From NCBI GenBank assembly GCA_027067555.1, contig JAMOVU010000074.1, positions 1 through 39,258 of the forward strand: a DNA stretch of 39,258 nucleotides. The letters run 5' to 3'. Origin of the DNA: Candidatus Aminicenantota bacterium. Lineage in GTDB: Bacteria; Acidobacteriota; Aminicenantia; JAMOAD01. Each line of letters begins with the position of its first letter. Position 1 is the first letter of the stretch. The notes under the pieces are model-generated. The model worked only from the letters and a program-made list of their open reading frames with translations, was not told the DNA's origin and made no database searches. This document shows positions 1 to 39,258 of the stretch, piece after piece. The position numbers were made by a program, and so were the translations under genes.

Positions 1-172
1 CCTCGGTGATCCTGTATTTGGGAAAACCCATTATTGCCATTAAAAGAGTACTCTTACCTGCTCCATTGGGACCGAATAACACATGGGTTTCTCCTTTTCT
101 AATTGTTAGATTCACATTACTTAAGATAACCTTATCTTCAATCTCAATTTTAAGATTTTTTATTTCTAAAAT
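1..172 (-). CDS. sufC: SufC-like Fe-S assembly ATPase, N-terminal part
   Basis: This is the first 57 codons of an ABC ATPase whose remainder lies beyond the left edge. It shows the Walker A motif GPNGAGKST at about residues 33-41, followed by [15 protein letters not shown], a stretch typical of SufC-type ATPases (the energising subunit of the SufBCD iron-sulfur scaffold) rather than of transporters. The family start (M)LEIKNL aligns with an ATT codon at 172-170, which sits 6 bases after a perfect AGGAGG (184-179). No ATG, GTG or TTG occurs in frame before codon 20, so ATT appears to be the initiation codon. SufC is inferred from the short N-terminus; another ABC ATPase is possible. Confidence 0.72.
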
Positions 173-241
173 TTTAAACCTCCTGAAATTAAATTAAAAG
201 AATTATATCATGATTTCCTACAAAGTCAATAGGAAATATCT

Positions 242-565
242 TTAAATGTTATTTTCATCATTTTCAGCTTCTTCCGATTTTTCAGCAAGAGCTTTGTTCT
301 TTTCTTCTAACTCAGAGAGTATTTTTTCAAGTTCCTTTACTCTTTTGTTTAGGGATGAAATCCTCTTTTTATTTTTAAGAAAATATGGAATTGAAAAGAG
401 CAAAGTGAGAATAACACCTATTCCCATAAAGACCAAAAGAATAAGGGCAAGGGAACTTTCTAATTTAAATCCGAAGAGTTTAAGAGTAACAACTGCTGTG
501 TTCTGGACACCGAAAATCACTGCAACAATTGCAATTATCAAAAAGAGAATAAGAGCAAAATACAT
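242..565 (-). CDS. LapA-domain (DUF1049) small membrane protein
   Basis: A protein of about 107 residues with two hydrophobic segments (roughly residues 2-20 and 37-62) separated by the family motif FGVQNTAVVTLKLFGFKLE, then a charged coiled-coil tail rich in E and K. This is the layout of the LapA/YciS family (DUF1049), inner-membrane proteins linked in E. coli to lipopolysaccharide assembly. The ATG at 565 is preferred over a GTG at 571, because the GTG lies inside the AAGGAGG ribosome site. The product is a membrane protein with a cytoplasmic coiled coil; its role in this organism is inferred from the family only. Confidence 0.7.
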   Translation of the reverse strand: MYFALILFLIIAIVAVIFGVQNTAVVTLKLFGFKLESSLALILLVFMGIGVILTLLFSIPYFLKNKKRISSLNKRVKELEKILSELEEKNKALAEKSEEAENDENNI

Positions 566-684
566 TTTCACCTCCTTTTATAGCCGAGCAGCTTAAAGCT
601 CTTTCAGCCAATCAGCAAAAACAATTTCTCTATAATTAATGTCTTTGTTTACTTAACGAATTTTATATTATATTATAAAAAATC

Positions 685-1578
685 ATGCATGAGAATATTT
701 ATTTCAAAGAAGCAAAAAAGGTTACATTTATTGGAATTCTTATAAATATTTTTCTTGTTGTGATTAAATTAGTGGTTGGAATTTTTGGTAAAAGTTCTGC
801 ACTTATTGCTGATGCTATTCACTCATTCTCAGATCTAAGCTCTGATATTATTGTGTTATGGGGTTTAAAATTTGGCTCTAAACCTTCTGATGAAAAGCAT
901 AGATACGGACATGGGAAATATGAGACTTTTGCTAATTTTATTTTGGGTGTTTTTTTAGTTTTTGCAGGAGCTGAAATCTTTTATATGTCAATTAAAAAAC
1001 TTATTTTATTTTTTAAAAGAAGTTCTATTCCTACTCCCGGATGGATAGCCTTTTTTGTGGCTTTTGTCTCTGTTGTTTTTAAAGGAATAATATATCTTTA
1101 CACCGTAAAGGTTGGTAAAAGAATAAAAAGTAATTTGCTGATTTCCAATGCTTATCATCATTTAAGTGATTCCGTCTCCTCTGTGGGGGTAATGATTGGT
1201 ATTTTAGGGGCGAAGATTTTACCTTCTAATTGGGTTTTTCTGGATCCTCTTGCGGCTCTTATTTTGAGTGTTTTAATATTAAAAGTGGCTATTAAAATAA
1301 TAAAAGAATCTTTTGATGAGCTTGTTGAAAAATCTTTGGATGAGAAGGAAGAGGAAAAAATAATTGGGATTATTTCCTCTGTTGATGGGGTTTTTGATCC
1401 CCATAAATTGAGAACAAGAAAAATTGGAAATTGGGTAGCAATAGATGTTCACATTAGGGTAAAAAGGGGACTTAGTATTGAAAAGGCTCATGAAATCTCT
1501 ACCGTAGTGGAAAATGAGTTAAGAGAAAGATATAGAGAAAATATTATTACCAACATACACATAGAGCCTTGTGAATAA
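685..1578 (+). CDS. Cation diffusion facilitator (CDF) metal exporter
   Basis: A 297-residue CDF-family proton/metal antiporter with about six membrane segments and a cytoplasmic C-terminal domain from about residue 215. The metal site is visible as HSFSD (about residues 46-50) and a second HxxxD in HHLSD (about 158-162). The HxxxD pair is the arrangement usually associated with zinc. The conserved HRYGHGKYE follows the second helix. Next to ferritin and the oxygen-defence genes, iron or zinc export is plausible, but the substrate cannot be read from sequence. No ribosome site precedes the ATG, and AT-rich -10-like sequence (TATATT at 669-674) lies about 10 bases upstream, so the transcript may be leaderless. 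Confidence 0.88.
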   Translation: MHENIYFKEAKKVTFIGILINIFLVVIKLVVGIFGKSSALIADAIHSFSDLSSDIIVLWGLKFGSKPSDEKHRYGHGKYETFANFILGVFLVFAGAEIFYMSIKKLILFFKRSSIPTPGWIAFFVAFVSVVFKGIIYLYTVKVGKRIKSNLLISNAYHHLSDSVSSVGVMIGILGAKILPSNWVFLDPLAALILSVLILKVAIKIIKESFDELVEKSLDEKEEEKIIGIISSVDGVFDPHKLRTRKIGNWVAIDVHIRVKRGLSIEKAHEISTVVENELRERYRENIITNIHIEPCE

Positions 1579-1640
1579 TTTTATTCTATGCGTTTTTAAA
1601 AAGGGGTTTAAAAATTTTTAAATTAAAATTATTTTAAATC

Positions 1641-1669
1641 TTGACATTTTTAAAAAATTGTATTATATT
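1641..1669 (+). promoter_or_regulatory. Sigma-70 type promoter of ferritin/peroxiredoxin genes
   Basis: A perfect TTGACA (1641-1646) is followed after 17 bases by TATATT (1664-1669). The predicted start of transcription is near 1677, about 20 bases before the GGAGG of the ferritin gene. A competing -10, TATTAT at 1661, would give a spacer of only 14. Confidence 0.65.
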
Positions 1670-1707
1670 AAAAATGTTATGATTACAAATTTAGAATGGA
1701 GGTTAAA

Positions 1708-2196
1708 ATGATAAGTGAAAAACTTGAGAAGGAATTAAATGAGCAGATTAATGCTGAGCTTTTTTCCTCTTATCTTTATCTTTCTATGGCCGCTTATTCA
1801 GGTTCAATAAATATGGATGGTGCTGCTAAATGGTTTCAGAAGCAGGCACAAGAGGAACTTGAACATGCAATGAAATTTTATCACTATTTGGAAGAGAGAG
1901 GAGGAAGAGTTCTTCTTACGGCAATCAAAGAGCCAAAAAAAGAGTGGAAAACACTCGAAGAAGCATTTAAAGAGGCTTACGAGCATGAAAAGTATATAAC
2001 AGGAAGAATTAATAAATTAATGGATCTTGCAGTGGCTGAAAAGGATTATGCTGCTCAGAGTTTTTTGAATTGGTTTGTTGATGAGCAGGTTGAAGAAGAG
2101 GCTTCTACTCTTGCTATTTATGAAAAGCTAAAAATGGTAAGGGATTACAAAGGTGGACTTTTTATGGTTGATAGAGAACTTTCTCAAAGAGGTTAA
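1708..2196 (+). CDS. ftnA: Ferritin (bacterial non-heme type)
   Basis: A 162-residue iron-storage ferritin of the usual FtnA length. Ferroxidase ligands are visible: Glu in NAELFSSY (about residue 17), the ExxH of EELEHAMKFYH (about 50-53), a Glu around 94, and DEQVEEEAS (about 126-134). It oxidises ferrous iron and stores it as a mineral in a 24-subunit cytoplasmic shell, which limits Fenton chemistry. The upstream ATG at 1696 is part of the ribosome site (ATGGAGGTTAAAATG), so the start is taken at 1708. It precedes a peroxiredoxin by 33 bases and probably shares its transcript. Confidence 0.93.
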   Translation: MISEKLEKELNEQINAELFSSYLYLSMAAYSGSINMDGAAKWFQKQAQEELEHAMKFYHYLEERGGRVLLTAIKEPKKEWKTLEEAFKEAYEHEKYITGRINKLMDLAVAEKDYAAQSFLNWFVDEQVEEEASTLAIYEKLKMVRDYKGGLFMVDRELSQRG

Positions 2197-2229
2197 TTTA
2201 ATGAAAAAAAAATTTTTAGGAGGTTTTAA

Positions 2230-2871
2230 ATGATCGTATTAGGAGAGAGATTTCCCGAAATTAAGGTAAAAACTACCCACGGAAATCTAAAATTACCCGA
2301 TGATTTATCGGGAAAATGGTTTGTTTTATTCAGTCATCCGGCTGATTTTACACCTGTTTGTACAACTGAATTTTATGCAATGCAGAAAAGGTTGGGCAAA
2401 TTCAAAGAGTTGGGTGTTGAAGTTTTAGGTCTTAGTGTGGATCAGGTGTTTTCACATTTAAAATGGGCGGAGTGGATTAAAGATAATCTTGACACAGAAA
2501 TTGAATTTCCAATTATTGCTGATGACAGAGGAATGGTTGCGGAAGCTTTGGGTATGATTCCCAGTGGGGCATCAATTACAGCGAGAGCAGTATTTATAGT
2601 TGACCCAAAAGGGCTTATTAGAGCTATAGTTTACTATCCTGCTGAGGTTGGTAGAGATTGGGATGAAATATTAAGAGCGATTAAGGCTCTTCAGATTAGC
2701 GATGAAAAGAAAGTAGCTCTTCCCCATAAATGGCCTGAGAATGAGCTTATCGGGGATAGGGCAATTGTACCACCTGCTGGTACGGTTGACCAGATTAAGG
2801 AAAGAGAGGAAAGCAAGAAGAAAGGTGAGATAGAGTGTTATGATTGGTGGCTTTGCCATAAAAAGATTTAA
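2230..2871 (+). CDS. Peroxiredoxin (Prx6/AhpC-TSA superfamily), cytoplasmic
   Basis: A 213-residue thiol peroxidase that reduces hydrogen peroxide and organic peroxides. The peroxidatic cysteine is in [13 protein letters not shown] (Cys44). Two further cysteines lie in the C-terminal CYDWWLC motif (about 203 and 209), typical of the long Prx6-like proteins common in anaerobes and archaea, which act as 2-Cys enzymes despite the 1-Cys fold. The start is set by an AGGAGG about 9 bases upstream. A rubredoxin- or thioredoxin-type reductant is likely but is not encoded alongside. A close homologue with a signal peptide follows. Confidence 0.92.
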
Positions 2872-2885
2872 TTTTTAAAGGTTGT

Positions 2886-2920
2886 AGAAAAGGGGAAGTT
2901 TAAACTTCCTCTTTTCTTTT
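2886..2920 (+). terminator. Rho-independent terminator after peroxiredoxin 1
   Basis: A 14-bp stem with one G-U pair (AGAAAAGGGGAAGT against ACTTCCTCTTTTCT, loop TTAA) is followed by a T-run. Only about 27 bases separate it from the next start codon and no promoter is obvious there, so it probably acts as a partial terminator within the transcript. Confidence 0.7.
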
Positions 2921-2947
2921 AACAAAATTAATTTCATGGAGGTAAAA

Positions 2948-3724
2948 ATGAGGAAGAAGTATACATTAATTATTTTTATAGTGGTGATATTTGCAATAAC
3001 ACCACTTTTTGCTCAAAAAAAGATGGTCCCAAAGAGTCATAAAATGATGGTGAAAGCTATGTTTTCACATCGGATGCCCCTTTTGGGAGATAGATTCCCA
3101 ACTCTGAATGTTCAGACAACCCATGGAAAAATAACATTACCTGATTATTATAAGGGCAAGTGGTTTGTTTTATTCAGCCATCCGGCTGATTTTACTCCTG
3201 TTTGTACAACTGAATTTGTTGCCTTTCAGAAAAGGTATAAAAAATTCAAGGCACTAAATACTGAGCTCATTGGTTTAAGCATTGATCAGGTTTTTTCCCA
3301 TATGAAATGGGTTGAATGGATTAAAAATAATCTTGGAGTAAAAATTCAATTTCCGATTATAGCTGATGATATGGGGAATGTTGCAAAAGCTCTCGGTCTT
3401 GTTCATCCCGGCAAAGGAACGAACACTGTAAGAGCTGTGTTTGTTGTGGATCCGAATGGGATTATCAGAACGATTCTTTATTATCCTCAGGAACTGGGAA
3501 GAAATATGGATGAGATCTTAAGGATTGTTAAAGGACTTCAAGTCTCAGATTCAAGAAAAGTGGCAATTCCAGCAAATTGGCCTTACAATGATACTCCCAA
3601 AATTGGAGGAAGTAATGTTATTATACCTCCTGCAAGCTCCTGTTCAGCTAAGATGAAGCGACTTGAGGATTCTAAAAAAGGTAAGTTTAAGTGTATAGAC
3701 TGGTGGCTTTGCTTTAAAAAATAG
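2948..3724 (+). CDS. Exported peroxiredoxin (Prx6-like) with signal peptide
   Basis: About 258 residues: a Sec signal peptide (RKK, then a hydrophobic core ending LFA, predicted cleavage before QKK near residue 23), a basic linker, and a peroxiredoxin domain nearly parallel to the upstream one. It retains [13 protein letters not shown] with the peroxidatic Cys and the C-terminal CIDWWLC motif. It should therefore work in the periplasm or at the outer surface, detoxifying peroxide before entry. The start is the ATG at 2948, since the ATG at 2936 lies within ATGGAGGTAAAAATG. It looks like a tandem duplicate that gained a leader. It is flanked on both sides by terminator hairpins. Confidence 0.9.
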
Positions 3725-3733
3725 ATTTAGTTA

Positions 3734-3763
3734 AAAAAGGGGAGAGCTTTCTCTCCCCTTTTT
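3734..3763 (+). terminator. Rho-independent terminator after peroxiredoxin 2
   Basis: A perfect 13-bp stem, AAAAAGGGGAGAG with CTCTCCCCTTTTT, loop CTTT, ending in a T-run. The next start codon is only 22 bases further on. Confidence 0.85.
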
Positions 3764-3785
3764 GCTATTTTAAGTGGAGGTAAAA

Positions 3786-3965
3786 ATGGATAAGAAAGAT
3801 TTAATTTTGAAAGTAATGATTGATGCAAATAAACCTCTTAAAACAGGAGAAATTGCCGAGCTTTCAAAAATATCAAAAAATGAAGTCTCCAAAATAATAA
3901 GCAGTTTAAAAAAAGAGGGTGAGATAGAATCCCCAAAGAGATGTTATTATGTGCCTAAGAAATAG
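3786..3965 (+). CDS. Small winged-helix DNA-binding protein
   Basis: A 59-residue protein consisting only of a helix-turn-helix/winged-helix unit: LKTGEIAELSKISKNEVSKI gives the HTH, SSLKKEGEI the recognition/wing helix, and KRCYYVPKK the final strand. It resembles the minimal winged-helix proteins seen in archaea and anaerobes. No effector domain is present. The start is the ATG at 3786; the GTG at 3774 lies in the GTGGAGGTAAAAATG ribosome-site context. It overlaps the DNA glycosylase gene by 17 bases, so the two are translated from one message. Target unknown. Confidence 0.75.
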   Translation: MDKKDLILKVMIDANKPLKTGEIAELSKISKNEVSKIISSLKKEGEIESPKRCYYVPKK

Positions 3966-4593
3966 TGAGGAAATCCAAAAAATTTATAATAAAATAAAAC
4001 CCTTGGTAAAGGAGAGGCTAAAGGAGTTCAAATTGGTAGGCACTTCGATGGAAAAGAAAATGATTTTTGAAGAGATGGTATTCTGTATTCTTACTCCTCA
4101 ATCTAAAGCAAAAAAAGCATGGGAAGCTGTTCTTAATATGAAAAAAGATGATATTTTGTATAAGGGGAGTTCATCTGAGATCAGGGATTATATAAAAGGT
4201 GTGAGATTTAATAAAAGAAAAAGTGAATTCATAATTTTACTTAGAAATATGTTTTTTAAAAATGAGGAATTCTTTGAGAAAATTATTTATGAAACTGAAA
4301 TTTTGTATTTAAGAAATTGGTTGGTTGAAAAAGTTAAGGGATACGGTTTTAAAGAGGCGAGTCATTTTTTAAGGAATATTGGCAAAGGGGAGAAACTTGC
4401 AATATTGGACAGGCATATTCTAAAAAATTTGTCCAATTTTGGTGTATTAAAAGAAGTTCCTAAAACTTTGTCAAGGAATAAATACCTTGAAATTGAAGAG
4501 AAAATGGAGAGGTTTTCTGAAAAACTTAATATTCCAATGGATGAACTTGATTTGGTGTTGTGGTACAAAGAGACAGGGGAGATTTTTAAATGA
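3949..4593 (+). CDS. Ogg2-type 8-oxoguanine DNA glycosylase/lyase
   Basis: A 214-residue helix-hairpin-helix DNA glycosylase of the Ogg2 group, which excises 8-oxoguanine and cleaves the abasic site. The catalytic pair is clear: Lys135 in GYGFKEASHFLRNIG (Schiff-base nucleophile) and Asp154 in LAILDRHIL. The length agrees with archaeal Ogg2. It starts inside the upstream winged-helix gene and its stop overlaps the ATG of the PerR gene (ATGA), so it is tightly coupled to an oxidative-stress regulator. That fits repair of oxidised guanine as part of the same response. Confidence 0.87.
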   Translation: MCLRNSEEIQKIYNKIKPLVKERLKEFKLVGTSMEKKMIFEEMVFCILTPQSKAKKAWEAVLNMKKDDILYKGSSSEIRDYIKGVRFNKRKSEFIILLRNMFFKNEEFFEKIIYETEILYLRNWLVEKVKGYGFKEASHFLRNIGKGEKLAILDRHILKNLSNFGVLKEVPKTLSRNKYLEIEEKMERFSEKLNIPMDELDLVLWYKETGEIFK

Positions 4594-5024
4594 GTGGTAA
4601 AGTTCTGAATATGGATGAACTTAAAAAAATATTAATTAACAAGGGAGTTAAACCTTCTATTCAAAGACTTAAAATTCTTGAAATTTTATTAAAGAAGGGA
4701 CATCCTTCGGTGGATGATATTTACAGGGCTCTTATAGATGAAATCCCCACCCTTTCAAAAACTACAATTTATAACACATTAAATCTTTTTTTGGAAAAGG
4801 GGATAGCACAAGCATTTACAATTGCAGGTGATAATGAGCTTAGATACGAATATTTAAATTCTCCCCATGCACACTTTAAGTGTACAAAATGTGGCAAAAT
4901 ATATGATATTGAACTTAATTGTGATGTTTTTATAAAAAAAGAAATTAATGGTTTTAGAATAAACAAAGCATTGGTTTATTTTGAGGGTATTTGTAATGAA
5001 TGCCAAAATTCAAAAATTTCTTGA
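4590..5024 (+). CDS. perR: Fur-family peroxide sensor, PerR type
   Basis: A 144-residue Fur-superfamily repressor: an N-terminal winged helix (about residues 9-85; LSKTTIYNTLNLF is the recognition helix) and a C-terminal dimerisation domain. The structural zinc site has CTKC (98, 101) and CNEC (135, 138). His38, His93, His95 and Asp106 align with the PerR regulatory-metal ligands (His37, His91, His93, Asp104 in B. subtilis numbering). Asp rather than Glu at the last position favours PerR over Fur. PerR senses peroxide by iron-catalysed histidine oxidation and then releases DNA. It sits between oxidative-damage repair and the oxygen-scavenging operon, with a candidate operator just downstream. 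Confidence 0.85.
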   Translation: MSGKVLNMDELKKILINKGVKPSIQRLKILEILLKKGHPSVDDIYRALIDEIPTLSKTTIYNTLNLFLEKGIAQAFTIAGDNELRYEYLNSPHAHFKCTKCGKIYDIELNCDVFIKKEINGFRINKALVYFEGICNECQNSKIS

Positions 5025-5054
5025 CAAAAAAGATAAAAAGTATAATCATTTTAT
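5021..5054 (+). promoter_or_regulatory. Promoter with PerR-box-like operator before rubredoxin
   Basis: TTGACA (5021-5026, overlapping the perR stop codon) and TATAAT (5041-5046) with an unusually short 14-base gap. The 15 bases at 5040-5054 match the B. subtilis PerR box (TTATAATNATTATAA) at 11 of 14 defined positions and cover the -10. A repressor bound there would block this promoter. AT-rich DNA makes chance similarity possible. Confidence 0.5.
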
Positions 5055-5082
5055 ATAAATAATTATTTTAAGGAGGCGTGTC

Positions 5083-5244
5083 ATGAAAAAGTATATTTGT
5101 ACTGTTTGCGGTTATATTTATGATCCTGAGACAGGGGATCCTGACAATGGAATTGATCCCGGTACATCCTTTGAAGAACTTCCTGAGGATTGGGTTTGCC
5201 CGATGTGTGGTGCTGGAAAAGATATGTTTGAAGAAAAAAATTAA
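5083..5244 (+). CDS. rub: Rubredoxin
   Basis: A complete 53-residue rubredoxin. It has the two iron-binding pairs CTVCG (Cys6, Cys9) and CPMCG (Cys39, Cys42), with the conserved YIYDPETGD and aromatic PEDWVCP between them. It is a one-electron carrier that supplies superoxide reductase, rubrerythrin and flavodiiron protein, all encoded downstream. AAGGAGG lies about 10 bases before the ATG. CydA begins 23 bases after its stop with its own AGGAGG, so this is the first gene of the oxygen-reduction operon. Confidence 0.95.
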
Positions 5245-5267
5245 TTATAAATAAAAGGAGGTAATTA

Positions 5268-6602
5268 ATGGATGCTGCCTTATTGGCAAGGATTCAATTT
5301 GCAGTAACTATTGGTTTCCATTTTCTTTTCCCCCCTACAACACTCGGACTGTCTCTGATTATACTTATTCTTGAAACTCTTTATATTAGAACCAAGGAGG
5401 ACATCTACAAAAGGACATCCGCTTTTTTGGTTAAGATTTTAGGGCTTGTTTTTGTGATTGGTACTGCTACAGGAATTGTAATGGAATTTTCCTTTGGAAA
5501 TAATTGGGCTGAGTATGCGAAGATGGTTGGAGATGTTTTTGGAGCTCCATTAGCAGCGGAGGGCGTTTTTGCTTTTTTTCTTGAATCTATGTTTTTAGGT
5601 GTTCTTGTTTTTGCAAGAAACAAGGTTTCAGAAAAAGCTTACTGGTGGTCAGCTTTCTTTGTTTTCTTCGGCTCTCATCTTTCAGGCCTCTGGATTATAA
5701 TAGCAAATTCGTGGATGCAAACACCTGCTGGTTATAAAATTGTAGAAATTGCTGGGAAAAAGAAGGCAATTTTAACGAACTTTTTTGAAGCTGCTTTAAA
5801 TCACTCTACCTTGAACAGATATACCCATGTTGTTCTATCTGCCTGGATAACCGGAGGCGCTGTTGTAGCTGCGATAGGTGCCTATTATCTCTTGAAAAAG
5901 AGGTTTGAGAAAGAAGCAAAAAAACTTTTTAATGTAGGTGTGATTGTTTTTATAATTTTTTCGCTTCTTCAACTTGTCTCAGGACATGCTGGGGCGGTTA
6001 AAGTTGCGGAAACACAACCTGCTAAGTTAGCTGCTTTTGAAGGCATCTGGAAAACCACAACTCATGCTCAACTTGATATTTTTGGAATTCCCGATGAAAA
6101 GAATAAGGTTACAAGGTATGAAATAGGGATACCAGGACTTTTGAGTTTTCTTGTTTACTGGGATACAAATGGAGAAATTAAGGGACTCAATGAATTTGGA
6201 AAAGACATACCACCCGTTTTATTAACTTACACTGTATACCATATAATGACAGGTCTTGGGTTTTTCTTTATTTTTGTTTCACTAATAGGGATTTATCTTT
6301 ATTGGAGAAAAAAGATCTGGGATACAAAATGGTTTTTAAGATTAATGATTTTAACAACTCCTCTTGTTTATGTCGCCGTCCAAACAGGATGGATGGCAGC
6401 CGAGATAGGAAGACAACCCTGGATAGTTTATAATGTTATGAAAACCTCTGAAGCGATTTCAAAAGTGGTTCCGGCAGGGCAGATTTTGTTTTCTTTGATA
6501 ATGTTTATAATAATTTATACTTTCCTTTTTGCTATCTTTCTGAAAATCTTCTTTAAGATTATCAGGAAGGGACCTGAAGAAAACATAATCCAGGGTTATT
6601 GA
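5268..6602 (+). CDS. cydA: Cytochrome bd oxidase subunit I
   Basis: A 444-residue membrane subunit of quinol oxidase bd, which reduces oxygen to water with high affinity. The family motifs are present: His18 in GFHFLFPP and His187 in RYTHVVLSAW (heme ligands by alignment), the acidic EGVFAFFLES helix, SHLSGLWII, and GRQPW near the end. The quinol-binding Q loop after GHAGAVKVAETQPAK is short, so this is the short-Q-loop form rather than the E. coli type. About nine membrane helices. It pairs with the cydB gene 10 bases downstream. Confidence 0.95.
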   Translation: MDAALLARIQFAVTIGFHFLFPPTTLGLSLIILILETLYIRTKEDIYKRTSAFLVKILGLVFVIGTATGIVMEFSFGNNWAEYAKMVGDVFGAPLAAEGVFAFFLESMFLGVLVFARNKVSEKAYWWSAFFVFFGSHLSGLWIIIANSWMQTPAGYKIVEIAGKKKAILTNFFEAALNHSTLNRYTHVVLSAWITGGAVVAAIGAYYLLKKRFEKEAKKLFNVGVIVFIIFSLLQLVSGHAGAVKVAETQPAKLAAFEGIWKTTTHAQLDIFGIPDEKNKVTRYEIGIPGLLSFLVYWDTNGEIKGLNEFGKDIPPVLLTYTVYHIMTGLGFFFIFVSLIGIYLYWRKKIWDTKWFLRLMILTTPLVYVAVQTGWMAAEIGRQPWIVYNVMKTSEAISKVVPAGQILFSLIMFIIIYTFLFAIFLKIFFKIIRKGPEENIIQGY

Positions 6603-6612
6603 GGAGGTTAAA

Positions 6613-7617
6613 ATGCAGGTATTACAAATAATATGGTTTTTGTTAATAGTTATACTTTTTTTAGGATATTCTATACTTGATGGTTTTGATCTTGGAGTAG
6701 GGATTCTAACTCCCTTCCTTGCAAAAGATGATACTGAAAAGAGAATTCTGTTTAATGCCATAGGTCCTGTCTGGGATGGAAATGAGGTCTGGCTTTTAAC
6801 AGGGGGAGGAGCTCTTTTTGCAGCCTTTCCAGCTGTTTATGCAACTGTTTTTAGCGGGTTTTATCTTGCTCTTATGTTAGTTCTTTTTGCACTGATTTTC
6901 AGAGCAGTGTCTTTTGAATATTGGGCTCATGATGAGGGAACAAGAAAAATTTGGTGTAAAGCTATTGTATTGGGAAGCTTTTTGCCATCCCTTCTTTATG
7001 GTGTTGCTCTTGGGAATGTGATAGTAGGAATCCCTTTAAACGAAGCTCATGATTTTGCGGGCAACTTTTTTACTTTACTGAGGCCATTTCCACTTATTAC
7101 CGGACTTTTAGGCCTTACCATGATTTTGATACACGGCAGTGTTTATGCCGCACTAAAATCAGAAGGTAATATAAGAAAAAGAGGCCATTCTCTTGCGGAA
7201 AAATTTCTGATAGCTTTTATTATATTGTTTATACTTACTATTATTGTTGGTATTTTGCAGATCAAAGGGGTTGCTTCAAATGTGATCGGGTGGATTTTTG
7301 CAATTTTAACTATCATTTTCTGGTATCTTACTCTATCAAGTGTTAAAAATGGTAAGGATGGAAAAGCTTTTCTTTTTTCATCTCTCATTCATGTGGCAAT
7401 TTGGGGATTAATTGCGGCAGTACAATTTCCTTATCTCGTGAGAGCCACGGATCCTGCTCTTAGTATGAGTATTTATGAGTTTTCTTCGAGTAAACTGACC
7501 CTTACTGTTATGCTGATAATAGCACTTATTGGAATGCCAATTGTTATTGGTTATACAATCTATATATATAAGATTTTTAAGGGTAAGATAAAGTTGGAGG
7601 AGAGTACGGGATACTAA
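6613..7617 (+). CDS. cydB: Cytochrome bd oxidase subunit II
   Basis: A 334-residue partner of CydA with about eight membrane helices. Diagnostic segments are YSILDGFDLGVGIL near residues 15-28, GPVWDGNEVWLLTGGGALFA at about 55-74, and FRAVSFEYW. The ribosome site GAGGAGG lies just after the cydA stop, so translation follows the same message. No cydX-like micropeptide or cydCD heme exporter is visible nearby; the next gene begins 37 bases on. Confidence 0.95.
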   Translation: MQVLQIIWFLLIVILFLGYSILDGFDLGVGILTPFLAKDDTEKRILFNAIGPVWDGNEVWLLTGGGALFAAFPAVYATVFSGFYLALMLVLFALIFRAVSFEYWAHDEGTRKIWCKAIVLGSFLPSLLYGVALGNVIVGIPLNEAHDFAGNFFTLLRPFPLITGLLGLTMILIHGSVYAALKSEGNIRKRGHSLAEKFLIAFIILFILTIIVGILQIKGVASNVIGWIFAILTIIFWYLTLSSVKNGKDGKAFLFSSLIHVAIWGLIAAVQFPYLVRATDPALSMSIYEFSSSKLTLTVMLIIALIGMPIVIGYTIYIYKIFKGKIKLEESTGY

Positions 7618-7654
7618 ACAAGTATTAAAATATAAATAGTTTTTGGAGGTATAA

Positions 7655-8839
7655 ATGGCAATACAAAAGTTAGTAGAAGGAGTATTTTCAGTAGGTGTGG
7701 TGGATTGGGATAGAAGACTGTTCGATGAATTAATTCCCCTTCCTGATGGAACAAGTTATAATTCCTATCTTGTTATTGGAAAGGAAAAAACAGCTTTAGT
7801 GGATACGGTTGACCCTGAAAAAAGCAAGGAGCTTATTGATAATCTTAAAAGACTTAAAGTGGAAAAGCTTGATTATATTATAGCTAACCATGCTGAACAG
7901 GATCATTCTGGTACAATCCCCGAACTCTTGGAAATTTATCCGGAAGCAAAGGTTGTGACAAATCCTAAATGTAAAGGTTTTTTAATTGATCTTTTGCACA
8001 TTTCTGAGGATAGGTTTATTGAGATAGAGAATGAAGGGACACTTTCTCTTGGGGGGAGGACTTTTGAATTTATCTATACCCCCTGGGTTCACTGGCCTGA
8101 GACAATGTCTACATATCTTATTGAGGATAAAATTCTTTTTTCGTGTGATTTTTTTGGTTCTCATAGAGCGACTTCAAGCCTTTTTGTACAGGATGAATAT
8201 AAAGTGATAGAAGATGCAAAGAGGTATTATGCTGAGATTATGATGCCTTTTAGAAACCATATAAGAAAGAACATTGATAAGATTTCTTTAAAGGAGATAA
8301 AATATATAGCACCGAGTCATGGTCCGGTTTACAATAATCCTGATATAATAATCACTGCTTATAAGGAGTGGATATCTGAAGAGGTAAAAAATCAAATTCT
8401 AATTCCTTATGTTTCAATGCATGGAAGTACGGATGCAATTGTAATGAAACTTGTGGAAATTTTCACTGAAAATGGAATTGAGGTAATGCCTTTTAATCTT
8501 ACAAAGACAGATGTTGGACAGCTTGCTATGGCTTTAGTTGATGCGGCAACTCTTATTATAGGAACTCCCACAGTGCTTGGTGGCCCTCATCCATCTGTTG
8601 TATACGCTGCTTATCTTGTAAATGCTCTCAGGCCAAAACTAAAAATGGCTTCAATTGTAGGATCTCTCGGCTGGGGAGGAAAAACAGTGGATATTCTTAC
8701 GACCATTATGAAGAATCTTAAGGTTGACTTTGTGGAGCCTCTTTTAATAAAAGGTTTGCCAAAAAAAGATGATGGAGAAAAGATAAGAGAATTTGCAAAT
8801 ATAATAATTGAAAAACATAAAAATATGTTTAAATTTTAA
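7655..8839 (+). CDS. Flavodiiron protein (A-type, FprA/ROO)
   Basis: A 394-residue soluble oxygen or NO reductase made of two domains. The N-terminal metallo-beta-lactamase-like domain (1 to about 250) carries the diiron ligands HAEQDH, a His in WVHWPE, an Asp in FSCDFFGSH and a His in APSHGP. The C-terminal flavodoxin domain (about 252-394) has SMHGSTDAIV for FMN phosphate and GSLGWGGK near the isoalloxazine site. It reduces oxygen to water with electrons from rubredoxin, matching the rubredoxin gene at the head of the operon. There is no extra rubredoxin or flavin-reductase domain, so this is the minimal class A form. Confidence 0.95.
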   Translation: MAIQKLVEGVFSVGVVDWDRRLFDELIPLPDGTSYNSYLVIGKEKTALVDTVDPEKSKELIDNLKRLKVEKLDYIIANHAEQDHSGTIPELLEIYPEAKVVTNPKCKGFLIDLLHISEDRFIEIENEGTLSLGGRTFEFIYTPWVHWPETMSTYLIEDKILFSCDFFGSHRATSSLFVQDEYKVIEDAKRYYAEIMMPFRNHIRKNIDKISLKEIKYIAPSHGPVYNNPDIIITAYKEWISEEVKNQILIPYVSMHGSTDAIVMKLVEIFTENGIEVMPFNLTKTDVGQLAMALVDAATLIIGTPTVLGGPHPSVVYAAYLVNALRPKLKMASIVGSLGWGGKTVDILTTIMKNLKVDFVEPLLIKGLPKKDDGEKIREFANIIIEKHKNMFKF

Positions 8840-8850
8840 AGGAGGATAAA

Positions 8851-9231
8851 ATGAATATAGGAAATTTGTTTCAAACGGGTGATTGGAAAAATGAGAAGCA
8901 TTCACCGGTTATTGAAATCTTAGAAAAGGGAGAAAAAATTAAGGTTAGGGTTAGTGTTGGAAAGGAAATTCCGCATCCTAACACAACAGAGCACCACATA
9001 AGCTGGATTGAAGTTTATTTTTTACCTGAGGGAGAAAAATTTACCTATCATTTGGGAAGATTTGACTTTTCAGCACATGGTGCCTCCTCTCAGGGACCAA
9101 ATACGAGCTCTGTTTATACTGAGCCTGATGTTACCTTTTATTTTAAAACATCAAAACCTGGCAAACTTTTTGCATCTTCTTTTTGCAATATTCATGGGCT
9201 TTGGTCAAATTCCATTGACCTTGAATTATAG
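8851..9231 (+). CDS. sor: Superoxide reductase (1Fe, neelaredoxin type)
   Basis: A 126-residue superoxide reductase that converts superoxide to hydrogen peroxide without making oxygen. The Fe(His)4(Cys) centre can be placed by analogy with the Pyrococcus enzyme: His17 (EKHSP), His42 and His48 (IPHPNTTEHH), Cys112 and His115 (FCNIHG). The catalytic Lys in EKHSP is at 16. It lacks the N-terminal desulforedoxin iron domain, so it is the one-iron form and needs an external donor, probably the operon rubredoxin. AAGGAGG precedes the ATG. The rubrerythrin gene starts 5 bases after its stop. Confidence 0.95.
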   Translation: MNIGNLFQTGDWKNEKHSPVIEILEKGEKIKVRVSVGKEIPHPNTTEHHISWIEVYFLPEGEKFTYHLGRFDFSAHGASSQGPNTSSVYTEPDVTFYFKTSKPGKLFASSFCNIHGLWSNSIDLEL

Positions 9232-9235
9232 AACA

Positions 9236-9727
9236 ATGGATTACAGTAAGTATTCAGTTAAAGATTGTTTGTTCACAGCAATTAAAAGCGAAATTGAAGC
9301 AAAAGCTGTTTATGAATCATTAGCAAAGCAGGTAAATAATATGATGCTAAAGGACAGATTGCTCTTCCTTGCCGGAGAAGAGGTAAAACACAGAGAATAT
9401 TTCGAAGCCCTATTTAAAAAACTATTTCCGGGAGAAGAACTCATTCTTCCAGAAAAAAGCCCAGTGCCTTTGCCGGAAATAGAAATCAACAAAGAGAATG
9501 TTTTTTTAAGTGAAGTTTTTGGGAAAGCTATGGAAGCGGAGATGGCAGCTTTTGATTTTTATATGCAGCTTTCTAAAAAATTCGGAGATGATGAAACAAA
9601 AAAGATGCTTACTTACATTGCTTACATGGAGAAAGGACACTATAATCTTCTTGAGTTGGAGAGGCGAGCTATTGAAGAGGCTGAAGATTATGAAATAAAT
9701 TGGCCTATGACCCATGTTGGACCATAA
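9236..9727 (+). CDS. Rubrerythrin-like diiron protein without rubredoxin domain
   Basis: A 163-residue ferritin-like four-helix protein. Two halves each carry diiron ligands: SEIEAK (Glu19/21) and EEVKH (Glu49, His52), then EAEM and EKGH. There is no C-terminal rubredoxin domain, so this is the erythrin/sulerythrin-type layout, likely a peroxide reductase served by the separate rubredoxin. The product of superoxide reductase is peroxide, so the neighbouring gene supplies its substrate. The start is the ATG at 9236. A longer open frame from 9008 runs through the superoxide reductase gene in another frame and is not used. The ribosome site before the ATG is weak, suggesting translational coupling. 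Confidence 0.88.
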   Translation: MDYSKYSVKDCLFTAIKSEIEAKAVYESLAKQVNNMMLKDRLLFLAGEEVKHREYFEALFKKLFPGEELILPEKSPVPLPEIEINKENVFLSEVFGKAMEAEMAAFDFYMQLSKKFGDDETKKMLTYIAYMEKGHYNLLELERRAIEEAEDYEINWPMTHVGP

Positions 9728-10076
9728 AATAAGGGGGGGATTTTTCCCCCTCTTTTTTCTTATCTTTTTTTTCGGCTTATCATTGTTGATAAGTGGTACT
9801 ATTTATGAGACAAAATATAAATATGATGCGAATGTTAAAGTGTATAGAACAAAATATAAGTATGAAGCTGATCTTATTGTTTATGTGTCAAGATATAAGT
9901 ATGAGGCTTCTAACAAAGATGAAATTTGGTACTATACGCCTTACAAATATGAAGCTGATGCAAAGGTTTATTTTACAAAATATAAGTATGAAGCTGATTT
10001 AATTGTCTATTTTACGAAATATAAATACGAAGCAAAGTGGGTTAAATCTTCAATGTACCGAAGTTTATTCAAGTAA
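9714..10076 (+). CDS. KYKYEA-repeat protein, DUF6150-like; start uncertain
   Basis: The frame encodes up to 120 residues. From about residue 33 it is six copies of a roughly 13-residue unit, consensus TKYKYEADLIVYF; the third is lengthened by NKDEIW and the last ends in AKWVKSSMYRS. This resembles short repeat proteins I recall as DUF6150, of unknown function. The first 28 residues form a hydrophobic stretch (FFPLFFLIFFFGLSLLIS) that could be a signal peptide, but it is encoded by the terminator stem and its T-tracts and may not be real coding. Other in-frame starts are TTG at 9783 or 9786; none has a ribosome site. It overlaps rubrerythrin by 14 bases and the opposing heptosyltransferase by 8. 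Confidence 0.6.
   Translation: MLDHKIRGGFFPLFFLIFFFGLSLLISGTIYETKYKYDANVKVYRTKYKYEADLIVYVSRYKYEASNKDEIWYYTPYKYEADAKVYFTKYKYEADLIVYFTKYKYEAKWVKSSMYRSLFK
9731..9758 (+). terminator. Rho-independent terminator after rubrerythrin
   Basis: A 10-bp stem, AAGGGGGGGA with TCCCCCTCTT (one G-U pair), loop TTTT, followed by a T-rich run. It closes the rubredoxin-to-rubrerythrin operon, yet lies inside the open frame of the following repeat protein. Confidence 0.85.
9810..10037 (+). repeat. Tandem about 39-bp coding repeats (KYKYEAD units)
   Basis: Six imperfect tandem units in the repeat protein; nucleotide identity is high in the AAATATAAGTATGAAGCTGA core. Units 2 and 5 (ending EADLIVY) are almost identical, as are units 1 and 4, so a three-unit block may have been duplicated. 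Confidence 0.75.
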
Positions 10077-11058
10077 GATTTAAAAGGGTTTTTGCTGTTT
10101 TTATTACTTCATCACTTTTAATTGAGTCCATACAAATCTTTTTTTCAAGAGGACATTCTCTGTATTTACACGGGGAGCAAGGAGCTTTGTGAAAAATTAT
10201 TTTGTGATTTTTGTTGAATGGATAAGTGGATGTTGGGATTGTTGGACCAAAGATTCCTATAACTGGTACTCCCAGAGCGTTAGCAAGGTGCATAAGCCCT
10301 GAGTCATTGGAAATAAGAATATCCATTCTTTCAATTAAAGCCATTGCCTCTCTTATTGCGGTTTTACCGCAAAGATTTATAGACTCTTCTGTGGATGCTT
10401 TTACACAATCATTATCATCTGTTTTGCTTCCAAAAATAAAAATTCTTGCTCCATATTGTTTTTCAAAATAGAGAGCAACCTTTTTAAATCTCTCAGGGAA
10501 CCATTTTTTTGAACTTCCGTAGGCAGCACCGGGGGAAATTCCAATATTTATGTCTTTTAATTTCCCTGAAAGAAAATTATCAGCCCATTCCTTTTCACTT
10601 TTTGAAGTAATCAGAGAAATTCTGTCAATATTTGTGTGAAGTAATCCAGCTGCTATTACCAGATTTTTGTAATAATTTGAAAAGTGTTCATTTGGATTAA
10701 ATTTTTTTTTGATCCTTTTTGTAAGAAAAATTCCTCTCCCCTCATTTAAGTAGCCTATGATTTCTTTTGAACCGGAAAAAGCCATAGAAAAAGCTGATCT
10801 GAAAGAATTTGGCAAAAGATAAGCCTTATCAATATTCTCTTTTTTTAGTTTTAAGTGAGCTTTTATTTCCGGAATTAACTTATTATTAAGTTTTATTATT
10901 TTTTTTATTCCATTGTAATTTTCGAAAATTTCAATGACTGGACTTCTTCCTATTAAGTAAATATCGCAGTTTTTAAAATTTTGTTTTATGGTTTCAATTG
11001 CCGGGATTGACATTACCGCATCCCCAATCCAGTTGGGGATGCGGATTAATATTTTCAT
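10069..11058 (-). CDS. Glycosyltransferase 9 (heptosyltransferase II-like)
   Basis: A 329-residue GT9 protein of usual length. It begins with the hallmark ILIRIPNWIGDAVMSIPAIE, and the C-terminal nucleotide-sugar domain has GISPGAAYGSSKKWF, then ISNDSGLMHLANALGVPVIGIFG. The GDAVMS loop and DSGLMH match enzymes that add ADP-heptose to the inner core of lipopolysaccharide. A Cys-rich tail (CSPCKYRECP) is common in WaaF-like relatives. Its ATG directly follows the stop of the upstream exported-protein gene. Another sugar or acceptor is possible, but the family placement is firm. Confidence 0.87.
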   Translation of the reverse strand: MKILIRIPNWIGDAVMSIPAIETIKQNFKNCDIYLIGRSPVIEIFENYNGIKKIIKLNNKLIPEIKAHLKLKKENIDKAYLLPNSFRSAFSMAFSGSKEIIGYLNEGRGIFLTKRIKKKFNPNEHFSNYYKNLVIAAGLLHTNIDRISLITSKSEKEWADNFLSGKLKDINIGISPGAAYGSSKKWFPERFKKVALYFEKQYGARIFIFGSKTDDNDCVKASTEESINLCGKTAIREAMALIERMDILISNDSGLMHLANALGVPVIGIFGPTIPTSTYPFNKNHKIIFHKAPCSPCKYRECPLEKKICMDSIKSDEVIKTAKTLLNLT

Positions 11059-11403
11059 TTATTGTTTTAACTCGAAATACCCCATTATTAGATTGTTATT
11101 GTGATAAATTTGAATTCTAAAATACTCCTTTCCTTTTAAAATTGCTTTTCTTACACCCTTAAAAGGTTTATTACATGGTTTTACAACAGCCATTTCCTTA
11201 AGTACAAAATTCCCTTTTTTATAAAGGTAAAAGTAGTAGTTTCCATCCTCTTCTTTAACTATAACTTTGTACATTCCTTTATTATGAGGGGTATCCTTTT
11301 GAATAAAGCTCGGGAAATAGATATATCCTAAATTCCTTTCATATGAGAAAAGAAAGAAGGTTAAAACAAAAACTAATATTATTAATAGTGCTATTTTCTT
11401 CAT
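11059..11403 (-). CDS. Small exported or membrane-anchored protein, unknown
   Basis: A 114-residue protein with a lysine-led hydrophobic N-terminus (KKIALLIILVFVLTFFLF), either an uncleaved signal anchor or a signal peptide. The rest is basic and beta-rich, with alternating hydrophobic strands (YYFYLYKKGNF, EYFRIQIYHNNNLIMGYFEL). It contains one Cys in VVKPCNKP. I do not recognise the family. It lies between ompA and the heptosyltransferase with 15- and 0-base gaps, so it is part of an envelope operon. The name is withheld. Confidence 0.6.
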   Translation of the reverse strand: MKKIALLIILVFVLTFFLFSYERNLGYIYFPSFIQKDTPHNKGMYKVIVKEEDGNYYFYLYKKGNFVLKEMAVVKPCNKPFKGVRKAILKGKEYFRIQIYHNNNLIMGYFELKQ

Positions 11404-11418
11404 TATTCTTGCCTCCTA

Positions 11419-12717
11419 TTACCCGTTTTTCTTTTTTATATGGGCCCTTCTATTAAATCTTCTGGTTTCTTCTGTACTGTTGTCAAAAGCAGGTCTCTCT
11501 TCACCGTAACTTATGATATCAATTCTTGAGGGATCAATTCCATTGCTTACCATAAAATCTTTTACAGCCTGAGCTCTTTTTTCACCAAGGGCAAGATTGT
11601 AAGCATTTGTTCCAATATTACAGGTGTGCCCTTCTATTATAATTTTAACATCCTTTCTCTCTTTAAGCTTTTCTACTTCTTTTAAAAGAATTGTCTTTGC
11701 TTCATCTGTGAGTTCATAGCTATCAAAAGCAAAATAAGTATCCTTAAAGATTAAGGGAGTTAACACAGGCTTTACAACCTCTTTTTTTACCTCTTTTTTA
11801 ATTACGGGCTTGGGTTCCTCTTTCTTTACGACTACTTTCTTTTTGATTTCTTCGGGAATTGATGTGTAAACAATTGAAATAGCTCCTCCCTGAGTGCTTG
11901 CCAATCCATCATTAAAGAGTAGATTCTTTTTATATGCGATGTTAACCTTTACCTTTTCGCTGAGCAGAAATTGGAAACCTACAGCAAGATCAAGATTATT
12001 CTTTTGCTCTGTATCAGAGTTTAGGTATCCTGTGTAATAAAGTTCTCCGATCGTATAAACTCTGTTTGCAATTCTTAATTTTCCACCTGCCCCTGCAAGA
12101 ATTTCGTCACTTATTATTTCTGTTCCTGTTGGAGTTACAAATGTAGAAAGGTTGGTATTCATAAAGTTCACATATTCGGTTTTATCAATTTTTCCATTAT
12201 GCTTGTAACCTACGTTCAAAGTTAAAATTCCGCTTTTTGTTTGGTTTGTTGAAAGAATAAGATTTCCACCGAAGGCTGGTTTTGTGGTGGTCGTTGCAGT
12301 CTCTTTTGAGGACAGAGGCATTTCAACAAAGCCCCTTATAGCAAAGTTTTTGGAAATTGAAAATTTGATACCAAAATCTGCATAACCGAGTCCTTCATAG
12401 AAAGGAGAATGAGCATATGGGGTGCCATTGTAATAAGTATCATTTAAATTGTCGGGGTCAACCCTTCTCCAAAAATTCAGCCTTGCTCCGATTTCTACTT
12501 TGTCGGAGAGTCCATATCCAAGACTGAGGTAAAAATCATTAATGTCAATATCCTGTTTTTCTCTGTCCAGGTTGTCAAGTCCGAGAGTTAAAATATAATT
12601 ACCTGATCCTATTGAGTTTGCGTAAAAAAGATGAAATAACCCTGAATTTCCATATTCCGAAGAAATTAAAGGTATTGCTAATAATAAGACTACAAATAAA
12701 ACAACACTTCTCCTCAT
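11419..12717 (-). CDS. OmpA-family outer membrane protein
   Basis: A 432-residue protein: a signal peptide (about 1-20), a large beta-barrel region (about 25-290) with many aromatic-rich strands, a Lys/Glu/Pro/Val linker (VVKKEEPKPVIKKEVKKE), and an OmpA-like peptidoglycan-binding domain at about 320-432. The last has YFAFDSYELTDEAK, IIIEGHTCNIGTNAYNLALG and RRAHIKK, including the Asp/Arg positions that hold diaminopimelate. It ties the outer membrane to the wall. The barrel is larger than the 8-strand E. coli OmpA and looks like a porin-type fusion. A good promoter lies upstream. Confidence 0.9.
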   Translation of the reverse strand: MRRSVVLFVVLLLAIPLISSEYGNSGLFHLFYANSIGSGNYILTLGLDNLDREKQDIDINDFYLSLGYGLSDKVEIGARLNFWRRVDPDNLNDTYYNGTPYAHSPFYEGLGYADFGIKFSISKNFAIRGFVEMPLSSKETATTTTKPAFGGNLILSTNQTKSGILTLNVGYKHNGKIDKTEYVNFMNTNLSTFVTPTGTEIISDEILAGAGGKLRIANRVYTIGELYYTGYLNSDTEQKNNLDLAVGFQFLLSEKVKVNIAYKKNLLFNDGLASTQGGAISIVYTSIPEEIKKKVVVKKEEPKPVIKKEVKKEVVKPVLTPLIFKDTYFAFDSYELTDEAKTILLKEVEKLKERKDVKIIIEGHTCNIGTNAYNLALGEKRAQAVKDFMVSNGIDPSRIDIISYGEERPAFDNSTEETRRFNRRAHIKKKNG

Positions 12718-12748
12718 CCTTCACCTCTTAATATTTTATTTCAAAAAA

Positions 12749-12777
12749 ATTATACTCCCTTTTTTTTATTTTTTCAA
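12749..12777 (-). promoter_or_regulatory. Sigma-70 promoter of the ompA operon
   Basis: Read on the minus strand: TTGAAA (12777-12772), a 17-base spacer, then a perfect TATAAT (12754-12749). The predicted transcription start is near 12742, about 25 bases before the ATG, with a GAGGTGAAGG ribosome region in between. Confidence 0.75.
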
Positions 12778-12873
12778 TATTAAATAATGATTAACACTAT
12801 TTTTAAGATATTGTTTGAAATTTTTTTAATTTTAAGTTAAATTTAATTATTATAATAATGTGGAGGGAAAAAT

Positions 12874-14745
12874 ATGAGTAATGGGGAAAAAGAATTTTCC
12901 TATGTTTCAACAGTGCATAATCCCGAACCTGACTACACAAAGCCACTTCTTAAACTTACCGATGAGCAAAGGAAACAACTTTACAAAAGATTAAAATTTC
13001 TTTATGGAAAGGAAAAAGCTGATGAGTATTTACCTGAGCTTGAAAGAATTTTGAAGGTGTACTATGCACATAAACCCGATGAATTAAAAGAGAGAGAAAA
13101 GAATTTTATTCCTGAAGAAAGGTTCACTCAAAAAGATATAATTTTAATTACTTATGGGGACTTAATTGTGGGAGGTGATGATAAGCCTTTAAAAGCGCTT
13201 GAAAAATTTTGTGATAGTTATCTGGAAGGAGAGATAAGTACGATACACATATTACCATTTTTCCCTTATTCTTCTGACAGAGGGTTTTCTGTAATTGATT
13301 TTACAACAGTGGATCCAAGACTGGGGACATGGGAGGATATAGAAGAACTTGAAAAAAAATATCAATTAATGTTTGATGGTGTTTTTAACCATGTTTCTTC
13401 AAAAAGCCGATGGTTTCAGGAATTTTTGAATGGAAATAAAAGATATCAGGAATATTTTATCTCCTTCAAATCGCCGGATGAAATAACACCTGAGCAGAGA
13501 AAATTAATTTTCAGACCACGAACTTCTGATATCCTTTCCAGATATCAATCAATAAATGGGCCTGTTTATGTTTGGACAACTTTTTCCAATGATCAGATAG
13601 ATTTGAATTATAAAAGCCCTGAAGTTTTGATGAGGGTAATCGAGATCCTTCTTTTTTATGTCAGACATGGAGCAAGTATAATAAGGTTGGATGCTGTTAC
13701 TTACCTCTGGGCTGAGCCGGGTACAAGTTGTATTCATCTTGATCAAACCCATGAGATTGTAAAACTTTTTAGAGATGTTTTTAAAATTGTTGCCCCCTGG
13801 GTTGCTCTAATAACAGAAACAAATGTTCCCCATAAGGAAAATATTTCATACTTTGGAAATGGCAATGATGAAGCTCAGATGGTATATAATTTTGCACTTC
13901 CTCCTTTGGTACTTTATACTTTTTACAAAGAGGATGCAACCGCAATAAGTGATTGGGCATCAGGATTAAAATTGAAATCAAAAACAAACACATTTTTTAA
14001 TTTTTTGGATTCCCATGATGGAATTGGCCTTATGGCAATAAAGGATATTTTGCCTAAAGAGGAAATAGATTTAATCATAGAGAGAGCAAAAAAACACGGA
14101 GGGATAATTTCTTACAGAGCTGTTGCTGGAGGTGGCAAAGAGCCTTATGAAATTAATATCACATGGTTTAGTGCTCTTAATGATGAGAATGATGAAACTG
14201 AGGATATAGCCTTTCAGGTTAAAAGATTTGTTGCATCAAGAGTCATAGCCATGGTTCTGGCAGGAGTTCCCGGTATTTATCTTCATAGTATGATAGGTAC
14301 TCAGAATGATATTCACGCTGTGTTGGAGACAAAATCGAACAGAGCTATTAACAGGACAGTGGTTTCCTATGAAGCTATAATGAATGCTTTAAAGGATCCT
14401 CTTTCGAAGGTATCAAGGATAAGTAGAGAGTTTGGAAGACTTGTTAAGATAAGAACAAAGGAAAGGGTTTTTCATCCTAATGGTGAACAGAGGATTATCA
14501 AACTTTCACCAAAGGTTTTTTCTGTTTTGAGAAAGTCTCCGGAAGGAGATGAAACTATACTTGCTCTTATTAATATTAGTAAGGAAATTTGCAAGCTTGA
14601 AATTCCTATCAGGGAGTACGGGGGAGAGAATTGGAAAGATTTGGTTAGTGAAATGGAGTGGATGGCGGATGAAGATGGAAAAATATATCTTAAGATCATG
14701 CCCTATGATGTGGTTTGGTTGAAAGAGATTAAACAACAGGCATAA
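12874..14745 (+). CDS. GH13_18 sugar phosphorylase (sucrose/glucosylglycerate type)
   Basis: A 623-residue alpha-amylase-family enzyme of the phosphorylase subgroup. Catalytic residues can be placed: nucleophile Asp273 (IIRLDAVTYLW), acid/base Glu315 (ALITETNVPH) and transition-state Asp382 (FLDSHDGIG). The FPYSSDRGFSVIDF and FDGVFNHVS segments agree with sucrose-phosphorylase relatives. At over 600 residues it is longer than classical sucrose phosphorylase (about 490) and nearer to glucosylglycerate or related phosphorylases. It would split a glucoside with phosphate, giving glucose 1-phosphate. Substrate is not decidable here. GGAGGG precedes the ATG. Confidence 0.85.
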   Translation: MSNGEKEFSYVSTVHNPEPDYTKPLLKLTDEQRKQLYKRLKFLYGKEKADEYLPELERILKVYYAHKPDELKEREKNFIPEERFTQKDIILITYGDLIVGGDDKPLKALEKFCDSYLEGEISTIHILPFFPYSSDRGFSVIDFTTVDPRLGTWEDIEELEKKYQLMFDGVFNHVSSKSRWFQEFLNGNKRYQEYFISFKSPDEITPEQRKLIFRPRTSDILSRYQSINGPVYVWTTFSNDQIDLNYKSPEVLMRVIEILLFYVRHGASIIRLDAVTYLWAEPGTSCIHLDQTHEIVKLFRDVFKIVAPWVALITETNVPHKENISYFGNGNDEAQMVYNFALPPLVLYTFYKEDATAISDWASGLKLKSKTNTFFNFLDSHDGIGLMAIKDILPKEEIDLIIERAKKHGGIISYRAVAGGGKEPYEINITWFSALNDENDETEDIAFQVKRFVASRVIAMVLAGVPGIYLHSMIGTQNDIHAVLETKSNRAINRTVVSYEAIMNALKDPLSKVSRISREFGRLVKIRTKERVFHPNGEQRIIKLSPKVFSVLRKSPEGDETILALINISKEICKLEIPIREYGGENWKDLVSEMEWMADEDGKIYLKIMPYDVVWLKEIKQQA

Positions 14746-15407
14746 TGCCAAAAAGTGTCCAGATATTTAATAAAATTTCAGATCATTATGAAAAATTTAA
14801 CTTTGTTTCGAGTCTTGGTATAGAAAAGTTTTGGAGGAAAAAATTAAAAAAATTTGTAGATGGAAAAAATAATCTTATTCTGGATTTAGGAACAGGGACA
14901 GGAGTTTTTACGGAGGAGATCAGGGATAGGGGAATTATAATAGGTATAGACCCATCTCTTAAAATGATTATGAGAGGTAGAGAAAAGAGAGAATTTATAA
15001 AGTTTGTCTTGGGGGTTGGAGAAAAACTACCTTTTAAAGATGAAAGTTTTAATTACATTGTATCTGCCTATGTTATGAGAAATCTCGATAGTGTTGAAAT
15101 AACTTTAAGTGAATCTTTGAGGGTTTTAAAACCCGGTGGTAAAATGATAATTTTGGAATTTTTTCCTCCCAAAAATATTTTTTTCAGGTTTTTTTACAAA
15201 TTTTATTTGGGAATAGTGATCCCATTTTTTTATAAAATTTTTTATGAAGACTCTTTACCTGTAAAGTATTTTTCAAACTCAATTTTTACTTTTATTAATG
15301 TTTCCGAGTTTTTGGGTTTGCTTAATAAAATCGGATTTGTTAAAATTAAAATTGTGAAAAATTTTTTCGGAATATCTTTTTATTTTTTTGGAGAGAAAAG
15401 TGGATAA
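14745..15407 (+). CDS. UbiE/MenG-like C-methyltransferase
   Basis: A 220-residue SAM-dependent methyltransferase. Motif I is LILDLGTGTGVF (about residues 45-56), then IGIDPSLKM, and the post-motif AYVMRNLDSVEITLSESLRVLKPGG is characteristic of UbiE/MenG, which methylate demethylmenaquinone. The N-terminal IFNKISDHYEKFNFVSSLG matches UbiE. Menaquinone would suit the bd oxidase and the membrane iron-sulfur proteins in this window. The start codon overlaps the previous stop (TAATG), so it is translated by coupling from an apparently unrelated sugar gene. Confidence 0.8.
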   Translation: MPKSVQIFNKISDHYEKFNFVSSLGIEKFWRKKLKKFVDGKNNLILDLGTGTGVFTEEIRDRGIIIGIDPSLKMIMRGREKREFIKFVLGVGEKLPFKDESFNYIVSAYVMRNLDSVEITLSESLRVLKPGGKMIILEFFPPKNIFFRFFYKFYLGIVIPFFYKIFYEDSLPVKYFSNSIFTFINVSEFLGLLNKIGFVKIKIVKNFFGISFYFFGEKSG

Positions 15408-16275
15408 GCTAAAAGGATATGTAAAGGTTATGAGGATTTACCAATGGATAAAGAATTTAATTATATTTTCTCCTATAATTTTTTCCAAAAATTTTTTCAA
15501 CCCGAATGATTGGAGAAAAATCCTTCTAACCTTTATAGGTTTTTCTCTTGTTGCCTCTTCTTCTTATGTGCTTAATGATATTGTAGATAGGGAAAAAGAC
15601 AGACTACACCCTGTTAAAAAAAACAGGCCAATTGCATCTGGCAAAGTTTCTATTATAGAAGCAACTTTTCTTTTTATTTTCCTTTTTGTAGCGGGTCTTT
15701 ACATTAGTTATATAGTTGATAAAGGTGTGGCGCTTTTTACCCTTTCCTATTTTTTTCTGATACTTTTATATTCTCTTTTTCTCAAAAAAATGGTTTTCAT
15801 AGACATGATAACAATTGCGATAGGTTTTGACATAAGAGCTCTTGTTGGAGCTTATGCAATTAGGGTGGAACTATCCTCATGGCTGGTAATAGACCTTTTT
15901 CTTCTGGCTCTTTTCCTTGCTGCTACAAAAAGAAGACAGGAACTTATTAAACTTAAGGATGCTGACAAACACAAAAAGGTTCTATCCTATTATTCTCTCT
16001 CCATGATAGATCAAATAATTCCTATTTTAACATCAACAACTTTAATTTCTTACATAATTTATACTCTCTCTCCCAAAGTTAATACATATTTTGGGACTAA
16101 TTATTTTTATTTAACAGTTCCCTTTGTGGTTTATGGTATTTTCAGATATCTTTACATTATATATAATAAGGATACATTTGGAGATCCCACTTATCTTTTA
16201 ATTCATGACTGGCCTCTAATTTTAGATATAGTGTTGTGGGGAGCAAGTATTATTGCTCTTATTTATGTTTTTTAG
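15400..16275 (+). CDS. UbiA-family prenyltransferase (DPPR-synthase-like)
   Basis: A 291-residue polytopic membrane protein with about eight to nine helices. The two prenyl-diphosphate/metal motifs are NDIVDREKDR (about residues 60-69) and a weaker second site near DKHKK. The opening RIYQWIKNLIIF and the HPVKKNRPIASGK run are typical of decaprenyl-phosphate phosphoribosyltransferase rather than menaquinone MenA. It may therefore attach a phosphoribosyl group to a polyprenyl phosphate for glycan synthesis. The GTG at 15400, after GGAGAG, is taken as the start, 8 bases inside the methyltransferase gene; an in-frame TTG at 15388 is less likely. Confidence 0.75.
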   Translation: MDKLKGYVKVMRIYQWIKNLIIFSPIIFSKNFFNPNDWRKILLTFIGFSLVASSSYVLNDIVDREKDRLHPVKKNRPIASGKVSIIEATFLFIFLFVAGLYISYIVDKGVALFTLSYFFLILLYSLFLKKMVFIDMITIAIGFDIRALVGAYAIRVELSSWLVIDLFLLALFLAATKRRQELIKLKDADKHKKVLSYYSLSMIDQIIPILTSTTLISYIIYTLSPKVNTYFGTNYFYLTVPFVVYGIFRYLYIIYNKDTFGDPTYLLIHDWPLILDIVLWGASIIALIYVF

Positions 16276-16302
16276 AGAAGTTTCCTTTTAATTTGTAAAG
16301 AC

Positions 16303-17895
16303 TTAAAAAGTTCCTCTTTTCATTTTTTGATATTTTATTGCAAAACGATGAGCTTCATCGCGGGCAAATTTTAAGATTTTAAACCATTTGGCATTTTTTT
16401 CTTTGATATTTTTTCCTGTTAATAGATGAATAGTATCCTTTTTTTCTTTTGATATTGAAATTACTTCTATATTAACCCCGGTTTCCTCCATTGCTCTTTT
16501 TGCGGCATTGAGCTGAGCAATACCTCCGTCAATTAGCAAAAGATCTGGTAATCTTTTATCTCTTTTGGAAGATAATCTTCTTTTTACAATTCTATATATG
16601 TTTTCAGGATCATTTGCTTTTTCGGATTTTGATATAAAGTATCTTCTATAACCTTTTTTGTCAGGCTCGCCCCTGTAAAAAGATACTTTTGAACCTACTA
16701 TATTTGTTCCGCTTAGATGAGATATATCATATGCTTCTATTATCTCAGGATATCTTTTTAATTTTAGTTCTTTTTTCATCTCTTTTAGGGCATCTTCTTT
16801 TTCAAATTCTTTAAATTTTATTTCTATATTTTCATTTAAGCTTTCCATGATTTGACTAAATTTCCCCCCTTTACCTTCGGTTATTTTTATCTCTTTACCA
16901 CTTTTTGAACTTAAAAAGGGAGTTAAATTCTTTTTTATTTCCTTTGAAAATTTAGAGGCTATTATAAGCCTTTCAGGAATACTTTCTTTAAAATAGAAGT
17001 CTGATAAAACAGAGAAAAGGAGTTCTTTGTCTGAAATAAAAACATCTCTTAAATAAAACTCCTTTTTCTCTTTTATGTTTCCATTTTTATCGGCTCTCAA
17101 GAGAAAAAAAAGAGCCGAATTATTGTCTCTTTTGTAGCCCCAGATATCATAATTTTCCCTTATTTCGGTATTTTTATAAGTTTTCTTTTCAATGCTTTCA
17201 ATAGCAAAAATCAAATCCCTTATTTCAGCGGCCTTTTCAAATTCAAGAGAGTTTGATGCTTCTTTCATATCCTCTTTGAGGTTTTCTATATATATTTCGA
17301 TTTTGCCATTTAAAAAATTTATAGCATTTTTTACGCTTTTTTCATAATCCTCTTTTGAGATTTTTCCCACGCATGGTGCAGAGCATAGTCCTAAAAAATA
17401 ATCCAAGCACGGCCTTTTTCTCCTCCCGATTTTTTCTTTGCAGGTTCTTATTTTAAAAACTTTGCCAATGATTCTCAAAATTTTATAGGCATAAGAAGCA
17501 GGTATATAAGGACCAAAATAAAGTGAATCAGAGTCTGTTTTTCTTCTTGCTGTTCTTATATATGGAAATTCTTCATTGATTTTAATTCTTAGTAGAAGAA
17601 AATTTTTATCATCCTTAAGTCTTATATTATATTTAGGAGCTTTACTTTTTATGAAATCTCTTTCGAGAAAATATGCCTCTTTCTCATTTTTTGCTATAAG
17701 ATACTCCACATATTCTATGCTTTCGGGAAACAGAATCCCGTGGGAATAGTCTGACTTAAAGTACGAAGAAAGTCTTTTCCGAAGATTTAGAGCTTTCCCA
17801 ATGTAAACTAATTCTTTCTCTATATTGTAGAGAAAATAGATACCACTTTTTTCTGGTATGGAAACTAAACTTTCTTCTTTAAAAGGGATTAACAT
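16303..17895 (-). CDS. uvrC: UvrC excinuclease subunit lacking the C-terminal HhH
   Basis: A 530-residue UvrC, the dual-incision nuclease of nucleotide excision repair. The GIY-YIG domain (GIYFLYNIEKELVYIGKA, about 19-36), the Cys-rich segment (CLDYFLGLCSAPC), the UVR motif around FEKAAEIRDLI, and the RNase H-like nuclease with EAYDISHLSG, LLLIDGGIAQ and RDEAHRF are all present. The protein stops a few residues after RDEAHRF, so the (HhH)2 DNA-binding domain normally found there is missing; usual length is about 590-620. No HhH remnant follows before the convergent prenyltransferase gene. It is the last gene of the PASTA-rpe-bamD-DUF59 operon. Confidence 0.93.
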   Translation of the reverse strand: MLIPFKEESLVSIPEKSGIYFLYNIEKELVYIGKALNLRKRLSSYFKSDYSHGILFPESIEYVEYLIAKNEKEAYFLERDFIKSKAPKYNIRLKDDKNFLLLRIKINEEFPYIRTARRKTDSDSLYFGPYIPASYAYKILRIIGKVFKIRTCKEKIGRRKRPCLDYFLGLCSAPCVGKISKEDYEKSVKNAINFLNGKIEIYIENLKEDMKEASNSLEFEKAAEIRDLIFAIESIEKKTYKNTEIRENYDIWGYKRDNNSALFFLLRADKNGNIKEKKEFYLRDVFISDKELLFSVLSDFYFKESIPERLIIASKFSKEIKKNLTPFLSSKSGKEIKITEGKGGKFSQIMESLNENIEIKFKEFEKEDALKEMKKELKLKRYPEIIEAYDISHLSGTNIVGSKVSFYRGEPDKKGYRRYFISKSEKANDPENIYRIVKRRLSSKRDKRLPDLLLIDGGIAQLNAAKRAMEETGVNIEVISISKEKKDTIHLLTGKNIKEKNAKWFKILKFARDEAHRFAIKYQKMKRGTF

Positions 17896-17905
17896 CCCTC
17901 TTCTT

Positions 17906-18208
17906 TTATGTTTCTATTCCCAATTTCTTCTTTGCCTCATCAGTAAGTCTTTCAGGTGTCCATCTGGGCTCCCACACAAGTTTTACATCAGCATCCTTAA
18001 CTCCTTCCAATTTTGCTAATTCCTGTTTAACATAAAGCGGAAGGGTTGTCATTAGAGGGCATCCGGGAGTTGTTAAAGTCATATCAATGTAAACTATATC
18101 GTCCTTTATATCTATTTTATAGATTAAGCCAAGATCCCAAACACTTATATGGAGCTCAGGATCAAGAATCTCTTTGAGTTTTTCTATTACTTTTTCCTCA
18201 GTAATCAT
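17906..18208 (-). CDS. DUF59/MIP18-type Fe-S assembly factor (SufT-like)
   Basis: A 100-residue single-domain protein of the DUF59 (MIP18/PaaD/SufT) family, which assists maturation of iron-sulfur proteins. The family signature DPELHISVWDLGLIY is at about residues 17-31, and the functional cysteine is in TLTTPGCPLM (about 50). The ending WEPRWTPERLTDEAKKKLG is also typical. Its ATG overlaps the stop of the BamD gene (ATGA). The window holds many iron-sulfur clients, but it is separated from the sufC-like gene at the left edge. Confidence 0.87.
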   Translation of the reverse strand: MITEEKVIEKLKEILDPELHISVWDLGLIYKIDIKDDIVYIDMTLTTPGCPLMTTLPLYVKQELAKLEGVKDADVKLVWEPRWTPERLTDEAKKKLGIET

Positions 18209-19011
18209 TTTTCCTCCTTATTAATTTTACTTTTAAGCTCTTTTTCATGTTTTTTCAGATACCGGGCACTCTTAAATCCATATTTTGAATGGGGAAACTC
18301 TTTTGCTGCTTTTCTGAAGTATTCAAGGGCAAGTTTGTATCTTTTTGTTTTTTGATAAAGTTTTGCAAGATACCAGTAAACTTTATCCATGTATGAATAA
18401 TTGGGATATTTTGCCATTAATTGTTTAAATCTTCTTTCTGATGCAACATATGCTTTTGTCTTGTAGTAAAAATGGGCTATAAGAAAGATGCTTTCAGCTG
18501 CATTATCTTCGCATTTTTTCAAATACTTTTTCCCATCCTTTGCTTGTGGGGTAAGCGGGTAAGTAGAAATCAACCTTTTAAATTCTTTTATTGCGGAATA
18601 AGTATTATCCTGATCCCTTCCCGGCTTTCTCATCATTTTGTAATAGCAATAAGCAATTAAAAACTGAGCCTGTGGTGCAAGTGGGTGGGAAGGATATGTT
18701 GCTACAAAGTCTCTGAATTCCTGAATGGCAAGAAGATAATTATCAAACCCTTTTTGTCTATAATATGTGTAACCAATTTGGTATTTTGCTTCCGGGGTGT
18801 AACTTGAGTTCGGGAAGAGTTGTACTATTTCTCTGAAATACTTTCTTGCTTTTTCAGGGTGTCTTTTGCTCATTTTAAAAGCTTTTTCAAAAAGTGCTTT
18901 CGGTGTTGCCCCTTTGTTTATAACAATTTCATCTTTTTTGCTTCCGCATCCTGTAAAAAATAGAGAAATCAAAAATATTGATAAAACTAATATAACTACC
19001 TTTTTTGTCAT
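18205..19011 (-). CDS. bamD: BamD-like outer-membrane assembly lipoprotein
   Basis: A 268-residue lipoprotein: a Lys-rich start, hydrophobic core, and lipobox FTGC with Cys at about residue 22, followed by at least five TPR-like repeats. YKIGYTYY-type helices recur (PEAKYQIGYTYYRQKG, PQAQFLIAYCYYKMM, VYWYLAKLYQKTKRY). This is the arrangement of BamD/ComL in the machinery that inserts beta-barrel proteins. A YbgF/TolA-type TPR protein is the alternative. Start and stop both overlap neighbours by 4 bases, so it is firmly inside an operon. Confidence 0.8.
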   Translation of the reverse strand: MTKKVVILVLSIFLISLFFTGCGSKKDEIVINKGATPKALFEKAFKMSKRHPEKARKYFREIVQLFPNSSYTPEAKYQIGYTYYRQKGFDNYLLAIQEFRDFVATYPSHPLAPQAQFLIAYCYYKMMRKPGRDQDNTYSAIKEFKRLISTYPLTPQAKDGKKYLKKCEDNAAESIFLIAHFYYKTKAYVASERRFKQLMAKYPNYSYMDKVYWYLAKLYQKTKRYKLALEYFRKAAKEFPHSKYGFKSARYLKKHEKELKSKINKEEK

Positions 19012-19655
19012 CCTAAAATCTCCTTCATTTTTTTTACTGTTTCCTTGGGATTTTCGCTTTTAAAAATATAACTTCCTGCCACGAAGATATCAACTCCAGC
19101 TTTTTTTAAGCTTTCAAGATTATCTCCCTTTACTCCACCATCTACTTCTATAAGTGTCTTATATCCATTTCTATCTATTATTGTCCTCATCTTTTTTATC
19201 TTATCCAAAACAGATGGGATAAAACTCTGCCCTCCGTAACCTGGAGAAACACTCATAAGAAGAACAAAATCTATATATGGTAAAGCATCCAGTACTGAAG
19301 AAATTGGTGTTAATGGATTTAACGCTATTCCTGCCTTTAACCCACTTTCTTTAATTTTGGAGATAGTCCTAAAAGGGGTATGGGCTGTTTCAAAATGAAA
19401 TGAAATCATATCTGCTCCAGCTTTGACAAAAGAATCTATATTATCATCAGGATTTGTTACCATTAAGTGAACATCAAGGGTTAGTTTTGTAATTTTTCTT
19501 ATTGATTTTACAACTGGTGGTCCCATAGTAATCTGGGGAACAAAGTGCCCATCCATTATATCAAGGTGAAGCATATCAGCTCCTCCCTCTTCAACCTTTT
19601 TTATCTCTTCTCCAAGTTTTGAAAAATCAGCTGATAAAATTGAAGGTGCTATCAT
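19008..19655 (-). CDS. rpe: Ribulose-phosphate 3-epimerase
   Basis: A 215-residue TIM-barrel enzyme that interconverts ribulose 5-phosphate and xylulose 5-phosphate. Signatures: APSILSADF at the start, HLDIMDGHFVPQITMGP (metal ligands His and Asp), LDVHLMV, MSVSPGYGGQSFI, IEVDGGV, and the phosphate loop VAGSYIF. The length is standard. Its start and stop overlap the neighbouring PASTA and BamD genes by 4 bases. The PASTA-rpe pairing is likely organisational rather than functional. Confidence 0.96.
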   Translation of the reverse strand: MIAPSILSADFSKLGEEIKKVEEGGADMLHLDIMDGHFVPQITMGPPVVKSIRKITKLTLDVHLMVTNPDDNIDSFVKAGADMISFHFETAHTPFRTISKIKESGLKAGIALNPLTPISSVLDALPYIDFVLLMSVSPGYGGQSFIPSVLDKIKKMRTIIDRNGYKTLIEVDGGVKGDNLESLKKAGVDIFVAGSYIFKSENPKETVKKMKEILG

Positions 19656-20374
19656 TTTACCACATCCAGAATTATAATATTCCCTCTTTTTATTTTGTAC
19701 CCTGAAAGAGGAGTTTGTCTTACTATTGTACCTCTCGGGATTCCTTCGTACTGTACCTCTCTTATACCTTCTATCTTTAATCCGTATTTGTCAAAAATTG
19801 TTAAAACATCTGCAATGTTTTTTCCTATGAGATCAGGCATTATGTAAGATAGGGTGCGTGGTCCACTTGAGACAAGCACATCAATCCCACTTTTTTTGAA
19901 TGTTTCTGCTCCCGGAGGGGGGTTTTGCGCTATTATGTCCTGAGATTGGAATTTATAATGAATGGATGAAATCCTTTTGATTTTAAGAGCATACTGTTCC
20001 AATTCCATTTGAGCAGCTTTTAGGTTTTTTTGAATAAGATCCGGAACCTTAACTCTTTCTCCTCCGCTGCTTATATCAACAATGATAAAGTGTCTCTTTT
20101 TTATTTTTTCTCCCGGTGCAGGGTATTGATTTACTATTGTTCCTTCCGGATAATCTATACTAAAAACTTCTCTTCTTTTTTTCAAATAAAGTTCTTTCTT
20201 AGTGAGAATTTTGATTGCTTCCTCTTCTGTTTTCCCTCTTAGGTCTGGTACTCGATAAGTTTCTCCTTTTATAAGCATAAACATTGTTATAAAAGCTGAA
20301 AACAGAAAGATAAGGATATAAAGTGATGTCCACAGGGAAAATTTAAGAAGTTTTTTCAAAATTTTGTTTTTCAT
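19652..20374 (-). CDS. Membrane-anchored triple PASTA protein (no kinase)
   Basis: A 240-residue protein with a short basic N-terminus, one membrane helix (about residues 13-36), and three consecutive PASTA domains (about 40-105, 107-173, 176-240). Each shows the VPDLxGK...A...L and PPPG/PLSG pattern. PASTA units bind muropeptide or beta-lactam-like ligands and are normally attached to Ser/Thr kinases or penicillin-binding proteins; here they stand alone. A role as a periplasmic peptidoglycan sensor or scaffold is an inference. The ATG has no ribosome site and begins only 8 bases after a -10 element, indicating a leaderless message. Confidence 0.88.
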   Translation of the reverse strand: MKNKILKKLLKFSLWTSLYILIFLFSAFITMFMLIKGETYRVPDLRGKTEEEAIKILTKKELYLKKRREVFSIDYPEGTIVNQYPAPGEKIKKRHFIIVDISSGGERVKVPDLIQKNLKAAQMELEQYALKIKRISSIHYKFQSQDIIAQNPPPGAETFKKSGIDVLVSSGPRTLSYIMPDLIGKNIADVLTIFDKYGLKIEGIREVQYEGIPRGTIVRQTPLSGYKIKRGNIIILDVVK

Positions 20375-20382
20375 AACTTTGA

Positions 20383-20411
20383 TTTATAACACAAATAGCC
20401 TTTTATATCAA
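20383..20411 (-). promoter_or_regulatory. Extended -10 promoter of the PASTA-rpe operon
   Basis: Read on the minus strand: TTGATA (20411-20406), 17-base spacer, TATAAA (20388-20383) preceded by TGT, an extended -10. Only 8 bases separate it from the ATG. The -35 overlaps the stop codon of the upstream glycosyltransferase. Confidence 0.7.
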
Positions 20412-21244
20412 GGATGCTCTGAGGAGAGCTTATTTAAGTATTGTCCCCATTTTTCATATTCTTCCTCTTTCCCCCTTTTCTTTAATCCTTTCATGTAGAT
20501 GTTTATTTTTCTTAAAAGTTCTTTTTTTGCTATTTTCATTTTTTCTCCTTGAAAGAACTTTTCTTCGACAAGTTTTTTCAACCCTTCTATTCTGAATATT
20601 TCTATTTGTCCGTATTTTTCCGAAAGTTGTGGCCAATTTCCTGCCCTTTTTATGGTTAAAGGAGTATTAACATACCCTATCTCATACTTTGACAAAATTC
20701 TAAGCCATAGCTCATAATCTTCTGCTATTTCAAGATCTTCCCTGAATCCTCCGAATTCTTCAAAAAGACTTTTTCTCATCATTACAGTTGAAGGGCCTAC
20801 AATACATTTCTTTAAGGCATCCTTAAATATATCTCCTTCTCTTTTATGCTTTTGCTTTTTTTGACTCATTATTTTTCCGTTTTTTACCCACAATTCTTTT
20901 GTATGGGAGATTTTGAAAGAGTTTTTTTTCATAAATGAGAGCTGTATTTCAAGCTTTTTAAAATTCCACATATCATCCGAATCGAGAAAAGCTATATACT
21001 CTCCCCTTGCTATTTCAACTCCTCTGTTTCTTACAAATCCTGGTTTACCGCTATGCTCTATTTTTAAATATCTTATACCATTTAATAGAGAAAACCATTC
21101 TATCCTTTGATCTTCAGAACCATCATCAATAACTATTAATTCAAAATCTTTGAAAGATTGTCTTAAGACAGACTCAATCGCTTCAACAAATCTCTCGTAT
21201 CTTTCAAATACAGGGATGATTACGGAAACGATAGTTGTTTGCAT
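20408..21244 (-). CDS. Family 2 glycosyltransferase
   Basis: A 278-residue GT2 enzyme with a GT-A fold. The N-terminal nucleotide-binding part is VSVIIPVFERYERFVEAIES, followed by FELIVIDDGSED, and the metal-binding DxD-type motif is FLDSDDMW at about residues 91-98. A downstream GGFREDLEIAEDYELWLRI is the usual acceptor-side motif. There is no membrane segment, so it acts at the cytoplasmic face, probably on lipopolysaccharide or another surface glycan. The ATG lies 7 bases after a TATAAT and lacks a ribosome site. Confidence 0.9.
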   Translation of the reverse strand: MQTTIVSVIIPVFERYERFVEAIESVLRQSFKDFELIVIDDGSEDQRIEWFSLLNGIRYLKIEHSGKPGFVRNRGVEIARGEYIAFLDSDDMWNFKKLEIQLSFMKKNSFKISHTKELWVKNGKIMSQKKQKHKREGDIFKDALKKCIVGPSTVMMRKSLFEEFGGFREDLEIAEDYELWLRILSKYEIGYVNTPLTIKRAGNWPQLSEKYGQIEIFRIEGLKKLVEEKFFQGEKMKIAKKELLRKINIYMKGLKKRGKEEEYEKWGQYLNKLSSEHP

Positions 21245-21251
21245 TTGAAGA

Positions 21252-21260
21252 ATTATAACA
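21252..21260 (-). promoter_or_regulatory. Extended -10 element of the glycosyltransferase gene
   Basis: Minus-strand TGTTATAAT (21260-21252) is a perfect extended -10. It is 7 bases from the ATG at 21244, so transcription would start at or next to the start codon. No good -35 is seen. Confidence 0.6.
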
Positions 21261-21275
21261 TATCATCTCTGTTGT

Positions 21276-21304
21276 TTGACAATTAAAGTTAAAATTCTTA
21301 TAGT
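21276..21304 (+). promoter_or_regulatory. Sigma-70 promoter of the MGMT-like gene
   Basis: TTGACA (21276-21281), 17-base spacer, TATAGT (21299-21304). The predicted start is near 21311, just before the AAGGAG at 21315-21320. It is divergent from the glycosyltransferase promoter, with the two overlapping head to head. Confidence 0.75.
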
Positions 21305-21329
21305 TAAATATAAAAAGGAGATTTTTGAA

Positions 21330-21812
21330 ATGGTAAAGAAAAAGAGCTGGGTTGAAAAGCTTAATGATAGTAAAGATCTTCCTAAAGTAGTTCCAATAAG
21401 CGGCAAAATGATCGGTAAGTGGGGTACAAAATCAGGAGATACTCTTGCCATTCCTTCTCCGCTTGAAGTTGATTCTATTATGAGAAAAGTACCGCCTGGA
21501 AAACTCATTACTATAAATATAATTAGAAAGATAATAGCAAAAAAACATGGTGCTACAATTGGATGTCCGATAACTACTGGAATTTTCGCAAAAATTTCAG
21601 CTTATGCTGCTGAGGAAAGAAGAGAAAAAGGTGAAAAAAACATAACTCTTTATTGGAGAACCTTGAAAGAAGGTGGGGTCCTAAATGAAAAATTTCCAGG
21701 GGGGCTTGAGAATCAAAGAAAGCTCCTGGAAAGAGAAGGGTTCAAAATTATTAGAAAGGGGAAAAAGTATAAAGTGGATAATTATGAAAAGTATCTTTTT
21801 GTAAATTTTTGA
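21330..21812 (+). CDS. MGMT/alkyltransferase-like protein, uncharacterised subgroup
   Basis: About 160 residues. The central stretch VDSIMRKVPPGKLITINIIRK followed by HGATIGCPITTGIFAKIS resembles the DNA-binding and active-site region of O6-methylguanine-DNA methyltransferases and ATL proteins. I recall very similar proteins annotated only as MGMT family. The usual PCHRV active site is replaced by GCPITTG, so the Cys is kept but the context differs and alkyl transfer is uncertain. The C-terminal GGLENQRKLLEREGF is also MGMT-like. The ATG at 21330 (AAGGAG upstream) is used; an in-frame upstream extension overlaps the promoter and is rejected. Confidence 0.7.
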   Translation: MVKKKSWVEKLNDSKDLPKVVPISGKMIGKWGTKSGDTLAIPSPLEVDSIMRKVPPGKLITINIIRKIIAKKHGATIGCPITTGIFAKISAYAAEERREKGEKNITLYWRTLKEGGVLNEKFPGGLENQRKLLEREGFKIIRKGKKYKVDNYEKYLFVNF

Positions 21813-21887
21813 TGAAGGAAAATTTTTTTGATTATGTTCGTTATTGGATAATTTGTTTTTTGCATAAAAAACAATAAGGAGGTTTTG

Positions 21888-22589
21888 ATGGAGGAGCTTA
21901 AGCAGGAAAAGAGAAAAACAATTTCAAGAAAAAAATTTATTGAAAATGTGGCAATCGGAGGAGCCCTTTTTCTTTTTAAAGGAGTTGGTATGGTTTCCCT
22001 CTCCTTTGGGAAAGATGGCTCTTATTCCATGATAATAGTTGAATATGAAAAATGTGCCGGATGTAGAACCTGTGAGACCGTATGCTCTGCTTCAAATCAT
22101 CCGATTAGGATTGCAGGTAAAGAGTATCCGGGTCTTGGTAATCCTTATCTTGCGAATATAAAGGTGTACTCTTACAACCCTGATACTTTTGTACCAAATG
22201 TTTGTCAATTCTGTACGGATTCTCCGTGTGTTGATGCATGTCCTTCTCCTATTAATAAAAAAACTGGTAAAAAAGCTCTTTCGAAAGATACTGTATTGGG
22301 TAATATTGTTTACGATCCTACTGTTTGTATGCATTGCGGAAATTGTGCAAGGGCATGTAAGGAAAAGAGCGCAGGAGTCATCATTTTTGATGAGGTAAAC
22401 AGAAGACCTACAGGTATGTGTAATTTGTGCGGAGGAGACCCCCAGTGTGTAAAATATTGTCCCTACGGAGCTTTGCATTTTGTAAAGGGGAAAATTGATA
22501 AGAGAAGATTTTATAAGATGAAGCCTGATAAAATTGCTGAAATTTTGGCTAAAGAATGGTACAAAGGCAAAGGAGGTAAGGTACAATGA
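21888..22589 (+). CDS. Four-cluster ferredoxin partner of aldehyde oxidoreductase
   Basis: A 233-residue ferredoxin with four cysteine groups: CAGCRTCETVC, CQFCTDSPCVDAC, CMHCGNCARAC and CNLCGGDPQCVKYC, enough for four 4Fe-4S clusters as in DMSO-reductase beta subunits. The N-terminus (ISRKKFIENVAIGGALFLF) resembles a Tat leader with Lys-Lys instead of Arg-Arg, and may be an anchor or a relic. It precedes the aldehyde oxidoreductase gene with an ATGA overlap. E. coli YdhY with the AOR-like YdhV is the same kind of pairing, so it probably receives electrons from the tungsten enzyme. Confidence 0.88.
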   Translation: MEELKQEKRKTISRKKFIENVAIGGALFLFKGVGMVSLSFGKDGSYSMIIVEYEKCAGCRTCETVCSASNHPIRIAGKEYPGLGNPYLANIKVYSYNPDTFVPNVCQFCTDSPCVDACPSPINKKTGKKALSKDTVLGNIVYDPTVCMHCGNCARACKEKSAGVIIFDEVNRRPTGMCNLCGGDPQCVKYCPYGALHFVKGKIDKRRFYKMKPDKIAEILAKEWYKGKGGKVQ

Positions 22590-24379
22590 AAATAAAAGGA
22601 TATTACGGTGTTTTTCTTGATATAAATCTTACCGCAGGTAAAATTGAGAAAATACCTGTGAGTGAAAATTTAATAGTAAACTATTTGGGAGGAAGAGGAT
22701 TCGGGGCAAAAATTTTGTATGATAACCTTAAACCCGGTACGGATCCATACGGAGAGGATAATCTCCTTATGTTTATGACTGGCCCTCTTTCAGGTTTTCC
22801 TGTCCCTTCAGCTTCAAGATTAACAGTTATTACAAAATCCCCTCACACATCTCCGGTGAAGAAAAAATATCCCCATTCATCCACTCTGAGTTATTCCAGT
22901 GTGGGAGGTTTTTTTGCTCCTGAGATTAAATTTGCCGGTTATGATGGAATTATTATAAGAGGTAAATCTCCATATCCTGTTTATCTTTATATAAAAAATG
23001 ATAAGGTTGAAATAAGAGATGCAAGGAAATTCTGGGGAATGGGAACAAATGAGTTTGATAAAAAAATAAAAGAAGAGTTTGATGATAAAAAGTTTCAAGT
23101 GATTTACATAGGTCCGTCGGGTGAAAATTTGGTTGAGTACTCAAGCGTTTTACACACAGCTTCAAGAGCTGCCGGGAGAGGAGGTGTTGGTGCTGTTATG
23201 GGTTCCAAAAAGCTTAAAGCAATTGCAGTAAGAGGAACAAAAATGCCTCCGGTGAGCAATCATAAGGATTTTGTGGAATTACTTGAAAAGCATAGGAAGA
23301 TTTTTAAAAGCTCGGGGCAAACATTAAACTGGAGGCTTAATGGGACTGCAGGAGCTTTGGTCTCATCAAGCAGAAGAGGTTCTCAGGCAGTAAAAAACTA
23401 CAGAGAGGGGACATTTAAGGAGATAGATAAAATAGGGGCTGAAGCCGCTCGAAAAAAGTACTGGGTCAAAAATTATGCTTGCTACACTTGTATGCTTGCA
23501 TGCAAAAAGAGTGGGGTTATTACCGACGGACCTTATGCGGGAATTTCCCACGATGGGCCCGAATATGAAACAGGGACAATGTTAGGAGCAAATCTTTTGG
23601 TGTCTGATCTTGCCGGGCTTTTAAAGGAGATCTTTGATGCTGACGATTATGGAGTAGATGCAATTTCAATAGGAAACACAATAGGGTTTTTAATGGAGGC
23701 TTATGAAAAGGGGTTAATTGACATAAAATTTCTTGATGGAATTGATCTTATATGGGGAAATGTTGATGCAATATTAAAAATGATGAAAAAGATTGTTCAC
23801 AGGGATGGCGTAGGAGAGCTTGCTTCACATGGAGTTAAATTTTTATCTGAAAAAATTGGAAAAGGCTCTTCTGAATTTGCAATTCATGTAAAAGGACATG
23901 AACTTGCCGCATGGAATGTTCATGTAAGCCCGAGAACAGGTATAAGTTATGCTACCTCCAACAGAGGAGCCTGTCATCTTAATGGTGGCAGCAAAAGAAG
24001 TCAGGATAGAGGCGCTCTTCTTGATTCATTGGGGATTTGCAGATTTGCATTTTTCGGATACAGGAATGATGGTATAAGAAACTTTATAAATGCGATAACC
24101 GGTATAGGTTATACTGAAGCGGATTTTCTCAAGGTAGGCGAAAGAATATTCAATACTGAAAAAATGTTTAATGTAAGGGAAGGGTTTGATATAAAAGATG
24201 ATGTTTTACCCGAAAGATTTTTTAAAGAGCCACTTTCCTATGGTGCGGGAAAGGGGAAGGTCCTTACAAAGGAAGGATTTTACAGAAAACTTTTACACAA
24301 TTATTATATAGAAAGAGGCTGGGATCCCAAAACAAGCATACCTACAAAGTCAAAGTTAAAGGAGTTAGAGATAAGTTAA
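22586..24379 (+). CDS. Tungsten-type aldehyde:ferredoxin oxidoreductase family
   Basis: A 597-residue AOR-family protein carrying a tungsto-bispyranopterin and one 4Fe-4S cluster. Cluster ligands Cys299, Cys302 and Cys306 lie in CYTCMLACKK, with Cys485 in LGICRF. Pterin-binding segments include GPLSGFPVPSASRL and GPEYETGTMLGANL, and VDAISIGNTIGFLMEA is well kept. The family oxidises aldehydes or aryl carboxyl substrates; the YdhV-like subgroup has no settled substrate. It is coupled to the four-cluster ferredoxin. Its last codons overlap the convergent hydrolase gene by 4 bases. Confidence 0.93.
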   Translation: MKIKGYYGVFLDINLTAGKIEKIPVSENLIVNYLGGRGFGAKILYDNLKPGTDPYGEDNLLMFMTGPLSGFPVPSASRLTVITKSPHTSPVKKKYPHSSTLSYSSVGGFFAPEIKFAGYDGIIIRGKSPYPVYLYIKNDKVEIRDARKFWGMGTNEFDKKIKEEFDDKKFQVIYIGPSGENLVEYSSVLHTASRAAGRGGVGAVMGSKKLKAIAVRGTKMPPVSNHKDFVELLEKHRKIFKSSGQTLNWRLNGTAGALVSSSRRGSQAVKNYREGTFKEIDKIGAEAARKKYWVKNYACYTCMLACKKSGVITDGPYAGISHDGPEYETGTMLGANLLVSDLAGLLKEIFDADDYGVDAISIGNTIGFLMEAYEKGLIDIKFLDGIDLIWGNVDAILKMMKKIVHRDGVGELASHGVKFLSEKIGKGSSEFAIHVKGHELAAWNVHVSPRTGISYATSNRGACHLNGGSKRSQDRGALLDSLGICRFAFFGYRNDGIRNFINAITGIGYTEADFLKVGERIFNTEKMFNVREGFDIKDDVLPERFFKEPLSYGAGKGKVLTKEGFYRKLLHNYYIERGWDPKTSIPTKSKLKELEIS

Positions 24380-25236
24380 ATTTCTTTTGCCACAGCCCTT
24401 ACAAGAGAATATAAATTTAGCATAAAAGTTTCCATTGGTTGATCTATTGCATCCTCTTTTTTGAAGATTTTAAGAAGAAAATTGTTTACAATTGAATCTT
24501 CATTATCTCCCTTTAATAGAAGCTCTTTTATTTTTTCTCCGATTTCTAATGTTTTCTCATAGGATTTTTTTAAAAATTCTTTTGCCTTTTTACCTTCAAC
24601 CGGTCTGTTATGGGGAAGTGCCAATATATTAACTTCAAGTTCACTTAATCTTTTAAGTGAATTTATGTAAGTTGAATAGTTTGAAAAGAAAAGAGGTTTA
24701 ATTTTGCCGTTTTTTTCAAAAATACCCACTGCATCGCCGGGAAAGAGTATTCTCTTCTCTTTATCATAAAATGAAATTGAGCACTTTGTATGTCCGGGAG
24801 TTTCAAAAATAGTAAATTCAAAATTTCCATTTGAAATTAAATCTCCTTCCTTTAAAATTTTATCAACTTTTAATGTTTCGTAATTATCATATTTAAACTC
24901 TTTTCCTGCCTCAGCTCTGTTCATCTCCTTTATAAAAGCTCTCGCCTTTTCCTTTGAAAAAATGGAGGCTGCTCTTTCCGATGCCCAAACCTCGATTTTA
25001 GGAAAAATTTCTTTTAACATTGGAATTCCACCACAGTGGTCATAATGGGAATGGGTTAATAAAACATAATCCAAATTCTCTCCATCTTTGAGATTTTTCT
25101 CTAAAAAATCGTTTAATTTTTTAGTTCTATTCAAAGTGGCACTATCAACTAAAATGTTTTTTTCACCTTTTAAAAGATAAAAGGAAAAGGAGCTATCTCC
25201 TCCGTAATAAAAGTCTTTCATTATTTCTCTTTCCAT
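24376..25236 (-). CDS. Metallo-beta-lactamase-fold hydrolase
   Basis: A 286-residue protein with the zinc motif HSHYDHCGG at about residues 61-69, a His in ETPGHTKCS, an Asp in FPGDAVG, and a final His in LPHNRP. This is the glyoxalase II-like layout of the superfamily. No extra flavodoxin or RNA-processing domain is present. AAGGAG stands upstream of the ATG at 25236. It is the last gene of the mglA-mltD-comM operon, 14 bases behind comM. Substrate unknown; thioester hydrolysis is a reasonable guess. Confidence 0.85.
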   Translation of the reverse strand: MEREIMKDFYYGGDSSFSFYLLKGEKNILVDSATLNRTKKLNDFLEKNLKDGENLDYVLLTHSHYDHCGGIPMLKEIFPKIEVWASERAASIFSKEKARAFIKEMNRAEAGKEFKYDNYETLKVDKILKEGDLISNGNFEFTIFETPGHTKCSISFYDKEKRILFPGDAVGIFEKNGKIKPLFFSNYSTYINSLKRLSELEVNILALPHNRPVEGKKAKEFLKKSYEKTLEIGEKIKELLLKGDNEDSIVNNFLLKIFKKEDAIDQPMETFMLNLYSLVRAVAKEI

Positions 25237-25250
25237 TTCTTACTCCTTCT

Positions 25251-26753
25251 TCAAAATAATAAAGAGTCTTCGTAAATTCTGTATTGAATAGCCTCTGCAA
25301 TGTGAGACTCTTCAATTTTATCCGCGCCTTCAAGATCAGCAATTGTTCTTGAGAGTTTTAATATTTTATCATAAGATCTTGCGGAAAGTTTAAATTTTTC
25401 TACGGAAAAATCAAGAAGTTTTTGTGATGAATTATTTAACTCTATGTGTTTTTTTATCTCTTTTTTGCTCATATCAGAATTTGTTTTAAGAGGTGTTCCA
25501 AACCTTTTTCTTTGAATTTCTCTTGCGAATTCCACTCTCTCTCTTATTTCAGAAGAGCTCTCCCTCTTCTTTTCCGAGCGAATCTCATTGATTGGCACAC
25601 GTGGAACTTCCACTATTATGTCTATTCTATCCAGAAGTGGCTTTGAGAGTCTTGTGTAATATCTTTTTCTTATGTAATGCGGGCATTCCTCTCCGGAAAC
25701 GGTATCAGTACAGGGATTCATTGCTCCTATTAAGATAAAGTTTGCAGGAAATATCACACTTGATGATGCTCTTACAATTTGTACTTTTTTATCTTCAAGA
25801 GGCTGTCTTAAAACCTCAAGAGCACTTCTTTTAAATTCAGGGAATTCATCTAAAAACAGAACTCCATTGTGAGCAAGACTTACTTCGCCGGGGGAAGGAG
25901 GCTGTCCTCCGCCAATAAGGCCAACATCGGATATTGTATGGTGTGGGGCTCTAAATGGTCTTCTTTTAATCACAGGCATTTTTTTATTTAATTTTTTTGC
26001 AATACTGTAAATTCTTGTTGTTTCTATTATTTCCTCAGATGACATCTTTGGTAAAATTGTCGGGATTCTCTTTGCAAGCATTGATTTGCCGGATCCCGGT
26101 GGTCCAACCATGAGAACATTATGGCCACCGGCTGCAGAGATTTCAAGAGCTCTCTTTACATGATACTGCCCGACTACCTCTGAAAAATCAACTTCATAAT
26201 CAGGAGAAAGGTCTATTTGTATCTCTGTTGTATTTTCAGGATAAAATTCTCCATTTAAAAAGCTCACGACTTCTTTAATATTATTGAATGCCAATACCTT
26301 CAAATCTTTAATTAAAAGGGCTTCTCTTAGGTTTTCTTTTGGTATTATGAGTGTTTTATTCTTTTTTTTAGCAAAAATTGCTGCAGAAAGTGTCCCTATA
26401 ACACCTCTTAACTTTCCTTCGAGAGATAATTCTCCCATTAAAAAATAATTATTAATGTTTTCTTTTTTTATTAATCCCTGCTCTAATAAAAGGGATATTG
26501 CAATCGGGAGGTCAAAATGTGCCCCGCTCTTTTTTACACCTGCGGGTGCAAGGTTTACAACTATTTTTTTTAAGCGAGGACTCCATCCATTGTTTTTTAA
26601 TACGGAGTTAACTCTATCTCTGCTCTCTTTTACCATTGCTTCGGGAAGTCCAACTATATTAAATTGAGGGACACCTTTTGAGATATCCGCCTCTATTATA
26701 ACTTCTTCGGCTTCAATGCCTACAAAATAACAGCTTAAAACCGATGAAGGCAT
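25251..26753 (-). CDS. comM: ComM/YifB AAA+ helicase (Mg-chelatase-like)
   Basis: A 500-residue ComM/YifB protein. The N-terminal ChlI-type domain begins with SSVLSCYFVGIEAEEV and contains FNIVGLPEAMVKESRDRV and NLAPAGVKKSGAHFDLPIA. The AAA+ core has Walker A GPPGSGKSMLAKR (about residues 217-229), Walker B LFLDEFPEF, and RAPHHTISD. A zinc-like segment (CTDTVSGEECPHY) follows. ComM drives branch migration during natural transformation. The start is one base after the MltD stop. Confidence 0.95.
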   Translation of the reverse strand: MPSSVLSCYFVGIEAEEVIIEADISKGVPQFNIVGLPEAMVKESRDRVNSVLKNNGWSPRLKKIVVNLAPAGVKKSGAHFDLPIAISLLLEQGLIKKENINNYFLMGELSLEGKLRGVIGTLSAAIFAKKKNKTLIIPKENLREALLIKDLKVLAFNNIKEVVSFLNGEFYPENTTEIQIDLSPDYEVDFSEVVGQYHVKRALEISAAGGHNVLMVGPPGSGKSMLAKRIPTILPKMSSEEIIETTRIYSIAKKLNKKMPVIKRRPFRAPHHTISDVGLIGGGQPPSPGEVSLAHNGVLFLDEFPEFKRSALEVLRQPLEDKKVQIVRASSSVIFPANFILIGAMNPCTDTVSGEECPHYIRKRYYTRLSKPLLDRIDIIVEVPRVPINEIRSEKKRESSSEIRERVEFAREIQRKRFGTPLKTNSDMSKKEIKKHIELNNSSQKLLDFSVEKFKLSARSYDKILKLSRTIADLEGADKIEESHIAEAIQYRIYEDSLLF

Positions 26754-26754
26754 C

Positions 26755-28332
26755 TTACCCCCTGTAAATTATTAGTTTATCTCCCGGGAAAATTCGGTTT
26801 CCTCTTAAATGGTTCCACTGTTTAATTTTTTTAACCGGGATATTGTATTCCCTTGAAATTTTGTAAAGGGTATCACCCTTTTTAACTTTATAATAAAAAG
26901 ATTTTTTATTAAGCTTTTTATAGACAATTCTGTTTTTTCTATATGAATTTCTACTTCCATAAGAATAAGTTCCAGGAGAAGGTATAAGTAAAATTCTACC
27001 CGGCCTTATTAGATTTGATCTGAGGTTATTGTAAATTTTAATTGACTTTACTGAGACACTATATTTTCTGGCTATAGAGTAAAGACTTTCCCCTCTCCTT
27101 ATTCTATGCTCTATCCATCTTATTCTTTTTTTAACTGGAAGAGATTTGAGAGTGAAAACTTTTTCATCGGGTATTTCTGCGGGGACTTTTAATTCATAAT
27201 GTTTTAAAAAATAGGGAGTTATAGGTCTTAATAATTCTGGATTGTATTTTTTTAATGTGTAATAATCAATCCCAAGCCTTTTTGCAGCAATCCTGAGATC
27301 AATGGGAGAAGGTACCAATATTTTTTTATAAGATAGAGGCTCATCTCTATCCACCTTTATATTAAATCTTTGAGGATCCTTTGTAATTATCACAAGAGCA
27401 ATAAATGCCGGAATATAATTTTTTGTTTCTCTCTTCAAATATCTTGTTCGTTGAAGGTCCCAAAAGCTGTTTCCCCTTACTCTCCTCAACGCTCTGTCGA
27501 CCTTCCCTTCGCCTGCATCATAGGCTGCAAGGGCAAGATACCAATCATTGTATTTTGTGTAGAGATGTTTTAATAATTTTGCCGCGGCTTCGGTTGCCTT
27601 TTCAGGGTTATATCTTTCATCTATCCACCAGTTTACTTTTAAACCGAAAAGCAGGGCTGTTCCTCTCATAAATTGCCAGAGCCCTTTTGCCCTTGCTCTT
27701 GACACAGCTTTTATCTTATAGTTGCTTTCAAGAAGAGGTAAAACCGCAAGCTCTTCTGGAATATTATATTTTTTCAAAATCCTTAAAATCATGGGGAGAT
27801 ATTTACCCGATCTTCTTATTCCCATTTCCAGAGAAGCTTTTCTTTTTTCACTGTACACTTTTATGAATTTTGCAACATAGCTATTCATCACAACGGGAAT
27901 TCCGTATTTTATCTTTTTAACCTCTTCTTCCACTTCTTTTTCAATCTTTTTTGCTTCTGTTTTTGTTATGGATGGAAGATTCGTATTATTCATCAATAAA
28001 TCTGCATTATCTGGTTCTTCTATGGAATCCTCAATATCAGCAGCCTTTGTAACAATTAGGTTAAAGTATTCTCTGTATTTTTTGTTTTGTTTGATTTCTT
28101 TCGGAGCATCTATAAATACATTTACAGCATCGTCTAACAAGTTTCTTCCTTCTTCTATCTTCCCCTCTGCAAAGGACCGTTGAGCTTTTCCTAACATTTC
28201 CTTTGCATCGGAAAGTAAAACCTCTATTTCGTTTTTTTCTACTTTATCGGGTCTTATTTTGACTTCTTTTAGGTAATTACAGCTGCTTAAAAAAAGAACT
28301 GCTATAATAAAAATGATTTTTAGATTTTTCAT
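26755..28332 (-). CDS. mltD: MltD-like lytic transglycosylase lipoprotein with LysM
   Basis: A 525-residue murein hydrolase. It has a lipobox LSSC (Cys18), a charged linker, an SLT domain at about 185-310 with catalytic Glu202 in LPLLESNYKIKAVS, then SRARAKGLWQFM and LALAAYDAGEGKV, and two C-terminal LysM domains (about 408-453 and 477-524) starting with RIRRGESLYSIA and KVKKGDTLYKIS. It cleaves glycan strands to 1,6-anhydro ends from the outer membrane. Its ATG overlaps the stop of the MglA-like gene. Confidence 0.93.
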   Translation of the reverse strand: MKNLKIIFIIAVLFLSSCNYLKEVKIRPDKVEKNEIEVLLSDAKEMLGKAQRSFAEGKIEEGRNLLDDAVNVFIDAPKEIKQNKKYREYFNLIVTKAADIEDSIEEPDNADLLMNNTNLPSITKTEAKKIEKEVEEEVKKIKYGIPVVMNSYVAKFIKVYSEKRKASLEMGIRRSGKYLPMILRILKKYNIPEELAVLPLLESNYKIKAVSRARAKGLWQFMRGTALLFGLKVNWWIDERYNPEKATEAAAKLLKHLYTKYNDWYLALAAYDAGEGKVDRALRRVRGNSFWDLQRTRYLKRETKNYIPAFIALVIITKDPQRFNIKVDRDEPLSYKKILVPSPIDLRIAAKRLGIDYYTLKKYNPELLRPITPYFLKHYELKVPAEIPDEKVFTLKSLPVKKRIRWIEHRIRRGESLYSIARKYSVSVKSIKIYNNLRSNLIRPGRILLIPSPGTYSYGSRNSYRKNRIVYKKLNKKSFYYKVKKGDTLYKISREYNIPVKKIKQWNHLRGNRIFPGDKLIIYRG

Positions 28333-29615
28333 TTGATATCTAATTCAATATTAAGTTTAAGAATTGCTCCATCTTTTATTTTTTCTTTTGATATTTTCCA
28401 TTTTTTTACTACCACACCCTCCGGTGTGCTAAACTCTAACCAGAGGTGTGATGATTCTTCCAAAAGTTTTTTGTTTATTGAAAATTTTAAGTTTTTTTCA
28501 ATAATATTTTTTGAAGAAGGTATTATTTCCTCTTGTTTAACAATTTCTTTGTTAGAAGACTCTTTTTGTTCTATTTTCTTACTTTCTTTTTTGGTCTGCT
28601 TTTTTTTACCTTTGCTTTTTCCCTTATCCTTTGTTTCTTCGCTTTTAATTTCATCCAATGGCATTTCTTTGATTTCAATATCCTCTATCTCTTCTATCTC
28701 CTCAATTTCCTCAATTTCCTCAATCTCCTCAATCTCTTCTATCTCTTGTTCTTTATCTTCTTCTACTCTTCCTTCTTCTATATTATTATTAATTACTTCT
28801 ATCGTCTCGTTTTCCTGTATCTCTTCTTCAATTTTTTCTATTTTTTCTTTATCTTCCGACTTTTCTTCAATTTTTTCTTTACTATCTTTTATCTCTCCTC
28901 CTTTTAATTCTTCTTTTATTTTATCTTTTTCCCTTATTTCTTCATTTAGCCTCTCTTCTTGTTTCTCCTTTCCTTTCTTTTTGAGCTCTTCTACCTCCTC
29001 TTCTATTATGCTTTTTTTCCCTCTTTCAACAATTATACTCTTTACTGAATCGAGAGTTAACTTTGTGATTTCCCTTAATGTTTCAAAAACACCTTTCCCT
29101 TCTATTGCAATTGATTCAAAGTATTTAAATCCGTATGGATTTAATTTTTTGTTTAGTGTCTCAACAGAAAGTACATTTTTTAAATCCCTTTTATTGTATT
29201 GAAAAACTATAGGAATATCCTTAATGGTTAGACCATAAACGGCTAAATTTTTTTCCATGTTTTTAAAACTTTCAATATTTGCTTCGAGGAGAGGTGCTTG
29301 GGAATCAACTACAAAAACTATCCCATCAACTCCCTTTAAGACAAGTTTTCGGGTACTATCATAATGAACCTGACCGGGAACCGTATATAATTGGATTTTT
29401 GTAGTTAAATCCATTATCTTTCCAACTTCCATTGGAAGCAAATCAAAGAAAAGTGTTCTTTCTGTATCTGTGTCAAGACTTACTAATTCTCCCCTAAAAC
29501 CCTTTTGCGTTTTCTTATAAATATAATATAAATTTGTAGTTTTTCCGCTCAAACCTGCGCCATAATAGACAATCTTTACACTTAGCTCTTTATTAGAATA
29601 ATTAATTAATACCAC
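28329..29615 (-). CDS. MglA-like GTPase with long acidic linker and C-terminal domain
   Basis: A 428-residue protein. Residues 1 to about 195 are an MglA-type small GTPase: N-terminal VLINYSNKELSVKIVYYG, P-loop GAGLSGKTT (19-27), switch segment YTVPGQVHY, and NKRD (near 132). MglA sets cell polarity and gliding or pilus direction. Residues about 200-365 are a low-complexity Glu/Lys/Ile tract with an (IEE)n run, then a compact domain (about 370-428) ending in VVVKKWKISKEKI that I do not recognise. Plain MglA is about 195 residues, so this is a fusion. The GTG start matches the family N-terminus. No MglB gene is adjacent. Confidence 0.88.
   Translation of the reverse strand: MVLINYSNKELSVKIVYYGAGLSGKTTNLYYIYKKTQKGFRGELVSLDTDTERTLFFDLLPMEVGKIMDLTTKIQLYTVPGQVHYDSTRKLVLKGVDGIVFVVDSQAPLLEANIESFKNMEKNLAVYGLTIKDIPIVFQYNKRDLKNVLSVETLNKKLNPYGFKYFESIAIEGKGVFETLREITKLTLDSVKSIIVERGKKSIIEEEVEELKKKGKEKQEERLNEEIREKDKIKEELKGGEIKDSKEKIEEKSEDKEKIEKIEEEIQENETIEVINNNIEEGRVEEDKEQEIEEIEEIEEIEEIEEIEEIEDIEIKEMPLDEIKSEETKDKGKSKGKKKQTKKESKKIEQKESSNKEIVKQEEIIPSSKNIIEKNLKFSINKKLLEESSHLWLEFSTPEGVVVKKWKISKEKIKDGAILKLNIELDIK
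28678..28749 (-). repeat. 9-bp tandem coding repeat (IEE units)
   Basis: Minus-strand units of ATTGAGGAA-type sequence repeat about seven times, encoding EEIEEIEEI. Codons vary between ATT/ATA and GAG/GAA, so the array is imperfect. It lies within the acidic linker of the MglA-like protein and could change length by slippage. Confidence 0.75.
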
Positions 29616-29624
29616 AGCACATTT

Positions 29625-29653
29625 AAAATACCAAAAAAAAGTTTTTGTGTCAA
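29625..29653 (-). promoter_or_regulatory. Promoter of the mglA-mltD-comM operon
   Basis: Minus strand: TTGACA (29653-29648), 17-base spacer, TATTTT (29630-29625) preceded by TGG (extended -10). The GTG start codon follows 9 bases later with no ribosome site, consistent with a leaderless or nearly leaderless message. Confidence 0.65.
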
Positions 29654-29718
29654 ATAATAGTTTATTGTTTTAGAAGTTTAAGAGCCCGCTTTTGTAAAAT
29701 TTCTTTTATTTATACTGT

Positions 29719-31330
29719 TTAACTAAAAAGTTCTGAGATTGTTTTAATAAGAGATTCAAATGAGAATGGTTTAGGGAGAAACTTAACATCTTCCGTTAAT
29801 TCATTTTTGTCTCTTAAATAACCATCGGTATAACCAGAGGTACAAATTATTTTCATATTTTTATACTTACTTTTTACTTTTCTTATTAATTCTCTTCCAT
29901 TCATCCTCGGCATTATTATATCTGTAATCATTAAATCAATTTCTTTTACAAATTCTTTTATCTTTTCATATCCTTCTTCTCCATCACTTGCAGAATAAAC
30001 CATACATCCAATACTTAAAAGAATTTCTTTTATAAATTCTCTTACATACTCTTCATCTTCTACTATGAGGACTTTTAAGCCTGTAAATTTTTGTGTTTTT
30101 ATCTGCTTCTCTTAAAATCAGACTTGAGTAACCCTTTATTACTGTTAACATATTGTTAAAATCATGAGCTATCCCTCCTGCAAAGGTCCCAATTGTGCTC
30201 ATCTTTTGAGCATGAAAAAGTTGCCTTTCCAATCTTTTTCTTTCAGTAATGTTGAAAATATAGGCAATAATTTTTGGTTTTTTATCTTTTTTTTCAATAA
30301 ACATATTTGAAAGAACAATTATTTCTTCTCCTTCATGAGTTTTCATAACAAGTTCTTTATTCTCTATTTTCATTTTCTCCTCCAATTCCTTTTTTATTTC
30401 ATCTGCTTCTTCTTTCTTTTGGAAAAGGTTCCAAAAATTTGTCTTTTTCAATTCTTTTAAATCCTTATATCCAAACATTTTGATAAAAGTTGAATTATGA
30501 TCAAGGATTTTTTCCTCTTTGCTTATTATTAAGACAGAGTTAATATCCATTTCGAAGAAATCTCTGTATTTTTTTGCTTTCTTTTAGCATAGAAACAACA
30601 TTTTCAAGTTCTTTTTGTCTCTGATTAAGATTTTCGAGCATATTTGTGAAGGAATCGTAGAGAGTTTTTATCTCAGTATTGAGGTGTTCATCTTTTTTTT
30701 TGTTCTATCTTTATATTCTTTCCTGATGATATAGTGCGAGCGATTTTTGTTAATGTAAGTATTGGATTTGTTATGTGTTTTTGTAATTTTAAGGCTAAAA
30801 TATAAGCTAAAATTACAACAAATGCAAAAATTATTATATCAAGAAACAAAATTCCTATTATTTCTTTTTTAAAAGGAGTTATATCTTCAACGAAGTATAT
30901 TTCTCCAATTTTTTATCATTGAAGAAGATTTCTTTATTAATATAAAGGAATTTTCTCCCTATTTTGTAGGAGTTCTTTTCGATTTTTATTGTTTTCCAAA
31001 AATCCTTATTGGAAAGATTGTAAGAAACAAAAATCTTTCCGTCAGACTTTATTAACACAGCTTCTTTGATGTTTCTTAATACTCTGAGTTTTTCTAAGAC
31101 AGCTTTTGCCCCTTTTTTATCTTCAAACACGAGAGGAGACACGAGATATTCAGCAAAAAGCTCTGCTTGGAGTAGAAAATTTTTTATAAGGGAATTTTTT
31201 GCAAGTTGTACTGCATAGTAGGAAGATATTAAAATTCCAAAAATTAGAGCAGTTATTGTTGTTAACAAGATATAAAAACTACCTGCTCTTTTATGGAAAG
31301 CTTTAGAAATTTCTTTTTTAGTGAATTCAT
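29719..31330 (-). pseudogene. Decayed hybrid sensor histidine kinase
   Basis: The parts of one protein can be followed across frames: ATG at 31330 (overlapping the YfiR stop), TM1 and a periplasmic sensor (LVSPLVFEDKKGAKAVLEKL, 31.1 kb), TM2 and HAMP (HITNPILTLTKIA), a coiled coil, PAS, the HisKA H-box [11 protein letters not shown], and a receiver domain ([13 protein letters not shown] through TSGYTDGYL and LPKPFS). Lesions: -1 in the T-run at 31314-31319, -1 at 30909-30914, +1 at 30693-30701, +1 at 30569-30575, and near 30090-30105 a deletion joining HisKA to the receiver out of frame, so the HATPase domain is gone. It cannot be a working kinase. Confidence 0.85.
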
Positions 31331-31875
31331 TTATTAACTACCTCACCAATATTGTAAAGTTTATAGCTCACTTTTACCATTGAATCTTTTAATCCTTTGT
31401 AGTTTAATTTGAATCTAATTCTATCTTCATGTAAATAAAAGCATATGTGTGCGCCGTATTCTATTAATGAATCATTGTCTCCCACAATTAGGATCGGAAA
31501 ATTTAGTGATAATTCTTTTATCATTTCTATCAGTTGATTATTAGTTAAAAAGAGGATAAAGCTTCTTTTTGCTTCCTTTAGAATTGAAGTGTTGTTACAT
31601 CTTAAAAACTTAATCTTTTTTTTTAAAATAGTGAGCTCTTCCAGTATCTTTTTAAATATCTTGTATCTATTTTCATCTCCCACAAAACATATATTAAAAT
31701 CTTTCTCTTTTTCTATTTTTTCTTTAGGCCACTCAACAAACATTGAAATTTTCCATAACATTACTGCTTTAACCTCATGTTCATTATAAAGAGCTTCGTA
31801 TCCTTTTTTGTTGGAATAAGAGTGTGAGAGAATAAATAAAAAAAGAGCTGTGACTATCGCTACTTTTTTTAACAT
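31327..31875 (-). CDS. YfiR-family (DUF4154) periplasmic protein
   Basis: A 182-residue protein with a signal peptide (KKVAIVTALFLFILSHSYS, cleavage near residue 21) and a YfiR/DUF4154 domain: VKAVMLWKISMFVEWPKE, FNICFVGDENRY, and the C-terminal ICFYLHEDRIRFKLNYKG ... VSYKLYNIGEVV. YfiR relatives regulate a membrane signalling partner from the periplasm. Such genes often lie between a TonB receptor and a hybrid kinase, as here. It is the only open gene of that trio, and its partners are wrecked, so it may be an orphan on the way to loss. A GAGG lies upstream of the ATG. Confidence 0.83.
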   Translation of the reverse strand: MLKKVAIVTALFLFILSHSYSNKKGYEALYNEHEVKAVMLWKISMFVEWPKEKIEKEKDFNICFVGDENRYKIFKKILEELTILKKKIKFLRCNNTSILKEAKRSFILFLTNNQLIEMIKELSLNFPILIVGDNDSLIEYGAHICFYLHEDRIRFKLNYKGLKDSMVKVSYKLYNIGEVVNK

Positions 31876-32028
31876 CTAAAAGCCTCTTTCTTTACACAAC
31901 ATATAAGAAATTTCTTAATTAGCCAGCAGATTGTAATTATTGGTAAAAGTCCTTCCCTTTCTTTATTCATATTGATTTTTTATGTATGTTGTTTGCAATA
32001 CAAATTTTATTGTCCACCTCCTACAAGC

Positions 32029-34227
32029 TTAGAATTTATAGGAAAAACTGATGTAAAACTTTTTACTAAAGGTTTTTGGTATTACTGGTACAATTGGAGA
32101 CTGTATTACTATCTTTGGTAGATAAACCTTTTCATTTAAAAGATTTTCTCCTTTTAATTCAAAAGAAAACTTTGAGCTCAAGCTCGGAAAGAATTTTAAT
32201 CCTATATTGATCAAGGTATAAGGTTCAGCGTCTCCCCATTTCCCCATGTACTTTAATGAAGAATTTATCTCTAAGTTTTTGGTTGGATAAATACTAATTC
32301 CGGCATTTATCATATTAGAGAATGTATATTTAAGTCTTTTATCTTTGTTTTTGTCATGTCCGATAATGTGAGAGTATCAGCCAAACCCATAAACTTTGTC
32401 TTTTATTCCAAATCGAACATTAAGTTCTGTTCCCCAGAATCTCTCTTCTCCTATATTTAAATTTTGAATTCAGGGTTTTCAGGATAGGTAACTCTCTCTA
32501 TTTTATTTTTATTAATTATTTTTGTGGAAAAAAAATCGATATTAAATTGGAGCTCCTTTTTAAACTTTTTTGATATTATAAAATCAAAAGGATTATTCTT
32601 TTCTGGTAGAAGATTCGGGTTGCCCAACATCTTCTCAGCGTACCCCTCTTTTTCGAAATATGTTGGAATTCTAAATGATTTACCGTATATTATTTTGAAA
32701 GAGAGTTTTTCCCTTGGTGTATACACAAGGGAAAGTTTCGGTGAGAAATTGCTGAGTGTGGTTTTGTAATATCTTGCATAATAATATCTACCGCCGTAAA
32801 AAAGTTTTACTTGTTCGAAAATATTATATTCCCCATTTAAATAAAAAGCAAAATCATCAGTCCAAACATTATTTTTTCCTATATCATAATTATTTAATTG
32901 AGATTTGTATCTTCTTCCAATATAATGAGTGTAATTTAGACCTATTCTGTTATAAAACTTTTCACTTGCCCTAAAAATCAATTCGAAAATATTGTAGAAT
33001 CCTTTTGATGAATATTCACAATATTCGTCATTTAATTGTTTTTTAGCTTCCATCTAAAGAAGTCACTTTGAATTTTCATCTCTATTTTTTTTGATATTCT
33101 TTTATTAACACTTATGTTAATAAGATAAGAATTCTCATCACTAATCTCAGGTTTAAGAATTCCTTCTTTGTCTTCTGGGGAAGTGTATATTTTTTTTAAT
33201 TCCCTTGTTCTTACTCCAGGTAAGTTTTTAGAAAAGTATTTTATAAGGCCACTAAAATCTCCATATACAATTTTGGAAATTGAACTAATTCCTCTATATG
33301 ATTTTTCTAACTCCAGAGTTTGCCCTTTTTCATCCTTAAAGGGTAAAGATTCTCCTCTGCTTCTTAAAGTATCGATAAATTAATAAAATTCCAGCTTTCC
33401 ACTTTTCATCATAATAGAATTCTGAAAATAAAATGTATCAAAGCTGCCATACTTAACTCTTCCCTTTACATTGGAATTTCGGTCTTTCTTAATTCTTTTA
33501 CTAATTATGTTAATGACAGCATTGATTGCATTTGTACCATAAAGTACGGAATTTGCTCCTTTGATTATTTCAATTCTTTCTATTGAGCTTAATGGGATGC
33601 TGTTTAAGTCAAAACTTCCATTGTAAGGATTATACAGCAGTATGCCATCAAAAAGTAGAAGAGTATTGGTGTTGTAATTTATTAGAGTATTCCCTCGAAT
33701 AGTTGTTGTAGTAAAAATATTACCTTCTCCGTTTCCTGAGGCAAGGCCGGTAATATATTCTAAAACTTCCTCGAGAGTATTGAAATTTAGAAGTTCAATA
33801 TCTTTTGAGGTAATTACATTAACAGGTGCTGGGGTTTCCATTATTTTTTCGAGTTTTTTGCTTGTAGAATAGACTTTTAAATTCATTAACTCTTTTAAGG
33901 AAAGCTCTACAATCTTAGCTTTTCCAGTTTCTTCTTCCATTAATAGAATCTCATTATTTGATAGGAAGATAGTTTTTTTTATTCTAAATTTTTTGCCAAC
34001 TTCAAACTTAGTCTCTTTTAAATTATAGGGAACAACCATTTTAAAGCTACCGTCTTTTTTAGTTGTTGTACTTATGTTGTAATTTTTTAATTTAATAACA
34101 AGATTTGAGATACCTTTTTCTGTTGTATAATCAATAACTTTCCCTTTATCTTTTGAGATGCATAAGTGTAATTAATAAAAATGATTAAAAGGAAAAGAAA
34201 AATAGCCGCTAACTTTTTTCTAATCAT
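32029..34227 (-). pseudogene. Decayed TonB-dependent outer-membrane receptor
   Basis: Start at 34227 with a signal peptide (IRKKLAAIFLFLLIIFINYTYA), then a carboxypeptidase-regulatory-like domain, a plug (APVNVITSKDIELLNFNTL, EIIKGANSVLYGTNAINAVI) and barrel pieces ending in FYISFSYKF at 32029, a proper terminal Phe. Lesions: -1 at 34139-34141; in-frame TAA at 33382-33380; -1 in the T-run at 33039-33044; -1 at about 32461-32466; in-frame TGA at 32379-32377. The plug belongs to the family that imports siderophores or vitamins or, with YfiR and hybrid kinases, takes part in signalling. Present remnant cannot make a barrel. Confidence 0.88.
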
Positions 34228-34361
34228 TTTCTCTGATTTAATAATAAATCATTTTTTTTGTTTTGACAATATTTTTTTATTATAAAAAACTCGTAAAAAG
34301 TGAAAAATACTTCTTTTTTTAGTAAGTGTTATAAGGAATTTTATTGAGTTTTGTTAATCTT

Positions 34362-35204
34362 TTACTTTTTTATAATTTCAAATAATTCATAAGGTGTTTT
34401 ATCATATTTATCAGCTATTTCTTTTAATGTTTCCTCTTCTTTTGCTTTTATCCCATTTTCACTTAATGTTTCTATTATTTTTTTTACAGGTATTTTTAAA
34501 TCAATACTTATTGTTTTTAATGTCATTCTTCCGTAACCCCTTCGGGGAGTGTAATTTTCGGAACTCTGCTTTAACTCTATGCTTTTCCCTGTTTTTTCTT
34601 TGATTTTTTTAAAAAGTTCGCTCGGAGTCATATTATTTTCCTGCGCAATTTCTTCTATTGTCTTATTTTGGTCACTTACCTTTACTCCTGCTTTTTTTAA
34701 TATTTCAAATATTTCAGAGGGTTTCATTTCAATGTATTTTGAAAACTCCTCTACTGTTAATCTCTCAGCATGTGGGACCGGAGGACTGCTCTCTTTATTC
34801 TCCCATGATTCACTTATGTATTCACTTAGATCATAAACATAGGATACGGGAGGTATTTCAAAAATTGAGCCTATTGTAAAAACTAACACAACAATGATGG
34901 TGGCAGCAATTTCTTTTTTGTTTTTTACTGTTCCTGCTGCTTTTGATTTTAAGTAGTGCATTAAAGGTTTCCAATTGTATATAATGTGAAGAATCCCAAA
35001 AAACAAAAACACATACCCGAAAACTGTGTGCCATGCTTCCCACTGGGATTTTTCAAGCCATAAAAGTCTCCAGTTTGTCCAGTGGGCTACTCTTCCGGGC
35101 GGAACTATGTAGAGAATTATTCCTGTAAACACCTCTATTGTAAAGCTCATAAACATCATAAAGCTTGTAAATGCTCTCCAATTAAAGCTTCCTCTCTTTT
35201 TCAT
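34362..35204 (-). CDS. DUF4405 membrane cytochrome b-like protein with helical repeats
   Basis: A 280-residue protein. Residues 1-125 have about three membrane helices with FTGIILYIVPPGR and the His-bearing WHTVFGYVFLFFGILHIIYNW, as in DUF4405/cytochrome b561-like domains that hold b heme. Residues about 150-280 are soluble and contain an internal duplication: units such as KTIEEIAQENNMTPSELFKK and LKEIADKYDKTPYELFEI alternate with related helical units ending in LKKAGV and LSENGI. AAGGAGG precedes the ATG. It is the last gene of the iron-sulfur operon and may link quinol to the NapH-like protein 31 bases upstream. Confidence 0.75.
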   Translation of the reverse strand: MKKRGSFNWRAFTSFMMFMSFTIEVFTGIILYIVPPGRVAHWTNWRLLWLEKSQWEAWHTVFGYVFLFFGILHIIYNWKPLMHYLKSKAAGTVKNKKEIAATIIVVLVFTIGSIFEIPPVSYVYDLSEYISESWENKESSPPVPHAERLTVEEFSKYIEMKPSEIFEILKKAGVKVSDQNKTIEEIAQENNMTPSELFKKIKEKTGKSIELKQSSENYTPRRGYGRMTLKTISIDLKIPVKKIIETLSENGIKAKEEETLKEIADKYDKTPYELFEIIKK

Positions 35205-35235
35205 TTAAACCTCCTTGTTTTTGTAATTTTAACAT

Positions 35236-36105
35236 CTAAAAAGCTTTCTCACAATCAAGACAATGCATAGGACATCTTCTTTCGCATTCAAGACAGGAAA
35301 AGCAGTACTCTTTGTTAATCTCAGGAACTTCTTTCATTGTTAATGTTTGAGCAGGACATTTTTTCTCGCATATATTTTTATGTATGCATCTTTCGGGCTT
35401 TTTCAATTTTATGTTAAAAAAACCTATTTTATTTATAATTCCTAATAGAGCGCCAAGGGGGCATACGTATCTGCAAAATGGTCTGTAAATAAAGATGGAT
35501 GATACGAGCAAGATTACCAATAAGATTACTAATAATGTAGTGCCTTCAAGGTTAAATAAAACTTTAAAAGGGTCCATTTTATTAAAAATTCTGTGCTCTT
35601 TAATTATCGGATAGAAAATTATTAGAAAGAGAAAAAAATATCTGAATTTTTTTAAAATATTATCTAATTTTTGGGGTACCCTTATTGCGAAACTTTCCCT
35701 GTAGAGAAATTCTTGAACTGCCCCTTTATGACAGACCCAACCGCAAAAAATATTTCCGAAGAAAAAGACTATTCCGGTTAAAATGGCGAGCCTGAAAAGT
35801 GAAACCCCTATGTTTGAATATCTTCCCATTCCGAGATACATAAAAATTGATTCAAGAGAGCCTGTTGAACAAAGACAGCTTCCCTGATAAAAGCCTAAGT
35901 AAGCAAGGGAGGAGATTAGTGTGACATATCTTAGCCAATAAATCTTTTTATAAAAACCAAAGGTTGCAACAGCTAAAATCCCGAAAAGCACATAGAATTT
36001 AAAAGGAAGTTTAAAGCTGCCTTTTAATAAAATTAATTTTGTGGCAAGTGCAATAAGTCCTACGAATATGGTTATTCCTGTTATTAGTTTTGCTTTCTTA
36101 CTCAT
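35236..36105 (-). CDS. NapH/MauN-type membrane iron-sulfur protein
   Basis: A 289-residue membrane protein with about five to six helices in the first 210 residues. It holds the paired FCGWVCHKGAVQE and FCRYVCPLGALLG motifs (CxxxCP-like), which mark the NapH/RdxA/MauN group that takes electrons from quinol. Two C-terminal ferredoxin motifs follow: CIHKNICEKKCP and CFSCLECERRCP (4Fe-4S each). The 4-base overlap with the preceding lipoprotein gene shows coupling. In nitrate systems NapH passes electrons from quinol to a periplasmic acceptor; here the likely acceptor is the polyferredoxin of the same operon (inference). Confidence 0.85.
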   Translation of the reverse strand: MSKKAKLITGITIFVGLIALATKLILLKGSFKLPFKFYVLFGILAVATFGFYKKIYWLRYVTLISSLAYLGFYQGSCLCSTGSLESIFMYLGMGRYSNIGVSLFRLAILTGIVFFFGNIFCGWVCHKGAVQEFLYRESFAIRVPQKLDNILKKFRYFFLFLIIFYPIIKEHRIFNKMDPFKVLFNLEGTTLLVILLVILLVSSIFIYRPFCRYVCPLGALLGIINKIGFFNIKLKKPERCIHKNICEKKCPAQTLTMKEVPEINKEYCFSCLECERRCPMHCLDCEKAF

Positions 36106-36458
36106 TTTTTCTTAACCTTTAAAACTCCCTCTGAGATTCCTTTCTTTGTGCATTCTCTTATGATTCTTAAAGTTCCTTTTTCTGCGATTAGCATTATCTT
36201 TATCTCTCTTGAAAAATCTCCTCTTTTGATTTTTGTCCATTTGCCCATTTCAAGGATTTTCAGACCCTTTGTTTCGTATTCAGTATCATCAAGGGTTATT
36301 TCACATTTTCTGTGCTCATATTTTAAATGTAGCTTTACAGTTGCAGTCTCTCCCTTTGCAAGCTTCAATGATTCCGGTTCGAACTCAATTATGCAGGAGA
36401 GACCGGAAAGTATAACCAGACCAAAAAGAATTAATGAAATTAATATTTTTTTTCTCAT
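36102..36458 (-). CDS. Small lipoprotein, unknown
   Basis: A 118-residue protein with a lipoprotein leader: RKK, a hydrophobic core, and the lipobox LSGLSC (Cys at about residue 22). The mature part is a short beta-sandwich-like domain (EFEPESLKLAKGETATVKLHLKY is reminiscent of an immunoglobulin-like or invasin-type domain) with two further Cys (RKCEI, RECTK). I do not recognise a family. It is positioned between the outer-membrane barrel and the NapH-like gene and overlaps the latter by 4 bases, so it probably works with them. Confidence 0.65.
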   Translation of the reverse strand: MRKKILISLILFGLVILSGLSCIIEFEPESLKLAKGETATVKLHLKYEHRKCEITLDDTEYETKGLKILEMGKWTKIKRGDFSREIKIMLIAEKGTLRIIRECTKKGISEGVLKVKKK

Positions 36459-36467
36459 TTTAACCTC

Positions 36468-37643
36468 CTAAAAAACTATTCTCAAATTTACGGCTATTTG
36501 TGAGCCTTTGTAAACACCACTCCAGACAGAGTAAGTGGCGAGTATTTTGTACTTTTCTCTTTTATCAAGATTTAATTCCAAAGTAGCGTCAAATTCATCG
36601 GATATAAAATCAAAGGCACTTTTTTCGGAATTAAGATAGTAAGCAAATTTTATTGAGCTTTTTTTGTAAATAGAGGGAATGTATTTTAGGACTGCTCCGT
36701 AAATATTTCCCTGTCTTACGGTAAAATGCTGTCTTTCTCCAAAATACGTGGTCCCAAAGATAGGGGTGAACATTGAATTTTCCCCTGTACTTCCGTGAAG
36801 GTAAGAGAGTTTCAGAGAGAGAGAACCAAAAGAAGAGTATCTTATTGTTTTTAATACGCTTGTATTAATTCCATAGGCTATATCATTATCGATATCAAAA
36901 TGCTGGATGGCAAATTCCGAGAAAATTTGAAAACTTCTTGTGATTCTTATCTTTGAATAAAGACTTAGAGTGTTTGTTCTCATGTTTGGATCCTGGGTCT
37001 GTGATCTTACATAAAGCAGTCCGTATTCACTCTTTTTGATTCTTAAATTGTATTGAAGGAAACCCATAAGAATATCTCCCCATTCAGTATGTACCAGGTT
37101 TTTCCAGCAGGGCCTGTAATTGTAAAAAAAGCATTTTTGACACCCTATCGCCTCTTTTGCAACATAGATTGAATAAACACCTGCTCCACCTGACAGATAT
37201 GACCTGTCTCCTATTTTAAAGCTTAATCCATCAAAAAAATCATCTAAAACAAGACCTGTTGCAACTGTAATTTCCTGTCTTCCGAGATTAATTGAAAAAT
37301 TATCACTCAAATATTTTTCAAAGTTTAATCTTCTTATTTGCAAGGGAGAAATCTCCGGAAGATCCTTACAGGGAGTGTATTTTTTATCCTTGTAAATACC
37401 TTCGAACTGGAAAGAAGAACTTTCTCCTTCATAGCTTATTGCCGATGATATGCTACCAAAGAGATAGTTCTCCCCATTATAATTATAAAAAAAGCTTTTT
37501 AATTCCACTCCCCAATAAAAGTTTGTATCTCCTATGGGTTTTAAATTTGCAAAGAGTCTTGAAGGGCAGTCTTTTGAATGAAGATGTGAAAAGCCGAGGA
37601 AAAAGGTTAAAAATATGGTAAAGATAATAACTCTTTTTTTCAT
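36468..37643 (-). CDS. Outer-membrane beta-barrel protein, unknown
   Basis: A 391-residue protein with a signal peptide (KKRVIIFTIFLTFFLGFSHLHS, about residues 2-23) and alternating amphipathic strands throughout, such as YLFGSISSAISYEGESSSFQ and SIKFAYYLNSEKSAF, ending in NLRIVF with a terminal Phe. This is a transmembrane porin-like barrel. A loop near residue 165-180 holds three Cys (GCQKCFFYNYRPCW). No TonB plug is present. Its ATG follows the polyferredoxin stop after one base, a strong hint that the barrel and the iron-sulfur protein form one complex. Confidence 0.72.
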   Translation of the reverse strand: MKKRVIIFTIFLTFFLGFSHLHSKDCPSRLFANLKPIGDTNFYWGVELKSFFYNYNGENYLFGSISSAISYEGESSSFQFEGIYKDKKYTPCKDLPEISPLQIRRLNFEKYLSDNFSINLGRQEITVATGLVLDDFFDGLSFKIGDRSYLSGGAGVYSIYVAKEAIGCQKCFFYNYRPCWKNLVHTEWGDILMGFLQYNLRIKKSEYGLLYVRSQTQDPNMRTNTLSLYSKIRITRSFQIFSEFAIQHFDIDNDIAYGINTSVLKTIRYSSFGSLSLKLSYLHGSTGENSMFTPIFGTTYFGERQHFTVRQGNIYGAVLKYIPSIYKKSSIKFAYYLNSEKSAFDFISDEFDATLELNLDKREKYKILATYSVWSGVYKGSQIAVNLRIVF

Positions 37644-37644
37644 T

Positions 37645-38412
37645 TTATCCTCTCTTTATAGCTCCGAATTCACAATGTGAAATACAGGATGTGCATGCGA
37701 CACAATTCTCCTGCAAAATTGTGGCTTTATAGAGCTCTCCTTTGATTGCTCCTGTCGGACATACAGCATAGCATTTACCGCAATTCGTACATTTCTCTTT
37801 ATCCATAATTGCAGGTGTCCCTTTTATCACAGCATCATACTTACAAACCTCATAACAATTACCACAGTAAGTACACTTATCAGGGTTAATATGGGCTTCG
37901 GCTTTTTCTATAGCTCCGTAAGAGCAGGCTTTATAGCAATCACCGCACTTCACACATTTTGAAGTATTAATTTCAGCTTTTCCTCCAGCCCAGTAAATTG
38001 CATCATATTTACATGCTTCAATACAATCTCCGCAGCCGGTACACCTTCCTCTTCTTACATGATATTCTTCCGGATCAAAGGTAATGGCATTACCTTCACA
38101 TACCTTTGCGCAATCACCGCATCCCACGCAATTATCCGAATTTATATCAAATCCTCTCTGTTCAACATAAATTGCATTATCTTCGCAGACATCCTCGCAT
38201 TTCCCACACCCTACGCACTCTTCCTCAACCACCCAAAAATTGCTTGTCTTAGGGAGGTAAATTGCGTTATAACTGCAATAGTTTAGGCATTCTCCACATC
38301 CTACGCAAAGTTCCTTATCTATTAATATTACCTCAGTGTATCCTTTTTTTATACAGCCTTTTAACACAGAGGCTAATATCGGAAGAGTTATAAGAAAATC
38401 TTTTCTTCTCAT
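37645..38412 (-). CDS. Exported polyferredoxin with eight 4Fe-4S motifs
   Basis: A 255-residue protein of which almost all is eight CxxCxxCxxxC units (CVGCGECLNYC, CVGCGKCEDVC, CVGCGDCAKVC, CTGCGDCIEAC, CVKCGDCYKAC, CTYCGNCYEVC, CTNCGKCYAVC, CVACTSCISHC) spaced about 28-30 residues, a chain of up to eight 4Fe-4S clusters. No CxxCH heme site. The N-terminus MRRKDFLITLPILASVLKGC has a twin-arginine RRKDFL and a lipobox-like VLKGC, so export by Tat and lipidation are both possible. Linear cluster spacing and the neighbouring barrel suggest an electron wire. Polyferredoxins of this size are known in methanogens as cytoplasmic carriers. Confidence 0.9.
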   Translation of the reverse strand: MRRKDFLITLPILASVLKGCIKKGYTEVILIDKELCVGCGECLNYCSYNAIYLPKTSNFWVVEEECVGCGKCEDVCEDNAIYVEQRGFDINSDNCVGCGDCAKVCEGNAITFDPEEYHVRRGRCTGCGDCIEACKYDAIYWAGGKAEINTSKCVKCGDCYKACSYGAIEKAEAHINPDKCTYCGNCYEVCKYDAVIKGTPAIMDKEKCTNCGKCYAVCPTGAIKGELYKATILQENCVACTSCISHCEFGAIKRG

Positions 38413-38432
38413 CTTTTCTCCTTTTTTATTAA

Positions 38433-38463
38433 GGGAGAGAGAGGGATGAACACTCCCTCTCCC
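38433..38463 (-). other. Intra-operon stem-loop before the polyferredoxin gene
   Basis: A GGGAGAG/CTCTCCC stem with a further GGA/TCC step and a CTCT bulge lies in the 81-base gap between the OB-like gene and the polyferredoxin gene. No T-run follows, so it is not a regular terminator. It could protect or process the message and set different levels for the first gene. Confidence 0.55.
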
Positions 38464-38493
38464 TGAACTTTATAAGGAAGTGTATATGCCTGT

Positions 38494-38967
38494 TTAAAAC
38501 CTTCTTCTTCCCTGACCTCTTCCCTGTCCTCTGCCCATTCCTTTGCCTTTATTATTATTTCTCTGCCCTGCCCAAAGGGGAAAACCATTGGAATCTCTTA
38601 GCTTGAGCTCTTTGCCATTGTATTTTAATTGGGAAGCCATTATAACTGGTTCATTATTATAAATTACCTTTGAGCCTGTAACCTTTATTGGTTCGCCAAT
38701 TTTAAATAAAATCTTGTTATTCTCAAGAAACCAGTAGGGGGCCACATGGATATAGATAGGTCCGTTGTTTGTTTGAATGTTTAATCTTGTTGTGGTATAT
38801 GTTCTGATTTTCACAGAATCAATAGCGATGATTTTACCTTCTACAGTGGTTATAGTTTCCGGATTAAAGTATCGAGGATAATTGGCATTTCTTCTGTAAT
38901 AATTTTGAGTTAAAGCAAATGTTGCTACAAAAAGTAACACAATAAAAACTATTGTGAGTTTTTTCAT
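38494..38967 (-). CDS. Small secreted OB-like protein with Gly/Arg tail
   Basis: A 157-residue protein: a signal peptide (KKLTIVFIVLLFVATFALTQ, cleavage near residue 20), a beta-rich domain (TTVEGKIIAIDSVKI to PVIMASQLKYNGKELKLRD) that looks like a small OB-fold, with HVAPYWFLENNKI in its middle, and a low-complexity GRGQGRGQG tail. Similar proteins, in my recall, accompany periplasmic redox clusters in iron-reducing bacteria; no function is assigned. The first gene of the operon. The ATG at 38967 is used since the ATG at 38979 is inside ATGGAGGTAAAAATG. Confidence 0.7.
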   Translation of the reverse strand: MKKLTIVFIVLLFVATFALTQNYYRRNANYPRYFNPETITTVEGKIIAIDSVKIRTYTTTRLNIQTNNGPIYIHVAPYWFLENNKILFKIGEPIKVTGSKVIYNNEPVIMASQLKYNGKELKLRDSNGFPLWAGQRNNNKGKGMGRGQGRGQGRRRF

Positions 38968-39000
38968 TTTTACCTCCATGTTTTTTAATGCGATTTTCTA

Positions 39001-39016
39001 ACCAAAAACCGTGCCA
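39001..39016 (-). promoter_or_regulatory. Sigma-54-like promoter of the iron-sulfur operon
   Basis: Minus strand TGGCACGGTTTTTGGT (39016-39001) agrees with the -24/-12 consensus TGGCACGNNNNTTGCA except GG for GC at -12. The predicted start is near 38990, about 23 bases before the ATG. Confidence 0.65.
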
Positions 39017-39071
39017 ATTTGTGAGATGCTTTTATTTTCAAGCTTCTCTATAAAGTTGTGCTCTTGATATG

Positions 39072-39107
39072 TCGCAAAGAATTGTTTCATTTCGCAAATT
39101 TTTGCGA
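39072..39107. promoter_or_regulatory. TCGCAAA repeats, candidate activator binding sites
   Basis: TCGCAAA occurs at 39072-39078 and 39092-39098, and its inverse TTTGCGA at 39101-39107, making the near-palindrome TCGCAAATTTTTGCGA. The array is roughly midway between the two sigma-54-like promoters, as an enhancer-binding site would be. Confidence 0.55.
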
Positions 39108-39183
39108 TTGTCAACACTTTCTAAAGAATCTAAATTTGCCGTTTCTCCTTAATTTATTTATACTAATAAAAGTTTCAGAAAAC

Positions 39184-39199
39184 TGGCACGGTTTTTTCC
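39184..39199 (+). promoter_or_regulatory. Sigma-54-like promoter facing right
   Basis: TGGCACGGTTTTTTCC (39184-39199) shares TGGCACGGTTTTT with the divergent promoter at 39001. Its -12 is TC rather than GC. The predicted start is near 39209, followed by AGGAGG and an ATG at 39233. Confidence 0.6.
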
Positions 39200-39232
39200 T
39201 GATGATTTTATCTGACTTTAGGAGGTAGAAAG

Positions 39233-39258
39233 ATGAAAAAATTAACTAAGATTTTATT
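39233..39258 (+). CDS. Start of an exported protein, truncated
   Basis: Only eight whole codons are visible: MKKLTKIL, the opening of a signal peptide. AGGAGG stands about 8 bases upstream. It is divergent from the iron-sulfur operon and probably co-regulated through the shared region. Nothing more can be said. Confidence 0.6.

Follow-up and report, generated by a model that had tools for sequence, protein, structure and literature searches.

A conserved Aminicenantes gene cassette linking a predicted eight-cluster polyferredoxin lipoprotein with a putative outer-membrane barrel and a NapH-like protein

The outer-membrane electron conduits MtrAB and PioAB use c-type haems, and the barrel component MtrB has 26 strands. 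Tandem Fer4 motifs are found in MvhB and FwdF, components of methanogen enzyme complexes that are cytoplasmic. NapG and NapH together make up a quinol dehydrogenase that serves a periplasmic reductase, and Tat targeting has been demonstrated experimentally for the natural NapH-NapG fusion polyferredoxin of MLMS-1 (PMC5449189). In the open-licence literature, represented mostly by titles and abstracts, we found neither an iron-sulfur porin conduit nor a porin-polyferredoxin pairing. The locus described here has features of all three systems. It shares with MtrAB and PioAB an outer-membrane barrel gene beside a putatively exported multi-centre electron carrier, but the carrier is an iron-sulfur protein devoid of CXXCH, an MtrC-like surface protein is lacking, and the barrel, at about 370 aa and about 16-18 predicted strands, is smaller than MtrB. 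As in NapG/NapH and the MLMS-1 fusion (PMC5449189), a NapH-like membrane 4Fe-4S protein accompanies a 4Fe-4S ferredoxin that is probably Tat-targeted and periplasm-side; however, this ferredoxin has a predicted eight clusters rather than four and a lipoprotein-like leader, and its cassette adds a fixed outer-membrane barrel and lacks the Nap reductase and NapC/NapB. MvhB and FwdF (9sw6, 5t5i) are among its best PDB sequence relatives, but are parts of enzyme complexes and have no export leader.

The polyferredoxin and its gene neighbourhood

The locus lies in the window, by which we mean the whole 39,258-nucleotide stretch of DNA that was analysed, from a genome of 202 contigs that is 97.7% complete. 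Its features, in window coordinates, are:

37645..38412, minus strand: eight-motif ferredoxin (polyFd), predicted to hold 8 x [4Fe-4S], with a Tat-like leader and lipobox-like Cys20
38353..38412, minus strand: polyFd leader peptide MRRKDFLITLPILASVLKGC, with R3-K4 in Tat register and C20 as the predicted lipidation site
36468..37643, minus strand: outer-membrane beta-barrel of 16-18 predicted strands, 1 bp downstream of polyFd, with a signal peptide and a C-terminal LRIVF beta-signal
36102..36458, minus strand: small secreted protein whose three conserved Cys are C22, C52 and C103, with an EHRxC motif
35236..36105, minus strand: NapH/NosR-like polytopic 4Fe-4S membrane protein, a putative quinol dehydrogenase
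34362..35204, minus strand: accessory DUF4405 protein, cytochrome b-like, 3 TM, present in the G000, G001 and G026 cassettes
38494..38979, minus strand: accessory secreted OB-like protein with a distant MamS/MamX match and an RDxxGFPLW motif

The preliminary description of this DNA had reported eight CxxCxxCxxxC units in 255 residues. This count is borne out for the product of the minus strand (38412-37645), the plus-strand translation of the same interval containing stops. The motifs start at residues 36, 66, 95, 124, 153, 180, 208 and 237 (spacing 30, 29, 29, 29, 27, 28, 29) and take up 32 of the 33 Cys residues, leaving Cys20 as the sole Cys outside them. Shuffling the residues 20,000 times yielded at most three motifs, and Pfam Fer4 matches the protein eight times (E 1e-51). 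PolyFd thus carries the eight motifs of an 8[4Fe-4S] polyferredoxin, from which occupancy by eight clusters would be expected; a single-sequence AlphaFold model was of very low confidence (pLDDT 33). An AGGAG lies just 5' of the ATG and the relatives begin at the same place, both of which support the start codon.

In a short-peptide scan of public contigs, the full-length polyFd matches came from Candidatus Aminicenantes bacteria. A profile built from all ten polyFd proteins, with the best 18 candidates scored in each of 142 genomes of the class Aminicenantia, found a full-length copy in exactly ten. The nine relatives all have eight motifs at the same spacing, except that the third interval is 28 in two members. 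None of the nine starts at a downstream codon that would remove the leader, an arrangement that the preliminary description had named as evidence against export. The start in G019 is ambiguous (TTG or an upstream ATG). A barrel profile run against the 142 genomes recovered the same ten and no others; the naive probability of this overlap, which ignores relatedness, is 1.5e-15. These carriers span seven genera and six families. No further carrier outside the class was found with the barrel profile in a 396-genome sample of the phylum; coverage beyond the phylum consisted of the contig scan and plasmids, and the barrel had no match in plasmids.

The polyFd and barrel genes adjoin in all ten carrier genomes, and the order polyFd, barrel, small Cys protein, NapH-like protein, with identical strand, is kept in nine. 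The exception is G026, whose cassette is divided over two contigs, with the small Cys protein displaced by ~4 kb; G002 has two barrel copies. In the window the three successive intergenic gaps are 1, 9 and -4 bp, so that the genes nearly overlap. At the level of sequence, then, the cassette is a conserved and strictly linked four-gene set of some Aminicenantes, a neighbourhood that the preliminary description did not mention.

Around this core, several cassettes contain accessory genes for the DUF4405 protein, which has a match to IF2_N-type repeats towards its C-terminus (E 2e-8), for the OB-like protein, and for a second barrel with a DxDGDG repeat protein, and several also contain a histidine kinase and a sigma-54 (NtrC) regulator. 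DxDGDG, second barrel, OB-like, histidine kinase and sigma-54 regulator genes surround cassettes at L037 (8228-12920), L059, L061 and L062. Among DUF4405 relatives H59, H73 and H83 are conserved and H41 is not. A separate small ORF of the window (9714-10076, plus strand) consists of near-repeats of KYKYEAxxxVYxTKYKYEA. None of the cassette genes was recognisable as a reductase.

The NapH-like protein has the polytopic architecture of NapH and NosR, with two Cx3C(P) sites and two C-terminal 4Fe-4S sites, and it matches both models at E about 1e-19. Its score of 70 bits falls below both curated cut-offs (213 and 1000), making it a relative rather than a member of NapH/NosR; a role in supplying NosZ was also considered for it. 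For polyFd itself, the best 25 of its 97 NCBIfam matches do not include NapG (TIGR00397), and neither do the 25 families listed as matching at E 1e-20.

Leader peptide and export

The leader MRRKDFLITLPILASVLKGC is short and hydrophobic and ends at Cys20. The preliminary description called RRKDFL Tat-like and VLKGC lipobox-like, and both descriptions need refining. The sequence is Tat-like, but the pair in register with R-R-x-F is R3-K4 rather than R2-R3, the Phe lying three residues past R3. In LKGC, Leu at -3 and Gly at -1 fit a lipobox, but Lys at -2 fails the strict PROSITE pattern, as do the leaders of five other members, mostly through Lys or Glu at the same position; four of the ten pass.

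Aligning the ten proteins distinguished the two elements. A Cys ending the hydrophobic stretch is kept in all ten despite diverged flanks, whereas an in-register RRxF occurs in only six (RRDFL, RRDFI twice, RRCFI, RRTFL and RRAFV). Two members, the window protein and that of G002, have R-K in the Tat register. The remaining two, both from f5/g7 genomes, have a single Arg, followed by Ser in G137 (MKRSEFVR) and by Leu in G134 (MNRLEFVR). The lipobox Cys is therefore better conserved than the twin arginine. In G077 and G110 the RR is preceded by a longer n-region, and the L036 leader, read from the alignment, has RRCFI and Cys20. The R-S and R-L relatives, at L059 4617-5381 and L060 3242-4000 (minus strand), retain the leader Cys.

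Replacement of Arg by Lys at either position of the Tat pair, or of the second Arg by Asn or Gln, still permits export, whereas export is blocked when both become Lys or the first becomes Ala (PMC1182353); the R-K leader of polyFd could therefore still use Tat. Since such leaders are usable, TatC is encoded in all six genomes searched, including that of the window, and a molybdopterin enzyme of the window genome bears a canonical Tat-type leader, SRREFFKR, the earlier proposal of a Tat lipoprotein is likely to be correct for most members. Export by this route is probably not uniform, because two of the ten leaders have neither RR nor RK. We infer Tat export, lipidation of Cys20 and the membrane that would hold the lipid from these leader features. 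The preliminary remark that polyferredoxins are mostly described as cytoplasmic overlooks exported relatives, namely NapG and the NapH-NapG fusion of MLMS-1, both of them Tat-dependent (PMC5449189).

Elsewhere in the window, a 4Fe-4S protein (21885-24379, plus strand) carries a Tat-like leader, ISRKKFIENVAIGGALF, with R-K in register. The gene directly downstream resembles one for aldehyde:ferredoxin oxidoreductase. Enzymes of that type are normally cytoplasmic, which makes a Tat-like leader on their neighbour odd.

The barrel and the haem inventory of the carriers

The barrel has no Pfam match. A profile of the family hits OmpM, a porin from Veillonella, at E 9e-5, and its C-termini, for example NLRIVF and DVRLTF, resemble outer-membrane insertion signals. 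A weak model from five sequences (pLDDT 49) has ~18 strands, and its fold hits are AlgE, Occ channels and porins; we use it only as support for the predicted identity as an outer-membrane barrel. The likeness to AlgE/OprD-family and OmpM barrels lies in the predicted 16-18 strands, but the similarity is distant, and the cassette family has invariant CQ and RQG motifs of its own, the CQ (C168-Q169 in the window) lying inside a CQKCFFYxYxxCWK loop. The protein may be an ordinary porin. The window also contains a TonB-dependent receptor in several frames (31885-34039, minus strand), with a Plug at 33380-34039 and barrel pieces at 32457-33053 and 32029-32313; this broken gene reflects either assembly-error frameshifts or a pseudogene.

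CXXCH was absent from the window cassette and from the ORFs of loci L058-L062, and the cassette thus lacks the multihaem c-type cytochrome of an MtrAB-type conduit. Three genomes belonging to the window's genus, 97-99% complete, gave neither CcsA/CcmC/CcmF nor paired-CXXCH matches, and CcmB had no match in any of the ten carriers. The other seven genomes encode a CcsA/CcmC/CcmF-type assembly protein, and G019 has many multihaem matches. We accordingly dropped the notion that iron-sulfur clusters simply replace haem in all carriers; the system is compatible with, but not defined by, the absence of haem c.

A proposed electron route and its competitors

The reading that we favour, to which we assign a probability of about 0.5, is a NapGH-like quinol:ferredoxin route in which the part of NapG would be played by an eight-cluster lipoprotein and electrons would pass to the outer-membrane barrel and on to an acceptor on the cell surface or beyond it. 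By analogy with NapG and NapH (PMC5449189), the NapH/NosR-like protein of the operon would transfer quinol electrons from the inner membrane to polyFd, which, exported folded by Tat and anchored by lipidated Cys20, would face the periplasm. As a string of four 2[4Fe-4S] units, polyFd could carry electrons across the periplasm to its dedicated barrel partner; the combination of eight tandem clusters, a lipid anchor and a dedicated barrel suggests delivery toward the outer membrane. The direction of flow, contact between polyFd and the barrel, and an outer-membrane or extracellular end point are the conjectural elements of this scheme.

Several lines of evidence favour the quinol-to-barrel route: the near-invariant motif spacing and the leader Cys in 10/10 members, RR or RK in 8/10 and TatC in 6/6 genomes; the co-occurrence of polyFd and barrel in 10/142 genomes, always adjacent, with cassette genes that nearly overlap in the window; the beta-signal, OmpM match and AlgE/Occ/porin model matches of the barrel; the NapH-like match at E ~1e-19; the absence of c-type assembly and paired-CXXCH matches in three genomes of the window's genus; and a molybdopterin enzyme in G000 that has its own Fe-S partner. 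Against it we count a possibly ordinary porin, two leaders without RR or RK, six that fail the strict lipobox, the absence of an encoded surface reductase, and haem c assembly genes in 7/10 carriers. A more specific, cytochrome-free version, in which polyFd docks with or plugs the barrel in an MtrA-like role and quinol-derived electrons exit through its [4Fe-4S] clusters, is a tentative proposal that we regard as rather doubtful.

The best-surviving competitor, possible although we would not bet on it, is that a NapGH-like module supplies a periplasmic reductase encoded elsewhere and that the barrel is a porin admitting the acceptor, such as an oxyanion, to the periplasm. NapGH itself feeds a periplasmic reductase (PMC5449189), barrels of the 16-18-strand AlgE/Occ/porin type normally conduct solutes, and in Geobacter a porin, ExtI, has been linked to the reduction of selenite and tellurite (PMC5877670). 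At least one molybdopterin-family match was found in each of the ten carrier genomes; however, that of G026 is weak (E 4e-7), the single molybdopterin enzyme of G000 has its own 4Fe-4S partner gene, and the cassettes contain no recognised reductase.

The same chain might instead serve electron uptake, with a donor outside the cell or in the periplasm feeding the quinone pool. This is unlikely: the potentials of [4Fe-4S] ferredoxins are usually low, the known role of NapH-type proteins is that of quinol dehydrogenases, and no outer-membrane donor oxidase was seen. Anatomy, however, does not fix direction, and porin-cytochrome conduits also run inward, PioAB being an example (PMC6831781). We consider it improbable that polyFd is not a conductor but a store of electrons, iron or sulfide, or a sensor or buffer of envelope redox stress, in a system whose barrel and OB proteins handle metal. 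The distant MamS/MamX likeness of the OB proteins and the histidine kinase and NtrC regulator of several cassettes would suit such a role, but the constant NapH-like linkage and the fixed spacing of the motifs favour electron transfer. A cytoplasmic polyferredoxin with a fortuitous leader, or one serving as a mere inner-side membrane anchor, would suit the two relatives without a twin-Arg pair and the kinship with MvhB and FwdF, but is very improbable given the universal leader Cys amid diverged flanks, RR or RK in eight members, and an operon shared with a secreted protein and a predicted outer-membrane barrel.

If the quinol-to-barrel route is correct, an operon of quinol dehydrogenase, eight-cluster ferredoxin lipoprotein and barrel would be a candidate iron-sulfur counterpart of the haem conduits, and it occurs in a genus where cytochrome c assembly genes were not detected. 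Genome screening for extracellular electron transfer would then change, since counting CXXCH motifs would miss an iron-sulfur conduit. The leaders also raise the question of how a folded octa-[4Fe-4S] protein is exported when two relatives have no twin arginine. For an uncultured Aminicenantes lineage, the cassette provides a testable respiratory hypothesis.
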